NCBI RefSeq assembly: GCF_030691015.1
Contig: NZ_JAUYFF010000002.1
Coordinates: 124,001 to 188,000 of the forward strand
Source: Sulfuricurvum sp.
GTDB lineage: Bacteria; Campylobacterota; Campylobacteria; Campylobacterales; Sulfurimonadaceae
Length of the DNA stretch: 64,000 nt
Reading direction: 5' to 3'
Numbering within the stretch: position 1 is the stretch's first letter; every line of letters starts with the position of its first letter. Shown in pieces: positions 1-64,000 of the stretch. The position numbers and the translations under genes are program-made. Below the pieces are notes generated by a model. That model was not told the origin of the DNA. It saw only the letters and a program-made list of their open reading frames with translations, and ran no database searches.

Positions 1-755
1 AAAGCGATCAGGAGATGGCGAGTGAGATTCAGAAAAAAGGGGAATTCTTACGTCGTGCTATCGACGAAGATCGGGTAGAGCCTTTTGTCCAACCGATTTA
101 CGATGTGCAAAGCGGAGAGATTTTCGGATATGAGGTTCTCGCTCGTATTCGTGACGGTCAACGTTATATGGCGGCGGGGCAGTTTATTGAAGTAGCTGAG
201 AGCTTAGGTTTCGCACCAAAAATCGATCAAATAATTTTAACCAAAGGATTGTTGGCGCGTGAGGAACGTGGGCTATGGGACAAACGCTTTTTCTTTAATC
301 TTTCCACGAAAAGTCTCTTTGGCGGAGATTATGTTGACGTGATTAAAGCGCATGGTGAACGAAATCCTCATCCGACTTCCAGTACGGGGGTTACGATTGA
401 AATTTTAGAGCGTGAAGCGATTCATAACGTCAACGGGTTGATGGATATTATAGAAGAACTGAAACAAAAAGGGATCAGTTTCGCGCTGGATGATTTCGGT
501 TCAGGGTTTTCATCGTTTGTCTATCTTAAATATTTTGATACCGACTATGTAAAAATTGACGGTGAATTTGTCAAAAATATTGTTGTTAATGAGAAAGACC
601 GTATTTTTGTAAAACATATTCATCAAATTGCGAAAGAGTTCGGGAAGGAAACCATTGCAGAGTATGTGGAAGATATTGAGACACTTAATATTCTAAAAGA
701 GATCGGTGTCGATTATGCGCAGGGCTTCCATTTAGGTCGCCCACACCAGTTGTAA
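1..755 (+). CDS. EAL-domain protein, 5' end outside the window
   Basis: The reading frame is open to the left edge, and the first ATG (position 15) has an AGGAG directly against it, too close to act as its ribosome site, so the true start probably lies upstream. The visible part is an EAL domain of the cyclic-di-GMP phosphodiesterase family. EVLAR stands where EALxR is usual, followed by DDFGSGFSS, a KIDGEF segment and a terminal QGFHLGRP. The usual AEGVE near the C terminus reads AEYVED. Most metal- and substrate-binding positions therefore look kept, so activity is plausible but not certain. A sensor or GGDEF domain may sit in the missing N-terminal part. Confidence 0.85.
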   Translation, partial: SDQEMASEIQKKGEFLRRAIDEDRVEPFVQPIYDVQSGEIFGYEVLARIRDGQRYMAAGQFIEVAESLGFAPKIDQIILTKGLLAREERGLWDKRFFFNLSTKSLFGGDYVDVIKAHGERNPHPTSSTGVTIEILEREAIHNVNGLMDIIEELKQKGISFALDDFGSGFSSFVYLKYFDTDYVKIDGEFVKNIVVNEKDRIFVKHIHQIAKEFGKETIAEYVEDIETLNILKEIGVDYAQGFHLGRPHQL

Positions 756-761
756 GGGCTC

Positions 762-1205
762 TTAGCCCAATATCTTTTTAGCGCATTCGTTGATCCGTTT
801 TCCATCAGCCTGAGCACCGAGTACTTTGGACGCCGCTCCCATGACTCGTCCGATATCTTTGATCGATTCTGCCCCTGTTTCGGCGATAATAGTGCGTAAT
901 GCAGACTCTAGCTCTTCATCACTGAGCTGTGCAGGTAAATAGGTTTCAAAAATTGCCGCTTCGGAAGCCTCTTTTTCATACAAATCTTCACGTCCCGCAT
1001 CACGGTATTGGCTCATAGCGTCGTTGCGCTGTTTGACCTGCTTTTGGATGATCTTAATGATATCATCATCACTGAGCTCTTTGCGCTCATCGACTTCGAT
1101 TTGCTTCATAGCACTGCTGAGAAGTCTGAGTGCATCGCGCAACGCTACATTTTTCTCTTTCATAGCTGTTTTGATGTCATTGCTTATTTGTTCTTTTAAA
1201 CTCAT
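762..1205 (-). CDS. GatB/YqeY-domain protein
   Basis: A 147-residue protein of the YqeY family, a short helical domain also found at the C terminus of the GatB subunit of tRNA amidotransferase. It opens with LKEQISNDIKTAMKEKN and contains the family-typical IIQKQVKQRNDA and TYLPAQLSDEEL segments, with GRVMGAASK near the end. Length matches stand-alone YqeY (about 150). The free-standing protein has no firmly established reaction; a tRNA-related role is inferred from the GatB homology. It is divergent from flgH and converges on the EAL gene with only six bases between them. Confidence 0.9.
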   Translation of the reverse strand: MSLKEQISNDIKTAMKEKNVALRDALRLLSSAMKQIEVDERKELSDDDIIKIIQKQVKQRNDAMSQYRDAGREDLYEKEASEAAIFETYLPAQLSDEELESALRTIIAETGAESIKDIGRVMGAASKVLGAQADGKRINECAKKILG

Positions 1206-1262
1206 ATCTACCCCTTGGAACTATTTTTGCTTATTATAGCTAAATATGACTCGGATGGAATA

Positions 1263-1979
1263 ATGCGCATACCACTCTACTTATCGATATTGTCGGCGTC
1301 ATTGTTACTTAGCGGTTGTAGTGCGCGTCTTACTGAGCCTGAAATAGCCTTTACACCGCCAAAATATGTTGAAGAGATGCCCTCACGGGAAGAAGAAAAC
1401 AGTTTTGTGGCACGCGGAAGTTTGTTTGGGCAAGGGGATAGCCCCCTCTTTTCCGATCATAAAGCGATGCATGTCAATGATATTGTGACGGTCGTTATTT
1501 CAGAAACCGCAACCAGCTCGAATAAAGCAAGCAAAGCATTGACGGAAGCGGATACGTTGGGGCTAAACGGCGGTCTCTTCAGCTCTGCTGGGAATAATTC
1601 AGCCGTCAATTCGGCAGTAGGAAAACTAAACGGTTTAGCCAATATCGGCTTTAGTGCCGGATCAAGTTCCGATTACTCCGGATCAGGAAGTGCGACTAAA
1701 AATGCCTCATTCTCGACAACGGTATCTGCCCGAATTGTTAAAATGATGGCAAACGGAAACTATTTTATCACCGGACGACGTGAGATCATGGTCGATGATC
1801 AAAAGCAGATTATGCAGCTTAGCGGCGTTATCCGCCCGTATGATATCGACCAAAACAATCAAATTAACTCATCAAAAATCTCTGATGCTAAGATACTTTA
1901 TGCGAATGAAGGGGATGTTGATCGCTCGATCAATCAAGGTTGGGCAAGTAAAATGGTCGGAGCCGTCTGGCCATTTTGA
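1263..1979 (+). CDS. flgH: Flagellar basal-body L-ring protein FlgH
   Basis: FlgH forms the L ring in the outer membrane around the flagellar rod. The sequence shows a lipoprotein signal (MRIPLYLSILSASLLLSGC, lipobox LSGC). It then has the hallmark stretch FSDHKAMHVNDIVTVVISETATSSNKASK and a C-terminal NGNYFITGRREIMVDDQKQ-IMQLSGVIRPYDI region. The ATG at 1263 is chosen because it gives a compact signal peptide and follows GGATGGA; the frame is open further upstream to 1215 but that extension spoils the signal. The product is 238 residues, normal for the family. No other flagellar structural gene is nearby. A weak AATCGG/CCGATT hairpin (1992-2012) lies between it and the convergent envC-like gene. 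Confidence 0.95.
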   Translation: MRIPLYLSILSASLLLSGCSARLTEPEIAFTPPKYVEEMPSREEENSFVARGSLFGQGDSPLFSDHKAMHVNDIVTVVISETATSSNKASKALTEADTLGLNGGLFSSAGNNSAVNSAVGKLNGLANIGFSAGSSSDYSGSGSATKNASFSTTVSARIVKMMANGNYFITGRREIMVDDQKQIMQLSGVIRPYDIDQNNQINSSKISDAKILYANEGDVDRSINQGWASKMVGAVWPF

Positions 1980-2036
1980 CTATTTGAACGCAATCGGAAC
2001 TAAGTCCCGATTTGCTACGCTAACGCTGAGTTCTCT

Positions 2037-3251
2037 TTAGCGGATCATTTGCATCGGGTCGATATGTGCGTTACGCTGCGTTACCTGAAACATCAACTCT
2101 CTTCCTACACGTCCGATAATCGAACCTTGTTTAAGCCGTTTTCCCACTTCAACCGTAGGGGCGATTTTGTCCAAATGGGCATAGATCGTATGAAGACCGT
2201 TATCGTGTTCGATAATAACAACGTTTTCGAGCATCGCGGTCGGTTTGGCGAGGATAACTTTTCCGTTGAGTACCGATTTGACTTTGGCATCGGCTTCGCT
2301 CGGACGTAGAGAGACGGAGTCATTAAAGATTTTTATCCCGTAAATCGGATCGGTATAAGGGCCGAATCGTTTTGTTACGACATAGCCATCCAACGGAGCA
2401 ATCGTCCGTTCACCCGAATATCCCGCAACATTAGAGGGGCTGTATTGGGCAACGGCGCGTTTGACGTCTTCGGGTACAGGCTTGGAACCCGGTCTTTGGG
2501 CTACTAAAGAAGGAGGTGCCTTTTTAGGTTTAAGCGATTCACGTTTGATAATATTGAGATTAGCAAGGGTGTTTTGGAGTGAACGCTGCTGATTGAGGAT
2601 TTTGTCTAACGATTTTTTATACTGGTTTTTCTCTTTTTCGAGCAATGCTATCGCTTTTTCATTCTCTTTTTTTGTTTCTAATACTTTGTTTTTTTGCTGA
2701 TCAATGACGGCAATCGATTTTTTAAGTACGGTGGTTTGGGAAGAGAGTCCCGAAATTTTTTCGGCATTTTCAGAAAAAATGAAATTAAGCTCTTTAATCT
2801 CTTGCTGAATCTGTTTGAGATGCAGTTTGAGCGCCTCTTCAAGGATTATTGAGTTGGCCTCTTTTGCACGATCGTCGTTGATAAGCAAAGAGATAGAGGT
2901 ATTGCGGGCTATGGCGAATACGAGGCGCTGCTCGATATCGTTTTGGGTTTTGATCAAAAGAGCTTGCTGTGTTTCCAATCCATGCAACGTCGTTTTATTG
3001 GATTGATAGACGCTCTCTTTGGATTTCAACTCTTCGACGAGGGTGTTGATATGTTGTTGCTGTGTCCCTACAATTTGGCGCTGCTGAATAATTTTGGAGG
3101 CGGTCGCTTCGAGTTTAGCGTTGAGACTCGAGAATGTTTGCTTGGTCTGATTTAACTGCTTTGAGGTGTTTTGTATTTTCTCGTCTATTTTGGCGGCAGG
3201 AAGTGAAACCGCCAAAATAGAGATTAAGAGTAGGGAGAAGGGGGTTCGCAT
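2037..3251 (-). CDS. EnvC-like murein hydrolase activator (coiled coil + degenerate LytM)
   Basis: A 404-residue secreted protein: signal peptide (MRTPFSLLLISILAVSLPAA), a long coiled coil (about residues 20-235) and a C-terminal LytM/M23-like domain (about 290-400). In the LytM domain the metal-binding residues of true M23 peptidases are mostly gone: the first H/D site reads GIKIFNDSVSL, and the final HxH strand reads ELMFQVTQ. Only the YAHLDKI histidine remains. This is the pattern of EnvC/NlpD-type proteins, which activate amidases rather than cut peptidoglycan themselves. It directly follows ftsX (stop and start adjoin), matching the known FtsEX-EnvC partnership at the division site. Confidence 0.88.
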   Translation of the reverse strand: MRTPFSLLLISILAVSLPAAKIDEKIQNTSKQLNQTKQTFSSLNAKLEATASKIIQQRQIVGTQQQHINTLVEELKSKESVYQSNKTTLHGLETQQALLIKTQNDIEQRLVFAIARNTSISLLINDDRAKEANSIILEEALKLHLKQIQQEIKELNFIFSENAEKISGLSSQTTVLKKSIAVIDQQKNKVLETKKENEKAIALLEKEKNQYKKSLDKILNQQRSLQNTLANLNIIKRESLKPKKAPPSLVAQRPGSKPVPEDVKRAVAQYSPSNVAGYSGERTIAPLDGYVVTKRFGPYTDPIYGIKIFNDSVSLRPSEADAKVKSVLNGKVILAKPTAMLENVVIIEHDNGLHTIYAHLDKIAPTVEVGKRLKQGSIIGRVGRELMFQVTQRNAHIDPMQMIR

Positions 3252-4064
3252 CTATTCCTCTTCTTCATTTCCGATGACGATAGTCAGGGTGAGGACGATA
3301 GAGACCCCGAGGGCTATCAGAAGCGAACGTACCCCGTCATTGATAAAATCGAACAGTTCGATACTGATACCGACCGTACGGAGCAATAGATCCATCCATC
3401 CGTATTGTTCAATCAGAAAAAAAGCAAGACACAGTACGATGGTCGCAATAATCGCATCAACGATGGCAAGGCGAAACAGCACGGCGGAGCGGAGCCATAC
3501 GGGTGCCCCGAAAAGAGCCATGATCGACATCCGATCGGCATGTTGAAACTGCCATAAACGCATCTCTTTAAGGATGAGGAGCGAGGTGACTGCGGCGATA
3601 GCAATAGAGAAAATTTGGACGACGTCCTTAAATAAAAGCATCAGTTTATAGACGGTGTCATGCGTTTGAGCATACCCTTCAACCCGCTCGATTGCAGAGT
3701 GTTTTTCAAGCCGTTTTTGCAGTTTGGATATCTCTTGAGGCGTTGGAAAACGGCTCAAATAGAGGCGATAGAATTTAGGGAGGGTGAGTTTGAGCAAATC
3801 AAGATTCTTTTTCGTCATTTCACCCTTAAGACGCTCTAACACCTGATCGGTAGCAATAGACTCGCTTCGCTCAATCAGGGAATCCATTGCTTTAAATTCA
3901 GCGGGGGTAAGCGCTTTGTGAGAAACAACGATGATAGAGTAATCATTTTTGAGACGATTTTCGTACGCTTCAATAGTGCGGTCGACGGCAACATAGATTT
4001 GAACCGAAAATAAAACGGTAAAGAGGGCTATGATGAGTGAGATATGATTTTTAAGAGATTTCAT
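3252..4064 (-). CDS. ftsX: Cell-division ABC transporter-like membrane protein FtsX
   Basis: A 270-residue FtsX-type membrane protein. An N-terminal membrane segment (HISLIIALFTVLFSVQIYVAV) is followed by a periplasmic domain of about 115 residues and three further membrane segments (around VVQIFSIAIAAVTSLLIL, AIVDAIIATIVLCLAFFL and SLLIALGVSIVLTLTIVI). FtsX couples ATP hydrolysis by FtsE to periplasmic amidase activators during septation. It overlaps ftsE by 14 bases and adjoins the envC-like gene, so the three are likely translated together. The acidic tail GNEEEE is typical of nothing in particular. Confidence 0.9.
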   Translation of the reverse strand: MKSLKNHISLIIALFTVLFSVQIYVAVDRTIEAYENRLKNDYSIIVVSHKALTPAEFKAMDSLIERSESIATDQVLERLKGEMTKKNLDLLKLTLPKFYRLYLSRFPTPQEISKLQKRLEKHSAIERVEGYAQTHDTVYKLMLLFKDVVQIFSIAIAAVTSLLILKEMRLWQFQHADRMSIMALFGAPVWLRSAVLFRLAIVDAIIATIVLCLAFFLIEQYGWMDLLLRTVGISIELFDFINDGVRSLLIALGVSIVLTLTIVIGNEEEE

Positions 4065-4722
4065 GAATATTCCCCATCTCGATATGAAAATGTTTGTATG
4101 GAATAGTAATGCTGGAAGGGATATGATGTGTTACGACGACGATCGTCGTTTTGAGCTGCGTATTTGCCCCCTCCAAGAGATTCCAGATCACTTGCGACGA
4201 GTATTCATCCAAATTTCCGGTAGGTTCGTCCGCTAAAATCAAAATAGGGTTGTGAGCGAGTGCACGCGCCATGGCAACACGCTGCTGCTCTCCGCCGGAG
4301 AGTTCGGGGGGATATTTTCCTGCTTGATGGATCAGTTTGACGTGACCGAGAAGTTTTTGCACCTGAGGTCCGCTTACCTCTTTCGTATACCCTGAAATGA
4401 TGAGGGGGAGCATAACATTTTTCTCAATCGTCCACTCTTTGATCAGTTTGTAGTCTTGAAAAACGATACCGATGTGGCGGCGGAGAAAATTGAGTCGGGA
4501 GGTGCTGATCCGGTTCATTTTGACACCACCCACCATAAGTCCTCCTGCTCGGGGCTCAATTGCACCGTAGAACGATTTAAGAAGGGTCGATTTGCCGCTT
4601 CCGCTGGCTCCTGTTATAAACACAAAGCTTCCCGCATCGATGGAAAAACTGGCTTTGCTGATGATAGTTTCGAACTCTTTGTACGACAGTGAGAGGTTTT
4701 CGGCAATAATGACTTTATCCAT
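4051..4722 (-). CDS. ftsE: Cell-division ATP-binding protein FtsE
   Basis: A 223-residue ABC ATPase with Walker A GASGSGKST (near residue 40), Q-loop VFQDYKLI, signature LSGGEQQRVAMARAL, Walker B LILADEPTGNLD and a switch histidine in VVVTHH. The LILADEPTGNLD sequence and the placement immediately before ftsX identify it as FtsE rather than a generic LolD-type exporter ATPase. It works on the cytoplasmic face of the division complex with FtsX. The start overlaps the end of trmB by eight bases. Confidence 0.93.
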   Translation of the reverse strand: MDKVIIAENLSLSYKEFETIISKASFSIDAGSFVFITGASGSGKSTLLKSFYGAIEPRAGGLMVGGVKMNRISTSRLNFLRRHIGIVFQDYKLIKEWTIEKNVMLPLIISGYTKEVSGPQVQKLLGHVKLIHQAGKYPPELSGGEQQRVAMARALAHNPILILADEPTGNLDEYSSQVIWNLLEGANTQLKTTIVVVTHHIPSSITIPYKHFHIEMGNIHEIS

Positions 4723-5887
4723 GAAGTAGCTCGTCTAGTAAGATGTGGGCTTTGAGGTTTGCACTTGAGCGAACGGGGAGAGAGGGGTAATAGCGTGCCG
4801 CGCCGTTTTCGAGGAGTACATAGGTACTCTCAGGGCGGTCAAAACTTCCCATAGAGAGGCGGATCATACTTCCCTCTTTCCCGATGCTAAACATACGTTC
4901 GACATGAATAAATCCCCAGTCACGCTTATAGGTATCTTTGGAGAGGCGATAGAGCGCATCGGCATCAATATTTCCCTCTGAAAAAGTAAAATCACCGATC
5001 ATGTCAGGCTCAGGAGATTCTATATCACAGGTAAAGGTGACGTCGTAGATGTTTTTCTCTTGTTTTTTCCAACGGTCTTCGTATTTGCTGACGATAGCGA
5101 TCTCTTGGTTTTTACGCACATCAAAGCGGCTTACAGCGGGCGAGCTGAATGTTTCAAGGGCAAAACGGTAGTAGTTTTCGCTATCGGTACGAAGTTCCAG
5201 TGTTCCGCCGACACGCAATGCCCTCTCCGACTCTTTTAAAAAGGCTTCGGAGATAACGCGGCGGTGAGGTTTTTTATCCCATGGCACGGGAAAATGGACG
5301 TAAACTTTACCGACGATGTTGGAGGGGACAAACTCCAAAAATAATCGTGCATCGTAATCGAGAATCATAATATTGGAGAGATTTTGGATGACGATTTGTT
5401 TGAGTGCCTGCTCGATTGAGGGTTTATGAATCTCCAACCCTATAAACAAGACATCGGGATTGGCGGAGGCTTGGTGGAGAAGATGGCGGGCTGAACCGAA
5501 TCCGACTTCGATACGTACTTCCCGATCTTTTGGGAAATGATCGGCAAAAAACTGGATCGATTTGAGGGCATCATGGGTTTTGAGATGGGCGTTTTCAGGG
5601 GCGTTATCGACATTGGAATCGAGGATCGGAGAACCGGAACACTCCGCATAGGCTGATAAGGCGTGTTTGAGTATAAAGTTAGGAGAAGGGCGGGTAACCT
5701 TATCCCCTTTGAGGAGTTTTTTTGCACCGTTTTTGTAGACCAAAAAGAATTCACGTCCTTTGTATCGGGTAGCGATGAGGGCACCCTCATCAGGGTTTTT
5801 ATAATCGGCTTGAAAAAGAAACTCCACCTCACCGCTGTGAGCGGGAAAGGTAAGGGGGTTAAACGATTCGAGGTTTAAATGCGGCAT
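4715..5887 (-). CDS. trmB: tRNA (guanine-N7)-methyltransferase TrmB
   Basis: TrmB transfers a methyl group from S-adenosylmethionine to N7 of guanine 46 in tRNA. The SAM-binding motif is IEVGFGSARHLLHQA with FIGLEIHKPSIEQ after it, and the catalytic-region PVPWDKKPHRRVISEAFLKE is present. At 390 residues it is much longer than the roughly 240 residues of E. coli TrmB. It has an extra N-terminal region of about 120 residues and a C-terminal extension, as is usual for Campylobacterota TrmB. It lies in the leftward overlapping block with ftsE downstream and the fibronectin lipoprotein gene upstream. Confidence 0.92.
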   Translation of the reverse strand: MPHLNLESFNPLTFPAHSGEVEFLFQADYKNPDEGALIATRYKGREFFLVYKNGAKKLLKGDKVTRPSPNFILKHALSAYAECSGSPILDSNVDNAPENAHLKTHDALKSIQFFADHFPKDREVRIEVGFGSARHLLHQASANPDVLFIGLEIHKPSIEQALKQIVIQNLSNIMILDYDARLFLEFVPSNIVGKVYVHFPVPWDKKPHRRVISEAFLKESERALRVGGTLELRTDSENYYRFALETFSSPAVSRFDVRKNQEIAIVSKYEDRWKKQEKNIYDVTFTCDIESPEPDMIGDFTFSEGNIDADALYRLSKDTYKRDWGFIHVERMFSIGKEGSMIRLSMGSFDRPESTYVLLENGAARYYPSLPVRSSANLKAHILLDELLHG

Positions 5888-5890
5888 TCT

Positions 5891-7150
5891 CTATTTGGCC
5901 TCGTAACGTAATTCGATCGCTTCGGTAGGAAGTGAACGGATACCGTTTTTATCGACACTCAAAATCTCATAGAGGTAACCGGTGTCAGGTTTGATATCGC
6001 TATCACGGAAAGTTGTCTCCGTAATATTATTGATATCGATGCTCTCACGGGTGATCCAGCTTGTTTTCGTCGTTTTTACAACCGTATAAGAGACGGTGCG
6101 CGGATCACTGTTTTTCCATTGAAGTTCAGCCGTTTTGTTAACAACTTTTCCCTCATAGGCGATCGGTGTTTGCGGTTTTGATAGGGTTGAACCCTGCGTT
6201 GCGACAGAGGATTGGAGACTCTCAAGGCCGTCTTTATCCACGGCGGTAATTTTGTAGAAGTAGAACTTGCCGTCTTCCGTAATGGTATCGGTAAAACTGG
6301 TAGATTCGAGTTTGACATGATACTCAAATGAACCGTTCGGTGTGGATGAGCGATAGATGTTGTAATGGCTCAGATCACTGATTGTGCTTGCTTCCCATCC
6401 CAATGTGATAGCACGAGGGAGATTGTTGGTCGAGGTGATATTACGAATCTCAGGAGGCAACGGCTTGGTGATCACTTTGCTCACTTCGCTCGGCTCCGTG
6501 GTCAGTTTGTCAAACGTTGTCGCTTTGATGCGGTAGTGATAAACTTGGCTGTCTTTGAGGTCACGATCGATGTACTCGGCATTCAAACGACCCGTAATGG
6601 TAGCAATAGCGACCCATTTTTGATCCGTTGCTTCTTGACGCTCGATCACATAACCGTTAATTTTTCCGTTAGGATGCGGACGCCAGAGAAGTTTGGCACT
6701 GCGGGGCATATTCCCGACACTTTGGAAAAAACTGATCGGTGCGATCATCGGCTGAGTCGCCACAAGCATGGTCTCGCTGGCAACCGATTCGCTCCCCTCT
6801 TTGGTAATAGCCGAAAAGCGGTATTGGTACTCACTTCCGGGTTTGAGATCACTGTCTACGAAATGGGTTGCAAATCGGCTGTCGATCGTTGCGATACGCT
6901 GGAGTTTTTGATCCTCGGCGCCGGGAGTGTTACGATAAACATAATAGCCGCTGACTCTCGGATCTTCAAGGGGTTTCCACTCGAACGCGATCGAGGTGAT
7001 ATCGGCGATAAACCCGTTCAACGACGGAGTCGGAAGTGTCGAGTCAATCGTGACGGCCTTAGGGGCTACGGGCTGAGGTACACAGCCGCTAAAGCTAAAG
7101 AGACTCAGAACTAAAGAGGCGCTCAATGCGTATCGGATCGATGAGTTCAT
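5891..7150 (-). CDS. Fibronectin type III-repeat lipoprotein
   Basis: A 419-residue exported lipoprotein (MNSSIRYALSASLVLSLFSF, lipobox SFSGC) made of about four fibronectin type III repeats. Each contains a recognisable SVSGYYVYR/KINGYVIER/DLSHYNIYR-like strand and a later DxxLKPGSEYQYRFSAI/DSQVYHYRIKA/KFYFYKITAVD/DTGYLYEILSVD strand. Such modules usually bind other proteins or surface polymers; no catalytic motif is seen. The ATG at 7150 follows AAAGGA at a good distance and is preferred over the ATG at 7168. The gene overlaps the end of the pseudouridine synthase gene by 56 bases and sits directly before trmB. The function is unknown. Confidence 0.85.
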   Translation of the reverse strand: MNSSIRYALSASLVLSLFSFSGCVPQPVAPKAVTIDSTLPTPSLNGFIADITSIAFEWKPLEDPRVSGYYVYRNTPGAEDQKLQRIATIDSRFATHFVDSDLKPGSEYQYRFSAITKEGSESVASETMLVATQPMIAPISFFQSVGNMPRSAKLLWRPHPNGKINGYVIERQEATDQKWVAIATITGRLNAEYIDRDLKDSQVYHYRIKATTFDKLTTEPSEVSKVITKPLPPEIRNITSTNNLPRAITLGWEASTISDLSHYNIYRSSTPNGSFEYHVKLESTSFTDTITEDGKFYFYKITAVDKDGLESLQSSVATQGSTLSKPQTPIAYEGKVVNKTAELQWKNSDPRTVSYTVVKTTKTSWITRESIDINNITETTFRDSDIKPDTGYLYEILSVDKNGIRSLPTEAIELRYEAK

Positions 7151-8072
7151 GCAATTCCTTTGAATCAAAATGTTTTTGTAAATAATCTTCTACCACATTC
7201 CCCAACGGCGCGGTGAAATTCACCCGTTTTTGGGTCGTCGGATGGGTAAAATAGAGGTTATAAGCGTGAAGCAAGATACGTTCCATTTTATCGCTTTTTG
7301 CCGAGGTTCCATAGAGATGATCGCCGATGATATGGCGGCTGATCGACTCAAGATGAACCCGAATCTGATGGGTACGTCCGGTAAAAAGTTTGCACGCGAT
7401 CAGCTCTTCAGTTTCATCGTGACTTGGTAAGAGTTTGGCAAAGGCAGTTTTGGCACTTTTGCCGCTCTCGCTGATCGCCATTTTAAGGCGATTGTGGGCG
7501 CTTCGTCCGATAGGACGGTCGATCACGGTGATTTCCTCTTTCATCGCAGGGGTAACGACGGCGAGATAAAAACGTCCCATACTTTTATCTTGAAGTTGTA
7601 AGGAGAGCGCTTCGTGGGCTTCGTTGTTTTTGGCGATTACCATGGCACCGCTGGTTCCTCGGTCGAGTCGGTGGACGATTCCGTGACGCTCTTCGCCGCT
7701 GAGGGTCGAGAGGGCGATCCCTTTATGTTTAAGCCAATCAACGAGAGTTGGTTCTTTCACGCTTGGAGCAGGGTGGACGGTGAGGGAGCTTGGTTTGTTG
7801 ATAACGAGGATATCGTCATCTTCAAATAAAATCTCGACATCAAAATCGATTTTTTGTGCGGGGGTTGATTTTTGCTCGGGAAAGCGGATAGTGACTTTTT
7901 GAGAAGGTTTGAGTTTTAACCCTGCTTTAGCGGTCGCTTTGCCGTCTACAGTGACACATTCCTGCTCTATAAGCTGTGCGATTTGGTTGCGTGTCTGACC
8001 TAGCTGTTGGGTTAAAAAAACGTCTAAACGAACCGCTTCGTCTGTCGTAAATGTAGATTCTTCTTGTGTCAA
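7095..8072 (-). CDS. rluD: RluD-family 23S rRNA pseudouridine synthase
   Basis: A 325-residue RluA/RluD-family enzyme that converts uridines in RNA to pseudouridine. An N-terminal S4-like RNA-binding domain (RLDVFLTQQLGQTRNQIAQLI) precedes the catalytic domain. The catalytic domain has VNKPSSLTVHPA and GIVHRLDRGTSGAMVIAKN, where the aspartate of HRLDRGTSG is the catalytic residue, and CKLFTGRTHQIRVHL. Domain order and length fit RluD. Which rRNA position it modifies cannot be read from the sequence, so the gene symbol is at family level. It begins the leftward block, divergent from the RodA-like gene. Confidence 0.85.
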   Translation of the reverse strand: MTQEESTFTTDEAVRLDVFLTQQLGQTRNQIAQLIEQECVTVDGKATAKAGLKLKPSQKVTIRFPEQKSTPAQKIDFDVEILFEDDDILVINKPSSLTVHPAPSVKEPTLVDWLKHKGIALSTLSGEERHGIVHRLDRGTSGAMVIAKNNEAHEALSLQLQDKSMGRFYLAVVTPAMKEEITVIDRPIGRSAHNRLKMAISESGKSAKTAFAKLLPSHDETEELIACKLFTGRTHQIRVHLESISRHIIGDHLYGTSAKSDKMERILLHAYNLYFTHPTTQKRVNFTAPLGNVVEDYLQKHFDSKELHELIDPIRIERLFSSESL

Positions 8073-8162
8073 AATGGGATGCCTTTTGGTATTGGGTCTG
8101 TGTACGTTAAAATAAAGTTATAAGCCCGCTATGCTACAATTAGCAAAAAAATAAGGATCGTA

Positions 8163-9272
8163 GTGCTTAATATTGATCGCCGAATTTTAGCACATTTTGA
8201 TTTCATAACGGTTATCTTATTGATTCCGCTCATATTTACTTCAGGTTGGCTCATTTACGAGATCCATCCTACACTCGGTCAAAAGCATACGGTTTACGTG
8301 TTTGTCGGGATCGGTGTCTTTATTTCCCTTTTTCTTCTCCCTATCCGTCGGTTGCTTTGGATGATCCCGATAGCCTATTGGACGAGTGTATTGCTTCTTA
8401 TCGCCGTAGAGTTTGTAGGGCACAGCCGTCTGGGGGCAAAGCGATGGATCGAGATACCGTTTATCCATTTTACGATTCAGCCCTCAGAGCTTCTCAAGCC
8501 CGCATTTGTATTGATGCTCGCGTATTTGATCAACCGTAATCCGCCGCCGCGTGATGGGTACCGACTCAAAGAATTTTTGAAACTCTCGTTTTTCATCATT
8601 ATGCCGTTTTTGCTCATCGCCAAAGAACCCGATTTGGGAACGGCTACCGTTTTGGCGTTGCTGGGATTCGGTATCTTGTTTATCGTCGGTGTCCATTGGA
8701 AAGTATGGATCGGTTTGGCAGTTACCTTTGTCATTTCACTGCCGCTCATCTACACGCAGTTGCACGATTACCAAAAACAGCGCTTATATGATTTTGTCGG
8801 TGAAAAACCGAGCTACCACGTCGAGCAGTCGATTATCGCCGTCGGATCGGGGGGCTTTTTCGGTAAAAACAAAGAAGATGCGACCCAAACGCAGATGAAG
8901 TTTCTCCCCATCGCATCGAGTGACTTTATTTTCGCCTACGTGGTGGAGCGTTTCGGATTTTTCGGGGCATTTTTACTCATCACTCTCTATGCCGCGCTGA
9001 TTATCCATCTGCTCATGATCGCCTTTTGGACGGAGGACTACTATATAAAAGTCGTCGCAGGGGGGTTATCGCTCCTCTTTTTCATTTATATGGCGGTTAA
9101 CATCGCCATGACGATCGGATTCGCCCCCGTCGTCGGGGTACCTCTGCCGATGTTTAGCTACGGAGGGAGCAGTTTTGTGAACTTTATGGTCATTTTGGCG
9201 ATTTTGGAAAACCTCTTAGCCTATCGATTCCGATATCTTTACGGAGATACGGGTAAAAAAAGCTTCGTCTAA
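8163..9272 (+). CDS. rodA: RodA/FtsW family peptidoglycan polymerase (SEDS)
   Basis: A 369-residue polytopic membrane protein of the SEDS family, which polymerises lipid II into glycan strands. Visible hallmarks are GAKRWIEIPFIHFTIQPSELLKPAFVLMLAY, a KEPDLGTATVLALLGFGILFIVG segment carrying the conserved Asp region, and PLPMFSYGGSSFVNFMVILAIL at the C terminus. About ten membrane segments are expected. Its length and the lack of dcw-cluster neighbours favour RodA (elongation) over FtsW (division), but that is inference. It starts 90 bases from the divergent rluD-like gene. Confidence 0.88.
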   Translation: MLNIDRRILAHFDFITVILLIPLIFTSGWLIYEIHPTLGQKHTVYVFVGIGVFISLFLLPIRRLLWMIPIAYWTSVLLLIAVEFVGHSRLGAKRWIEIPFIHFTIQPSELLKPAFVLMLAYLINRNPPPRDGYRLKEFLKLSFFIIMPFLLIAKEPDLGTATVLALLGFGILFIVGVHWKVWIGLAVTFVISLPLIYTQLHDYQKQRLYDFVGEKPSYHVEQSIIAVGSGGFFGKNKEDATQTQMKFLPIASSDFIFAYVVERFGFFGAFLLITLYAALIIHLLMIAFWTEDYYIKVVAGGLSLLFFIYMAVNIAMTIGFAPVVGVPLPMFSYGGSSFVNFMVILAILENLLAYRFRYLYGDTGKKSFV

Positions 9273-9274
9273 TC

Positions 9275-9300
9275 AAAGAGCGTTTATAATTGCGCTCTTT
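9275..9300 (+). terminator. Hairpin after the rodA-like gene
   Basis: An AAAGAGCG (9275-9282) / CGCTCTTT (9293-9300) perfect 8-bp stem starts two bases after the stop codon, followed by TCAAAAA. The loop contains TTTATAAT, which could also serve as the -10 for the tRNA gene that starts at 9308. It may act as a terminator, a promoter or both; only the stem is directly visible. Confidence 0.55.
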
Positions 9301-9307
9301 CAAAAAC

Positions 9308-9383
9308 GGGTCAATAGTTCAGTGGTTAGAGCCCCCCGCTCATAACGGGGTTGTCGCAGGTTCAAATCCTGCTTGACCCACCA
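9308..9383 (+). tRNA. tRNA-Met (CAU)
   Basis: A complete 76-nt cloverleaf including encoded CCA: acceptor GGGTCAA/TTGACCC, D arm GTTC...GAGC, anticodon stem CCCCG/CGGGG with loop CTCATAA (anticodon CAT), T arm GCAGG/CCTGC. The anticodon stem lacks the three G:C pairs of an initiator, so it is an elongator Met or a lysidine-modified Ile2 tRNA. Its 3' half from position 9338 is repeated exactly at 28647-28693, marking it as the integration target of the island that follows. Confidence 0.93.
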
Positions 9384-9384
9384 C
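9338..9384 (+). repeat. attL: 47-bp direct repeat in tRNA-Met
   Basis: The stretch from the anticodon loop to one base past the CCA end of tRNA-Met is identical to 28647-28693. This is the classic left attachment site of a tRNA-targeting tyrosine integrase; the tRNA gene stays intact. Confidence 0.9.
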
Positions 9385-9454
9385 CTTTAAATCTCCTATA
9401 TAACGCACTTTTATAGCTACTTCTTGATATTGATAAATAATAGTATTTTAATGC

Positions 9455-9477
9455 GGGTACCGAGTTGGGTACCGACT
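9455..9477 (+). repeat. Putative integrase/excisionase arm site (left)
   Basis: A 23-bp sequence made of two tandem GGTACCGA units (GGGTACCGAGTT then GGGTACCGACT) that recurs with two mismatches at 28520-28542, just upstream of the integrase. One copy near each end of the element is the layout of recombinase arm-binding sites. The role is inferred from position and repetition. Confidence 0.55.
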
Positions 9478-9490
9478 AATAGCTTTTAAT

Positions 9491-9566
9491 GGGTCAATAG
9501 TTCAATGGTTAGAGCCCGCCGCTCATAACGGCGTAGTTGCAGGTTCAAGTCCTGCTTGACCCACCA
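9491..9566 (+). tRNA. tRNA-Met (CAU), second copy inside the island boundary
   Basis: A full 76-nt cloverleaf with CCA: acceptor GGGTCAA/TTGACCC, anticodon stem CGCCG/CGGCG, loop CTCATAA, T arm GCAGG/CCTGC. It differs from the first copy in the anticodon stem, variable loop and T loop, so it is not a recent duplicate. Because attL lies in the first copy, this gene is formally part of the island. It may be a captured tRNA or the mark of an earlier insertion. It could be a Met or an Ile2 species. Confidence 0.92.
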
Positions 9567-9760
9567 TCTTGCATTTCAATATCATCCAATACACTCAATA
9601 AAATCTTTAAAAATCTCTAAAATAGTTGAATTTTGAATAGACGCACTTTAATGGGTACTGGTTATCTTCAAAGTCATTTAAATGTGTAGATATTCGCCTA
9701 TAAATATTCAGCCTCTTTGAGTATAATCATTTAACAAAGAAGCATCAAGGTTGATTATAA

Positions 9761-11500
9761 ATGAGTTTTTCTTCTACAGCGGCGTTTATCTGGTCAGTTG
9801 CCGACCTCCTTCGAGGTGACTACAAGCAATCTGACTATGGCAAGGTTATCTTGCCTTTCACTCTTTTACGTCGTTTGGAATGTGTTTTGGAACCGACACG
9901 CGAAGCAGTTCTCGCTGAATATGAGGCTCGCAAAACTATGGGTATTCCTCTGGAAGTGTTTCTCACCAAAAAATCGAATCAGAGCTTTTACAACACCTCC
10001 AAGTTTTCCCTCTCGACGCTAATGGGAGACGCAGCGAACCTTCGCCACAACCTGGAAACCTACATTGCCGACTTTAGCCCTAACACCCGTGAGGTTTTCG
10101 AGCGATACAAGTTCACCGAACAGCTTGCCTATCTCGATGAATCGAATCTTCTCTATAAAATCGTTGAGAAATTTGCTACCGTCGATCTCCACCCGGATGT
10201 CATCAGTAATCACCAAATGGGATTAGTGTTCGAAGAACTTATCCGCCGATTCGCGGAAGCCTCGAATGAAACGGCAGGGGAACACTTCACTCCTCGTGAT
10301 ATTGTGCGCCTCACTACCTCATTACTCTTTATCGGGGATGATTCGATTCTTACCAAAGCTGGGATCGTTCGCAGTCTTTATGACCCTACCGCCGGTACGG
10401 GTGGATTTCTCTCCTCTGGGAGTGAATACGTTTATGAGATGAATCCCGATGCTAAGCTCGTCACATTTGGACAAGAACTTAACCCTGAATCGTATGCTAT
10501 TTGTAAAGCTGATATGCTGATTAAAGGGCAAGCAGTCGAAAATATCAAATACGGCAATACTCTCAGTGATGATCAGCTCTATGACAAGAAATTTGACTAC
10601 ATGCTCTCCAATCCCCCATTTGGTGTCGAGTGGAAGAAGGTCGAGAAAGAAGTTAAAAAAGAGCATTTAGAAAAGGGCTTCGGTGGTCGTTTCGGTCCCG
10701 GATTGCCTCGTGTAAGTGATGGGTCATTACTATTTCTTCTCCATCTTATCTCCAAAATGCGTCCAAAAGAAGAAGGGGGAAGCCGTATAGGAATCATCCT
10801 CAATGGTTCACCGCTCTTTACCGGTGGAGCGGGTTCGGGTGAGAGTGAGATACGCCGTTACATCTTAGAGAATGATCTGTTAGAGGGTATTGTTGCTATG
10901 CCTACAGATATGTTCTTCAATACCGGTATCGCGACTTATATCTGGATTCTCTCTAACCACAAAGCTCCTGAACGAAAAGGCAAAGTTCAACTGGTTAATG
11001 CGTCTAATTTTGGTGAGAGTATGCGCAAAAATCTGGGGAGCAAGCGTAAACAGCTCAGTGATTCGAGTATAGATGAAATTACCCGTATCTACGGTGTATT
11101 TGAAGAGTCTAAAATTAGCAAGATTTTCGATACCACTGATTTTGGATACCGCCGTATCACGGTTGAGCGTCCGCTGATCGAAGACGGCAAAGTAGTAATA
11201 AGCAAAGGGAAGTCAAAACCCGATACAGCTTTGCGCGATAATGAAAACATCCCTCTTAAAGAAGACATCTACGAGTATTTTAAACGTGAAGTGTTCCCCC
11301 ATGTACCTGATGCGTGGATCAGCGAGGATAAAAAGCACTGCGACACAAAAGACGGGGAAATCGGTATCGTAGGGTACGAGATTCCATTCAATCGTCATTT
11401 CTATGAATACACACCGCCACGAAGTCTGAGTGAGATTGATACAGAGCTGGATAGTATTACCAAAGAGATCCTTGGCCTACTCAACGAGGTACATTCGTGA
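9761..11500 (+). CDS. hsdM: Type I restriction-modification methyltransferase subunit HsdM
   Basis: A 579-residue adenine-N6 methyltransferase. An N-terminal helical HsdM domain ([32 protein letters not shown]) precedes the catalytic domain. The latter has the SAM motif DPTAGTGG starting at residue 208 and the catalytic NPPF motif at 284-287. It methylates the recognition sequence chosen by HsdS, with two HsdM per HsdS. It is the first gene of a rightward operon (hsdM-hsdS-three extra genes-hsdR), overlapping hsdS by a GTGA. A TATAAT lies at 9722-9727 but no good -35 precedes it. Confidence 0.95.
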
Positions 11501-12831
11501 GTCGTTACCAACCCTATCCGAGCTACAACGATAGCGGCGTTGAGTGGTTGGGAGAAGTACCAGAGCATTGGAAAGTCTTTCCTATTAAAAGATTATCGCC
11601 AGTACAAAGAGGAGCTTCACCGCGTCCTATTGATAATGCAAAATATTTTGATGATGAAGGCGAATATGCTTGGGTAAGAATTACAGATGTTTCAGCTTCA
11701 AATGGATTGTTAACCGAAACAATTCAACAGTTATCTGATCTTGGGAGCTCTTTGAGTGTCAAAATTCAACCAGGAAGCTTATTTGTTAGTATTGCTGGAT
11801 CCGTTGGAAAACCATGTATCGCTGGGCTAAAAGCATGTATTCATGACGGATTTGTTTATTTTCCATTGCTTAAAATTGATCCAAAGTATTTATACCGAAT
11901 TTTCGAGGCTGGTACCTGTTATCTTGGTCTTGGAAAAATGGGAACCCAACTTAATTTGAATACAGAAACTGTAGGGGGTATATACATTGCATTGCCTCCA
12001 GAAGATGAGTTAAAGAATATTTTATCTTTCCTCGACATCCAAACCGCCAAAATTGATACCCTCATCGCTAAACAACAACGGATGATTGAGCTACTAAAAG
12101 AAAAACGTTCTGCTTTGATCTCTCACGCCGTTACTAAAGGGCTTGACTCAAATGTGAAGATGAAAGATAGCGGGGTTGAGTGGCTGGGGGAAGTGCCAGA
12201 GCATTGGGAAATAAAGAAAATGAAGCATGTAATCAAAAAAATTGAGTCTGGAACGAGTGTCAATGCTTCAAATGAGCCTGCATCTGTAACTGAATTTGGT
12301 GTCCTCAAAACTAGTTGTGTTTATACTGGGCAATTTGATCCAAATGAAAACAAAACAGTTATTCCTGAAGAAATCATGCGATTATCATGTCCATTACAAG
12401 AAAATACATTGATTGTAAGTAGAATGAATACTCCAGATCTTGTTGGTGCTGCTGGTTTGGTAACATTCGCACCTAAAAATATTTATTTGCCTGATCGATT
12501 ATGGCAGGTCAGTTTTGATTTTGCTGTTCCTGCTTTTATTCATTATTTAACACTCACAGGCGTTTACAGAAGTTATATCCAAACTGTTTGCGCTGGAACA
12601 AGCGCTAGCATGCAAAATCTATCTCAAGATAATTTTAGAGATTTCACTTTTGCCTTACCGGATAATCAAGAGCAGCGAGTCATTGCTGATTATCTATGCA
12701 CTCAAACTGCGAAAATTGATATCCTTATCGCTAAAGCCCGTCAAGCAATAGAGCTGATGAAAGAACGGCGAACGGCTTTGATCTCTGCGGCGATTACGGG
12801 GAAAATTGATGTGAGGGGAGTCTACAGTTGA
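11497..12831 (+). CDS. hsdS: Type I restriction-modification specificity subunit HsdS
   Basis: A 444-residue specificity subunit with the expected two-fold architecture. [14 protein letters not shown] opens each half (about residues 11 and 224). Each half has its own target-recognition domain, ending in a conserved helix [28 protein letters not shown] or [28 protein letters not shown]. The two target-recognition domains differ, so a bipartite asymmetric DNA target is expected; its bases cannot be read from the protein. It starts with GTG overlapping the hsdM stop. Confidence 0.94.
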
Positions 12832-14426
12832 GTCAAGAAATGTGTTCGTATTATGCAGATGGGTGTGGATTGCCAAAATTTGATGGATATCAAGAATGCA
12901 TACTTCATTGCCCTAAAAATAAAATAATACGTGACAACAAATTGCATTTTGCAGAACTCAACAGCTTTTACTTAGAACTTTGCAAGCATATAGTTAATCA
13001 AATTTTTAAGGGTACTACGGAAACAACTTTTTTTAGTAAAAGTATCGTGACATCTATTTTAAAAAGGGAATCATTACACCCAGATATACAGAATAATATT
13101 CAGCATATTCGCGAGCGATTACAAAATAAAACTATTGTATTGAACCATATTGCATTTCCAAAATACGATAGTAGAGAGCCTTTTGATTATATGCCTATAT
13201 TGCAACAACTTGGAAAAATACATTTCAATTACTGTCAATTTTATGTGGGACGAATAGCACTGCCATCTACAGAATGCTTCTTCCAAGATTGTGAGTTTTT
13301 CGAGCATTGGTCTCTTTATGATTATCCAGTTTTAAAAAATATTGACAATGTAGTCTATCAACAATGTCGTTTTCACAATAGTGTCTCTGCCGCTGGTACT
13401 GAGAATGATGATGAACGATTTCAACTAACTCATCAGCAGTTTAATAATTGTCATTTTGATAAAGAACTTGCTTTTGAATACATTGATGCCAAAGAACCGA
13501 TTTTTGCAAATTCGGATGAATTACGATCAAACATTAAAAAGCTGAAGGTATATCACAGTAATTTTGAAAAAGGATTCGTTCTCAATGACTATATAATCGA
13601 GTCAGCTTATTTCGAAAACAGTGTATTTGATGAGAAGTTTGAGTTCAAATATAATAGAGTGAATGCTTTCGAAATAGATGATTGTAATTTCAAAAAGATC
13701 GCTGATTTTTTTGAAAGCACTTTTGAAAAATTCAAAATACATAAGAGTATTTTTGATAACTTTACCGGTTTTGAATTATGCCAATTTGGCAAAGAAATAG
13801 ACCCAAAGAATAGAGACTATATCGCCCTTTTTGAATATGTGACTTTTTCAAATTTCGTCAATTTTCGTAATACACATTTTTATTCAGGTTTAGACATCGA
13901 CAATATTAATTTGAAAGATTCCCCCAATTTTTTAAATACTGAAATAGGTTTTTCAAACACGACACGAGAAACATTTCGGATAGTCAAAAACTCTTTTGAC
14001 AAAATCGGGAATCATATTGATGCCAATCACTTTTTTGCTTTGGAGATGCGGAAACATAAAGAAGATCTTTTGAAAGAAGATGGCAAAAAAACTGAAAAGC
14101 TTGTATTTTGGTTCAATGAGTCAATTTCAGAATTTGGCCAAAACTATCTGAGACCAATCTGTATTTTTGTAGCTTTGAGTTTACTATTTTACTTACTGAG
14201 CATTGGATATGAGCGAGAATGGTTATATATATTCAATGAACCAGTAAATCATATATTAGGATCGATCGCTGGGTTTTTTAATGGTCTCGCGAAATCCCTT
14301 TTACCTTTTGATAGCAAGCTGCTCAAAAAAGGAATGGAATTTATAAGTCTATGGTTCTATATTGCATTTTCGGTGTTAATGTGGCAAATTATAGTTGCTG
14401 TTAAGCGGCATACGAAAAGGGAGTAG
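12828..14426 (+). CDS. Pentapeptide-like membrane protein of unknown function
   Basis: A 532-residue protein not recognised as a named family. It has a Cys/His-rich N terminus (CSYYADGCG ... CILHCPKNK) that could bind a metal. A long middle region (about 120-400) holds irregular phenylalanine-rich strands such as YFENSVFDEKF, DDCNFKKIADF and HKSIFDNFTGF, resembling pentapeptide-repeat beta helices. Two C-terminal membrane segments follow (LRPICIFVALSLLFYLLSI and LWFYIAFSVLMWQIIVAV). The frame starts with TTG overlapping the hsdS stop; an ATG follows five codons in (12840). It is translationally coupled to the restriction operon and next to a KAP NTPase, suggesting a membrane-bound sensor or effector with that NTPase. 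Confidence 0.75.
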   Translation: MSQEMCSYYADGCGLPKFDGYQECILHCPKNKIIRDNKLHFAELNSFYLELCKHIVNQIFKGTTETTFFSKSIVTSILKRESLHPDIQNNIQHIRERLQNKTIVLNHIAFPKYDSREPFDYMPILQQLGKIHFNYCQFYVGRIALPSTECFFQDCEFFEHWSLYDYPVLKNIDNVVYQQCRFHNSVSAAGTENDDERFQLTHQQFNNCHFDKELAFEYIDAKEPIFANSDELRSNIKKLKVYHSNFEKGFVLNDYIIESAYFENSVFDEKFEFKYNRVNAFEIDDCNFKKIADFFESTFEKFKIHKSIFDNFTGFELCQFGKEIDPKNRDYIALFEYVTFSNFVNFRNTHFYSGLDIDNINLKDSPNFLNTEIGFSNTTRETFRIVKNSFDKIGNHIDANHFFALEMRKHKEDLLKEDGKKTEKLVFWFNESISEFGQNYLRPICIFVALSLLFYLLSIGYEREWLYIFNEPVNHILGSIAGFFNGLAKSLLPFDSKLLKKGMEFISLWFYIAFSVLMWQIIVAVKRHTKRE

Positions 14427-14427
14427 A

Positions 14428-14490
14428 ATGACCAATCAACAAAGAAATATTCTCGAAATAATAAATATCTATTTGAAGGGAATTGTATGA
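14428..14490 (+). CDS. Possible 20-residue leader ORF before the KAP NTPase
   Basis: A short frame MTNQQRNILEIINIYLKGIV starts one base after the preceding gene's TAG stop, within reach of an AAAAGGGAG, and ends in a TGA that overlaps the ATG of the KAP gene (ATGA). It could couple translation of the two genes. It may also be chance; no homology is recognised. Confidence 0.3.
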   Translation: MTNQQRNILEIINIYLKGIV

Positions 14491-15824
14491 GTGATCCTCT
14501 TTTATCTTTACCACAACCATCTGCAACCATTCAAAAACCTTTTGATGGCGATAAGTTCAGTAGAAAACAGCTTGCAGAGCAGTTAACGGCTTATCTTTAT
14601 CGGCTTTCTTCTGGTGCGGTACTCGCTATCGACGCTCCATGGGGTGAAGGGAAAACATGGTTTGGAAAAAACTGGGCAGAGCATCTTAAAAACGATTCAT
14701 ATAAAGTTATTTATATCGATGCTTTTGAACAGGACTATATCGAAGATCCCTTTATGCTCATTAGTGCTGAAATAATGGAGATTATCGATGATGGTATTGT
14801 AGAGGATTTCAAACAAAGCAGTTTGAATGTCACCAAAGCGTTGCTTCCGATTGCAGTTAAAGCTTTATTCAATGTAAGTGGCAGAGTTTTATTAGGCACC
14901 AGTAATATCACAGAAGAAGTAAGTGCAGCGCTGAGTGAAAGCATAGATGAGTCTGGCAATCTTATGAGTGAATGGATCAAAAATAATCTCGAAAGCCATA
15001 CACAAAACAAAATGGCAATGCGTCAATTTAAAGAATCTCTGGCCGATTTCGCACAATCACAGGATAGACCAGTTGTTATTTTCATTGATGAACTGGATCG
15101 TTGTCAGCCGACCTTTGCAGTAAAATTAATCGAACGTATCAAGCATTTCTTCGACGTACCCAATCTCGTATTTGTTCTTCTTCTCAATCGAGAGCAACTT
15201 GAAAAAGCAGTACGCGGTGTGTATGGAAATGATACGGATGCGGCAACCTATTTGGGTAAATTTGTCAATTTCTTTTTCCAATTGCCAAAGCCAGATGGTT
15301 TGGATAGCCATTATGCGGAACAAAAATATACTTCTTTTATAGAGCATACTTTTTCTCGTTATCAATTTTCCGTTGATGAAAACTGTAATACATTTATAAG
15401 ATATTTAGTCTTTTGGGCGATAGAATATAAGCTTTCATTGAGAGATATTGAAAAAATCATTGCTTATTATGCATTTGCTTACCCGGTACATAAACTGAAT
15501 TATCTAATGGTGTATGTCATTATGCTAAAACTCAAACATAATGACCTTTTCCTGAGTTTAAAACAGAATGACCATCAAGCTCATGAGATTGCAAAAAAAC
15601 AAATTGAAGACTTGATAAGAAAAGCAGAAAAAAATGAGAACTCAACCGCGCAACGGGTTCTTGCTATGGTTAAAGAATGGCATGAAGCTCATATCAATGA
15701 CTTCAAAGAAGTGGGTGAAAATTTCAAGGCAATTGAACGTGATCTTTTTGCTACAGGAACGGATTTAAGTGGTATTTTTAAATATCTTGCTAAAAAAATT
15801 GAGTTGACGATGGGAGTGCAGTGA
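14487..15824 (+). CDS. KAP-family P-loop NTPase
   Basis: A 445-residue NTPase. Walker A is GEGKTW (G53-T57), preceded by AIDAPW, and Walker B is VVIFIDELDRCQP (D201, E202, D204). The DELDRC form and the FVLLLNREQLEKAVRGVYG segment after it are typical of the KAP family, which is STAND/AAA-related and often membrane-linked, with several members in phage defence. Here the protein has no clear membrane segment of its own. It lies between two membrane proteins, overlapping the next gene by a TGATG, so it probably works with them as a complex inside the R-M operon. Confidence 0.85.
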   Translation: MSDPLLSLPQPSATIQKPFDGDKFSRKQLAEQLTAYLYRLSSGAVLAIDAPWGEGKTWFGKNWAEHLKNDSYKVIYIDAFEQDYIEDPFMLISAEIMEIIDDGIVEDFKQSSLNVTKALLPIAVKALFNVSGRVLLGTSNITEEVSAALSESIDESGNLMSEWIKNNLESHTQNKMAMRQFKESLADFAQSQDRPVVIFIDELDRCQPTFAVKLIERIKHFFDVPNLVFVLLLNREQLEKAVRGVYGNDTDAATYLGKFVNFFFQLPKPDGLDSHYAEQKYTSFIEHTFSRYQFSVDENCNTFIRYLVFWAIEYKLSLRDIEKIIAYYAFAYPVHKLNYLMVYVIMLKLKHNDLFLSLKQNDHQAHEIAKKQIEDLIRKAEKNENSTAQRVLAMVKEWHEAHINDFKEVGENFKAIERDLFATGTDLSGIFKYLAKKIELTMGVQ

Positions 15825-16741
15825 TGGGAGAAGAACTAAAAAATTCTATCAAAGCAAAGCTGTATGATTTTGCTTATACGCCATTTATGAGCTCCTATGT
15901 TATCTCATGGATTTTATTCAACCACAAATATTTATTGGTTTATTTTGGCACCAGTATGCTTGATCATAAACTTCTTTATTTGGGAGAATGTCATGTGGAA
16001 TTTTTATTTCCATTATATTTCGCATTGATTTATGTGTTCGTATATCCGGCAATCGGACTAGTGTTTTACTATGTGACATTATGGTACAACAAAAAGTCAA
16101 TGAAAATAAAGCAACAAATTGAAGATGAAACTCCAATAACACAGGAACAAGCACGAGAAATTAGACGTGAACATTACAAATTGGCTGATGAGAGAGATCA
16201 GGCGCTTGAAAAACTCAAAGAAAGCCAAAAAGAGCATACTCAAGCGCTTGCAAATACACTGAAGCCCCTACAAGAACAGATTGAATCTTATTACTCCACT
16301 CAAAAAGTGTCAGATGAACTGATACAGAAGTTGGAAGCTGAAAATGAATCGTTGAAAAAATCCTTGGAAAATCTACCTGCTATCACAGCAGAACGAGATG
16401 AACTCAAAGAGAAATTCGGCAATATAAAGCGTGTAGATTTAAAAACTCGTACAGTTAGCGATGCATTTTCTGAAACGGATATTACAAAAGAAGAAGATGT
16501 TATTGTAGAAGATGATCGTACAAAAGTTTTGAGATATTTTTATGAGGGGAATTATAAAACGACAACTGAAACTACTGCGATTGATCAGATAGTTAATTTC
16601 ACGAAATTGGCACGTCCAAAAATAAAATTGATATATGATCAGTTGTTATCAGAGAGAATTTTGAATAAAAGTGATCGAGGCTATGTTAGTATAACTGATA
16701 GTGGAAATAAAATGTTAGTTGAGCTTTTTGATCATGAGTAA
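15824..16741 (+). CDS. Membrane protein with coiled coil and winged-helix-like C terminus
   Basis: A 305-residue protein of unknown family. Two membrane segments lie near the N terminus (about YVISWILFNHKYLLVYF and FLFPLYFALIYVFVYPAIGLVFYYV). A long charged coiled coil follows (about 90-205). A C-terminal segment of about 80 residues (VLRYFYEGNY ... IDQIVNFTKLARPKIKLIYDQLLSERIL ... GYVSITDSGNKMLVELF) has the look of a winged helix ending in a hydrophobic wing. The ATG at 15824 overlaps the KAP stop and is preferred to the GTG at 15821. Together with the KAP NTPase it may form a membrane-tethered sensor. Confidence 0.72.
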   Translation: MGEELKNSIKAKLYDFAYTPFMSSYVISWILFNHKYLLVYFGTSMLDHKLLYLGECHVEFLFPLYFALIYVFVYPAIGLVFYYVTLWYNKKSMKIKQQIEDETPITQEQAREIRREHYKLADERDQALEKLKESQKEHTQALANTLKPLQEQIESYYSTQKVSDELIQKLEAENESLKKSLENLPAITAERDELKEKFGNIKRVDLKTRTVSDAFSETDITKEEDVIVEDDRTKVLRYFYEGNYKTTTETTAIDQIVNFTKLARPKIKLIYDQLLSERILNKSDRGYVSITDSGNKMLVELFDHE

Positions 16742-16770
16742 AAATGCACTAATGCTTATGGAGTCAAGAT

Positions 16771-19700
16771 ATGAGTAAACACAAAGAGATTACTTTCGAA
16801 ACCGAGATCGTCGAGTATCTAACGAATCATCAATGGATAGAAGGTTCCAGTGATGGCTACGATAAATCTCTTGCCCTCTACCCCGAAGATCTTATCACCT
16901 ATATTCAAACCACTCAGCCCTCTGAATACGAAAAGTTTTCCAAACGTCATCAAAGCAATACAGATGTAGCCCTATGCCGCCATGTCGCCTCGATGATGGA
17001 TAAACAAGGCTCACTCTATTTCCTCCGGCACGAGCTAAAAGAGATTAATGCCCGTTTCAAACTCTGTCAGTTCAAACCTGACCTGCATTCCGAAAAGCTC
17101 CAAGCCGATTATGACGCCAATATCCTCCGTGTAGTACGTCAAGTCTACTATTCTGAGCATAATCGCAATAGCATCGATTTGGTTCTTTTTCTTAACGGTA
17201 TCCCGGTTGCTACTATCGAGTTAAAAACCGATTTTACTCAGAACGTCCAAGATGCCATTAATCAGTACAAATATGACCGCAACCCAAAAGATCCCGCCAC
17301 GAAGCACGAAGAACCGCTATTGGCTTTTAAACGACGCTCACTGGTACATTTTGCGGTGAGTACCGATGAAGTGTATATGACGAGCCAGCTCAAAGGGAAA
17401 GATACGTTTTTCTTACCGTTTAACAAAGGCAATGATGGAGCGGCCGGCAACCCTCATAATCCTAACGGGTATGCGACATCGTATCTGTGGGAAGAAGTAT
17501 TCTCCAAAGATACGTGGTTAAAGATCATCGGCCGCTATATCCACCTCGAAGTCAAAGAGAAAGAGGACTTCACTGGGAAAAAATACAAAAGCGAAAGCAT
17601 CATCTTTCCTCGCTATCACCAGTTGGATGTCGTTACGGCACTTATTGAGGATTCCAAAGTTAACGGTGCCGGTCAGCGTTATCTGATTCAACACAGTGCC
17701 GGTAGCGGGAAATCAAACTCGATCGCATGGCTAGCTCATCAGCTTTCATCACTACACAGTGAGACCAGTGCGCGGATTTTTAACTCGGTCATCGTAATCA
17801 CCGATCGAACGGTTCTTGATTCTCAGCTCCAAGAGACTATCTCTCAGTTCGAACATAAAAATGGCGTAGTGGTTGCAATTAATAGAGAAGATGGAGAAGG
17901 GAGTAAATCCGAACAATTGGTAAATGCTCTTGAACGAGGAGCAGCGATCATTATTGTAACTATCCAAACCTTCCCGTTTGTCATCGATGCGATACGTGAA
18001 AGAACTACGCTAAAAGGGAAAACCTACGCTATTATCGCCGATGAAGCGCACTCCTCACAAACCGGTGCAACGGCTAAAAAGCTTCGTGAAGTTTTGACAA
18101 CACAACAGATCGAAGAGGATGAAGAGATTAGTGCGGAAGATGTTATTGCTGCTGCACTCACTGCGCGATCTGAGAGTGACAATATCAGTTATTTCGCTTT
18201 TACCGCTACTCCGAAGAGTAAAACGCTTCAAATGTTCGGAACGCTTCCTGACCCGACCCGTCCGGCGGCATCCGATAATATCCCTCTTCCGTTTCACTCG
18301 TATACTATGCGTCAGGCGATCGAAGAAGGATTTATTATCGATGTACTGAAATCCTACACAACGTATGATCTTGCCTACAAGCTTGCAACTGCTGAAGGCG
18401 AGCGAGAAGTGGACGCAAAAAAAGCGAAAGTGCAACTGGCGAAATGGGTCAAACTACACCCTTATAACATCTCTCAAAAAATCCAGATCATTATCGAGCA
18501 TTTTCGTACCCATATAGCGCATCTCCTCGATGGTCAAGCCAAGGCAATGGTTGTCACCGGTTCACGTAAAGAGGCGGTACGGTATAAACTGGCGTTTGAT
18601 AAATACATCCATGAGAATAGCTACCCCAACATTGCAGCCATGGTTGCTTTTTCTGGGAGTGTGATCGATGATGTTGAAGGAATAACCAACGAATACACCG
18701 AAGCAAATATGAATCCGAATCTCAAAGGGCGTGATATGCGCAAAGCCTTTGATAGTGACGATTATCAGGTGATGATCGTTGCCAACAAATTTCAAACCGG
18801 CTTCGATCAGCCCAAATTGTGTGCCATGTATGTGGACAAGAAACTGAGCGGTGTCGAAGCGGTACAAACTCTCTCACGTCTCAACCGTACCTATCCGGGG
18901 AAAGATGTGGTCTTTATCCTCGATTTTTTCAATAAAGCCGATGAGATTAAAGAGGCATTTGATCCTTACTATACCACCGCTGCTTTGACCGATGTGAGTG
19001 ATCCGAATATCGTGCATGAGATCGAAATGAAACTAAGCGCATTTGGAATTTATACTCAAAACGAGGTAGAACAATTCGCACAAGCCTACTTCGATCCCAA
19101 AGGGAAACAAGAGGCAATGTCCGCCGCAGTTAAGCCGGCAAGTGAACGCTATAAGACACGCTATAAAGCAGCACTGGAAGCAATTAATTCAGCCAATATC
19201 GCACTCACTCATGCGAAAGAAAACAAAGATGAAGCGGGTATTCATAATGCCGAGCGTGATATTACCTCTGCGAAAGAAGATAAAGATGCACTCGATCTTT
19301 TCAAAAAAGACCTTGGAACCTTTATTCGAATGTATGAATTTCTCTCACAGATTGTTGACTATGAAGATGCCGATCTTGAAAAACTATGCGCGTATGCGCG
19401 GGGACTTCTTCCGAATCTCAAAGTCATTGATATCACCCCACCTATCGATATTGGCAATGTTGAAATGACACACTACAGTCTACGAAATAAAAAAGTACAG
19501 TCTATTAATCTGGATAATGGAACGATTAAACCTGATGGTCCCGGTGGTGGCGTTGCCCGTGATCCTGAAACAGATACGATAGAGCATATTGTCGAAAAGA
19601 TGAATGAACTCTTTGCCGGTGAACTGACAGATGATGATAAACTCAACTACGCACGTACTATCAAAGATAAAGTGATGGAGAACTCGAAAGTAGTCGAACA

Positions 19701-19902
19701 ATTCCGTACCAATTCAAGAGAACAAGCCATGCTAGGTGATTTCCCTACGGTGATGCTCGATGCCATCATTGGCAGTATGGGTGCACATGAGAATATGGCC
19801 AAACAGGTACTGACCGAAGAGAAAGTTCAAAGCGGATTTGCGAGACTGCTATTGGACATGATTTATAATGATATTAGAAGTTCAAAAACTGATATTATTT
19901 GA
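16771..19902 (+). CDS. hsdR: Type I restriction enzyme motor/nuclease subunit HsdR
   Basis: A 1043-residue HsdR. The N-terminal PD-(D/E)xK nuclease site is visible as D136 in [10 protein letters not shown] and E150-x-K152 in IELKTDF. The helicase motor follows with Walker A HSAGSGKS (308-315), DEAH (424-427), FTATPKSK and [33 protein letters not shown] (motif VI). It cuts DNA distant from an unmethylated HsdS target after ATP-driven translocation. It ends the restriction operon. GGAG precedes the ATG. Frame and catalytic residues are intact, so the system looks functional. Confidence 0.95.
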   Translation: [1043 protein letters not shown]

Positions 19903-20126
19903 ATCGGCACAAAGGATGTGATTGGATAACAAGCGGAGCGTGGTTAGAGAATAGGGAAAATTCGTCCGTGGCAGCCTTTATCGTCCTCCCTTACTTAGTG
20001 AGGAGAGTCCTGAGTTGCGGGAGTGAGTTTCACTCTCTTGGGTCAGCTTTGTACCCTTATAAAAATACAAGTCTAAAGAGTTATGATTGAGATTGGATTA
20101 CAAAAAGCAGTGTTGCTGCCTCGTAT

Positions 20127-20165
20127 AACTTCCCTTGTAATGAGGGGGAAAGTTAGTTTTTATTT
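20127..20165 (+). terminator. Probable terminator downstream of hsdR
   Basis: AACTTCCC (20127-20134) pairs with GGGGGAAAGTT (around 20144-20154) across a short loop and is followed by AGTTTTTATTT. It faces the convergent repressor gene. The region 19903-20126 upstream holds only weak hairpins, such as GAGTGA/TCACTC around 20023-20037, and no convincing gene. Confidence 0.55.
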
Positions 20166-20627
20166 CATAAATTTTTTTATTTCGTCGGCTTGTTCTCTGT
20201 ACATTGCAACTATTCCTGTAAGTGTATCTTTAAATTTTTGTAGCATTGTAAGGTTGCCATATTTAGCTACGTATATGTAAGCTTCTTCAATTTCTCCAGC
20301 TGTTTGAATAGCATCAAATTCAAGGCCCTCTTCTAAATTTGATTTTGGCAGCCTTGGTATAATGGAACCAACCGCGTTAGTGTGATCATTATTTCGAAAG
20401 GCGATTAAAACTTTTGCGAGATCTGGCATCAATACAGGTTTAAATACACTGTTTAAATCGACATCTTTTTTCAGTAGAAAAATAATTATTGGTTCATATT
20501 GAAAAGAGTTACGTGCAATCCAGTTTGTTAATGCACCATACTTGACACCAATCTCTTCAGCTAATTGTTTATCTGTTTTTATTCCGGTTTTTTCTTTGAT
20601 AGTGTCGAGTAAAAGTCTTGTATTCAT
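20160..20627 (-). CDS. CI-type helix-turn-helix repressor
   Basis: A 155-residue protein whose N-terminal 60 residues match the phage CI-repressor helix-turn-helix pattern (LDTIKEKTGIKTDKQLAEEIGVKYGALTNWIAR). The C-terminal part is helical and unassigned; it lacks a visible LexA-type Ser-Lys self-cleavage site. The ATG at 20627 follows AAGG and is preferred to the one seven codons upstream. It is divergent from the operon at 20765, with TATATC-N5-GATATA palindromes in the shared intergenic region, and most likely represses that promoter and its duplicate at 23092-23120. Confidence 0.78.
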   Translation of the reverse strand: MNTRLLLDTIKEKTGIKTDKQLAEEIGVKYGALTNWIARNSFQYEPIIIFLLKKDVDLNSVFKPVLMPDLAKVLIAFRNNDHTNAVGSIIPRLPKSNLEEGLEFDAIQTAGEIEEAYIYVAKYGNLTMLQKFKDTLTGIVAMYREQADEIKKFMK

Positions 20628-20658
20628 CTTTTTACCTTGTGTCTTCATTATATGTAAC

Positions 20659-20675
20659 TATATCACAAAGATATT
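20659..20675. promoter_or_regulatory. Operator-like palindrome, copy 1
   Basis: TATATC-ACAAA-GATATT, one mismatch from the TATATC-N5-GATATA dyad found at 20698 and 23102. It lies close to the repressor start, suiting autoregulation. Inferred operator. Confidence 0.5.
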
Positions 20676-20687
20676 TAAATTAATTGA

Positions 20688-20716
20688 TTGACATACATAT
20701 ATCATATAGATATAAT
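20688..20716 (+). promoter_or_regulatory. Sigma-70 promoter with overlapping operator (region A)
   Basis: TTGACA (20688-20693), 17-bp spacer, TATAAT (20711-20716): both hexamers are consensus. The dyad TATATC-ATATA-GATATA (20698-20714) covers the spacer and runs into the -10, so a bound repressor would block the promoter. It drives the operon starting at 20765. Confidence 0.8.
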
Positions 20717-20764
20717 AAAATGTATCATATTGTTTAAAATGATAATATTAAAAGGAAAAATACT

Positions 20765-21277
20765 ATGAACAGAAAAGATCTTTTGCAAAGACTTGAGGAA
20801 CTCTTCAAAGCCCGTTCTAGAACATTGGCAGAAATACTGCAACAGATCAGCGAGCTAAATAAAAAAGATGACGAAAATGGCGGCAACGGATCTTCTGATA
20901 GTTTGGGATCTGCAACGATGAACATGAAAATACTTGAGCTGCAGTTTATTGCATCGATCCAATACTTTCAAGATCTTGAAGATCCGGACAAAGAAGCAGT
21001 AGAAATTTTGAATCAACTTGCAAAGGTAGTTGATCTTTTGGAGGAGGATAATGATTTAGAAGCTTATCATCTTATACATAAAGCCGTTGATCAAGCGAGT
21101 ATTTATAAGCTCAACCATACGGGCGAGGAATTTGAACTCGACCACAAAAAAATGATGGGCATAATCAAAGAATTTGTCGTTGATTCTGGCAATGGTAAGT
21201 CGTCAAAAAACCTAATGGAAGCTTTGGCCGAACTGAAAAAAAAGCATCCAAAAAAATCGTCTGATTTTAAACTTTAA
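20765..21277 (+). CDS. Unknown helical protein upstream of the relaxase
   Basis: A 170-residue, mostly helical, charged protein that I do not recognise. It starts with RKDLLQRLEELFKARSRTLAEILQQISELNKK, has a Gly/Ser/Asp-rich linker (about 38-50), and a basic tail (AELKKKHPKKSSDFKL). The ATG follows AAAGGAAAAA. It is the first gene after the repressed promoter A and lies directly before the palindromic region and relaxase gene, the place where accessory mobilization proteins are often encoded. That role is a guess from position. Confidence 0.65.
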   Translation: MNRKDLLQRLEELFKARSRTLAEILQQISELNKKDDENGGNGSSDSLGSATMNMKILELQFIASIQYFQDLEDPDKEAVEILNQLAKVVDLLEEDNDLEAYHLIHKAVDQASIYKLNHTGEEFELDHKKMMGIIKEFVVDSGNGKSSKNLMEALAELKKKHPKKSSDFKL

Positions 21278-21284
21278 TCCATTT

Positions 21285-21455
21285 TCTCCCTATCATCCCT
21301 AGTTTAGCTTGCGAAGTGGGGATGATCTTAAATTGTACCGATAGTGGTGCAATTACAACGTAGAACTCTGAAGGGGTGCGTAGTTGCAACTACGCACCAT
21401 AAATGGTACTACGTTGTTCCCTTGTCTCGCAAGCTCATCATGGAAGGAGAAAAAA
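21285..21455. other. Nested inverted repeats, candidate oriT or leader of the relaxase gene
   Basis: Between the 170-residue gene and the relaxase lie four inverted repeats. The outer pair is AGCTTGCGA (21306-21314) / TCGCAAGCT (21427-21435). The middle pair is ACAACGTAG (21355-21363) / CTACGTTGT (21409-21417). A 24-bp perfect palindrome sits at the centre (21375-21398, arms GGTGCGTAGTTG/CAACTACGCACC). A side hairpin is AATTGTACC (21331-21339) / GGTGCAATT (21346-21354). Dense dyads directly before a relaxase gene are typical of transfer origins; control of relaxase expression is the alternative. Confidence 0.6.
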
Positions 21456-22940
21456 ATGCCAAGATCTGCCACCTTTTCAGTTACAGCCGCCGGTGCTCAT
21501 TCGTCGGCTCATAACAGTAGGGAAGAAAAACCGAAGTATCTTATTGGTACTTCCCCTGGATCGGAGAACCTCTACGATCTCCGTCATTCCGATGCTGATT
21601 TTTTGGCACTGGCGGAAGCGAAGTACAAAGAGACGACCGGCCAAAAAATGCAGCAAAAACAAAAAGACGCACTCATCAAAGAGACCGTCCTTTCCCTGGA
21701 AACTCACCATACCGCTGCTGATGTTCAAAAAGTGTTTGATGAGCTATCAACCAAGTATGGGGGCCACTACATCACCGAGCTCTCTATCCATCGAGATGAG
21801 GGACACTTCGAGGATGAGAACGGGATCACCTACTACCCGACCAAAGACATACTCCAAAAGGGGGATGAATGGTACAGCGTCCCACTGGCCGAATCGATCA
21901 CCCATGCACCGGACTATCGACCAAAGGCCGAGGAGTTTAGCGAAAAGGTCGATATCAAGGATTTTAAACCGGTACACAACCATCATGCTCATGTCAAATT
22001 CTCGATGTTCGATCCAAGAACCGGTAAAACTGGCCGGATGCAGCACAAGGATCTGAATGATCGGATCAATACGGCGGCTAGAGTCTTAAAGCTTGAATAT
22101 AAGCCGGAAAAAAAGAGCGACAAACGTTCAACAGTTGCCGAGATTAAGGTACAACATAAAGCGGTCCGGAATGAAAAAGTAACCAATTATCTCGAGCACG
22201 GTCTGACAATCCAGGCTAAAAACCGGGAAATTGTCCGACTTGAGTATAACTTCCGAGAAGCGCAAAAACGGATTTCCGCGATGGAAGCCCTCGATGTTGA
22301 ACAGAAAAAAGAGCTTCACCGGCTTAATACTGAGATCAACAAAACCAAAGACGACGAAGCAAAAGCCAAAATGATTGAAGAGCTTGAAAATAGGCTCACA
22401 GAAAGCACAAAAATAGTCATAGAAGCTCAAAATGCACTTTCAGAGGCTCAGAATACTATCGAAGCTCAAAAACGCGAAATAGAGCGTTTAAAAGCTGAAA
22501 ACGTCGAAAAAGACAAAGTGGTTATGGAAGCCGCGGTCAAAGTCGGTGCGTTTTCGTCCACCTCCCCGACGTTCCGCTCAGAACTGATCGCCCCGAAGAT
22601 CGCCGAGGTAGTTGAGCAGATCACAGCCAAAGCAAAACATCATTCCGATCATCTCGTCGATATGATTGCAGAGATTCACAGTGCAGTTGAGCATCAAGAT
22701 CCGGATATTTCAAAGATCGTACATCGTCAACGGGAAGTATTGAACTATAAACGAAATACGGCAGAACCTTATAAAACGGCTATAGAGCGGCGTAATAACG
22801 CATATAAGGCGAGATTGGAACAAAATAGGTCTACATTAAATGCTTCTAAAAACGACATATACGAAGTTCTTACCAAGATAGAACAATACAATGCACAGCA
22901 TGAAAAACCAAAAGGACTGACAATCAAGGGACCTTTTTAG
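21456..22940 (+). CDS. MobV-like relaxase (Pre/Mob family)
   Basis: A 494-residue protein that nicks DNA at a transfer origin. MobV-type motifs appear in order: HNSRE at residues 19-23, NLYDLRHSD at about 48, and the metal-binding motif split as HRDE (H112-E115) and HNHHAHV (H174-V180). Usual MobV proteins read HxDE..PHxH with little between the two parts, whereas here about 60 residues intervene. A long coiled coil (about 245-365) and a charged C terminus follow. The ATG at 21456 has GGAG before it and is preferred to the upstream ATG at 21384, which would start inside the palindromic region. Confidence 0.78.
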   Translation: MPRSATFSVTAAGAHSSAHNSREEKPKYLIGTSPGSENLYDLRHSDADFLALAEAKYKETTGQKMQQKQKDALIKETVLSLETHHTAADVQKVFDELSTKYGGHYITELSIHRDEGHFEDENGITYYPTKDILQKGDEWYSVPLAESITHAPDYRPKAEEFSEKVDIKDFKPVHNHHAHVKFSMFDPRTGKTGRMQHKDLNDRINTAARVLKLEYKPEKKSDKRSTVAEIKVQHKAVRNEKVTNYLEHGLTIQAKNREIVRLEYNFREAQKRISAMEALDVEQKKELHRLNTEINKTKDDEAKAKMIEELENRLTESTKIVIEAQNALSEAQNTIEAQKREIERLKAENVEKDKVVMEAAVKVGAFSSTSPTFRSELIAPKIAEVVEQITAKAKHHSDHLVDMIAEIHSAVEHQDPDISKIVHRQREVLNYKRNTAEPYKTAIERRNNAYKARLEQNRSTLNASKNDIYEVLTKIEQYNAQHEKPKGLTIKGPF

Positions 22941-22975
22941 GTGAAGCTACATACATGAAGCAATGCTGCTTCTCA

Positions 22976-23029
22976 TTAATTTTTCACTGGTTTCTCTTTG
23001 ATAAAATCCGACAAAAGTCTTGTGTTCAT
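22976..23029 (-). pseudogene. Truncated repressor remnant (17 codons)
   Basis: The frame MNTRLLSDFIKEKPVKN then stop matches the first residues of the intact repressor (MNTRLLLDTIKEKTGIK). It sits beside a copy of the same promoter/operator. It is the leftover end of a duplicated repressor-operator block rather than a working gene. Confidence 0.7.
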
Positions 23030-23091
23030 CTTCTTACATTAGTATGTTTAGTGATATGTAACTGTATTACGAAGAGAATTAAATCAATCCC

Positions 23092-23120
23092 TTGACATAT
23101 ATATATCACATTGATATAAT
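23092..23120 (+). promoter_or_regulatory. Sigma-70 promoter with overlapping operator (region B, duplicate of A)
   Basis: TTGACA (23092-23097), 17-bp spacer, TATAAT (23115-23120), with a perfect TATATC-ACATT-GATATA dyad at 23102-23118. Layout and flanks match region A closely. It drives the operon starting at 23159. Confidence 0.8.
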
Positions 23121-23158
23121 TAAACTATATCAATATGTTTAATTTGAGGGGAAGTGAG

Positions 23159-23959
23159 ATGTCTTCTAAAAAGTACTATTGGCTTAAATTGAAAGATGAT
23201 TTTTTTCGCGACCCGAAAATAAAAAAACTGCGAAAGATAGCCGGTGGTGACACTTATACTATCATCTTGCAAAAAATCATGCTGCTTTCTATTAGTGAAG
23301 GAGGTGTGATCAAATTTCAAGGATTAGAGAAATCTCTTCAAGAAGAGCTAGCCCTAATCCTCGACGAGGATGTCTCTAACATCGAAATTGCACTTTCATT
23401 TATGAATTCTACGGGGCTCATTGAACCATTATCTGACAAAGAATTTTTATTGCCATCCGTACCTACACTAATTGGAAAAGAAGGTGACTCTGCCGAAAGA
23501 ATGCGTAAACTGCGGGAAAAGAACAAAGCTCCTAATCAGTTACCGTCACATTGTGACGGCACAGTGACAAAAAGTGACACAGAGAAAAGAGAGAAGAGAA
23601 AAGAGTTAGAGAAAGATATGGGGGGTAACGCGCGCGAGGAATATTTGTATTTCAGAATGGCAGGGGAGGGGATTAAAAATCCGATCGCTTTCAAAAAGAC
23701 AATCATGAGCGAAATGCAAGATCCAAGATCAGATGAATCCAAAAATTTTGTGAATTGGCAAGACCTTATGACTACGTGGCCAAAGTCACTGAATGATCTC
23801 TATCAAGATTTTTGCAGCTTTGGACATAAAAATCGAAAAAAATGCAAAGAAATTGCGACTGATCATGTCAAAGATTTTGGGATCAATATAACGCCTATGT
23901 TGTTCGAAATTGCTTTTTATGAATCTTGCAAACTACAGCAAGGTAAGGGGGTTGCATGA
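23159..23959 (+). CDS. Phage replisome-organizer-like protein
   Basis: A 266-residue protein. Its N terminus (KKYYWLKLKDDFFRDPKIKKLRKIAGGDTYTIILQKIMLLS) is the hallmark of the phage replisome organizer N-terminal domain, a winged-helix DNA-binding module that starts replication. The middle is a charged linker (about 115-155) and the C terminus is unassigned. The ATG at 23159 follows GAGGGGAAG and is preferred to the upstream ATG at 23135. In this island it may allow replication after excision. It overlaps the excisionase-like gene by an ATGA. Confidence 0.78.
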   Translation: MSSKKYYWLKLKDDFFRDPKIKKLRKIAGGDTYTIILQKIMLLSISEGGVIKFQGLEKSLQEELALILDEDVSNIEIALSFMNSTGLIEPLSDKEFLLPSVPTLIGKEGDSAERMRKLREKNKAPNQLPSHCDGTVTKSDTEKREKRKELEKDMGGNAREEYLYFRMAGEGIKNPIAFKKTIMSEMQDPRSDESKNFVNWQDLMTTWPKSLNDLYQDFCSFGHKNRKKCKEIATDHVKDFGINITPMLFEIAFYESCKLQQGKGVA

Positions 23960-24153
23960 GCCCTTCACAAAAACGCTTCCTCACCCCCGATGAACTCCTC
24001 GAAGAGTATGGCTTCGGTAAAAAATGGCAGGACAAAATGAGATCGAAGAAGCTGATTCCCTACAAGAAACTTGGGGGATATGTGCGATATGATCGCCTCG
24101 AAATTGATGCCTGGATCGAGAAGCATTCTGTTGTGTCTGAAGAGTCGGCGTAA
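23956..24153 (+). CDS. Excisionase/AlpA-like helix-turn-helix protein
   Basis: A 65-residue protein with the MerR-like fold typical of excisionases: LTPDELLEEYGFGKKWQDKMRSKKLIPYKKLGGYVRYDRLEIDAWIEKH, where GGYVRYDRLEIDAWI is the common wing-and-helix ending. It likely bends DNA near an attachment site to promote excision, or acts as a regulator. It is translationally coupled to the replisome-organizer gene. Its last codons and the region after its stop are duplicated at 24934-24983. Confidence 0.8.
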   Translation: MSPSQKRFLTPDELLEEYGFGKKWQDKMRSKKLIPYKKLGGYVRYDRLEIDAWIEKHSVVSEESA

Positions 24154-24165
24154 TGAGATATAATT
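24116..24165 (+). repeat. Direct repeat, copy 1 (end of the excisionase gene)
   Basis: The last 12 codons of the excisionase-like gene plus its stop and a GATATAATT match 24934-24983 at 42 of 50 positions. The two copies flank the DUF3223-type gene. Confidence 0.75.
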
Positions 24166-24210
24166 ATTTCCAAGTGAATACAGATAAACATATTAAACGT
24201 TAGGCAAAAA

Positions 24211-24870
24211 ATGAAGTTCTACTTAGGCGATTACGAATACCCTACGAAAAGTGAATTTATCCGTGAAATATCAAGCTATCTGAAGACTGCAAAAAGTCAT
24301 ATCATCACAAATCAAGAAATGACAGAAAAACTTTCGCTATTGCTCCATATGCACCCTTCATCCGAAAGGAAAATTGGTCCCGGAATAAAGCACTTCAAGG
24401 TCGAGAAAAACACTCAAGGATCAGGAAGCAGTTTCGTTGCTGTCCGCATCGATGGTACCGAAGAACGCTTCTCATACAAAACGTGTATTACAGGCCAAAT
24501 TCAAACGAAAAGAAGTGAGGTCCTTGAAGCACTAAGATTCGCAGTTCGGGATCAACTTTTTGCTTTTCGCAAAACACTTACCCTTCCGATTAAATGTGCT
24601 CTTTCAGGAAATGAAATTGAAAAAAATGAGGACTTACATATAGACCATAAAACACCTTTTTCAGAATTAGTCCGTGAATTCTTGGAACTTGAAAGCACTA
24701 CCCTTGAAAAACTGAATACATGTGGGAATGGTGAAAACCTTGAGCTAGCTGATAAAGATTTGGAATCCAGGTTTAAAAAATTTCATGAAAACAATGCGGA
24801 ACTGCAACCTTCTCTAATGAAAGAAAATATTAGAAAAGGAAATGATCTTAACCGCATGCCGGTATTATAA
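24211..24870 (+). CDS. DCL/DUF3223-type protein with an HNH-like tail
   Basis: A 219-residue protein. The N-terminal half has the DCL/DUF3223 look: GPGIKHFKVEKNTQGSGSSFVAVRIDG followed by ERFSYKTCI. The C-terminal half contains CALSGNEI ... LHIDHKTPF, a Cys plus HIDH arrangement resembling an HNH nuclease core with only part of the usual metal cluster. DNA or RNA binding or cutting is possible, but no function is established here. It is cargo in the island, framed by the 50-bp direct repeat, and starts about 45 bases after a TATAAT. Confidence 0.65.
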   Translation: MKFYLGDYEYPTKSEFIREISSYLKTAKSHIITNQEMTEKLSLLLHMHPSSERKIGPGIKHFKVEKNTQGSGSSFVAVRIDGTEERFSYKTCITGQIQTKRSEVLEALRFAVRDQLFAFRKTLTLPIKCALSGNEIEKNEDLHIDHKTPFSELVREFLELESTTLEKLNTCGNGENLELADKDLESRFKKFHENNAELQPSLMKENIRKGNDLNRMPVL

Positions 24871-24933
24871 TTTTTTAATTTCTCTTCATTTTTTAATTGG
24901 ATTTAGAAATGGTGAGAGTTGATCGCTGCAAGG

Positions 24934-24983
24934 TCGAGAAACATTCGGTTGTTTTGGAAGAATCGGCTTAATGGGATATAATT
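24934..24983 (+). repeat. Direct repeat, copy 2 (excisionase-gene remnant)
   Basis: A degenerate copy of 24116-24165. It encodes no full protein but keeps the stop codon and the TATAAT (24977-24982), which could serve as -10 for the gene at 25012. Confidence 0.72.
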
Positions 24984-25011
24984 GATTTTAAAAAAGAAAG
25001 GTAGGAACTGA

Positions 25012-25500
25012 ATGGTTACAAGATTGAAAGCATCTATTTTATTGTCAACATTCTTTATTGCATGCACATCCTCATACGCGATTGAACAAGGAAATGCCAT
25101 TTTTACAACTGGATCATCTGAAATGATGTTTTATGAAGAGAGCCCCATCAGTCTAAAGATCACTTCCGGTCAATATGATGGATGTTTCATAGTAGGAACT
25201 GTTTATCCTGACCATGGCAGAGGCTATCTTAAAGATGCACAAATATCTTGTATATTTGAAAAAAATCAGCATTTTAATAGACAAATGAAAAATATCATTA
25301 TCAACGATTTAGATAAAGGAGGAGGAATACCTATGGTTCACAAAGAAGTATCCGAAGATACTCTCAAACTACTCAAATTATCTTGTGAAAATAATCATAA
25401 TGAAATAGCATGTAAAGCTTATATAGCCTCTCCACTTGGAAAAGATCAAGTACAACGATATACTCCAATCATAATGTATTGGGAGAATGTAGAAAACTGA
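25012..25500 (+). CDS. Small secreted protein of unknown function
   Basis: A 162-residue protein with an N-terminal export signal (RLKASILLSTFFIACTSSYA). It may be cleaved after SYA, or lipid-modified at the Cys in FIAC. The mature part has five further cysteines (for example DGCFIVG, AQISCIFE, KLSCENNHNEIACKAY), suggesting disulfides in the periplasm. I do not recognise a family. The ATG follows GAAAGGTAGG. It is island cargo standing alone, possibly using the TATAAT at 24977-24982. Confidence 0.7.
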   Translation: MVTRLKASILLSTFFIACTSSYAIEQGNAIFTTGSSEMMFYEESPISLKITSGQYDGCFIVGTVYPDHGRGYLKDAQISCIFEKNQHFNRQMKNIIINDLDKGGGIPMVHKEVSEDTLKLLKLSCENNHNEIACKAYIASPLGKDQVQRYTPIIMYWENVEN

Positions 25501-25640
25501 TGAGATCCAGCATCTTCAAATCTTGCTTCATTTTCGAATTGGATGGATCTACCTAATTAAGGTTGATTCGGGTTCAATAGATCTGGCATTTTTTTTGCTA
25601 TAATGCTAAAATTTCAAAATTCCGTCACGAAAAGGGTGTT

Positions 25641-26279
25641 ATGACACACAAATCCTCTGATGCGGCCGCAAATTGCGGCGAGGTAGAAAAAATGACTCCA
25701 TTCGTCATCCCAGCCCACGCTCATGCCGAAGGTGCGGCAGTTATTCCTTATGACCGCTACGCTGAGGGTGTTGCCATGCGGGCCAGTATGAAAAAAGAAG
25801 GGTGGTTCCTCAATAAGGGTGTCGAATACGCCAAGGTCTGCGTCAAAGAGCTGGTCCTTAATACTAAAAACACTCTCTATATCTTTAATCAGAGAATGGA
25901 CGAAGCCGTCGCCGATACAAACGATGTTTATGACGCACTCCAAGACGCGGCTTACCGTGGCGTCGAAATACGATTGCTGCTTGAAGAACCGTACTGCGCC
26001 GAGAACATACAAAATTCCAAAGCACTTCATTTCCTTGAGTTTGCAAAAGCCGCGGGTGGGAATGTTGATATCAAAACAGCCTCTGGAAGCGAAATTGAAA
26101 AAATCAAAGAAATTCTCGGTTCCGATTATCATTTCATGGTTGGTGACGAGAGCATGGTACGGATTGAGCTGGGTAAGATTGATTATCGGGCTATAGTCAG
26201 CTACAACGAAACAGCTTACGCCAAACAATTGCACAGCCTTGTAGAAACGGCATTTTCAAACCACACATTCTCTAATTAA
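25641..26279 (+). CDS. PLD-like protein without catalytic HKD, partner of a membrane protein
   Basis: A 212-residue protein. The middle and end resemble one half of a phospholipase D fold: NTLYIFNQRMDEAVADTNDVYDALQDAAYRGVEIRLLLEE, then DYHFMVGDESMVRIE and RAIVSYNETAYAKQLHSLVETAF. The residues expected at the HxK catalytic motif are not all present (HFMVGDES), so it may bind rather than cleave nucleic acid or lipid. AAAGGG precedes the ATG. It lies 12 bases before a multi-pass membrane protein gene, and the two look like a two-gene module. The family assignment is tentative. Confidence 0.62.
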   Translation: MTHKSSDAAANCGEVEKMTPFVIPAHAHAEGAAVIPYDRYAEGVAMRASMKKEGWFLNKGVEYAKVCVKELVLNTKNTLYIFNQRMDEAVADTNDVYDALQDAAYRGVEIRLLLEEPYCAENIQNSKALHFLEFAKAAGGNVDIKTASGSEIEKIKEILGSDYHFMVGDESMVRIELGKIDYRAIVSYNETAYAKQLHSLVETAFSNHTFSN

Positions 26280-26291
26280 GGGGGGTGCGCT

Positions 26292-27269
26292 ATGCCTTCC
26301 CCTGAACACTACGTTTTTTATTCTTTTGTGACACTTATCATGTTTTGCACCACATTACTTTTGGGGCTTTCTATCGATAAATTCATAAATGAAATTATCG
26401 GGACTTTCGACAGACGGCTAAACTCCATTATTGATGAAAAAGTGGAGATGTTGAATAAAGTCATTGCCGACCTTGCTGTCGAACAAGAATCGCTGATAAA
26501 CTTCATCGGCGAAAAGCATAATGAATCACTTACTAAGCGGCATCAAAAAGTCTTTTTTGCCATCAACAGCGGTGCGGCCAAAGCCAAAGAGATGCAAAAG
26601 GAGCTTGCGCAGAAGAGCGGCAACCTTCTCAGTCAGGAGTTGCGTCCGTGTGTCGAAGTCGCCATGCTTGCGGCACTGCTCGGGTTCATTTTTATTGTTA
26701 TTGGCGGAATCGAGCATGCAGGCTATCTTTTCGGGTATTACTTCTTCTATATTTTCTCATTCACTCTGATTGCTCTATGGCTCTTTATCTACTTCATCAA
26801 AAAGACCAGGGTAAGTAACCATACGGAGAACAGCAAATTTGAAATTTTTGGCCGTGCCGCCACAATACTCGGATATATTGTAGTTTTGACCGCAATAACC
26901 TTTGCAATTTATCAGATAGTTGGGTTTTTTGATGTGATTGCATGGCTTATAACATCTTATCCAAACGTGGCCAAGGTCGCATTGACTGTTCTTGCCGTCG
27001 GCTCATTTCCATTATTAGCAACGCTCACAGGGTTTTCCATCCTAATTACTCCGCTCATTCTTATTGGCCTCAAACTGAAAAATCACCACAAAAGTATGCA
27101 GGCGAGCGCTAAAAGCATATTAGAAGACAAGGCTCTCCTTAAAGCCGAGGAAGAAGAGGTCGAGCTTTCTTTGGCTATTGGCAAATTAACTGATGCAAAC
27201 GGGGTCCTTGAAATATTAAGCAATGAGTCGCAGGAAGAGGAAGAAGGGGATCCGGCGGCTACAACGTGA
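26292..27269 (+). CDS. Multi-pass membrane protein with cytoplasmic coiled coils
   Basis: A 325-residue protein not recognised as a family. The first membrane segment (FYSFVTLIMFCTTLLLGLSI) is followed by a helical stretch (about 28-115). About four or five more segments come next (VAMLAALLGFIFIVIGGI, YYFFYIFSFTLIALWLFIYF, ATILGYIVVLTAITFAIY, VALTVLAVGSFPLLATLTGF and FSILITPLILIGL). The tail is acidic (KAEEEEVELS ... EEEEGDP). Coupled to the PLD-like gene, it could be a membrane effector of a defence pair; this rests only on context. Confidence 0.68.
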   Translation: MPSPEHYVFYSFVTLIMFCTTLLLGLSIDKFINEIIGTFDRRLNSIIDEKVEMLNKVIADLAVEQESLINFIGEKHNESLTKRHQKVFFAINSGAAKAKEMQKELAQKSGNLLSQELRPCVEVAMLAALLGFIFIVIGGIEHAGYLFGYYFFYIFSFTLIALWLFIYFIKKTRVSNHTENSKFEIFGRAATILGYIVVLTAITFAIYQIVGFFDVIAWLITSYPNVAKVALTVLAVGSFPLLATLTGFSILITPLILIGLKLKNHHKSMQASAKSILEDKALLKAEEEEVELSLAIGKLTDANGVLEILSNESQEEEEGDPAATT

Positions 27270-27355
27270 TTATCTGATTGCGTCTCCTGCTCTCCGGCGG
27301 GCGACAACCAGAAATTTTTTTGCTGTATATTAGTGTCTAGGCAGCTACGATTCGA

Positions 27356-27400
27356 CGCTTAAGTTTTAAGCGGTAAAAGAGCGGAAATTTACCACTTTTT
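27356..27400 (+). terminator. Tandem hairpins between convergent genes
   Basis: CGCTTAA-GTT-TTAAGCG (27356-27372) is followed by GGTAAA (27372-27377) / TTTACC (27388-27393) and then ACTTTTT. It ends the rightward membrane-protein gene against the leftward integrase gene. Confidence 0.6.
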
Positions 27401-27410
27401 AATGATCCCC

Positions 27411-28493
27411 CTAATTTTTAGCCTTCTCCACAATAATATCAATAACATCACTTGCCATTTCGGAACTTTTTAGATAATTCATCGTTAAATACTTTTTGAT
27501 CGTATTTGGATCATTGTGTCCAAGAGCACCAGATAGGTGCATACTCTCCAACCCTTGCTCTGCCATCGCCGACACCATTACGTTCCGGAGATAGTGAACT
27601 CCAAATTTAGGATCTCCAAGCCGTGTTTTCATTCGATCTGTAACGCGTCGTATATCGACAAGGTGAGTACCGGTTCGGCGAGATTGAAACACCCAGCCCT
27701 CATTTTCTTTGAATTGGTTGAGTAACTCTTTAATCCGTTCTGGCAAAAAAATCTTTTGCTCTTCATTGTTCTTTGTTTTGCGTAGGACGTAATAGTTTGC
27801 ATCAAAGTTGAGATCTTCCCATCGTAGGGTGATAATTTCGCCTCTACGTCTTCCTTGCAGTGCAAAAAGGAAGAGAGCGTGGTAGAAAGGATCTCCTTTG
27901 AATTCTTCTTCAATGGCCGTGTGAATCTTATTTAGCGTTAACGTTGCATTAACTACGATCTTTTTGGTCGGAGGGAGTTTGATTTTAATGCCATCGCATG
28001 GATTGAATTGAATCATGCGGTTTGCAATGGCTTTTTTCATTGCCGGATTCAAAACTTCCATTGTTTGCTTGCGTGTGCGAGGCAATAGGTTGGCTTCTTC
28101 TTGTTTTTTCAGTGCATCTTCAATGTGCTTTTGACGAAGATCAACAAGCTTTTTCATTCCAATATGGGGCTTCACATGTCGATCGTAGTGACTTTCTCTG
28201 ATCGATTTGTATTTTCCTGCCGGTACATTCTTCCAGTATTCATCCATATAAGCTGCAAGTGTAATTTCTGTATTGAAAATAGAATCACGTTTATCGTTCT
28301 TGATTCGAACCAGTTCGCCTTTAGCGAATGTGATTCGATCTTTCTTTCCCCAGGCTGATTTGTCAGCTAAATCGATTAGCCCGCTGTACTCTTTTTTTTC
28401 ATACATAAAGCGGTATAAAAAGATTGTGTAATCATTATTTGCGCTTAGACCAGTCTCTATTTTGTTGGGATAATCTTTTCTATTTATGGCCAT
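27411..28493 (-). CDS. Tyrosine site-specific integrase
   Basis: A 360-residue tyrosine recombinase. Catalytic residues are in place: Arg in GRRRGEI (about R217), H300-x-x-R303 in HYLRN, H326 in LGHNDP and the nucleophile Y335 in KKYL. The N-terminal part (about 70-165) is the SAM-like core-binding domain, preceded by an arm-binding-type region. It sits 153 bases from attR and reads away from it, the usual position. It catalyses integration into the tRNA-Met gene. The 23-bp repeat at 28520-28542 lies just upstream of its start. Confidence 0.93.
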   Translation of the reverse strand: MAINRKDYPNKIETGLSANNDYTIFLYRFMYEKKEYSGLIDLADKSAWGKKDRITFAKGELVRIKNDKRDSIFNTEITLAAYMDEYWKNVPAGKYKSIRESHYDRHVKPHIGMKKLVDLRQKHIEDALKKQEEANLLPRTRKQTMEVLNPAMKKAIANRMIQFNPCDGIKIKLPPTKKIVVNATLTLNKIHTAIEEEFKGDPFYHALFLFALQGRRRGEIITLRWEDLNFDANYYVLRKTKNNEEQKIFLPERIKELLNQFKENEGWVFQSRRTGTHLVDIRRVTDRMKTRLGDPKFGVHYLRNVMVSAMAEQGLESMHLSGALGHNDPNTIKKYLTMNYLKSSEMASDVIDIIVEKAKN

Positions 28494-28519
28494 GGTTTAA
28501 ATACACTTTCGTTGAAAAT

Positions 28520-28542
28520 GGGTACCGAATTAGGTACCGACT
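28520..28542 (+). repeat. Putative integrase/excisionase arm site (right)
   Basis: GGGTACCGAATTAGGTACCGA plus CT; it matches 9455-9477 at 21 of 23 positions. It lies just outside the integrase start, so it may also be a site for autoregulation. Confidence 0.55.
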
Positions 28543-28646
28543 TTTGATATAACAGTATAGTTTTACTTAGATTAAAATAGAGTTACATTAACGTAGAATA
28601 GGGCTTTGTAGAGCTGAATATTATATAAGATAATTATGTACGTTTG

Positions 28647-28693
28647 GCTCATAACGGGGTTGTCGCAGGTTCAAATCCTGCTTGACCCACCAC
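28647..28693 (+). repeat. attR: 47-bp tRNA-Met 3' fragment
   Basis: Identical to 9338-9384. The 5' half of the tRNA is absent, so this is an attachment-site remnant and not a working tRNA gene. The 298 bases between the integrase and the next gene hold only this site and the arm-like repeat. Confidence 0.9.
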
Positions 28694-28791
28694 ACATTCA
28701 TCACACAACTCCTCAATTAAATCATTCACACCTAAATTCAAATACTCTAAACCGTGTTATAATTTTCTCAATACATTAAAAAGGGGACGTT

Positions 28792-29013
28792 ATGACAATA
28801 CGAGTAAACGACCTTTATGCTGAGGAAGCGTTAAAACTCCTCAGTGCTCTGCCAGAAGAAGCGATTACAATCGACCCGAAACCGTGGTATGCCGATGAAG
28901 TTAAACGCCGCATTGAAGAGTATAAAAGTGGAAAAATGGAGACCATTCCTTGGAATGAGGGTTGGGAAGAGATAGAAGAGTTTCTAAACGGATTAGATGA
29001 GCGTGCGAGTTAA
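28792..29013 (+). CDS. Antitoxin of a RelE/ParE-type pair
   Basis: A 73-residue acidic protein (MTIRVNDLYAEEALKLLSALPEEAITID ... WNEGWEEIEEFLNGLDE). The layout is that of small antitoxins: a structured N terminus and an acidic toxin-binding tail. It overlaps the downstream toxin gene by 17 bases. AAAGGGGACG precedes the ATG and a TATAAT lies at 28758-28763. It lies 99 bases outside attR, so it belongs to the chromosome side or to an older insertion. Confidence 0.75.
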   Translation: MTIRVNDLYAEEALKLLSALPEEAITIDPKPWYADEVKRRIEEYKSGKMETIPWNEGWEEIEEFLNGLDERAS

Positions 29014-29278
29014 TCGAAGTAAACGTTTCAACCAAGAGCTTTTAGTCATTACGAAGTTTATCGCTATCAGCAATCCTAAGAATGCACGGAGCTTTTACGA
29101 AGATGTTAAAACTTTCGTCGAAACTTTGATCGATAATCCCCGCAAAGGACGACCAACTGAGGATGGTAACCGTGAATTAATCCACAAAGGTTACACCATC
29201 CCGTATTTGATTGATGGCGAGGATATTGTTATTTTGGGTATTTTTAATCAAAATGAGTGGAGTAGAGAAGGGGATTAA
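28997..29278 (+). CDS. RelE/ParE-family toxin
   Basis: A 93-residue protein with the RelE/ParE fold pattern: KRFNQELLVITKFIAISNPKNARSFYEDVKTFVETLIDNPRKGRP, then RELIHKGYTIPYLIDGEDIVILGIFNQNEW. ParE members poison gyrase and RelE members cut mRNA on ribosomes; the sequence alone does not separate the two. It overlaps its antitoxin gene. Confidence 0.82.
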   Translation: MSVRVNRSKRFNQELLVITKFIAISNPKNARSFYEDVKTFVETLIDNPRKGRPTEDGNRELIHKGYTIPYLIDGEDIVILGIFNQNEWSREGD

Positions 29279-29323
29279 GTACCTTTTTCCTTAGCTATAT
29301 TTTACAAATGCAAAGGTTCTAGC

Positions 29324-30091
29324 ATGGAGTTTTTATTATCTACAGTTGTTTCTTCAATAATGATAAGTTGCGTACTTTGGCTTATGAAAAATTGGTTACT
29401 AACTCGTATAAGTCTTGGAATAAAGCATGAGTATGATGAGAAGTTAGAAGAACTAAGAAGTGATTTAAAAGCTAAAGAAACACAAATTGAAGCTATTAGA
29501 CGAGGGGCGTTAAATGGCATCGCAGACAAACAAAAAATATTACATGAATATAGAGTAAAAGCAGCTGAAGAACTATGGGCAAGTGTGTTAGCATTGGCTC
29601 CAGCCAAACAAACTTCTGGATTAATAAGTGTTGTTAAGTACGAGCAGATTTTAGAATATTCTAAAGATGATCCGAGAGTTAAAGATATGTTTACAATGCT
29701 AGATAAAAATGACAATTTAGATTATTGGAAAGAAAGCAAAGCCTTCAAAACAAGATTATTTTTGTCTGAACTTTCATGGGCGTTATATTTTGCTTATTCA
29801 TCAATATTGGGAATTTCTGTATTACGAATGCAAACATTAAAAATTGGTTTAAGTGAAGATTTTACTAAAGGTGCTTCTATTTTACAAGTTGTAAAGAAAG
29901 TGCTACCGCATCAAGAAGAATTTATAAATCAACATGGGATTAATGGATTACACTATTTGCTTGAAGAATTAGAATTGAGTATTTTAAATGAATTAAAAAG
30001 TGTATTAGATGGAAAAGACACCGACAAAGAAAGTATTTTAAGAGCTTCTGAAATAATAGCAGAAACAGAAAAATTAATGAAGAATGTTTAA
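29324..30091 (+). CDS. Membrane-anchored helical protein of unknown function
   Basis: A 255-residue protein with one N-terminal membrane segment (LLSTVVSSIMISCVLWLMKNWLL) followed by a coiled coil (KHEYDEKLEELRSDLKAKETQIEAIRR) and a largely helical domain. Similar arrangements occur in uncharacterised proteins near defence or toxin genes. No catalytic motif is visible. It is AT-rich relative to the core genes and follows the toxin-antitoxin pair, so horizontal acquisition is likely. About 150 bases follow without a gene; they hold a TGACATA-GTTTT-TATGTCA hairpin (30207-30225). Confidence 0.65.
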   Translation: MEFLLSTVVSSIMISCVLWLMKNWLLTRISLGIKHEYDEKLEELRSDLKAKETQIEAIRRGALNGIADKQKILHEYRVKAAEELWASVLALAPAKQTSGLISVVKYEQILEYSKDDPRVKDMFTMLDKNDNLDYWKESKAFKTRLFLSELSWALYFAYSSILGISVLRMQTLKIGLSEDFTKGASILQVVKKVLPHQEEFINQHGINGLHYLLEELELSILNELKSVLDGKDTDKESILRASEIIAETEKLMKNV

Positions 30092-30206
30092 GATTAGGAA
30101 AAAAGGAAAAAGATAAAAAAGAGGAGAAGCTACTTTTTTAGCAATCTCTCGTCAAGCGGTCATAGATGTCGTAGGAAAAAGGGGACAGGCTAGTTTTCCA
30201 CTTTTA

Positions 30207-30225
30207 TGACATAGTTTTTATGTCA
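30207..30225. terminator. Hairpin between the unknown membrane protein and sixA-like genes
   Basis: Perfect 7-bp stem TGACATA/TATGTCA with a GTTTT loop, between convergent genes. It has no long T-run, so terminator function is only likely from position. Confidence 0.35.
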
Positions 30226-30243
30226 CTTGATATAAAAATCATG

Positions 30244-30744
30244 TCACCGATGTTTTTTCGGAAAATCAAACCCGATTATGTCAGCCGAATTTGCCCCTAT
30301 ACTTTCCCAACTCTCATGTTTCAACCGCATCGTCACAACACCGCAGGTGGGAATGTTGTCGATATCACCGTCCGTCAGGAGGTTGGCACATTCGGTGAAT
30401 TCTGGATTATGACCGAACACAAAAAGGGTATCGATACTCACAGGTACGTCTCGGATGAGGGAGAGGATGGTTTCGACATCGGAGGCGTAGAGGGCATGGT
30501 CGTAGCGGATCGACTCCGATGGATACGAGAGGGCTTCGGCAAACGCTATCGCGGTGGTTTTGGCGCGTAGAGCAGGGCTGGAGAGGATGAGACCCGGGCG
30601 GATGCCGTCGTTTGAGAGTATCGAACCCATAAACGGAGCATCTTTCATCCCCCGATGACTCAAAGGGCGATCATAATCGCTCAAGCTAGGGTCGTTCCGG
30701 TCTGATTTGGCGTGACGGATGAGGTAGAGTGTTTTCATGTTCAT
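30244..30744 (-). CDS. SixA-like phosphohistidine phosphatase
   Basis: A 166-residue histidine-phosphatase-family protein. The catalytic motif is LIRHAKSDRND near the N terminus, with the second His in VFGHNPEFTECANLL and the SSPALRAKTTAIAF segment between. Size and RHAKS form fit SixA, which removes phosphate from phosphohistidine in phosphorelay proteins, though other small-molecule targets are possible. Either of two ATGs two codons apart can start it; the inner one (30738) is better spaced from AGGAG. Confidence 0.85.
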   Translation of the reverse strand: MNMKTLYLIRHAKSDRNDPSLSDYDRPLSHRGMKDAPFMGSILSNDGIRPGLILSSPALRAKTTAIAFAEALSYPSESIRYDHALYASDVETILSLIRDVPVSIDTLFVFGHNPEFTECANLLTDGDIDNIPTCGVVTMRLKHESWESIGANSADIIGFDFPKKHR

Positions 30745-30795
30745 AAGCTCCTAGAGAGAGGTAAAAAATGATCCTTAACTCCGTATAATACTCTT

Positions 30796-31059
30796 ATGAA
30801 TTACCTTATTGCAATACTTATTATCCTAAATCTCCTCTCTTTAGTAACATTCGGAATCGACAAGTACCTTGCAATCCATAAAAAACGACGTGTCAGCGAA
30901 AACAGACTCCTTCTCCTCACGATTCTCGGCGGGAGTGTCGGCTCTTTGGCGGGACAGAAACTGTTTAACCATAAAACGCGAAAGTTCAAAGGGGTACTGT
31001 GGGTAGCACTCCTAATCCATATCCTCGTATTCGGTGCGATAATAGGGAGCGGTTATTAA
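30796..31059 (+). CDS. DUF1294 small membrane protein
   Basis: An 87-residue protein with two membrane segments (YLIAILIILNLLSLVTFGID and GVLWVALLIHILVFGAIIGSGY) and the DUF1294 pattern FGIDKYLAIHKKRRVSENRLLLLTILGGSVGSLAGQKLFNHKTRK. Function unknown. It is divergent from the SixA-like gene by about 50 bases. Confidence 0.85.
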   Translation: MNYLIAILIILNLLSLVTFGIDKYLAIHKKRRVSENRLLLLTILGGSVGSLAGQKLFNHKTRKFKGVLWVALLIHILVFGAIIGSGY

Positions 31060-31089
31060 AATCGTACAACCTTATGCTAAAATGTTTCA

Positions 31090-31941
31090 ATGATTAAAAC
31101 GGCTGGGTCTTTAATGTATCGATATCTCTTTCTCTTAACTTTTTGCTTCTTCTCTTCTCTTTACGCCGATATCGATATAGAAGAACTCTCCAAACTCAAT
31201 GTGGAAGCACTGCTCGTCAAAGATCTGACTACGCGTGAGGTTATCTACTCCAAAGAGGCACTAAAGCGGGTCGCACCTGCGAGTCTCACCAAGATTATGA
31301 CGGCGATGCTCGCAATCGAACAAGGGGGATTAAACCGTCCTGTACTCATCACCTCTGAGATGATTCGGGTCGAACCTACGGTTGCGGGGTACAAAGAGGG
31401 GGAACTCATTCTCCTCGAAGACCTGATTAAAGCGACAATGATCAAATCCGATAATGATGCGGCGATGGCGATTGCGTATGCTGTTGGAGGAAATGTTAAA
31501 AACTTCGCAGTGATGATGAACGAAAAAGCTAAAAAGATAGGGATGCGCAATACCCATTTTACCAACCCGTGCGGCTACGACATCGGGAGTCACTACTCTA
31601 CCCCTAAAGACCTTCTTAAACTCGCGGAGTATGCGATTAAAAATCCGATTTTTAACGATATTACGCGACAAAATCAATTTGTTTATTACGGGCTTAATAC
31701 GAATCGTAAATATGTCGCCAAAACCCATAATCAACTTTTAAACCGCTATGAGTACGCTGTGGGGGTCAAAACGGGGTATACCTCAAAGGCGGGTCCTTGT
31801 CTCATAGCCCGTGCGAAAAAAGATGGAAACGATTGTCTGATTGTGATGTTGAATTCAAAAGCAAACCGCTGGGTAGTTGCCCAACAGATATTTGAGCAGA
31901 TATTTGTTCAACGCGTGAATACATTGGTGGAAGCGCTCTAA
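31090..31941 (+). CDS. D-alanyl-D-alanine carboxypeptidase (PBP5-type)
   Basis: A 283-residue serine peptidase that trims the terminal D-alanine of peptidoglycan stem peptides in the periplasm. Motifs are SLTKIM (SxxK, nucleophile Ser), SDN in MIKSDNDAAMAIAY (SxN) and KTGYTSKAG (KTG). A signal peptide (YRYLFLLTFCFFSSLYA) is present; the ATG at 31114 gives a tighter signal than the one at 31090, and neither has a strong ribosome site. It lacks the C-terminal amphipathic domain of longer PBP5 proteins. Confidence 0.9.
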   Translation: MIKTAGSLMYRYLFLLTFCFFSSLYADIDIEELSKLNVEALLVKDLTTREVIYSKEALKRVAPASLTKIMTAMLAIEQGGLNRPVLITSEMIRVEPTVAGYKEGELILLEDLIKATMIKSDNDAAMAIAYAVGGNVKNFAVMMNEKAKKIGMRNTHFTNPCGYDIGSHYSTPKDLLKLAEYAIKNPIFNDITRQNQFVYYGLNTNRKYVAKTHNQLLNRYEYAVGVKTGYTSKAGPCLIARAKKDGNDCLIVMLNSKANRWVVAQQIFEQIFVQRVNTLVEAL

Positions 31942-31944
31942 GAC

Positions 31945-31966
31945 TACAGCCTCTATAGGGGCTGTA
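31945..31966. terminator. Hairpin between convergent carboxypeptidase and motility-peptide genes
   Basis: TACAGCC (31945-31951) / GGCTGTA (31960-31966), only a few bases after one stop and before the other. A bidirectional terminator is likely, although no T-run is evident. Confidence 0.45.
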
Positions 31967-31968
31967 AG

Positions 31969-32154
31969 TCAGGCTTTAATGTCGAGTTTTTGTCCGAGTC
32001 CTGTCAGGTCGGCTCCGGAAGCAGTGTTTGATTGTGCGGAAGCAGATGATGTACTTTCCAGCACTTTGAGAATTCCTTGACTTTGAACGTCTATCGCTTT
32101 TTTCATTGCGTAAAGTTCAGGTCCCATTCCCATGTTCGAGTTGATCGAATCCAT
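31969..32154 (-). CDS. YjfB-like putative motility protein
   Basis: A 61-residue protein matching the small YjfB family (PELYAMKKAIDVQSQGILKVLES, then a Ser/Ala-rich tail ending in GLGQKLDIKA). Members are annotated as putative motility proteins; no mechanism is established. The gene lies 16 bases downstream of the LOV-GGDEF gene, read in the same direction, with AAAGGAG before its start, so the two may be co-transcribed. Confidence 0.75.
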   Translation of the reverse strand: MDSINSNMGMGPELYAMKKAIDVQSQGILKVLESTSSASAQSNTASGADLTGLGQKLDIKA

Positions 32155-32170
32155 GTATTTGTACTCCTTT

Positions 32171-33859
32171 TTATGAAGTCGTATCTATATCGGCAGATAT
32201 TGAATCCTCTGAACCGTTTACTACTTCTATTCTATTTCTTCCGTTTGCTTTTGCACTATAGAGTGCTTGGTCGGCACGTTCGATCACCGTTTTAAAGGAT
32301 TCCCCCTCTAAAAGGAGGGTCGCTCCCAGACTCGCCGTTATGGAGGGGATAGATTCAAAAACGATCTCACTGACACTGCGGCGGATATGCTCGGAAATCG
32401 AGATAAGCTGGCTTTTTTTAGCCGTATTGATCAAAAGTATAAACTCTTCACCCCCCCATCGGATAAGGGTATCATCATTACGGATCGAATTTTGGATACT
32501 TTCGGCAACCTGTTTGAGTACGTCATCTCCAATACCGTGACCGTAGGTGTCGTTGATCTTTTTGAAATAATCCAAATCGATCATGATGATCCCTAATGAG
32601 GTGATATTTTGACGGTTCTCATCATAATAATCGTAGAAATATTGACGATTGAGGGCACCGGTGAGCGGATCATGGTAGGCTTTATTTTTTAGGAAAAGCT
32701 CTCTCAGGAGAGACTGGCTGATATCGTTTAACGTAATAATATAACGATCACTGACGAGTTCTTTGACCGCGAGGCTAAAAAAACGTTTCTCGTTTGAGGG
32801 TGATTTCATCGCTACGATCCGTTTGGACTTTTCCAAGGCCAGTATCTCGTGAATCCACATTTTCCCCTCGATGGAAGAGGGGGTAAAGGTGAGATCGGTT
32901 TGTAAAAAACGGCCGCAGATACACGAGTCATGCTGTAAAAAGTCTTCCAATGAGGCAACGGCAAAAAAATCGAAAAAAGGCTGATTGGCATAGATGATAG
33001 AGCTGTTTTCGGTGACGTATACGATGTTCTCTTGAGCATCAAGAATGGATTGAATGTAGAGTGCTTGTTTGGCAAGTTTCTCTTCATTTTGTTTTTGGTG
33101 ACTGATATCGTGTTGGACACCGATAAAGTATTTTAGTTTGTTGTTGGTATCAAACATCGGGGTAATGTTGAGAAGATTATGAAATAGTTTTCCCTCTTTC
33201 GTGAAGTTGCGAAGTTCGACTTCACAGGACTTAGCATTTTTAAGAGCTTCATAAACAGCACCGAGTGCAGGTTGCTGCGGTTCAGGTTCACGCAAAAAAC
33301 GGCAGTTACGCCCTAGTGCATCCTCAGCACTGTACCCTGTTGTTTCAGTAAAGGCACGGTTGACGTAGATGAGTGGATTATCAGGAAGTGAAGGATCGGT
33401 AATCGTAATACCGGTATCGACGACATCGACGAGATGTTTGAAAAGCGCCGCCTCATCGTAAGCATTTTTTCGATCGGTGACATCACTGAAAAATAGCAGT
33501 GCGATCGGATCTTCTCCCTCTTCGGCAATAAGTGAGCCGTTTATATCGGCCCATTTGAGCGTCCCGTCGCTTGATCTGATCCCGACGAGTTGATCAACAA
33601 GGTTTTGATGGGAATGAAGAAGTTTTTGTATCGGATAGTCGTTGATGCTTAAGGGTTCGAGCTTTTCATCGGTAAAATTCCATACCGGATCGGCTGCATT
33701 TTTCCCGATAATTTGATCCAACGGCAGCCCGAGAATCTCAGATACGGCTTTATTGGCATACAAAATAGTTGTATCGCACCGATGGATCACAACCCCCTCA
33801 TTGAGGCGATCGAGGAGGGATAAAAAAGAGATGCCGTAATGGTTTATTAGCTGTTGCAT
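32171..33859 (-). CDS. PAS-LOV-PAS-GGDEF diguanylate cyclase
   Basis: A 562-residue cytoplasmic sensor cyclase. Domain order is PAS (about 5-130), LOV (135-255), PAS (265-390) and GGDEF (395-550). The LOV domain has the photoactive-cysteine motif GRNCRFLR (C186), NPLIYVNRAFTETTGYS before it, LRNFTKEGKLFHNLLNITP after it and the flavin glutamine in GVQHD (Q249). The cyclase domain has WGGEEF with an RxxD inhibitory site (RNDD) five residues before it, so it is likely active and product-inhibited. Blue light probably adjusts cyclic-di-GMP; that is inferred from the motifs. Confidence 0.88.
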   Translation of the reverse strand: MQQLINHYGISFLSLLDRLNEGVVIHRCDTTILYANKAVSEILGLPLDQIIGKNAADPVWNFTDEKLEPLSINDYPIQKLLHSHQNLVDQLVGIRSSDGTLKWADINGSLIAEEGEDPIALLFFSDVTDRKNAYDEAALFKHLVDVVDTGITITDPSLPDNPLIYVNRAFTETTGYSAEDALGRNCRFLREPEPQQPALGAVYEALKNAKSCEVELRNFTKEGKLFHNLLNITPMFDTNNKLKYFIGVQHDISHQKQNEEKLAKQALYIQSILDAQENIVYVTENSSIIYANQPFFDFFAVASLEDFLQHDSCICGRFLQTDLTFTPSSIEGKMWIHEILALEKSKRIVAMKSPSNEKRFFSLAVKELVSDRYIITLNDISQSLLRELFLKNKAYHDPLTGALNRQYFYDYYDENRQNITSLGIIMIDLDYFKKINDTYGHGIGDDVLKQVAESIQNSIRNDDTLIRWGGEEFILLINTAKKSQLISISEHIRRSVSEIVFESIPSITASLGATLLLEGESFKTVIERADQALYSAKANGRNRIEVVNGSEDSISADIDTTS

Positions 33860-34002
33860 TCGGTACCTCTCTTTTTTTAATAATATTATAAACAGTTTTT
33901 AATAAAGAAGTCCCCAGCCGTTCTAATGTAATTCAAATAAAAGGTATCACAATTTATTTTTTAGGCCTATAATAGTGTATCTGGACATTAGAGGAGCATA
34001 GT

Positions 34003-34257
34003 ATGTTAAAAGAGTTGCTATACACAGGAATGGGCGGAGCATTGTTGCTCAAAGAGAGAGTCGAAGAGGAATTGAAAAAGCTTGAAGAGAAAGGAAAACT
34101 CAATACCAGCGATACCAAAAGTTTTCTCGAGAGTCTTAAAACCAAAGGGGAAGACGAAGAAAAACGTCTCAAAGAGGAGCTGAAGGCGGCCATTAAAGAG
34201 GTAATTGAAGAGCTCGGAATTGCGACGAAAAAGGATATTGAAGCGCTACGATCGTGA
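34003..34257 (+). CDS. Phasin-like small helical protein
   Basis: An 84-residue, almost wholly helical and charged protein (GALLLKERVEEELKKLEEKGKL ... AAIKEVIEELGIATKKDIEALRS). The ending ELGIATKKDIEALRS matches small phasin-superfamily/PhaF-like proteins. AGAGGAG precedes the ATG. It overlaps the UbiB-like kinase gene by a GTGA, so the two are coupled; such pairs recur in bacteria, but the joint role is unclear. Confidence 0.7.
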   Translation: MLKELLYTGMGGALLLKERVEEELKKLEEKGKLNTSDTKSFLESLKTKGEDEEKRLKEELKAAIKEVIEELGIATKKDIEALRS

Positions 34258-35786
34258 GTTCATTGTATTCACCGAGACGTCTTTGGAGCGTTTTTCGTCT
34301 TTTGCTTTCGTTTTATCTGCTGATAAAAAAAAGAGAGACATTTTTAGGGGTTTCCTCTCTTAGCCCCGATAAACTTGCCTCGACTATCACGGAGCTAGGG
34401 GCGAGTTTTATCAAACTGGCGCAGGTATTGGCCACCCGTAACGATTTTTTCGATGAGTCATATCTAAGCGCATTGAAAACTCTTCACGATGATCTCCCCC
34501 CTATGAGCCAAGCCGCGTATGAGCGGGTAATGGCAAAAGCCTTTCCTACCGTAGTATTTATCCGTTTTGATAGTGTTCCTATCGCTTCGGCATCGATCGG
34601 TCAAGTACACGCCGCATGGGTTGATGAGACGACGAAAGTAGCCGTGAAACTGCGACGTGAGGGGATCGAAAAGCGGGTTCGTGCCGATATCCGCATACTA
34701 TCCCTTTTTAACGGCTTTTTTCGACCCCTTTTCTCCCATACTACCCGTCACTCAATCGAATCGGTAATTGCGGAATTTTCATCGATGATTGTCCAAGAGT
34801 GCAGTTTGAATCATGAACGGAGCAATCTGGAGAAGTTTTCGTCGCTCTACAAAGACTCGGGGATAGTGTTTCCTATTTGCTATCCCTCTTTAAGTTGCGA
34901 TGATGCTCTGGTGATGAGTTTCGAGGAGGGGTGGCGGTTTGATAATCGTGACGCTATCCTCTCGCATGGGCTCGATATAAAACCGCTGATCGATCAACTG
35001 GTCCGTTTTTATACCGATCAAATGTTGGTTAAGGGGTTCTTTCATGCCGATCCTCATCCGGGAAATTTGCTGGTAAACGGTGAGGGAAAACTTGTACTGC
35101 TTGATTTCGGGATGGTAAAGAGGGTTCCTAACGATACTCGTATTGCCATTATCGAGCTAATAAAAGCGGCAAACGAGCGTGATTTTGAGGGGTATGTGAG
35201 TGCGGCGAAACGTCTGGGGACGGTAGCATACGATGCCCCCTCCGCTGAGCTTGCCGAGTTTACGGAGCGGATGTTCGATATTTTCGGTAATGACGCTCTC
35301 GATAGCGGCAGTATGCAGAAATTGGCGTTCGAGGTGCTGGAGCAGACGCGAAATCTCCCCTTTAAACTACCCCAAGAGGCAATTTATATTTTGCGGGTCA
35401 GTGCCATCATAGAGGGGCTAGGGACCACTTATATCGAAAATTTTAACGGGATCAAAGATATCCTCCCGATTCTCCAAAAGAATATCCCAAGAGCATTGGG
35501 GATGAAAGATTCGATCCTTGAAACCTTGATCGATGAGATTAAACGTATCCCCGGAGATATCAGTGCGTTTCGTCGTATGATTGAGCGTGCAAGCAAGGGG
35601 GAATTGAGTGTGGAGCTTTCAGCGCAGCAGTATGAGATGATTAAAAAAGAGTTTCGTGCTGCGATGGCACCTCTTTCTACGGCACTGATTTTGGCTCTGG
35701 GGGCTATGGGATTTTGGATGGCGGAAATCGATGAGGTCGCTTATGCTCTTTTAGGTGCGGCGATGATGCGGCTGTGGTACCGGTAA
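34254..35786 (+). CDS. UbiB/AarF (ABC1) family atypical kinase
   Basis: A 510-residue protein of the UbiB/ADCK family. Typical features are LGASFIKLAQVLATRNDFF (the KxGQ-like helix), an alanine-rich nucleotide loop in PIASASIGQVHAAW, VAVKLRREGI with the ATP-binding Lys, GFFHADPHPGNLLV with the catalytic-loop Asp, and VLLDFGMVKRV (DFG). Two C-terminal hydrophobic helices anchor it. Members support quinone biosynthesis or lipid handling. It starts with GTG overlapping the phasin-like gene. Confidence 0.88.
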   Translation: MSSLYSPRRLWSVFRLLLSFYLLIKKRETFLGVSSLSPDKLASTITELGASFIKLAQVLATRNDFFDESYLSALKTLHDDLPPMSQAAYERVMAKAFPTVVFIRFDSVPIASASIGQVHAAWVDETTKVAVKLRREGIEKRVRADIRILSLFNGFFRPLFSHTTRHSIESVIAEFSSMIVQECSLNHERSNLEKFSSLYKDSGIVFPICYPSLSCDDALVMSFEEGWRFDNRDAILSHGLDIKPLIDQLVRFYTDQMLVKGFFHADPHPGNLLVNGEGKLVLLDFGMVKRVPNDTRIAIIELIKAANERDFEGYVSAAKRLGTVAYDAPSAELAEFTERMFDIFGNDALDSGSMQKLAFEVLEQTRNLPFKLPQEAIYILRVSAIIEGLGTTYIENFNGIKDILPILQKNIPRALGMKDSILETLIDEIKRIPGDISAFRRMIERASKGELSVELSAQQYEMIKKEFRAAMAPLSTALILALGAMGFWMAEIDEVAYALLGAAMMRLWYR

Positions 35787-35855
35787 CCGTCTATTTTAAC
35801 GGCATTAAAGTGAGGATAGGGTAGTATTACTTATTCAAATAAAAAGTGCCTAAGT

Positions 35856-38174
35856 ATGAATAGATTGATCCCTTTCTTAGCAGTATTCCTATTTTTTATC
35901 TCCGCATCGGCTAAAGATGAGATCAAATTCGGTGTTTTCGCTTATATGGGACATGAAAAGACCCGTGCCAAATACCAGCCGTTGGTCGATTATCTGAATG
36001 CAAAACTCGATAATCGGGTTGTTTTGGAAGTTCTTACCCAAGAGGAGATGGACGATAAAATCGCCAAAAATCAGCTTGATATTGCCACTACCAATCCCAC
36101 CCACTTTCTCGTAGTTCGTCAGCAATATGCCCTTAGCGGTGCCTTCGCGACACTGATCAGTGCCAATGATTCTGGAAAGCCTGCCAGTCATCTCGGCGGT
36201 GTCATTATTGTTCGTCCTGAGAGTACGATTGAACATTTGGAGGATATTAAAGGCAAATCAATCTCAACTCCCAGTATTAAACACATGGGCGGATACCGAG
36301 CTCAGGTATACGAACTCCATCAGCATGAGATTGATATTAACAGGTACAATAATAAGATCATCGAGACCCATAACTCCCATCAAGATGTGGTTCGAGATAT
36401 TTTAATGCGTCGAGCCGAAGTCGGATTTATCCGTGATGGGATTTTGGAAGAGATGATTGCAAGCGGTGATATCAAAGCAGGGGATATCCGAATCATTAAT
36501 GAAAAAAAAATGGCGGGGCATCCTTACAAAGTATCGACACAGCTCTATCCTGAATGGCCTGTATTTGCGCTTCCTCATGCTAAAGAGAGAGATATCAAGC
36601 TTTTTATTGCGGCTCTCTTTTCGCTTCAACCGACCAATGAAGTGATTAATAAAGCGGGGATTTACGGTTATACGCTTCCTGCCGATTATCTGGAAGTTGA
36701 AGAACTTTCCCGCCATTTGCGTCTCCCTCCGTTTGATCAAGTACCCGAAATCACGTTTGCCGATATCTGGGCACATTACAAAACGGTCATTATTGTATCG
36801 ATAGTGGCTTTGCTCCTTGTTCTGATCTATTATTCACGAGAGCAGCGGAGGAAAAAACTGTTCGAATCACTCCTTTTCAACATCGGAGACGGTGTATACG
36901 GCGTCAATGAAGAGGGGAAATGTACCTGGATTAACGATCAAGCATTGAAGATGACGGGATTCACTGAAAAAGAGGTTCTTGATAAAGATCAGCATGTCCT
37001 TTTTCACCACCATAGAGAGACCCATGAGGTATATGATGAATCGGAATGTCCGATTTACATGACGTTAAATGATCGTAAAACCCGCAGTACTGAAGAGTAT
37101 TTAATTCGACATGACGGTACCTACTTTCCGGTCAGTCTGACCGTAGCTCCTGCGGATGAGGGCGCTATTATCGTTTTTCGAGATATTACAGAGCAAAAAC
37201 TACTGCATGAAACACTGGAACGAAGTGAAGTGAGCCTTAAAAAAGCCCAAGCTATAGCGCACCTAGGGAGTTGGGAACTTGATCTGAGTAGCAATGTGTT
37301 GTATTGGTCGGATGAAATTTTCCGTATTTTCGAGATCAATAGTCTCCGCTTTGAAGCCTCATATGACGCTTTTTTAAACGGTATTCATCCGGATGATCGA
37401 GAGAGTGTGAACCGAGCCTATCAATATTCACTGAAAACGAGACAAAAGTATACGATCGATCACCGTCTTTTGATGAGTGATGGGAGAATCAAGTGGGTTC
37501 GTGAGGTGGGAGATACCGAATATGATTCCGAGGGGGTTCCAACCATCTCCAGAGGGACCGTACAGGATATTACCGAGCAGGTCGTGATTAATCAAGAGTT
37601 ACGAGAGACGAAATCAAAGCTCGAAGAGGCAAATAGTGCCCTGAAACTCAAAAATGATCAGCTCAAAGAGCTTGCAATGATTGATGGTCTTACCCATATT
37701 GCGAACCGCCGGTTTTTTGATGAAATGTATGAGAAAAATTACAAAGAGGCTTTCCGAGATAAAAAAACGCTCTCCGTACTGATGATTGACGTCGATCATT
37801 TCAAACATTACAACGACCATTACGGTCATGCTCAAGGGGATGTATGTTTGATTGCAATAGCCAAAGCCCTCAAGAATGCCCTCAAGCGTCCCAGCGATCT
37901 TATTGCCCGTTATGGGGGAGAAGAGTTTATTGTTTTACTCAAAGATATTGATTTTGAGGGCTCAGAGCGAGTCTCCGAGAGTTTGGCACAAGCGGTTGAA
38001 GCATTACAATTACCTCATGAATATTCATCGACGGCCGATCATGTGAGTGTCAGTATTGGAATGGCTTTTAAAGCGATAGAGGAGAATGTGACGAAAGAAG
38101 ATCTTCTGAAGCGAGCAGATGACGCACTCTATAATGCCAAAGCTACCGGAAGAAACAGGGTCAGTACCCTTTAA
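35856..38174 (+). CDS. PhnD-type binding domain-PAS-PAS-GGDEF diguanylate cyclase
   Basis: A 772-residue membrane receptor. A signal peptide is followed by a periplasmic phosphate/phosphonate (PhnD-like) binding domain (about 22-290; KFGVFAYMGHEKTRAKYQPLVDYL ... DIATTNPTHFLV). Next come a membrane segment (TVIIVSIVALLLVLIYYS, about 308-326), two PAS domains (about 335-455 and 465-595) and a GGDEF domain (610-772). The last has YGGEEF and the RxxD site RPSD, so it should be active. Fusing a transporter-type ligand domain directly to a cyclase means ligand binding itself is the signal; the ligand is unknown. Confidence 0.9.
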   Translation: MNRLIPFLAVFLFFISASAKDEIKFGVFAYMGHEKTRAKYQPLVDYLNAKLDNRVVLEVLTQEEMDDKIAKNQLDIATTNPTHFLVVRQQYALSGAFATLISANDSGKPASHLGGVIIVRPESTIEHLEDIKGKSISTPSIKHMGGYRAQVYELHQHEIDINRYNNKIIETHNSHQDVVRDILMRRAEVGFIRDGILEEMIASGDIKAGDIRIINEKKMAGHPYKVSTQLYPEWPVFALPHAKERDIKLFIAALFSLQPTNEVINKAGIYGYTLPADYLEVEELSRHLRLPPFDQVPEITFADIWAHYKTVIIVSIVALLLVLIYYSREQRRKKLFESLLFNIGDGVYGVNEEGKCTWINDQALKMTGFTEKEVLDKDQHVLFHHHRETHEVYDESECPIYMTLNDRKTRSTEEYLIRHDGTYFPVSLTVAPADEGAIIVFRDITEQKLLHETLERSEVSLKKAQAIAHLGSWELDLSSNVLYWSDEIFRIFEINSLRFEASYDAFLNGIHPDDRESVNRAYQYSLKTRQKYTIDHRLLMSDGRIKWVREVGDTEYDSEGVPTISRGTVQDITEQVVINQELRETKSKLEEANSALKLKNDQLKELAMIDGLTHIANRRFFDEMYEKNYKEAFRDKKTLSVLMIDVDHFKHYNDHYGHAQGDVCLIAIAKALKNALKRPSDLIARYGGEEFIVLLKDIDFEGSERVSESLAQAVEALQLPHEYSSTADHVSVSIGMAFKAIEENVTKEDLLKRADDALYNAKATGRNRVSTL

Positions 38175-38227
38175 GAATATCGGAGTTATCATTTATATAA
38201 TCTATATTGTACGAAAATTAGGGAAGT

Positions 38228-39499
38228 ATGCAGGCTCAAGAACTTAAATCGAGTTTCACCAAGCGCTATATTATCGCGATTTTATTGATTGCATTACTCT
38301 CAAGCGGTGCGTATTACGTTTTGAAACTTGCACTCAAAGCGAGTGACTCAACAGCTCTTGTGGTCAATATTTCGGGAAAACAGCGAATGCTCTCGCAACG
38401 AATCGCTTCGTATTCCCAACAGTATTATCTCCGTGTTTATGCGAAAGGGACCCATTCGGACAGTGAAGCGATACGGGTGAAACTGCTTGCTGCTATTAAT
38501 GAAATGGCGCTTGCGAACCGTGCTCTTTCCTCGGGAAATTTGAAAGAGGGGGTACGTGTTGAGCTATCACCGGCGATTTACTCCCTTTACTATGGAGATA
38601 CACTGCTAAAAGCGCGTGTTGAAGAGTATCTTGTGCTGGCACGACATTTGAGTAGTGAACAATCTCAACATGAAGCAATCAATCTTTTAGGACAAATTTT
38701 AGAACTCTCCGATCCGCTATTGAATGATTTAAATACGGCAGTCATACAGTACCAAAAAGAGGGCGAAGAAAATATATCTGCGATCAACCATTTGGAATCG
38801 ATGGTATGGTTGGTTACACTTATGACTCTTCTTCTCGAAGTGATTTTTATTTTTCAGCCGATGGCGAATAAGATCAAAGAGTTATTTCAAGAGGTGATGT
38901 GGGAACAGGAAAATCTTGAACAGCAAATTTCTATGCGAACGATGAGCTTGGAACATAGCAATTTAAAATTGATGCAACTGGCGTCACATGATCCGTTGAC
39001 AGGGCTTAAAAATCGGCTCAATATGGAGCGTGATCTCGAAGAGTTGATTCTTCAATACGAGAAGAATCATCTCCCGTATGCCGTTTTGATGCTCGATATC
39101 GACTGGTTTAAAAAAATTAATGATAACTACGGACATGATGCCGGTGATTTTGTTTTATGCGAGATTTCGAAAATCATGCTTGAGAGTGTACGGATTCAGG
39201 ACAGTGTCTACCGTGCCGGAGGTGAAGAGTTTGTTATAATCTTTAACCGTATTACGCGAGAACAGGCTATCGAAAAGGCCGAAACTATCCGCTTGGGAGT
39301 CCAAAATCACCTTTTTATATTTAGCGATGAAGAGGTGCAATGCACGATCAGCGGAGGGCTTTACCATCCCGATATTCTGAAATCTTCCAGTGTGCAAGGG
39401 GTGCTTAAACTTGCCGATAATGCCCTGTATGAAGCGAAACATTCAGGACGCAATACTATAGTCGAAGCGATTTATAAAAAAGTTGAACAGAAAGAGTAA
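38228..39499 (+). CDS. PilJ-type sensor-GGDEF diguanylate cyclase
   Basis: A 423-residue protein with two membrane segments (IIAILLIALLSSGAYYVLKLAL and MVWLVTLMTLLLEVIFIF). Between them is a periplasmic helical domain carrying VVNISGKQRMLSQRIASYSQQYYL, the signature of the type IV pili methyl-accepting N-terminal domain also found in nitrate-sensing NarX/PilJ proteins. The cytoplasmic GGDEF domain has AGGEEF with RxxD (RIQD), so it is likely active. It is followed after six bases by the REC-REC-GGDEF gene and may form an operon with it. Confidence 0.88.
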   Translation: MQAQELKSSFTKRYIIAILLIALLSSGAYYVLKLALKASDSTALVVNISGKQRMLSQRIASYSQQYYLRVYAKGTHSDSEAIRVKLLAAINEMALANRALSSGNLKEGVRVELSPAIYSLYYGDTLLKARVEEYLVLARHLSSEQSQHEAINLLGQILELSDPLLNDLNTAVIQYQKEGEENISAINHLESMVWLVTLMTLLLEVIFIFQPMANKIKELFQEVMWEQENLEQQISMRTMSLEHSNLKLMQLASHDPLTGLKNRLNMERDLEELILQYEKNHLPYAVLMLDIDWFKKINDNYGHDAGDFVLCEISKIMLESVRIQDSVYRAGGEEFVIIFNRITREQAIEKAETIRLGVQNHLFIFSDEEVQCTISGGLYHPDILKSSSVQGVLKLADNALYEAKHSGRNTIVEAIYKKVEQKE

Positions 39500-39505
39500 T
39501 TTCAA

Positions 39506-40768
39506 ATGATAAATAAAACAATAGTTGAACGTATTTTGTTGGTGGATGATAGTAAAACATTGGCAAAGTTGATCAGTTTAAAAGTAAAAAGTGAATTGAA
39601 AATAGAGATAGATGTGGCGTATTCGCTCTCAGAAGCAGAGCTTTTTAGTAAAAAATATAGCTATACCTTAGCGATTCTTGATCTCAATCTTCCCGATGCT
39701 CCCAATGGGGAAGTGGTTGATGTAATGCTCAAAAAAAACATCCCCTCCATCGTTTTGACGGGGAGTGTCGATAAAGAGTTTCGTAAAGTGATGCTTAAAA
39801 AAGATATTATCGATTACATTTATAAGGGGGGAATCCATGATATCGACTACCTAATCGATATTATAAAAAGACTCCTCAAAAATCGTCACCATAAAGTGAT
39901 GGTGGTGGACGATTCATCGGTTTTTCGAAATCAGATGAAAAAAATGGTGGGAAATCTCTTTTTTCAAGTGTATGCACTCGCTCATGGAGAAGAGGCTCTC
40001 TTGATTTTGGAAGAGAATCCCGATATTAAAATCATTATCACCGATTACAATATGCCGGTGATGGACGGACTGGAACTTACCAAAGCGGTTCGTAAAAAGT
40101 ATACAAAAAATCAACTCTCTATTTTTGTCCTCTCCTCGACGGAAGACTCTGATGTATCCGCTATGTTTCTTAAACAAGGGGCAAACGATTTTATCAACAA
40201 ACCGTTCAGTAAAGAGGAGTTTTCGTGTCGGTTGAACAATGCGATCGAAGCGTTGGAGAATATCGATACGATTACCCATTACTCCAGCCGCGATTTTTTG
40301 ACCGGATTGTACAATCGGCGCCACTTTTTTACGGTGATGGAACCCTATTTCGTAGAAGCGGTCAATCGAGATGAAGAGTTTATGACGGCGATGATCGATA
40401 TTGATAATTTTAAAAGTATCAATGAAAGTTACGGACACGATATTGGAGATCAGATGATCATTCACGTTTCTGAACTACTTCGCTCAAACGTACAGTATCA
40501 AGATGTCGTTTCACGTTTTACAGGAGATGAATTTTGTCTTGTCTTAAAAGAAACGACCCGTGAAAAATCGATTGAAATTTTAGAACGTATTCGACAAAGA
40601 ATAGCATTGACCCCTCTTGTACTTGCATCGGGAGAAGAGGTGTTTTTGACAGTTTCTATCGGGGCGGCGTTGGAACATGATAATTCTTTAAACGATACGA
40701 TGAGCGAAGCCGATGCACAGATGCATCATGCTAAAACTACCGGAAAAAATAAGGTATGTTCGGTCTAA
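39506..40768 (+). CDS. REC-REC-GGDEF response regulator with altered active site
   Basis: A 420-residue soluble protein with two receiver domains and a GGDEF domain. REC1 (about 8-125) has LVDDSK and LAILDLNLPD; REC2 (130-245) has MVVDDSS and IIITDYNMPVMDG, so both keep the phosphoacceptor Asp. The cyclase motif reads TGDEF instead of GGDEF, and the RxxD position reads QYQD, so it lacks the normal product-inhibition site and may have weak or no activity. It sits between the PilJ-type cyclase and a convergent REC-PAS-GGDEF gene. Confidence 0.88.
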   Translation: MINKTIVERILLVDDSKTLAKLISLKVKSELKIEIDVAYSLSEAELFSKKYSYTLAILDLNLPDAPNGEVVDVMLKKNIPSIVLTGSVDKEFRKVMLKKDIIDYIYKGGIHDIDYLIDIIKRLLKNRHHKVMVVDDSSVFRNQMKKMVGNLFFQVYALAHGEEALLILEENPDIKIIITDYNMPVMDGLELTKAVRKKYTKNQLSIFVLSSTEDSDVSAMFLKQGANDFINKPFSKEEFSCRLNNAIEALENIDTITHYSSRDFLTGLYNRRHFFTVMEPYFVEAVNRDEEFMTAMIDIDNFKSINESYGHDIGDQMIIHVSELLRSNVQYQDVVSRFTGDEFCLVLKETTREKSIEILERIRQRIALTPLVLASGEEVFLTVSIGAALEHDNSLNDTMSEADAQMHHAKTTGKNKVCSV

Positions 40769-40770
40769 AT

Positions 40771-42081
40771 TCAAACGGCAGCTTGGGGTAAGAAAAAAGT
40801 AAACTGTTGACGTCCTGCCTCTTTAGAGGTGTACATAGCGACATCGGCATGATGGAGAAGCGATTCAACGGTTTGTCCGTCTTGGGGAAAAATACTGATC
40901 CCGATACTGCATGCGCTGAAAATCTCTTTTTCTTGGATGAGAAAAGGGGCTTCGAAAAGTTTCAATATTTTTTCGGCTACGGTCGTAAAATGGCTTTTTG
41001 ATACTCCGTCATCGATGAGAAGGACAAATTCATCTCCTCCGTTACGTGCGATCGTATCTCCTTTACGGGTCATTGTTCGTATCCGTTTGGCTACCTGAAT
41101 CAAAAGCTGGTCACCGATCAAATGCCCTAACGTATCATTAACCTCTTTGAAATGGTCTAAGTCAATAAAAAAGATTGCGAACTCTCCGCCGGAACGTGTT
41201 TTTCGCTCAATAGCGTGATCAATTCGATCGGCAAGAAGACGGCGGTTAGGTAAATGAGTCAACGAGTCATGCATGGAAATATGGGTAAGCTTTTTTGTTT
41301 TGTGAAGTAATTTATTTTGGATATCGAGATAGTTACTGATATCGTGGCGAATTTCAAGGTAGGCTATGACTATTCCATCGGCATCAAATATTGGTCGAGC
41401 AGCAACGTCAATATGGTGTTTTTTCCCTTTTTTATCGGTATGCACATGGCGTTGAGTAGAGGGTTTTTTCGTTTTATAAACATGCTCTATCGGACAGAGA
41501 GGGGAACCTTCTGCACAGGCACCGCTTGTATTATTAGATATTTTATAACATTTGGGAAGTAGTGCATTGACATCTTCTCCCCCTAGCTCTTTTGCCGCTT
41601 TGTTCATCATACTGACACTGAAATCAAGTTCAATGTACATGATAGGATCGGGTATTTCATCGATGATCGTCTGCATCATCGTATGTGAGCGTACCAGCGA
41701 TTTCTCGAGATTCAACACGCGAGCCACTTTTTCAAAAGCTTGGAGTAACAAGTGTGGATCGGTCGGTTTTAAAATATAATCATCGACATGCAGAGTGATA
41801 CTTTTGAGGAGTAAATGGGTATCACTAAAGGCTGAGTTGATAATGATCGGCAGATTGGGAGATATTTCGCGCATCCGTGCAATCATTTCCAATCCACCCA
41901 TTTTAGGCATTTGAAGGTCGGTTAGGACGATGTCGGGGTGGGAAGTTTCAAAGAGAGCAAGCCCCTCTTCACCGTTGCGAGCGACAAAAATGGTTTTGAA
42001 ATATTCCTGAAATGCTCCGATAAAAGCATCAATCGTTGCGTCGTTATCTTCTACATAGAGAAGGGTGAATTTTTTAAGCAT
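40771..42081 (-). CDS. REC-PAS-GGDEF response regulator
   Basis: A 436-residue protein: receiver domain (about 1-120; LLYVEDNDATID, phosphoacceptor Asp in IVLTDLQMPKMGG, and the conserved Lys in ILKPTDPHLL), PAS domain (about 130-255) and GGDEF domain (265-430). The last has NGGDEF and RxxD (RKGD). It is likely an active diguanylate cyclase switched by phosphorylation. The start overlaps the end of the CheB/CheR-kinase gene, so that kinase is the obvious candidate phosphodonor. Confidence 0.9.
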   Translation of the reverse strand: MLKKFTLLYVEDNDATIDAFIGAFQEYFKTIFVARNGEEGLALFETSHPDIVLTDLQMPKMGGLEMIARMREISPNLPIIINSAFSDTHLLLKSITLHVDDYILKPTDPHLLLQAFEKVARVLNLEKSLVRSHTMMQTIIDEIPDPIMYIELDFSVSMMNKAAKELGGEDVNALLPKCYKISNNTSGACAEGSPLCPIEHVYKTKKPSTQRHVHTDKKGKKHHIDVAARPIFDADGIVIAYLEIRHDISNYLDIQNKLLHKTKKLTHISMHDSLTHLPNRRLLADRIDHAIERKTRSGGEFAIFFIDLDHFKEVNDTLGHLIGDQLLIQVAKRIRTMTRKGDTIARNGGDEFVLLIDDGVSKSHFTTVAEKILKLFEAPFLIQEKEIFSACSIGISIFPQDGQTVESLLHHADVAMYTSKEAGRQQFTFFLPQAAV

Positions 42082-45000
42082 ACGGTACCGTGCGTAAAGA
42101 AATTTTTGTCATCATCCCACCTTCAAACGGCAGCATCTGGATTGATCCTCCCATACTGTTTTCTATAATCATTTTTGACATATACAATCCGATTCCTGTC
42201 CCCTCTTTTTTCTCTTTAGTCGTAAAATAGGGTTCAAATACCCTTGCAATTACCTCTGTAGATGCCCCTCCACCGTTATCGGTGATAAGAATATTGATGA
42301 TCTCAGCTTCTTGTTCAAAGGTTATTTTTATGCTCCCCTCCGGGGTATTGTTTTTGATTAACGCATCTTTTGAATTGTTGAAAATATTGAGTAATACCTG
42401 TGCAAATTCATTTTCAAATCCATGAATCTGCGCATCATTCTGATGGTCATTTTGAATGGTGATGCCGTGATGATCAAAGGTGTCTTTGACAAAAAAGATT
42501 GTTTTTTCAATCACATCGTGGAGCGAGAAAATCTTTTTCGATTTGTTGGGACTGAAAAAATCTCTAAAATCATCGATGGTGGAGGACATGTGCTGAATGT
42601 TCTTTTGAGACTCTTCGACAAAGGTGTTAAACGAGCTCTCATCGATACTATGGTTTTCGAATTTTTTTTGTATTCCGAAAAGATTTAAGGCAAGGGTATT
42701 GAGCGGTTGACGCCATTGGTGGGCGATATTACCAATCATCTCTCCCATGCTGGCGAGCTTGGATTGCTGGAACATCAGCTCTTGGTTGCGGATTATGTCG
42801 GTTTTGTCGGTAAAGCTTATGATGACGCCGTAATCGTCGTTGGAGAGATTGATCCGTTTGATTTGGAACCAGTATATCCGGTGATCGATGGTCAAGTCAT
42901 ACTGAACTTCGTTGGTGTTTTGTACGACACTTTTAATGTTTTCAAAAAGATTCGGTATCGGAAAATGTTCATGGATAATGATTTCACTGAGATTGATCCG
43001 GTTGGTATAATTGATCTCAAAAAACTTCTCAACCCCTTTGGTATGGAGGAAAAGATCGAGATTTTTGTCCAAGATCAACACGTCGGTATTAATGACCTCT
43101 ACCACTTTATTCAAGGCTTCGTTGACAAAAGCGAGCTCATTATTCTTGTGCTCGAACTCATCATTAACGGTACGTAACTCTTCATTGGTACTTTGAAGCT
43201 CCTCATTTGAGGTTTCCAGCTCTTCATTCGTAGATTGTAATTCTTCATTCGTGGACTGCAACTCTTCGTTGGTACTTTGGAGTTCTTCGTTGGATGTTTC
43301 GAGCTCTTCTATGGTAATTTGAAGCCGCTCTTTGAGGGCGGAGAGTTCGTTTTCGAGGATATTGAAATCATACCCGTCTACGGTTTGGGGCTGATAGGTG
43401 AGAAGCGGTGAACTCTCTTTTTCATTGATATCATCAAAGGTGATAAAAAAACTGTTTTCCGAGAGCTTGTTGCGCCCCAACGGAAAGACAGTGATGATTA
43501 CGTAGTTGCGTTCATCTGCAAGAGGGAGAATTCGGATTTTTTTAGAAGCGACAACTTGTTCGTTTCGGATCGCTTCACTGAGTGTTGCCCGTAGATCCAA
43601 ACGTAAAAAATCAGATGTCTGCCGATAGACATCATTGGTGACAAGCCCTTGCGGATTGGAGATGTATTTATTCTCACCCTTGAAAAATAAAATAGTACCG
43701 TTGGTATCCACGACAATCCCGTTAACGGCGAAAAAAGAGGTGACTGCGGCGTTGATCGAGCTATTGACATCCAGACTGTTAACTTCATCCCGTAATTTTT
43801 TCGATCCCCGTTTGAACTCTTTTTTTTGAAAATAGGCAAGGGCTTCGATATCGACAACTCCGGTGTCGTTGGATTTACGATAAATTTTATATTTGTTATC
43901 GATGATTGAAAAGAGATTGGTCAATGTGCCGATTGTTTCAGAGGAACCTAAAAACATGAGCCCCTGATAGCGCAGTGCGTAATAAAAAATACTTTGTACC
44001 CGTTGTTGAAGGTCGGGATTAAAATAGATGAGGAGATTGCGGCAGCTGACAAGATCAAGATTTAAAAACGGAGGGTCTTTAATCACATCGTGTTTGGAGA
44101 AGACGATCATGTCCCGTATCGCTTTGGTGGGGGTATAGCGGTGATTTTTTTCGACAAAATAGAGTTTAATCAACTCAGGGTCGATGTGGCCCATTTCCTC
44201 TTCACTAAAACTTCGGCTTCGAGCTTCATCGATTGCCTCTTCACTGACATCGGTGGCAAAAATAGTCACTTTTTTAGTGAGCTCCATTTTTTTAAGGAGT
44301 TCGGTGATGACAATAGCGATGGAGTAGGCTTCGTCTCCGGTAGCACACCCCGCAACCCATATTCGGACCGTATTGTCGAGTTTGCTGATGAGCATTTTTT
44401 CCAAATGGACATCGATTGCGGTAAATGCCTCTTTATCACGAAACAAGGAAGTGACGATGATGAGGAGCTCTTTTTTCAGATTCAGTATTTCAGCCGGAGA
44501 GCGTTGCAACAAAGCGATGTATTCGTCCACACTTTCCGATTTAGTCTCCGTGATTCTACGCTCAAGACGGCGATGAATGGTCGCCTCTTTGTAGTCGCTG
44601 AAATCAACTTCCCCTTTTTGGTTGAGTAGGCTGAAAACTTTGTCAATGTTGTCCAAGACATCAAAATGACGATCAAAATAGGTGGGATCGTCGATGGCGT
44701 AGATAATCCCTTGTGCTAGGAGTTCAGGAGGGAGTACCGCATCGACGGCTTGGGTATCGATAGCGGCTTTCGGCATTGAAAAATATTTCGCTTTTTCATT
44801 TTGGGCGAGGGCAATTCCGCCGCTTTGTTTAATCGCTACAATCCCCTCGGCTCCGTCACTTCCCGTACCGCTTAAGATAATGCCGATTGCTTTTTCTTTC
44901 TTCTCTAAGGCGAGTGATTTAAAAAAGCGGTTGACCGAGGGTTTAGGGTAGGGTTTTAGGGGTGGAACCATGAGAAAAAATTGGCTATTCTCGATAACAA

Positions 45001-45277
45001 GGTCAAAATTAGGGGGGCAAAAATAGATAATATTGCCCAACGGCTCCATAGTATCGGTAATCTCAATGATAGGGATTTTGGAATATTTTTGGAGCAGCGA
45101 TCCCAACATGGTTGGTTGTTTGGGGTCGAGATGCTGTGTAATGACATATGAAATACTCTCGGAAGGTTCAATATTTTGGATAAATTTTAAGAGGGCTTCA
45201 AATCCTCCCGCACTTGCACCGATTCCGACAATGGTTAAACTTTTATACGCATCGGTGGGACGTTTCTTTTTTGCCAT
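42074..45277 (-). CDS. CheB-CheR-PAS-histidine kinase fusion
   Basis: A 1067-residue protein. The CheB methylesterase domain (about 10-200) shows the Ser in IGASAGGFEAL, the His in TQHLDPKQP and the Asp in SGTGSDGAEG. The CheR methyltransferase domain (about 210-480) has WVAGCATGDEAYS. A coiled coil of repeated TNEELQS units (about 650-720), a PAS domain and a histidine kinase follow, with H-box GNIAHQWRQPLN, N-box LLNIFNNSKDAL and GTGIGLYMSK. No receiver domain is present. It overlaps the REC-PAS-GGDEF gene by eight bases and follows the winged-helix-LOV gene after four, making a three-gene leftward operon. Confidence 0.9.
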   Translation of the reverse strand: MAKKKRPTDAYKSLTIVGIGASAGGFEALLKFIQNIEPSESISYVITQHLDPKQPTMLGSLLQKYSKIPIIEITDTMEPLGNIIYFCPPNFDLVIENSQFFLMVPPLKPYPKPSVNRFFKSLALEKKEKAIGIILSGTGSDGAEGIVAIKQSGGIALAQNEKAKYFSMPKAAIDTQAVDAVLPPELLAQGIIYAIDDPTYFDRHFDVLDNIDKVFSLLNQKGEVDFSDYKEATIHRRLERRITETKSESVDEYIALLQRSPAEILNLKKELLIIVTSLFRDKEAFTAIDVHLEKMLISKLDNTVRIWVAGCATGDEAYSIAIVITELLKKMELTKKVTIFATDVSEEAIDEARSRSFSEEEMGHIDPELIKLYFVEKNHRYTPTKAIRDMIVFSKHDVIKDPPFLNLDLVSCRNLLIYFNPDLQQRVQSIFYYALRYQGLMFLGSSETIGTLTNLFSIIDNKYKIYRKSNDTGVVDIEALAYFQKKEFKRGSKKLRDEVNSLDVNSSINAAVTSFFAVNGIVVDTNGTILFFKGENKYISNPQGLVTNDVYRQTSDFLRLDLRATLSEAIRNEQVVASKKIRILPLADERNYVIITVFPLGRNKLSENSFFITFDDINEKESSPLLTYQPQTVDGYDFNILENELSALKERLQITIEELETSNEELQSTNEELQSTNEELQSTNEELETSNEELQSTNEELRTVNDEFEHKNNELAFVNEALNKVVEVINTDVLILDKNLDLFLHTKGVEKFFEINYTNRINLSEIIIHEHFPIPNLFENIKSVVQNTNEVQYDLTIDHRIYWFQIKRINLSNDDYGVIISFTDKTDIIRNQELMFQQSKLASMGEMIGNIAHQWRQPLNTLALNLFGIQKKFENHSIDESSFNTFVEESQKNIQHMSSTIDDFRDFFSPNKSKKIFSLHDVIEKTIFFVKDTFDHHGITIQNDHQNDAQIHGFENEFAQVLLNIFNNSKDALIKNNTPEGSIKITFEQEAEIINILITDNGGGASTEVIARVFEPYFTTKEKKEGTGIGLYMSKMIIENSMGGSIQMLPFEGGMMTKISLRTVPYA

Positions 45278-45281
45278 AGGG

Positions 45282-46001
45282 TTAGACCATCCCTTTTATC
45301 TGCTGTATCAATTGTTGAATTGCGGTAACATCTTTTTGTACCCCGAGATAATATTTTAGCTTTTGTGTTTTTTTATCGAAGATAGGGCTGATCGTCACTT
45401 CGTTGTAGATAAGCTTTCCCGATTTGTGATAATTGCGAAGGGTGACGGTGACATCTTTTTGGGCATTCATAGCTTGGCGTATCTCTTCAAGTGCCGACTG
45501 ATCACGATCATCCCCCTGTAAAAAACGGCAATTTCTTCCGATGACCTCTTCGGGTAAATATCCAAACGCGTCTGCAAAGGCGTGATTGATGTAAATGACA
45601 GGGTTGTCGTTTTGGTTGGGATCGGATATCGTGATGCCGTTTTTGGCTTGATCGAGAATCTCAATCAAATGATCGGTAAATAGAGGATGGCTCTCACGAT
45701 TTTTTTTCAGCATATAGCTTCCGCCGTAATAGTTGATGATCGAAAGACAGGGGAGACGTTTGCGCAAATTACTGATTAAGTTACGGACATTTCTCGGTTT
45801 ATACTCATTTTCAAAGTTCTCCCATATATGAAAAAATATGTCAATACTGCTGATTGGCTTATTGTAATTGGTAATGAGGAGTTTCAAAACTTTTGTCATG
45901 TTAGATGTTAATGAGACGATTTCATTATGCAATTTTACAGTTTCAGTAGTGCTATCCCAATAGCATCGGTCGCAAAGCTTAATTATGTGATGAGTATTCA
46001 T
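45282..46001 (-). CDS. Winged-helix DNA-binding protein with C-terminal LOV photosensor
   Basis: A 239-residue protein. The first 100 residues resemble an OmpR/PhoB-type winged helix (VSLTSNMTKVLKLLITNYNKPISSIDIFFHIWE ... NVRNLISNLRKRL ... YYGGSYML). The rest is a LOV domain with the photoactive cysteine in GRNCRFLQGDDRDQ (Cys at residue 164 of the longer TTG-started form, 158 here), LRNYHKSGKLIYNEVTISP and the flavin glutamine in GVQKDVT. It is likely a blue-light-responsive transcription factor. The ATG at 46001 is used here; a TTG at 46019 is an alternative. It heads the operon with the CheB/CheR-kinase. Confidence 0.83.
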   Translation of the reverse strand: MNTHHIIKLCDRCYWDSTTETVKLHNEIVSLTSNMTKVLKLLITNYNKPISSIDIFFHIWENFENEYKPRNVRNLISNLRKRLPCLSIINYYGGSYMLKKNRESHPLFTDHLIEILDQAKNGITISDPNQNDNPVIYINHAFADAFGYLPEEVIGRNCRFLQGDDRDQSALEEIRQAMNAQKDVTVTLRNYHKSGKLIYNEVTISPIFDKKTQKLKYYLGVQKDVTAIQQLIQQIKGMV

Positions 46002-46082
46002 GGTGGCTATTGTAATCAAAAAGTGTCTTCAAAGTGTCTTTTTTATCCAATAATCTTCATAAATACCCTTTTTATATTCGAA

Positions 46083-46111
46083 TTGAATATTGGTGGTGAA
46101 CACGTTATAAT
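46083..46111 (+). promoter_or_regulatory. Sigma-70-like promoter of the binding-protein gene
   Basis: TTGAAT (46083-46088), 17-bp spacer, TATAAT (46106-46111); an AAAGGAG ribosome site follows at 46116-46122 before the ATG at 46129. Confidence 0.7.
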
Positions 46112-46128
46112 CTTAAAAGGAGTATATA

Positions 46129-47043
46129 ATGATTAAATTTACAAAATTATTTATTTTATTATTATCGCTTACGGGAGCAGCCATGCTCTATGCAGAACCA
46201 AAAACTGTTGCCTTTGCCCAAGATACAATGGGAAATGATTTTCGTAAAGCGCAAGTGTATGAGGTACGTGATGCAGCGGCCAAACATTCTGAATTGACAT
46301 TTGTTTACTCGGATGCCAAAGGGCAAACCTCATTGCTTATCCGTCATATCAACGGCTTTATCGATGCGAAAGTCGATTTGATCGTTGTGGGAACCAATGA
46401 TGAAAAAGCGGTCGTTCCGGTGATTCTCAAGGCAGTGAAAAGCAAAATTGCGGTGATCATCCTTGATCGCGGTATTCAAGGGGATGGGTATACCACTTTT
46501 ATTAACTCTAACAATATCAAAATCGGAGAGATGGGGGCAAAATACATCGCTGAGCGCTTAAGAGGAAAAGGGAAAGTTCTCCTTTTTGAAGGGTTGCAAA
46601 AAGCCGATGTTACGAAATTGCGTTCCAAAGGGTTTATGGATGAGATCGCTAAACACAAGGGGATTCGTGTGATCAAACGAACGGGAAACTATCTTCGTAA
46701 AGATGCTATTTTGGAGATGGAGAAGCTGATTGCTTCAGGGGAAAAGGTGGACGCTATTTTTTCTGAGAGTGACAGCATGCTCAGTGGAGCACGCTCAGCG
46801 ATGCTCCGTCATACCATAGATCCCTCATCCATTATTACTATCGGGTGTGATTATACCTCTGAAGCGCGTGATGCTATCCGTAAAGGGACTCAGAGCGGCT
46901 CGGTTCTTTTTCCGTTGGGGGGAAAAAAAACGGTTGAGACCGCTTTGAAAATTTTTAAAGGGGAGAGCGTTCCCAAACATATAGTCATACCGGTAAAACT
47001 TATTACGAAAGAAAATGTTGAGAAAGAAGCCCCGATTTTTTAA
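46129..47043 (+). CDS. Periplasmic sugar-type binding protein coupled to a GGDEF-EAL receptor
   Basis: A 304-residue protein with a signal peptide (KLFILLLSLTGAAMLYA) and a type I periplasmic-binding fold of the RbsB/LuxP kind (VAFAQDTMGNDFRKAQVYEVRDAAAKH; VDLIVVGTNDEKAVVPVILKAVKSKIAVIILDRGI; VDAIFSESDSMLSGA). No permease or ATPase gene is nearby. The next gene, starting on the last base of this stop codon, is a membrane GGDEF-EAL protein, so this protein probably presents a ligand to that receptor, as LuxP does to LuxQ. Confidence 0.85.
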   Translation: MIKFTKLFILLLSLTGAAMLYAEPKTVAFAQDTMGNDFRKAQVYEVRDAAAKHSELTFVYSDAKGQTSLLIRHINGFIDAKVDLIVVGTNDEKAVVPVILKAVKSKIAVIILDRGIQGDGYTTFINSNNIKIGEMGAKYIAERLRGKGKVLLFEGLQKADVTKLRSKGFMDEIAKHKGIRVIKRTGNYLRKDAILEMEKLIASGEKVDAIFSESDSMLSGARSAMLRHTIDPSSIITIGCDYTSEARDAIRKGTQSGSVLFPLGGKKTVETALKIFKGESVPKHIVIPVKLITKENVEKEAPIF

Positions 47044-49505
47044 TGATAACAACACTCTTCAGGTTATTTAACCTTAAAACGAAACTAGCACTTATATTGG
47101 TCGCTTCAACGGCCGTGATGTTTCTTGTGTCAGGGGTCTATTTTGACTATTTTTTACGCGAAAATTTTGTTAAAACCGCCCATCAGAGAATCGAATATGC
47201 GTTTCATCGTCTGAAGGTCGATCTTGGCGGTGTGGAATCAGATCTGAAAAAAGGGATTGCTTTTATCAAAGATGACGAGTCGTTTCTCGCATCGGTCGAG
47301 CTTATAAATACCTATCAGGATAAAATGCATTACGATACCGTCTTATTGGATGAAGAAAAAAAGAGGCTCGCAGAAGAGCTACTCAATCGGGTGAAAATAT
47401 CGCTCAATAACGATATCGCTTTGTACGATGCCCATGAAGATCTTATAGCGTATGTTACGAAAAGAGCACATGGATATTACCTGACATTCGTCTCATTTGA
47501 AGAGGGAAAACCGGTATTTTACAGCCGTTATGAAAACGAGTATGACTATGTTAAACGCCCTCTCGGAGATTTGCCGGATAAACATATTTCGTATTACAAA
47601 TACAACGATCTTGTCAAGGGGGGTGTGATAACGTATCACCGATACCAAAACGATCTTGTTATCAAGTCCCATGAAAGCCTGTTTGTAAAAGACAGCAATC
47701 AAACTATCACCCATATCGAGATGTCAAGATATATATCAAAACCTTATTTTCAGGCATTATCCCGTGATTTAGGAATTGAAATCTGGAGTCAGAAAAATTC
47801 AAATTTGCGTTCCTTAAAAAAGGAAAAACTGACAATAATCGAAGAAGAGAATCGCTTTTTAGGTTCCGTAAGTATGGCAACGTTGGAAGGGGATATCGTT
47901 ATTTCTGCCGCATTGGATAAGTCATCTCTGGAAACAGCACTTCAGGAAAACAGAATAGCTTTTTTTACCCTCATTACGACACTGACTCTGCTGACACTTT
48001 TATTTTTGCAAAGACTTTTCAAACGGAGTATCGCTCAGCCTCTGAATTCGCTTATGAATCAGATCGAAAAGATTGAACGCCAAGACTACTCCGATATGCA
48101 GGTGATTCATACGGGTGATGAGCTTGAGAGTATTTCCAAAAATGTTAATCGCCTTGCATTAAGTGTCCAAGAGCGGGAGAATGCACTGATAGCATCTCAA
48201 AAAAAGCTTGAAGATCTCTCCAATACCGATCCGCTTACCAGCCTTCCGAACCGTCGATTGTTTAATACGATGGTACAGCACGGCATCGATATGGCGAGAC
48301 GTAACGGAGATAAATTCGGGATTATCTTTTTGGATCTGGACCAGTTTAAGCAGATCAATGATGCTCTTGGACATGATGTCGGGGATTTGCTGTTGCAGGC
48401 AGTTGCGGCACGATTGAGTAAGATACTTCGAAATGCGGACACGCTCGCACGGATCGGAGGAGATGAATTTAATATCCTCATCGAAGGGTTTTATGAGATT
48501 TCAGCCGTCGAGCCGATCGTGCAAAAAATCATGGATGCGTTTCAGCTCCCGTTTGCATGCGGAATCCATGAAATCCGTACAACGGCCAGTATCGGGGTAG
48601 CGTTCTTTCCGGATGATGGAGAAACGATTTCTGCATTGCTGAAAAATGCCGATCTGGCAATGTACCGCTCAAAAGATACCGGACGCAACCGCTATTGCTT
48701 TTTTACGGAGGAACTTGCCCATATTGTTGAAGATCGGACACAGAGACTTCATGCCCTTAAAACTGCGGTTGAGAGGGGAGATGAATTTACCCTTGTGTAT
48801 CAACCTAAAGTCTCTGCTTCAAGCGGAAAAATAGTGGCCGTTGAGGCATTGATTCGATGGAACAGTGCTCTTATCGGATGGGTGAGTCCTGATCGTTTTA
48901 TCCATTTGGCGGAAGAGACGGGGCTGATCATTCCGATCGGTTCATGGGTTTTGCAACAAGCGTGTGAAGATTTTATGCTATTGCGTCAAGAAGGGTATCT
49001 CCTCCCTTATTTTGCGTTCAATGTCTCGTCACTACAGCTGCAAAACAGTAAATTTTTTGACATTCTTTCTTCAATAATCGAACAAACACATATTGATCCG
49101 GAATGGATTGAAATAGAGATCACGGAGAGTTATCTCGCAACAAATGCGAGTGAAGCTTTTGCAACTTTGAGTAAACTGCGTGCTATAAAGATTAAAATTG
49201 CGATTGATGATTTCGGAACAGGCTACTCTTCTCTAAGCTATCTTAAAAAACTTCCCGTTGACCGGCTTAAAATTGATAAATCGTTCATTGACGATCTCCC
49301 GGGCTCTCTTGAGGGGATCGCGATTACACGTGCGATTATCGCATTGGCAAAAACATTCGGTCTCTCTGTTACTGCCGAGGGGGTAGAGAGCAAAGAACAA
49401 CTTGAATTTTTACAGCAAGAGGGGTGTGATGAAATACAGGGGTATTATTACGCGAAGCCTTTAAAAATAGAGGAGCTAAAGCAGTTTATGCTAAATCAAA
49501 AGTGA
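47043..49505 (+). CDS. Membrane sensor-HAMP-GGDEF-EAL protein
   Basis: An 820-residue receptor: first membrane segment (LALILVASTAVMFLVSGVYF), periplasmic sensor (about 40-295), second segment (AFFTLITTLTLLTLLFLQRLF), HAMP (about 325-375), GGDEF (about 390-545) and EAL (about 560-815). Both enzyme sites look complete: RIGGDEF with RxxD (RNAD); and EALIRW, ITESYL, DDFGTGYSS, KIDKSF and AEGVES. It can therefore make and break cyclic-di-GMP. It is translationally coupled to the upstream binding protein, whose ligand-bound form likely sets the balance. Confidence 0.92.
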   Translation: MITTLFRLFNLKTKLALILVASTAVMFLVSGVYFDYFLRENFVKTAHQRIEYAFHRLKVDLGGVESDLKKGIAFIKDDESFLASVELINTYQDKMHYDTVLLDEEKKRLAEELLNRVKISLNNDIALYDAHEDLIAYVTKRAHGYYLTFVSFEEGKPVFYSRYENEYDYVKRPLGDLPDKHISYYKYNDLVKGGVITYHRYQNDLVIKSHESLFVKDSNQTITHIEMSRYISKPYFQALSRDLGIEIWSQKNSNLRSLKKEKLTIIEEENRFLGSVSMATLEGDIVISAALDKSSLETALQENRIAFFTLITTLTLLTLLFLQRLFKRSIAQPLNSLMNQIEKIERQDYSDMQVIHTGDELESISKNVNRLALSVQERENALIASQKKLEDLSNTDPLTSLPNRRLFNTMVQHGIDMARRNGDKFGIIFLDLDQFKQINDALGHDVGDLLLQAVAARLSKILRNADTLARIGGDEFNILIEGFYEISAVEPIVQKIMDAFQLPFACGIHEIRTTASIGVAFFPDDGETISALLKNADLAMYRSKDTGRNRYCFFTEELAHIVEDRTQRLHALKTAVERGDEFTLVYQPKVSASSGKIVAVEALIRWNSALIGWVSPDRFIHLAEETGLIIPIGSWVLQQACEDFMLLRQEGYLLPYFAFNVSSLQLQNSKFFDILSSIIEQTHIDPEWIEIEITESYLATNASEAFATLSKLRAIKIKIAIDDFGTGYSSLSYLKKLPVDRLKIDKSFIDDLPGSLEGIAITRAIIALAKTFGLSVTAEGVESKEQLEFLQQEGCDEIQGYYYAKPLKIEELKQFMLNQK

Positions 49506-49605
49506 GAGTTTTAATCGATTTTACAGTTAATACGGATAGAATAAGATAGATACAGAGTGTCTATCTAATTAAGAAAAACAAATAATAATGATTTAGGATT
49601 ATTAA

Positions 49606-52425
49606 ATGACCGCTTATAGCTATTTAAAAAAATCATTACATGCCGTTATCCGTTTAGGTAATTTACTAGAAAATCGTATTTGCAATGCCGGTATGTCACC
49701 TAAACCGATACTGCGTCGATTGATGATCATTCTGTCGGTGATGGTTTTGGTATTGATCGTAAGTGCAGGGGTACTCATAGGGGAACAACACTCCCGTTAT
49801 TTAGAGGATATTGTTGTCGGCCAACTCAATGAGGTCTCGGAGGATTTTCAGGGGACGCTTGATCAGCAAGCTTCCGGATTGGCCATGGCGCTGCAACCTA
49901 TCGTCAGTAATAAAGCCGTGAAAGAAGCGCTTCGAGAAGGGGATAGTGAACGTCTTTTGAGGGATTGGGAACGTGTATTCGAGACGATGAAAAAAGAGAA
50001 TCATCTCACCCATTTTTATTTTTTAGATAAAAACAGAGTATGTCTGTTGAGGGTACATAATCCAGCCAAACGCGGGGATCTCATCAATAGATTCACCGCA
50101 CTAAAAGCCGAGTGGACCCATAAAGCGTCATCCGGTATTGAAATCGGCCCCTTAGGTACATTTACCCTGCGAGTGATACAGCCTGTGTTTGAGGGCGATA
50201 GATTGATAGGCTATGTAGAGCTCGGTAAAGAGATTGAGGATGTTCTCCAAAACCTTCATATTCAAAGCGGCAATGAGATTGCGGTGGTTATCCGAAAAGA
50301 GTATCTGAAGCGTCAGACATGGGAAGAAGGGATGCGTATGTTGGGGCGAAAGGCTGATTGGAATCAGCTCCCTAACGATGCCGTTATTTATACGTCGAAA
50401 GAGAGATTGACAAATGTTCTGAGTTTAATGGAACATCATCATGATATGGAGCGCTTATCCCATCAGGATATTAATCATGAAGTAGCTGAGGATAGTAAAA
50501 AATGGCGGGTTTCGATTATTCCCGTACGAGATGTTTCTGACAAAGAGATCGGCGATATGATTATTATGAAAGATATTGCTCATGAGAAATCGGAGCTGCT
50601 TGGTTTTATCACTGTTAATGCTTTGAGCGGAGTTATTTTAATAGGGGTGGTTTTAGGCTTTATCTTTTTGGTATTGCGCCGAACCGATAAAAATATTCGT
50701 CATCAACAAGCCAATCTGCTAGAAGCTGAAGAGCGTTTTGAACAACTTGCCGAGCAGAGTCGAACCTTTGTATGGGAGATTGATGCTCAAGGAATGTATA
50801 CCTATGTAAGCAATGCCGTAGAACAGGTGCTGGGATATCGAAGTGATCAGCTTGTCGGCCAAAAATATTTTTATGAGCTTTATCCGCAAGAGGGTAGAGA
50901 AGCATGTAGAAGAAAAATCTTTGAAATTTTTGAGCGCCATGAATCGTATGAAAAGATTCAAAACCTTGCGGTTAAGCATGATGGGCGCACGGTTTGGCTC
51001 TCTAGCAATGCAATCGCTATGGTAAGCCATGAGGGACTTTTACTCGGTTACCGAGGGAGTGATACCGATATCAGTGAGCATAAGCTCTCCGAAGAAAAAA
51101 TCAATTTATTGGCTTTTTTTGATCAGCTCACGGGACTTCCCAACCGGATTTTGTTACTGGATCGATTGAAGCAAGCTCTGATGGGAAGTTCACGCAGCGG
51201 CAATTACGGGGCATTATTATTTATTGATCTGGATAATTTTAAAACGCTCAACGATACGCTAGGACATGATATGGGGGATAAACTTTTGAAACAGGCTGCC
51301 CGTCGCATCAGCCTGTGTGTTCGTGAAGGAGATACCGTATCACGATTCGGCGGGGATGAATTTGTGGTGATTCTATCCGGACTCAGCAGCAATGAAACCG
51401 ATGCGGCAACTGCGAGTGAAGGAGTTGCAGAAAAAATTCTTGCCGCCTTGAACCAACCTTATCTTTTAGGTGAGATTCAACATCGTAGCAGTGCGAGTAT
51501 CGGGGTGACACTTTACAAAAGTGACGATACTTCTATCGACGATCTGATGAAACAGGCAGATTTGGCAATGTATAAATCTAAAGAAGCGGGGCGTAACGGT
51601 TTGAGCTTTTTTGATCCGAATATGGAATCTGCCTTGAGGGAGCGTGCCGGGTTAGAGGAGGATCTTCGCAGAGGGATCGAGGAGAAACAATTTATCCTCT
51701 ATTATCAGTCCCAAGTTGACACTCACGGATTGATCAGCGGTGTCGAAGCTCTTGTACGTTGGATGCATCCGCAGCGCGGTATGGTATCTCCGGCCGATTT
51801 TATTCCGGTAGCCGAAGAGACGGCTCTTATTCTTCCTCTCGGTGATTGGATTTTAAATACGGCGTGTGAACAGTTGGCAGTATGGTCACATCTTCCCGAA
51901 ATGGAAACGATGAGCATTGCGGTCAATGTCAGCGCGAAACAGTTCAGCCAAAGCAATTTTGTATCTCAGGTATTGTTAGCACTAAAGCAAAGCGGTGCCA
52001 ATGCAAAGCGATTGAAGCTGGAGCTTACCGAGAGTATTTTGGTACAAAACGTGGAAGATGTAATTGAAAAAATGGCGGCATTAAAAAATGCAGGGGTAGG
52101 ATTCTCTCTGGATGATTTCGGTACCGGCTACTCGTCGCTGTCGTATCTGAAACGTCTCCCTCTGGATCAGTTAAAAATTGACCAAAGTTTCGTTCGTGAT
52201 CTTTTAGTAGACCCCAACGATGCTATTATCTGCAAATCAACTATAGCATTGGCGGAGAGTATGGGGCTTTCGGTCATTGCAGAGGGGGTAGAGACACTAC
52301 AGCAACGTAATGCCCTCTCCGAAATAGGGTGCAATGCGTATCAGGGCTACTGGTTTAGCCGCCCGTTGCCGTTAGCGGAGTTTGAAGCACTTTACAAGAT
52401 CACAATGACCAAGGAAAAAGCATGA
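49606..52425 (+). CDS. Cache-like sensor-PAS-GGDEF-EAL protein
   Basis: A 939-residue receptor. A membrane segment (LMIILSVMVLVLIVSAGVLIG) precedes a Cache-like periplasmic sensor (about 65-330; FYFLDKNRVCLLRVHNPAKRGD ... FTLRVIQPVFEGDRLIGYVELG). A second segment (ALSGVILIGVVLGFIFLVL), PAS (about 375-495), GGDEF (510-665; RFGGDEF, RxxD site REGD) and EAL (680-930; EALVRW, DDFGTGYSS, KIDQSF, AEGVET) follow. All catalytic motifs are intact. AGGA precedes the start. It overlaps the next receptor gene by an ATGA, and the two sensors look related. Confidence 0.92.
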   Translation: MTAYSYLKKSLHAVIRLGNLLENRICNAGMSPKPILRRLMIILSVMVLVLIVSAGVLIGEQHSRYLEDIVVGQLNEVSEDFQGTLDQQASGLAMALQPIVSNKAVKEALREGDSERLLRDWERVFETMKKENHLTHFYFLDKNRVCLLRVHNPAKRGDLINRFTALKAEWTHKASSGIEIGPLGTFTLRVIQPVFEGDRLIGYVELGKEIEDVLQNLHIQSGNEIAVVIRKEYLKRQTWEEGMRMLGRKADWNQLPNDAVIYTSKERLTNVLSLMEHHHDMERLSHQDINHEVAEDSKKWRVSIIPVRDVSDKEIGDMIIMKDIAHEKSELLGFITVNALSGVILIGVVLGFIFLVLRRTDKNIRHQQANLLEAEERFEQLAEQSRTFVWEIDAQGMYTYVSNAVEQVLGYRSDQLVGQKYFYELYPQEGREACRRKIFEIFERHESYEKIQNLAVKHDGRTVWLSSNAIAMVSHEGLLLGYRGSDTDISEHKLSEEKINLLAFFDQLTGLPNRILLLDRLKQALMGSSRSGNYGALLFIDLDNFKTLNDTLGHDMGDKLLKQAARRISLCVREGDTVSRFGGDEFVVILSGLSSNETDAATASEGVAEKILAALNQPYLLGEIQHRSSASIGVTLYKSDDTSIDDLMKQADLAMYKSKEAGRNGLSFFDPNMESALRERAGLEEDLRRGIEEKQFILYYQSQVDTHGLISGVEALVRWMHPQRGMVSPADFIPVAEETALILPLGDWILNTACEQLAVWSHLPEMETMSIAVNVSAKQFSQSNFVSQVLLALKQSGANAKRLKLELTESILVQNVEDVIEKMAALKNAGVGFSLDDFGTGYSSLSYLKRLPLDQLKIDQSFVRDLLVDPNDAIICKSTIALAESMGLSVIAEGVETLQQRNALSEIGCNAYQGYWFSRPLPLAEFEALYKITMTKEKA

Positions 52426-54230
52426 GTTTAAAAACTAAAATATTGCTTCTTCTGAGTTCTGTTATCCTCGGGGTAGCTACGATTGTAGCCACGTACAGTA
52501 TCTTGCATGATAAAGACCAGTATGAGGCTCGGATGAGCGATATTTATCAAAGCGTCCGTCTTAATTACGAAGAAACGCTTCACGATATCGTCCGTTTCTA
52601 TGTATCACGCGCAGATGCCAATATGAAAACGGAAGGGGTTTTAAACGCGTTTCGATCGAAAAATCATGATGCACTCTACCCTTTGATTGCACCGCGATGG
52701 GAAGTGATGCGTCAAGAGAATCCGATGCTCACTATCATGCAGTTTCACAATGCCGATGGAACATCACTTCTTCGGATGCACCAGCCCGAAGTTTACGGTG
52801 ATCCTATTGCCTCTCAACGTTCTATGGTAGCACATATTCACCGAGAGCATAAAACGGTTTACGGATTTGAAGAGGGACGGCAGGGATTGGCATTTCGTAT
52901 CCTCACTCCGGTGATTGAAGATGGAGTTTATTTGGGGGCTGTTGAATTTGGGATTGAAGCCTCTTACATTACCGATAAAATAAACCGCTATACCGGCTAT
53001 CAGTCTTTTTTTATGATCCAAGAAAATAATGTGGGGGTTTTAAGCGGTATCAGCAACTTCCTCCAAATCGGTGATATGTTAGCGATCAATGTATCCTCTA
53101 AGCTTCTCCCTTTGATCGAAAGTTATAAAAATCAGCATCAAATTCTTGAAAACAGTGTTATCAACTATGCGAATCAAACCTATGCTATGAAAGCTATTAT
53201 CGTCAACAATTATCTAAACCAGCCGATCGGAGCTGTCATTTTTGTTCAAGCGGTTGCTGATTTTTCAAATCATGTTTTTCAGATGATTATAGCTACGGCA
53301 TTGATCACGCTGGTGTTGATTTTTATTTTATGGATGATTGTCAGTCGGGTGTACGATACGGTTGCTGAAAAAATGAGTTTTCAAGAAGCCTACAATCAAA
53401 CCATTCTCGATGCCATCCCCTCACCTGTTATTGTTACGGACGGTCATCAGCTTATTGCCGCAAATAAAACGTTTCTAGCCTATTTTCACTATACAAATGT
53501 CGCCGCATTTAAGCGTGAGCATCAATGTGTATGTGAATATTTTGAAGAGGGAGATACCGAGGAATACCTTCTGCCGATGGTGAATGATCAGCGTTGGAGC
53601 GAATATATTTCCGATCATCCGTATGTCCATCATAAAGCTAAAATTACCATAGAGGGGAAAACGACCATTTTTGAGGTTAAACTCTCTGTATTGCGATTTC
53701 ATCAAGAGAAGCGGTATGTTGTTATTTTTACCGATATTTCATCGATACAAGCGCGCTCTATGACGGACCCGCTGACCGGGGTCGCCAATAGACTTCATTT
53801 TACAATGGTGTTTCAACATACCATTAATATGGCTCTTCGCGATCAAAAATCGTTGGGAGTCATCTTCTTTGATATTGACCATTTTAAAGAAGTAAACGAC
53901 TTATACGGACATCTGATTGGAGATGAGGCATTAAAACATATTGCCGCACTGGTGAAACAGCGGCTTCGAAAAAGTGATATTATCGCCCGTTGGGGAGGAG
54001 AAGAATTTATTATACTTTTACCGGATAGTTCATTGGAAGAGACGTTGAGTGTTGCCGAAATCCTTCGAAAAACGATTGAACTTGAAAATTTTGAAAGAGT
54101 GGGGCGAATTACCTGTTCGTTCGGGGTTGCGGCACTGAAGAATGATGAATCATCCGAAGAACTCCTCAACCGTTTAGATAAACTGTTATATAAAGCAAAA
54201 GAGAGCGGCCGTAATCGTGTCGTTTATTAA
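52422..54230 (+). CDS. Cache-like sensor-PAS-GGDEF diguanylate cyclase
   Basis: A 602-residue receptor. Two membrane segments (ILLLLSSVILGVATIVATYSI and IIATALITLVLIFILWMIV) flank a periplasmic Cache-like domain. That domain (TIMQFHNADGTSLLRMHQPEVYGD ... LTPVIEDGVYLGAVEFG) closely echoes the sensor of the upstream gene. A degenerate PAS domain (about 325-440) and GGDEF (WGGEEF, RxxD site RKSD) follow. Overlap with the upstream gene and the shared sensor type suggest that the two receptors respond to similar ligands, one with a phosphodiesterase and one without. Confidence 0.9.
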   Translation: MSLKTKILLLLSSVILGVATIVATYSILHDKDQYEARMSDIYQSVRLNYEETLHDIVRFYVSRADANMKTEGVLNAFRSKNHDALYPLIAPRWEVMRQENPMLTIMQFHNADGTSLLRMHQPEVYGDPIASQRSMVAHIHREHKTVYGFEEGRQGLAFRILTPVIEDGVYLGAVEFGIEASYITDKINRYTGYQSFFMIQENNVGVLSGISNFLQIGDMLAINVSSKLLPLIESYKNQHQILENSVINYANQTYAMKAIIVNNYLNQPIGAVIFVQAVADFSNHVFQMIIATALITLVLIFILWMIVSRVYDTVAEKMSFQEAYNQTILDAIPSPVIVTDGHQLIAANKTFLAYFHYTNVAAFKREHQCVCEYFEEGDTEEYLLPMVNDQRWSEYISDHPYVHHKAKITIEGKTTIFEVKLSVLRFHQEKRYVVIFTDISSIQARSMTDPLTGVANRLHFTMVFQHTINMALRDQKSLGVIFFDIDHFKEVNDLYGHLIGDEALKHIAALVKQRLRKSDIIARWGGEEFIILLPDSSLEETLSVAEILRKTIELENFERVGRITCSFGVAALKNDESSEELLNRLDKLLYKAKESGRNRVVY

Positions 54231-54595
54231 AAACTGAGTTTCAATGCACTTAAAATGGCTTGTTTCTCTTTTGCGGGATTTTCAAAGTACCGCTCTCTGA
54301 TATCATCTTCCAAAATGGAAATGTCATCGAAGAGTTCGGCATCATCTTTTTCAGGGAAATAGCGGTTTACTTCCTTTGCTACCTCTTCGAAGTACACTTC
54401 TGAGGCGTCCTCATCATTGAACAGCCCGATACGGTTGCCATGCTCGATGCTTGAGAGGGCTCGGAGCAGATAGAGCTGATCACATCGATCATCGTTGGCT
54501 TCGCTGTAGATCCATGTGTTGATCTGGGTAATCTCCGCGCGGTAAAGCTCGGTGGACTCTTTGATAATTTGTTTTTGAGTTTCCGTTAACGGCAT
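54227..54595 (-). CDS. Hypothetical acidic helical protein
   Basis: A 122-residue, strongly acidic helical protein that I do not recognise (ETQKQIIKESTELYRAEITQINTWIYSEANDDRCDQLYLLRALSSIEHGNRIGLFNDED ...). No signal, membrane segment or catalytic motif is visible. AAGGAACA precedes the start. It converges on the cyclase gene with a four-base overlap and follows the Nudix gene after 14 bases, so it is probably co-transcribed with it. Confidence 0.75.
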   Translation of the reverse strand: MPLTETQKQIIKESTELYRAEITQINTWIYSEANDDRCDQLYLLRALSSIEHGNRIGLFNDEDASEVYFEEVAKEVNRYFPEKDDAELFDDISILEDDIRERYFENPAKEKQAILSALKLSF

Positions 54596-54609
54596 AGGGT
54601 GTTCCTTAT

Positions 54610-55182
54610 TTAAATACTAAGATGTAATACGTCGTGCAGGAGAACATCAAGATCTTCTCGGGTAGCTCCTGCGAAAGCGTTTTCTAAAAATCGGTTGATC
54701 CCTTTATTCTCATGTTGAACCAGAGGGACAATTTTGATCCCTGTTATTTCAGACATAAAATGGGACTCATCCCCTTCTTCATAGGCATGCAATAAAATGG
54801 AGCGGGCAAAGTTGTTGAGAATATGGTAGTAAATATGCAAAAACTCTGCTTCCAGTACTTTTAGCCCATACAAATGGGTAACGATGCGACTCTCATGCGA
54901 AGCGATCGGGTCAATCTGTGAGGGTTTGATCGTGATACCTACCTCCTCTTTGATCTCTCTGACCAGAGCATCCATGAGGGTTTCATTCTTATCTACCGTT
55001 CCACCGGGAAACCCCATCCGTCCGTCCCACCGATCGATCATAATGAGAGCGGGGCATTTGAGATGCTGCATATCGTCTTTAAAGTATTTCCACGGCGAAA
55101 TTGATTCGACATAGATAGCTAAAAAGACGGCATTTTTTTTATCATGGTCGATGAAGCCAAAGGGTACTCTTCGTGTATGCAT
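54610..55182 (-). CDS. Nudix hydrolase
   Basis: A 190-residue Nudix protein with an exact Nudix box: GGTVDKNETLMDALVREIKEEVGI (shown here as GGTVDKNE, then seven residues, then REIKEEVGI). The surrounding region (RWDGRMGFPGG before it, an alpha/beta extension after it) is reminiscent of NUDT16-type RNA-decapping or dinucleotide hydrolases, but the substrate cannot be assigned. It lies in a leftward run with the rhodanese and DnaJ-like genes. Confidence 0.88.
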   Translation of the reverse strand: MHTRRVPFGFIDHDKKNAVFLAIYVESISPWKYFKDDMQHLKCPALIMIDRWDGRMGFPGGTVDKNETLMDALVREIKEEVGITIKPSQIDPIASHESRIVTHLYGLKVLEAEFLHIYYHILNNFARSILLHAYEEGDESHFMSEITGIKIVPLVQHENKGINRFLENAFAGATREDLDVLLHDVLHLSI

Positions 55183-55197
55183 AAGGATACTCTTTTT

Positions 55198-55608
55198 TTA
55201 CTGGGTGACGGGTAGCCCTTGGGCTTTCCATTCGGTAATTCCCCCTTTGATGTTGAGGGGTGTAAAGCCGTTTTCAACGAGGAGTCGTGAAGCGGCAATA
55301 CTTCGGTTTCCGCTGTGACAATAGACAAGAATCTTTTGATTTTTAACATTGGCGATTAGGGCGAGATTATTACTAAGGGTCTGTAACGGAATAAGAATTG
55401 AGCCGTCAATATGTTCTTTCGTAAATTCATCGGGTGTCCGTACATCGAGCAGGGTTACTTTTTCCCCTTTTTGGATCATCTCTTGTGCTTGCGCAGGGGA
55501 GATCGATTCAAAGTTGGTGAGAATCCACCCTTTTGTGTAGGCGGCGTAGCCGAGAATTCCGATAAAGAGTATCCAATACCCGAGATTAAGCAGTCGTTTT
55601 TTGTCCAT
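55198..55608 (-). CDS. Membrane-anchored rhodanese-like protein
   Basis: A 136-residue protein: N-terminal membrane anchor (LGYWILFIGILGYAAYTKGW) followed by a single rhodanese domain with DVRTPDEFTKEHIDGSILIPL and the active-site loop CHSGNRS (nucleophile Cys). Rhodaneses carry sulfane sulfur as a Cys persulfide; a sulfur-metabolising host would suit this, but the acceptor is unknown. Nine bases separate it from the DnaJ-like gene. Confidence 0.88.
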   Translation of the reverse strand: MDKKRLLNLGYWILFIGILGYAAYTKGWILTNFESISPAQAQEMIQKGEKVTLLDVRTPDEFTKEHIDGSILIPLQTLSNNLALIANVKNQKILVYCHSGNRSIAASRLLVENGFTPLNIKGGITEWKAQGLPVTQ

Positions 55609-55617
55609 ATAATTCCT

Positions 55618-56391
55618 TTACATTCCGCGCGATTTTTTGATCATCTCATAGGCGGCATTGATATCTTGTACCTTTTCCGTCGCCTCTTTGAGATACTCAT
55701 CCGAAGCCCCTTGCGATTTGATAATATCGGGGTGATATTCGCGAACGAGGGCTCGGTACGCTTTTTTGACTTCATCGTTTGTAGCTTGTGCCGTGAGTCC
55801 CAAGAGGATATACGCTTGATCGATTGAACTCTCTTTGACACTGTGGCGGTGATGTGAGCCGAAACGCTCCAGCATAGAGGCAAAATCTGCTTCGCTAAAG
55901 TGCAAATGCTTGGCAATCGCTCGAAGCATCTCCTCTTCCGCATGGCTGAGGGTTCCGTCGATATAGCTGAGATGAACCAAAAACTCCATCATCTTTTGAC
56001 GTTTATGAAGATCGTTTTCTAACGCTTTATAGAGCGCTTGTGCTACCGGATCGATATTGTGCGGAGCATTTTTCTCTTCATCGAAAATATCTTTGAGCAT
56101 TTTTTTGGTTGCTTCGGGATTAGGGAAAAGGGCGCTGATGTCACTGAACATATTGCTGACGAGTTCCGCTTCGAGTTCATCGACCCGACCGTCTGCTTTG
56201 GCCACTTTGGCACTGAGGGCGACAAAAAGACCCAGTTCGCTGTAGGCAAGGTTCTCTTTAGTGAGTTTAAACCCCGAAAACTGGCTTTTGGAGTAGGTAT
56301 GCTGGTTTTGGGAAAAGCTTCGCGAAAGCCAATAAAAAAGGGCGATAACGACTACTAAGATGATAATTTGAGTCACAGAGTATCCTGACAT
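55618..56391 (-). CDS. TerB/DjlA-like membrane J-domain protein
   Basis: A 257-residue protein with an N-terminal membrane segment (VTQIIILVVVIALFYWLS), a TerB-like helical domain (about 45-175; LFVALSAKVAKADGRVDELEAELVSNMF, HLSYIDGTLSHAEEEMLRAIA) and a C-terminal J domain (YILLGLTAQATNDEVKKAYRALVREYHPD, with the HPD motif). This is the DjlA architecture: a membrane-tethered co-chaperone stimulating DnaK. The ATG at 56391 is preferred; the frame is open 73 codons further upstream but that extension is not protein-like and would run back toward the divergent gene. Confidence 0.88.
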   Translation of the reverse strand: MSGYSVTQIIILVVVIALFYWLSRSFSQNQHTYSKSQFSGFKLTKENLAYSELGLFVALSAKVAKADGRVDELEAELVSNMFSDISALFPNPEATKKMLKDIFDEEKNAPHNIDPVAQALYKALENDLHKRQKMMEFLVHLSYIDGTLSHAEEEMLRAIAKHLHFSEADFASMLERFGSHHRHSVKESSIDQAYILLGLTAQATNDEVKKAYRALVREYHPDIIKSQGASDEYLKEATEKVQDINAAYEMIKKSRGM

Positions 56392-56484
56392 AAAAAGTAA
56401 GCGACAGTGTACCCGTAAAAAGTAACTGTGAGAAGTTTTTAGGTAAGTTATAATGGTGAAAATATGAGTTAAAGAAGGCACGAT

Positions 56485-57297
56485 ATGAAGATACCTCCCC
56501 TCATCTACGGCACGGCATGGAAAAAAGAGCAGACGGCAGATTTGGTAGAGACGGCGATTAGGAGCGGATTTAGAGGGATCGATACGGCGTGCCAGCCCAA
56601 ACACTACCATGAAGCGGGGGTAGGGGAAGCCTTGATGCGATTGAAATCTCTAGGGATAGAGCGTGAAGAGCTGTTTGTACAGACGAAATTTACCCCTCTC
56701 TCAGGGCAAGATCCCGCGCGTATTCCCTATGATCCAAAAGCCCCTTTGGAACTGCAGGTAGAGCAATCGTTTTCCGCCTCACGGCGTAATCTTCAGAGTG
56801 AATACGTCGATTCTCTGGTGCTCCACTCACCGCTGTTTCCGTATGCCAATCTCCTCAAAGTATGGGGTGCGATGGAGAAGATCGCTCATAGCGGTACAGC
56901 AGGTCAGATCGGCATCAGCAACTGTTATGATCTGGAATTACTCAAACGGCTCTATAGCGATGCGGAGGTAAAACCCTCTGTGGTGCAAAATCGTTTTTAC
57001 GCTGATAGCGGATACGATATCGGATTGCGACACTGGTGTGATGAGATGGGGATTATCTATCAGAGCTTTTGGTCTTTGACCGCCAACCCCCATATTCTGG
57101 GAAGCCGAGAGTTTTTCGCATTGACCCAAGAGTACAACAAAACCGAAGCACAGATACTCTATCGCTACCTTAATCAGATGGGGATCGTTCCGTTGATCGG
57201 ATCGACGTCAAAAGTGCATATTGCGGAAGATTTGGATATTTTCAGTTTCGAACTGCGCTTTGATGAGATCGCGAGTATCAGTGCCCTTTTGTTATAA
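56485..57297 (+). CDS. Aldo/keto reductase
   Basis: A 270-residue NAD(P)H-dependent oxidoreductase of the aldo/keto reductase family. Family marks are GFRGIDTACQPKHYHEAGVGEAL (catalytic Asp; the usual Tyr position carries the HYHE segment), LFVQTKFTP (Lys), DSLVLHSP (His), IGISNCY and the cofactor end VPLIGSTSKVHIAEDL. In many members the first motif reads DTAxxYxNE, so the Tyr assignment should be read with care. The substrate is unknown. It is divergent from the DnaJ-like gene. Confidence 0.85.
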   Translation: MKIPPLIYGTAWKKEQTADLVETAIRSGFRGIDTACQPKHYHEAGVGEALMRLKSLGIEREELFVQTKFTPLSGQDPARIPYDPKAPLELQVEQSFSASRRNLQSEYVDSLVLHSPLFPYANLLKVWGAMEKIAHSGTAGQIGISNCYDLELLKRLYSDAEVKPSVVQNRFYADSGYDIGLRHWCDEMGIIYQSFWSLTANPHILGSREFFALTQEYNKTEAQILYRYLNQMGIVPLIGSTSKVHIAEDLDIFSFELRFDEIASISALLL

Positions 57298-57304
57298 TCA
57301 CACA

Positions 57305-58018
57305 ATGAAACATATTTTTTTAATCCTCGCAATCGTATCACAGATAGCGAGTGCTAAAGTCATTAGTGCAACCTATGAGGTCTCCTATGGGATATTTCAG
57401 GCGATGGGGATTGCCGATGCACGTTTCGAGATCAAAGAGGATCAAACCTACGCTATCCGTATTGAAGCCCGCACTACCGGAATAGCCAAACTCCTTACTA
57501 ACAATCGGATCGAAACCTACGAAAGTCACGGATCACTCGTCGATGGAGTGTTGATTCCTCAAAAATACATCAAAATCAGACGAACCGATTCGAAAAAGAC
57601 GACCAAAATTTATACGTTTGACCACGTGAATAAAATCGTCTGGAGAGAGAATATCCAAAGCGATGAATGGGATAAGGTCAAAAATGAATTTTATGCGAGC
57701 GAAGATGTCCTCAGCCTCTTTTTTAATTTCAAAAATTATATGAAAGTACGGAAAGATCGCCCTTTTTATGTTATCGGAGGCAATAAAAAAGACGGTCGGA
57801 TCGATATCAATTTTCCCCGCGATGAAGCCCTGACACAGATGCAAGAGAAACTCGACATCAAGCAGGGTGATTTTGTAAAAGTGGTATTGAATGACCGTAT
57901 TTTCAGCAGTGCGCAGGGGGAATTGCTAATTAATCTCGATGAACAGGGATTGTGCGAAAAAGCGATTTTGGAGGATGTACTGCTGTTTGGGGATATTGTC
58001 GGCAAGCGGATAAAATAA
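57305..58018 (+). CDS. DUF3108-type exported protein
   Basis: A 237-residue protein with a signal peptide (KHIFLILAIVSQIASA) and the DUF3108 pattern: ATYEVSYGIFQAMGIADARFEIKEDQTYAIRIEARTTG ... FDHVNKIVWRE ... ASEDVLSLFFNFKNY. Periplasmic, function unknown. The ATG at 57305, seven bases after the preceding stop, is chosen because it begins the signal peptide; the frame upstream overlaps the aldo/keto reductase gene. Confidence 0.82.
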   Translation: MKHIFLILAIVSQIASAKVISATYEVSYGIFQAMGIADARFEIKEDQTYAIRIEARTTGIAKLLTNNRIETYESHGSLVDGVLIPQKYIKIRRTDSKKTTKIYTFDHVNKIVWRENIQSDEWDKVKNEFYASEDVLSLFFNFKNYMKVRKDRPFYVIGGNKKDGRIDINFPRDEALTQMQEKLDIKQGDFVKVVLNDRIFSSAQGELLINLDEQGLCEKAILEDVLLFGDIVGKRIK

Positions 58019-58055
58019 GTTTTAAGCCAAGAGGTGTTATCATTCCCTCAGTGAT

Positions 58056-58132
<77 letters not shown>

Positions 58133-58261
58133 CTTCTCTCTTTTTAAACAATCCTTTTTTACTTTCATACCGCACATTGTTCAAATGCAATAATTTTTTT
58201 CCATTGCTATCTTTTCCGCTATAATCTAAAAAAACAAAAAATCAATGTATAGGTTTTTATG

Positions 58262-58300
58262 ATGGAACAGTATGGTATTGATAATATGAAGAGAATATGA
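58262..58300 (+). CDS. Possible 12-residue leader ORF before the reverse transcriptase
   Basis: ATG at 58262 opens MEQYGIDNMKRI and stops in a TGA overlapping the RT start (ATGA). A TATAAT lies at 58220-58225 without a clear -35. Translational coupling is possible; chance is not excluded. Confidence 0.25.
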   Translation: MEQYGIDNMKRI

Positions 58301-61300
58301 TGAACAAATATGAATTTTTACAAGAAAATGATTTATTTACTGCATACAAAAAAACCAAGTGTGAACTCTTTAATGATAAAGCGAGTATTGCATCAGTCAA
58401 TATGTTGGTATTTGAAAGCGACTTAGATCAAGAGATCAAAAAACTTTTCAAAAAGCTTCAAAAATATGGACTCAAAAAGATCCAATGTAGTGATTATTGG
58501 GAAGTACCTAAATCTTTAAAATTATCCGAAGAAGAAAATTTAGATATACATTTTTTTTCCACTTCTCTTGAACATAATAAAAAAGCTACAAAAATTGAAA
58601 AACTACAATTTAGAAAAGTAATTAATTGTGGAATTGATTTACATATTATTTCGGCATTATGGGTCAATAAAATCGGTCACTATATAGATGCAGCATTTGG
58701 TAAAAATATTTATGGTTCTAGATTGACAAGAATTCAACCAATAAATCCATCATCATGCGAGTTTGATGGAGAGATTAAAGCATATAATATTGAATCACCA
58801 AGAATTTTTCAGCCATATCAATATCTCTATCAAAACTGGCGTAATAAAAGCTTTGATACAATAAAAGAATTGCATAAGACGACCTCAGTCATTACTATAA
58901 CTATGGATATATCAAGCTTTTTTCATAGCATCAAGCTTAATGATTTTACGACTCCTGAATTTTATAAAGAATTTAATCTTGATAGCATTTTTTCAGAAGA
59001 TGAAACACTAAAGATATTTCATGAAGATTTTGTTGCATTGCTGGCTAAATGGAATGAAAATGTGAATATGGATACTGGTGTACCTGTTGGGTTGTCAGCA
59101 TCACCAATTTTGGCAAATGCAGTTATGAAAAACTTTGATGAAGAAGTTGAACATTACCTTTCTCCAGCTTATTATGGTCGATATGTTGATGATATTTTAC
59201 TTGTATTATCAGACCCTGGAAATGTTGCATGTGGCAATGATGTTATAGATTGGCTAGTAAGTAAAAAAATACCATCGCTGGTTGATGATGGTGATGGACT
59301 ATTGTTTAGGAATCGATCACAAGAATTGAGATTTAAAAAAAGTAAGCAAAAAATATTTTTTCTAGATAAAAAAGCTGATTTAAGTCTATTGGAAGCAATG
59401 GAAGCAGAAATTCATGCAGTTTCTAGTGAATGGAGATTTCTGCCCGACATAGCTTGTGATAATTCTACGTTACTACGAAAAGTTATTGGATTTTATTCTG
59501 ATGGCAAAGAATTCAATGACGCTTTGAGAAAAATTGATGCAATTACTATGAAGCGCTTAGGATTGTCTCTTTTATTAAGTCATGCACATGCTCTTAATGA
59601 ATATATATCTCCATCAGAATGGAAAAATAAACGTATAGAGATTTATAAGCTACTGAATAATCATATTTTTGTTCCAAAAAATTTCTTTGATAATTATTTA
59701 TTTGTGCATCGCATTTTTAGACTTATGATTCACAGTGGTGATGGTGAAGAAGCACTTTGCTTTTTAAAAGAGGTACAAAATACGTTTGACCAACTTAAAA
59801 ATAATAGTGAAAGTGATAGTGAACGTGAATCTTCATTGGAATCTGAAATGAATTGGGAAAAGTTTGGAGCTTTTCATCAAACAATGTTCCAAGAAATTTT
59901 TATTGAGTCATTTTCTGTTGACAATAAAATGTCAAAAAAATATGCACAAAAAATTATTGATGAATTATTTCTTGATGGTACTTTTTTAAATGATCTAATA
60001 ATGGATTATCTCGAAGTAAAAAAAATAAAAATTGATAGTGAAAATGAAGATGAAGAAAGTGATTTTATTATTGCTGATGATATTGATATAGAAAAAAAGA
60101 AATCTCCCATAGAAATTATGGAAGAATTCAATCAAGATTTGTTTTTTCATGATCTTTCCTTTGATGGATATGCATCTATATCAACTAGGGCAATGTTAAT
60201 TGGTAATAAGAAGTCATTGTTTGAAAAATTATCAAAGAATAGAAAGTTATTCATACAAGAATTATCTTCATCTAACCCAGTATTAGATAATTTTATAGAA
60301 AAGGTTGCAGAATCCAAATCTATTTTAAAACTAGATTTATTTCCTCTTGTATTTCCGACAAGAATGTTTTCTCCTCTAGATGTTTCGATTGTTTATCCAT
60401 TTGAAAATACAAAGGAATATTTGGAGAATTTTTATGACTTTATTGATGCTTTGAGAGGTACACATTCAAAAGATGATCAAAAAAAAGAAAACTTTGATAA
60501 AGAAATCATAGATGTGCCATATAGTCTCTTGAAGCAAACTGCTTTAAAAAAAATAGGAATCACAAACTACCAAGTTGATGACAATGAATGGTATGACGCT
60601 GTAAAAAACAAACACGATAAAAGCTTAAGTCGTTACTGTAAATTGGAACAGATAGTGAATGAAGCCGTTAAGAAAAAACCACATTATTTGGTTTTACCAG
60701 AACTTTCTATACCAAGAGATTGGGCATGGCTAATCTCAAGAAAACTTATAGTGAATGGAATATCCTTAATAACTGGCGTTGAGTATTTGCATAACACAAT
60801 TAAGGGTAATAAATTTGTTCGTAATTCATTGATGATGTTTTTGACAACTGATGAATATGGATATAAAAGTGCACGTATGTTTAGACAAGATAAAGTTGAA
60901 GGTGCTCATCGTGAGTCTATTGAGATCAGAAATATTGTAGGTGCTTCATTAAAAGCAGACCGAAAATTTGAAAAAAAATACATTTACAATCATGGAGATT
61001 TTCACTTTGCTGGTTTGATATGTAATGAACTAACCGATGTTTCACATCGTCAATTTTTCAAAGGTAAAATTGATAATTTATTTATTGTTGAATGGAATCA
61101 AGATATAAAATCTTTTAATTCTCTCGTAGAAGCCTCTGCTTTAGATATTCATTGTTATATTTCTCAGGTAAACAATAGAAAATATGGTGATAGCCGAATT
61201 CGTGCACCGTATAAAGAAGATTATGAAAAAGATGTAGTGAGAATATTCGGTGGGAATCATGATTACTTGGTTGTTGGTGAAATTGACATAAAAAAATTAC

Positions 61301-61437
61301 GTGAGTTTCAATCATATAAAATATCTCCTACATCACCATTTAAACCTGTTCCCGCAGGATTTATTTTACACTCAAGTAGAGAAAAATGGGGAACCGGAAG
61401 CTTTGAATGTAGAGAGGAAGATGAAGAAGAAAATTAA
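58297..61437 (+). CDS. Defence reverse transcriptase-nitrilase fusion (DRT1/UG1 type)
   Basis: A 1046-residue fusion. The RT domain (about 95-370) has the catalytic MDISSFFHSI (D204), VPVGLSASPILANAVM (motif B) and YVDD (296-299), with FKKSKQKIFFLDKK after it. A helical middle (about 370-780) is unassigned. The C terminus (about 790-1030) is a nitrilase fold: E802 in LPELS, K866 in RQDKVEG and C909 in LICNEL. The spacing of 64 and 43 residues fits the Glu-Lys-Cys triad. This is the architecture of UG1 reverse transcriptases (DRT type 1) in phage defence. The gene is AT-rich and solitary downstream of tRNA-Gly. Confidence 0.92.
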   Translation: MMNKYEFLQENDLFTAYKKTKCELFNDKASIASVNMLVFESDLDQEIKKLFKKLQKYGLKKIQCSDYWEVPKSLKLSEEENLDIHFFSTSLEHNKKATKIEKLQFRKVINCGIDLHIISALWVNKIGHYIDAAFGKNIYGSRLTRIQPINPSSCEFDGEIKAYNIESPRIFQPYQYLYQNWRNKSFDTIKELHKTTSVITITMDISSFFHSIKLNDFTTPEFYKEFNLDSIFSEDETLKIFHEDFVALLAKWNENVNMDTGVPVGLSASPILANAVMKNFDEEVEHYLSPAYYGRYVDDILLVLSDPGNVACGNDVIDWLVSKKIPSLVDDGDGLLFRNRSQELRFKKSKQKIFFLDKKADLSLLEAMEAEIHAVSSEWRFLPDIACDNSTLLRKVIGFYSDGKEFNDALRKIDAITMKRLGLSLLLSHAHALNEYISPSEWKNKRIEIYKLLNNHIFVPKNFFDNYLFVHRIFRLMIHSGDGEEALCFLKEVQNTFDQLKNNSESDSERESSLESEMNWEKFGAFHQTMFQEIFIESFSVDNKMSKKYAQKIIDELFLDGTFLNDLIMDYLEVKKIKIDSENEDEESDFIIADDIDIEKKKSPIEIMEEFNQDLFFHDLSFDGYASISTRAMLIGNKKSLFEKLSKNRKLFIQELSSSNPVLDNFIEKVAESKSILKLDLFPLVFPTRMFSPLDVSIVYPFENTKEYLENFYDFIDALRGTHSKDDQKKENFDKEIIDVPYSLLKQTALKKIGITNYQVDDNEWYDAVKNKHDKSLSRYCKLEQIVNEAVKKKPHYLVLPELSIPRDWAWLISRKLIVNGISLITGVEYLHNTIKGNKFVRNSLMMFLTTDEYGYKSARMFRQDKVEGAHRESIEIRNIVGASLKADRKFEKKYIYNHGDFHFAGLICNELTDVSHRQFFKGKIDNLFIVEWNQDIKSFNSLVEASALDIHCYISQVNNRKYGDSRIRAPYKEDYEKDVVRIFGGNHDYLVVGEIDIKKLREFQSYKISPTSPFKPVPAGFILHSSREKWGTGSFECREEDEEEN

Positions 61438-61470
61438 AATAGCTAAAACGTAGACAGGCTAAATGTCTCA

Positions 61471-61540
61471 CGTCATTCCATACTTCTTGGGTAGATACGG
61501 AATCTAAGATGCTGAATCGAGTTCAGCATGACAAAACGAC
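61471..61540. repeat. Short palindromic interspersed-type element
   Basis: CGTCATTCC at the left end and ATGACAAAACGAC at the right frame two hairpins: ATTCC (61475-61479)/GGAAT (61499-61503), and a perfect ATGCTGAA-TCGAG-TTCAGCAT (61509-61529). GTCAT/ATGAC close the outer stem. The shape matches dispersed palindromic repeats common in bacterial genomes; only one copy was noticed in this window. Confidence 0.5.
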
Positions 61541-61620
61541 TTGAACGTAAAATGGGAATGATCCATGAAGATGATTTTAACGAGTTAAAAATGAGACTGA
61601 AAGAATTGATGAAGTTGTGA
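61528..61620 (+). pseudogene. Possible gene remnant downstream of the RT
   Basis: A 30-codon frame (MTKRLERKMGMIHEDDFNELKMRLKELMKL) begins inside the palindromic element. Its helical, charged end looks like the tail of a larger protein, so it may be the remnant of a gene interrupted by the repeat. The rest of 61438-61702 shows only a CTTGGG-TTGC-CCCAAG hairpin (61630-61645). Confidence 0.3.
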
Positions 61621-61702
61621 ATTGTTCCCCTTGGGTTGCCCCAAGAGTAGTCCCGAAGGAAATTTGTAAAAAAATTATAGCATAAATAGCAAATAATTAG
61701 TG

Positions 61703-62164
61703 TTACCCCATATTCTTTTTCAATACATCCATCGGCGTGACAAACATCGCTTTAAAGAGCGGCGATATACGTGTTGTTTTATCATCGATCACTTCGAGTG
61801 CGCTGAAACTAAATCCCTCTCCGTCTGCACTGTTCGTCGGTGTGACCGTAAAGGTGAGCGGTTTGAGGGTGCGGATCATGTTGAGGATATTTTTGTGTCG
61901 TTTGTCTTCGGAGGAGAGGAGAATATTGCCGTCTTTCGTCCGTACTTTTGCCGATTCGACCAAGAGTCTCCAGTTATCGGCATGGAGGGTTTTATTCCAT
62001 GTCATCGTCCCGCTGGAGTAGTTGATTTGTTTTTTTTCACCTACGATGATCCCTTCTCGGGTGGTGCGTATGGTTTCGGCGAGGGTGAGAAAAAAGTTTT
62101 TTCCTCCGATGGCCTCTGCGCAATCTCGTAACTGTTCTGCTAATGTTTGTTCTGTGCTATCCAT
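61703..62164 (-). CDS. Hypothetical protein
   Basis: A 153-residue soluble protein that I do not recognise (TLAEQLRDCAEAIGGKNFFLTLAETIRTTREGIIVGEKKQINYSSGTMTWNKTLHADNW ...). No signal or membrane segment is visible. A good AAAGGA precedes the ATG, which favours this strand over the nearly co-extensive opposite frame. It is divergent from the YcgN-like gene. Confidence 0.75.
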   Translation of the reverse strand: MDSTEQTLAEQLRDCAEAIGGKNFFLTLAETIRTTREGIIVGEKKQINYSSGTMTWNKTLHADNWRLLVESAKVRTKDGNILLSSEDKRHKNILNMIRTLKPLTFTVTPTNSADGEGFSFSALEVIDDKTTRISPLFKAMFVTPMDVLKKNMG

Positions 62165-62248
62165 AAATTATCCTTTATCTTTTGCTCATCATATCCAAAT
62201 AACGCTCCGAATGGGCGATTTTAATCCCAAATATGCTATTTTTCTACT

Positions 62249-62710
62249 ATGAAACAACAAGAAACTATCCCTTTTTGGGAAACGAAAACGCTCGAAGAAT
62301 TAAATCCGCAGGAGTGGGAAGCTTTATGTGACGGATGCGGTCTGTGCTGTCTGAACCGTTTGCAGGATGAGGAAGATGATAATGCCCCTATCTATCTGAC
62401 TCGTGTCGCATGCCATTGTTATGATATCAATGCGGCACAATGCAGTGATTATCACAACCGCTTTGAGAGAGTAGACGGATGTATGGGGCTAAGCATTGAT
62501 CGGGTAGCTGAGTACGACTGGCTCCCTGAGACATGCGCGTATCGTCTGCGCCACCACGGAAAACCTCTCCCCTCTTGGCATCCGCTGATTACCAAAGATC
62601 GCCATTCAGTACGTCCGTATGGGATGCATGCACTCGATCCTGTGCTGGAAACTGAGACGATTGATTTGGAAGATTATATTGTCGAAGAGTCTGTTTTTAA
62701 GTCATTTTAA
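62249..62710 (+). CDS. YcgN-type cysteine-cluster protein
   Basis: A 153-residue protein of the YcgN (UPF0260) branch of the YkgJ zinc- or iron-chelating family. The cysteines are in CDGCGLCCLNRLQDEED, VACHCYD, AAQCSDY, VDGCMGL and LPETCAYRL, the full family pattern. WHPLITKDRHSV and a C-terminal DYIVEE follow, as usual. Biochemical role unknown. Length is normal. Confidence 0.9.
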   Translation: MKQQETIPFWETKTLEELNPQEWEALCDGCGLCCLNRLQDEEDDNAPIYLTRVACHCYDINAAQCSDYHNRFERVDGCMGLSIDRVAEYDWLPETCAYRLRHHGKPLPSWHPLITKDRHSVRPYGMHALDPVLETETIDLEDYIVEESVFKSF

Positions 62711-62832
62711 AAATAAATTTTATTGATTGATGATGAAATATGCATTTTTATCGATCTCGCTATTCTCGTGCTATACTTAAGTCTTATAATTCGCGTAATA
62801 TAGTGCAATCTTTGTAGAAAAAGGGAGTAGTG

Positions 62833-64000
62833 ATGGATAATATAACGATAAAAACTAAATTGATGTTGGTTTCGCTGTTGGTCTCTTTGGCGTTAATGGT
62901 GGCGGCGGTTGATTCGTTGCTTTCAACGAAAAAAGGGCTGATGGATGCCAAAAAGACGATGCTTACCACTCAAATAGACACGGTAACCTCTCTACTTGCG
63001 TATTATCAGAATGAAGTGAGTGAAGGGCGCATGAGTTTAGAAAAAGCTCAGGATGCGGCAAAGGAACATATCAAAACACTTCGCTATAACGAGAAAGAGT
63101 ATTTTTTTATTCTAAACGATAAAGTTCAGGGTGTTATGCATCCGATCAAACCTGCATTGGATAATACCGACCTCTCCGACATTAAAGATCCGGAAGGAAA
63201 ACACCTTTTTGTCGAATTTGCAAAAGTAGCCAAAGAGGAAAAAGAGGGGTACGTCACTTATATGTGGCCGAAGCCTGATACAGAGACACCGTTACCGAAG
63301 TTGACATTTGTTCGTGCTTTTCCTGCATGGGGATGGATTGTCGGAAGCGGAGTCTATGTCGATGACGTTGATAATGAATTTTTGGATTTAGTTATTCAAA
63401 AAGGGATCATAATTACCGTTTTAGTTACATTATTGTTGATGCTGCTGATTGCGATACAGCGTTCGATCGGGCATAAGCTCTCTACCATGCAGTTAATGGC
63501 GGAAGAACTGGCCAGCGGTAACGGGGATTTGACGAAGCGTCTGGGGATTACCGGAGCGGATGAACCGGCACGTGCTGCCGGATCGATCAACTCCTTTATC
63601 GCCGTAATCCAGACTATGGTTCAAAATGCTAAACGTGCATCGGATGAGAATGCCTCAGTGGCGACGGAACTCTCCCAAACTTCTATAGCAATCGGACGCC
63701 GCATGGAAGATGAATCGAATCAAATGGATGCGATTTACCGCAGTACGGAACAGATTATTGCCCACCTAGCCCTCTCTAAACGTGATAATGAAACAACGTG
63801 TAAAGAGGTGGTAGAAGCCAGTGAAATGCTTCGAATATCGCGTGATGAGTTAATGGCGATGATTAAGATGATTCATCACAGCGTGGAAGTGGAAGCCGAT
63901 TTCGCGATCAAAATCCGTGAGCTGACGAACAATGCACGCCAAATTCGAGAGGTTCTCTCCGTTATCGGTGATATCGCCGATCAAACCAATTTGTTGGCAC
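62833..64000 (+). CDS. Methyl-accepting chemotaxis protein, 3' end outside the window
   Basis: The frame opens at an ATG preceded by AAGGGAG and stays open to the window end (about 389 residues seen). An N-terminal membrane segment (LMLVSLLVSLALMVAAVDSLL) and a single Cache-type periplasmic domain (EYFFILNDKVQGVMHPIKPALDNTDLSDIKDPEGK ... FPAWGWIVGSGVYVDDVD) come first. A second membrane segment (GIIITVLVTLLLMLLIAI), a HAMP region and the start of the signalling helices follow, reaching VIGDIADQTNLLA, part of the kinase-control hairpin. It should sense a small ligand and steer the flagellar motor via CheA. Confidence 0.92.
   Translation, partial: MDNITIKTKLMLVSLLVSLALMVAAVDSLLSTKKGLMDAKKTMLTTQIDTVTSLLAYYQNEVSEGRMSLEKAQDAAKEHIKTLRYNEKEYFFILNDKVQGVMHPIKPALDNTDLSDIKDPEGKHLFVEFAKVAKEEKEGYVTYMWPKPDTETPLPKLTFVRAFPAWGWIVGSGVYVDDVDNEFLDLVIQKGIIITVLVTLLLMLLIAIQRSIGHKLSTMQLMAEELASGNGDLTKRLGITGADEPARAAGSINSFIAVIQTMVQNAKRASDENASVATELSQTSIAIGRRMEDESNQMDAIYRSTEQIIAHLALSKRDNETTCKEVVEASEMLRISRDELMAMIKMIHHSVEVEADFAIKIRELTNNARQIREVLSVIGDIADQTNLLA

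Follow-up and report, generated by a model that had tools for sequence, protein, structure and literature searches.

The locus and its genes

The window is the whole 64,000-nucleotide stretch of DNA analysed here and comes from Sulfuricurvum sp., a chemolithotroph of the Campylobacterota. Its minus strand encodes a 239-residue protein, referred to as wHTH-LOV, which is composed of an OmpR/PhoB-type winged helix followed by a LOV domain. Two genes of the same operon lie downstream. A predicted operator and a predicted -10 box lie upstream. The features are listed below, all on the minus strand.

45282..46001, minus strand: wHTH-LOV regulator gene, 239 aa, ATG at 46001 (purifying selection, family alignment)
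45702..45989, minus strand: OmpR/PhoB-type winged helix, aa 5-100 (Pfam Trans_reg_C; AlphaFold2; PDB folds KdpE, PhoB and YycF)
45318..45668, minus strand: LOV domain, aa 112-228 (PAS_9, YtvA_fam, PDB LOV matches; model)
45528..45530, minus strand: codon of the photoactive cysteine, Cys158 in GRNCRFLQ (motif; lost in three relatives)
45336..45338, minus strand: codon of the LOV glutamine, Gln222 in GVQKD (motif in the sequence)
42074..45277, minus strand: co-operonic CheB-CheR-histidine kinase, 1067 aa (Pfam; starts 4 bp past the wHTH-LOV stop codon)
40771..42081, minus strand: co-operonic receiver-PAS-GGDEF diguanylate cyclase, 436 aa (Pfam; conserved next gene; 8 bp overlap with the kinase gene)
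46021..46038, minus strand: direct repeat of 11 bp, GACACTT-TGAA-GACACTT, the predicted operator (footprint shared by 21 genomes with the gene first; a related site in 8 displaced operons)
46009..46014, minus strand: predicted -10 box TACAAT, 6 bp past the repeat and 7 nt ahead of the ATG (conserved spacing)

The reading frame is considered a real gene because dN/dS against close relatives is 0.07-0.08 and full-length homologues are found in about 30 genomes. A sequence-only reading of this DNA had placed the gene at 45282-46001 in a Campylobacterota chemolithotroph, and both the coordinates and the host agree with it.

Domain content and predicted structure

The winged helix is built of four N-terminal strands, three helices and a beta-hairpin wing, with the recognition helix at about aa 69-82. 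A linker helix (aa 106-117) leads into the LOV domain, and a C-terminal one (aa 226-238) follows it. Pfam assigns Trans_reg_C to aa 29-97 with an E-value of 2.2e-7, which passes the curated cut-off, and PAS_9 to aa 121-227 (E 2.4e-21). Trans_reg_C is matched by 26 of 28 family members, and the fold is that of the OmpR/PhoB group. The top NCBIfam match of the protein is the LOV part of the blue-light receptor YtvA (E 9.9e-44), and NifL reaches only 2.1e-15. PDB sequence matches of the C-terminal half are LOV domains.

Ten residues define a LOV domain under the criterion taken from Dietler et al., namely nine flavin-pocket/GXNCRFLQ positions and the active-site Gln. The window protein has all ten: G155, N157, C158, R159, F160, L161, Q162, N190, N200 and Q222. 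The domain is of the LOV type in both sequence and fold, and LOV outscores other PAS domains. A Response_reg (receiver) domain is found by Pfam in 0 of 28 family members, so the protein is not a two-component response regulator. It is also not of the EL222 type, in which LOV comes first and is followed by a LuxR-type HTH, since its order is the reverse and its DNA-binding fold is a different one.

AlphaFold2 folds the N-terminal domain alone as a PhoB/KdpE-type winged helix (pLDDT 89.8, pTM 0.83). Compared with the PDB using VIA-align, this model matches KdpE with Z 15.1 and rmsd 1.6 over 97 residues. The DNA-binding domains of YycF (Z 15.0) and of PhoB on pho-box DNA (Z 14.6) follow closely. 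The full-length AlphaFold2 model, made with 28 family members, contains two domains including the LOV domain (pLDDT 85.8). Its pTM is 0.53, and the mutual orientation of the two domains is therefore not fixed by the model. Structural matches of the LOV part are short LOV proteins and YF1.

An OmpR-like winged helix ahead of a complete LOV domain, with the motifs GRNCRFLQG (Cys158) and GVQKD (Gln222), was the core of the sequence-only reading. Pfam, NCBIfam, the PDB and AlphaFold2 concur on this architecture. That reading was to be given up if the N-terminal part lacked a winged-helix fold, and the AlphaFold2 model has the fold.

Operon and neighbouring genes

The order wHTH-LOV, kinase, cyclase is repeated in about a dozen relatives. 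In other relatives, a kinase and/or GGDEF-EAL gene leads the operon and the wHTH-LOV gene is last. Of the 151 genomes, 14 have a kinase ortholog, and 13 of those 14 also have wHTH-LOV.

Just nine of the 151 genomes have phytochromes. In five of them wHTH-LOV is encoded as well, and there the two kinds of gene are always adjacent. The genes that adjoin wHTH-LOV in L054, L055, L056, L061 and L064 are those of heme oxygenase and/or bacteriophytochromes (PAS_2-GAF-PHY). No phytochrome match was found in the genome of the window itself. Some of the neighbouring bacteriophytochromes carry HD-GYP or GGDEF outputs. Together with wHTH-LOV, the neighbours in these five relatives would make up a multi-colour light-sensing cluster in Campylobacterota.

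The window contains a second LOV protein, a PAS-LOV-PAS-GGDEF diguanylate cyclase of 562 aa (32171-33859, minus strand). It has the motifs GRNCRFL and GVQHD and is a clear second to wHTH-LOV among the LOV matches of the genome. In the region 39506-52425, both strands carry many genes for GGDEF/EAL and receiver proteins. A gene for a Peripla_BP_4 protein (46129-47043) is divergent from the wHTH-LOV gene. Joint control of this binding-protein gene at 46129 was considered and dropped because the neighbour is not conserved in relatives.

Family members and residue variants

Full-length homologues of wHTH-LOV are found in 28 of 151 genomes, which represent three genera of its bacterial family. A sample across the phylum adds two more genomes, which belong to the same order but to different families. 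Identity across the homologues of these approximately 30 genomes ranges from 40 to 93%, and the nearest named Sulfuricurvum relatives are 93% and 88% identical to the window protein. Beyond Campylobacterota, the search covered close relatives together with plasmid and phage records. A Mesorhizobium plasmid match with 77% coverage was rejected; it has no winged helix before the LOV domain and resembles a LOV histidine kinase. Phage matches were also rejected, as they cover the LOV half alone.

The family tree is made up of two clades with support of 100/100. The clade of the window protein has 20 members, in which Cys and Gln are mostly intact. The sister clade has 10 members (L029-L037, without L028, plus L041). 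Here the LOV Gln is replaced by Tyr in seven members and by His in three, and Glu or Asp often stands in for the second pocket asparagine. In L021 and L029, an in-frame stop lies at the glutamine position or shortly beyond it.

The photoactive Cys is kept in 27 of 30 members. In L022, L028 and L037 it is lost (Ser, Pro, Ile), while the remainder of the protein is kept. L022 also has Glu in place of the Gln, and two bacteriophytochrome genes adjoin it.

Dietler et al. (PMC9098866) describe approximately 350 natural LOV proteins that lack the Gln, and they seldom found a large aromatic residue in its place. The Tyr-bearing members are therefore unusual. Loss of the Cys in three relatives and replacement of the Gln by Tyr or His in ten suggest that light sensing is perhaps dispensable in some members. 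A tentative reading, held with less than even confidence, is that one DNA-control scaffold serves two chemistries. One would be the Cys-Gln light switch. The other, in the Tyr/His clade, would use altered photochemistry (tyrosine-flavin electron transfer, for example) or respond to a non-light signal, with a related operator kept. The sister clade is a natural experiment on the need for the LOV glutamine.

Predicted operator and promoter

The regions upstream of the homologues are otherwise unlike one another. They share GACACTT-N4-GACACTT and, roughly 6 bp further on, a -10 box resembling TACAAT, which is followed after 6-9 nt by the ATG. The window sequence that contains both predicted half-sites is GACACTTTGAAGACACTT. 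Where wHTH-LOV is the first gene, the double repeat is present with at most two mismatches in 20 of 21 genomes, and the remaining genome has four mismatches. Shuffled upstream regions match the double repeat as well in 2 of 6,300 cases. L058 and L059 have a third, weaker copy of the repeat between the double repeat and the -10 box.

In displaced operons with enough sequence, GACACTT-N6-TANNAT precedes the first operon gene in all eight, with one mismatch or none; shuffles are as good in 11 of 2,400 cases. The promoter-proximal half-site is clear in these operons. L064 and L070 also have a clear upstream half-site, which has degenerated in the remaining six.

A pattern search of the window's own genome finds one exact copy of the operator, at the wHTH-LOV promoter. 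Near-matches with up to two mismatches number 13, against 8 in the control. This is about the control level, and a wider regulon in this genome was dropped as a candidate. The action of the protein would centre on a single autoregulated operon, with no large regulon. Further exact or near copies of the operator, in G016, G117, G095 and C4 of the own genome, were set aside, as none of them lies ahead of this operon. A second operator-like site, located before a membrane GGDEF protein in L109 (G142:C83:40539-40568), is a possible further target.

Among the 151 genomes, 17 contain the combined pattern, and 15 of the 17 have the gene; the association (Fisher p 2e-11) is partly expected, because these promoters were used to build the pattern. 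The operator site was not found in G093, the sole genome that has the kinase-cyclase pair and lacks wHTH-LOV.

A consensus promoter scan found no -35/-10 pair at the wHTH-LOV promoter, which has a -10 box without a -35 hexamer. The distance from the -10 box to the ATG is very short (7 nt, and similar in relatives), so a leaderless mRNA is likely.

The PhoB box is composed of two 11-bp direct repeats, each with seven conserved and four less conserved bases (PMC2648988). The predicted wHTH-LOV operator resembles it and has the same 7+4 bp anatomy. The 11-bp direct repeat is conserved at the promoter, and wHTH-LOV may bind it head to tail, as OmpR/PhoB proteins do on direct repeats of about 10-11 bp. 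The footprint shows that the operon is regulated, and wHTH-LOV is the presumed binder of the repeat.

Proposed mechanism and alternative explanations

The preferred reading, with a probability of roughly 0.75, is that wHTH-LOV is a blue-light one-component regulator with PhoB-like DNA binding that autoregulates one c-di-GMP signalling operon, most likely by class II activation. The reading is built on sequence comparison and structural models. From these, wHTH-LOV is expected to bind flavin, to undergo a photocycle and to bind DNA in a light-dependent manner. Blue light would form an adduct between Cys158 and the flavin, and through Gln222 this change would reach the sheet of the LOV domain and the helices beside it. 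Pairing of the LOV domains would then be altered, as in EL222 and aureochrome, and two winged helices may sit head to tail on GACACTT-N4-GACACTT. The repeat would stand in for the missing -35 box and lead to PhoB-like (class II) activation of the protein's own operon. The operon carries the kinase and the diguanylate cyclase, and the circuit would tune c-di-GMP signalling to light.

PhoB-like activation is judged likeliest because the repeat replaces the absent -35 box beside the -10 box. The sign of the response, light activation or dark binding, is the least certain step of the model. The same protein and operator could serve the opposite logic, namely repression of the operon by its own product. 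The protein could occupy the site in the dark and leave it in the light, or light-induced binding could block the polymerase. With 6 bp between its end and the -10 box, the repeat lies within the polymerase footprint, where a bound protein could block transcription. Negative autoregulation is common among bacterial regulators. A -10 box without a -35 hexamer, however, is in keeping with a pho-type promoter that needs an activator, and repression is rather unlikely, though the strongest of the alternatives.

The LOV domain could instead be a flavin-based redox or oxygen sensor, with the operon tuned to the level of oxidant or oxygen. The PAS/LOV fold does include redox sensors such as NifL, and the three Cys-less relatives have kept the rest of the protein. 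Nevertheless, the window protein retains both Cys and Gln, most family members retain the Cys, and the NCBIfam score for the YtvA photoreceptor LOV is far above that for NifL. A role in light sensing is further favoured over one in redox sensing because phytochrome genes adjoin wHTH-LOV in five relatives. A redox sensor is accordingly regarded as improbable.

Least probable, by a little, is that a different OmpR-family regulator uses the repeat as its operator while wHTH-LOV acts elsewhere in the genome. Binding of wHTH-LOV to the repeat is a prediction from the footprint, and G016 and G117 match the combined pattern without having the gene. Against this, the site stays with the operon despite changed gene order and is nearly restricted to genomes with wHTH-LOV. 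Its exact form occurs once in the own genome, and in the genome that has the kinase-cyclase pair without wHTH-LOV, the pair is not preceded by the site.

On the light-regulator reading, c-di-GMP signalling may be under light control in sulfur-oxidising Campylobacterota, bacteria not usually regarded as responsive to light. Provided that the light switch works, wHTH-LOV would combine very small size with a short promoter and a natural operator, predicted to span 22 bp. Its mechanism would then be directly testable and of use in optogenetics.

Comparison with known systems

The sequence-only reading had called both the domain order and the type of DNA-binding domain unusual. The first part needs qualifying, since a DNA-binder-first order has precedents in HTH+LOV proteins, aureochromes and FG214. 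Losi's 2014 review counts eight bacterial proteins in HTH+LOV or LOV+HTH order. The type of DNA-binding domain does look unusual. The PhoB/OmpR-type winged helix is the fold with which very many response regulators bind DNA, yet no OmpR/PhoB-LOV protein was found in the literature searched, although a prior listing in the LOV survey of Glantz et al. 2016 is possible. None of its papers mentions a LOV domain together with a winged helix.

EL222 of Erythrobacter and related LOV-HTH regulators are one-protein light-controlled transcription factors, as is proposed for wHTH-LOV, and their LOV domain likewise has Cys and Gln and turns up among the PDB sequence matches. They have the LOV domain first and a LuxR-type HTH, whereas wHTH-LOV has a PhoB-type winged helix first and a predicted direct-repeat target.

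Aureochromes are bZIP-LOV proteins of stramenopile algae and share the order of DNA-binding domain first and LOV last. Their DNA affinity is raised by light-driven LOV pairing (PMC4721966). The DNA-binding half is a eukaryotic bZIP, not a winged helix, and has no common ancestry with that of wHTH-LOV.

FG214, an HTH-PAS protein of Fimbriimonas, is also a one-component regulator with the DNA binder first and a PAS-fold sensor last. A monomer-to-dimer release mechanism has been proposed for it (PMC13060918). It differs in having a LuxR-type HTH and a redox-sensing heme, and it lacks a LOV photoreceptor.

NmPAL, the Nakamurella LOV receptor, likewise has a C-terminal LOV domain behind its effector (PMC9098866; structure 6hmj), but PAL binds RNA and not DNA.

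PhoB, OmpR and KdpE share with wHTH-LOV the winged-helix fold (Z about 15), the 11-bp direct-repeat site and its 7+4 layout. Unlike them, wHTH-LOV has neither a receiver domain nor a phosphorylation site and carries a LOV sensor behind the DNA binder. What is new here is a likely operator, predicted from the alignment of upstream regions and conserved at the start of the wHTH-LOV operon in relatives.
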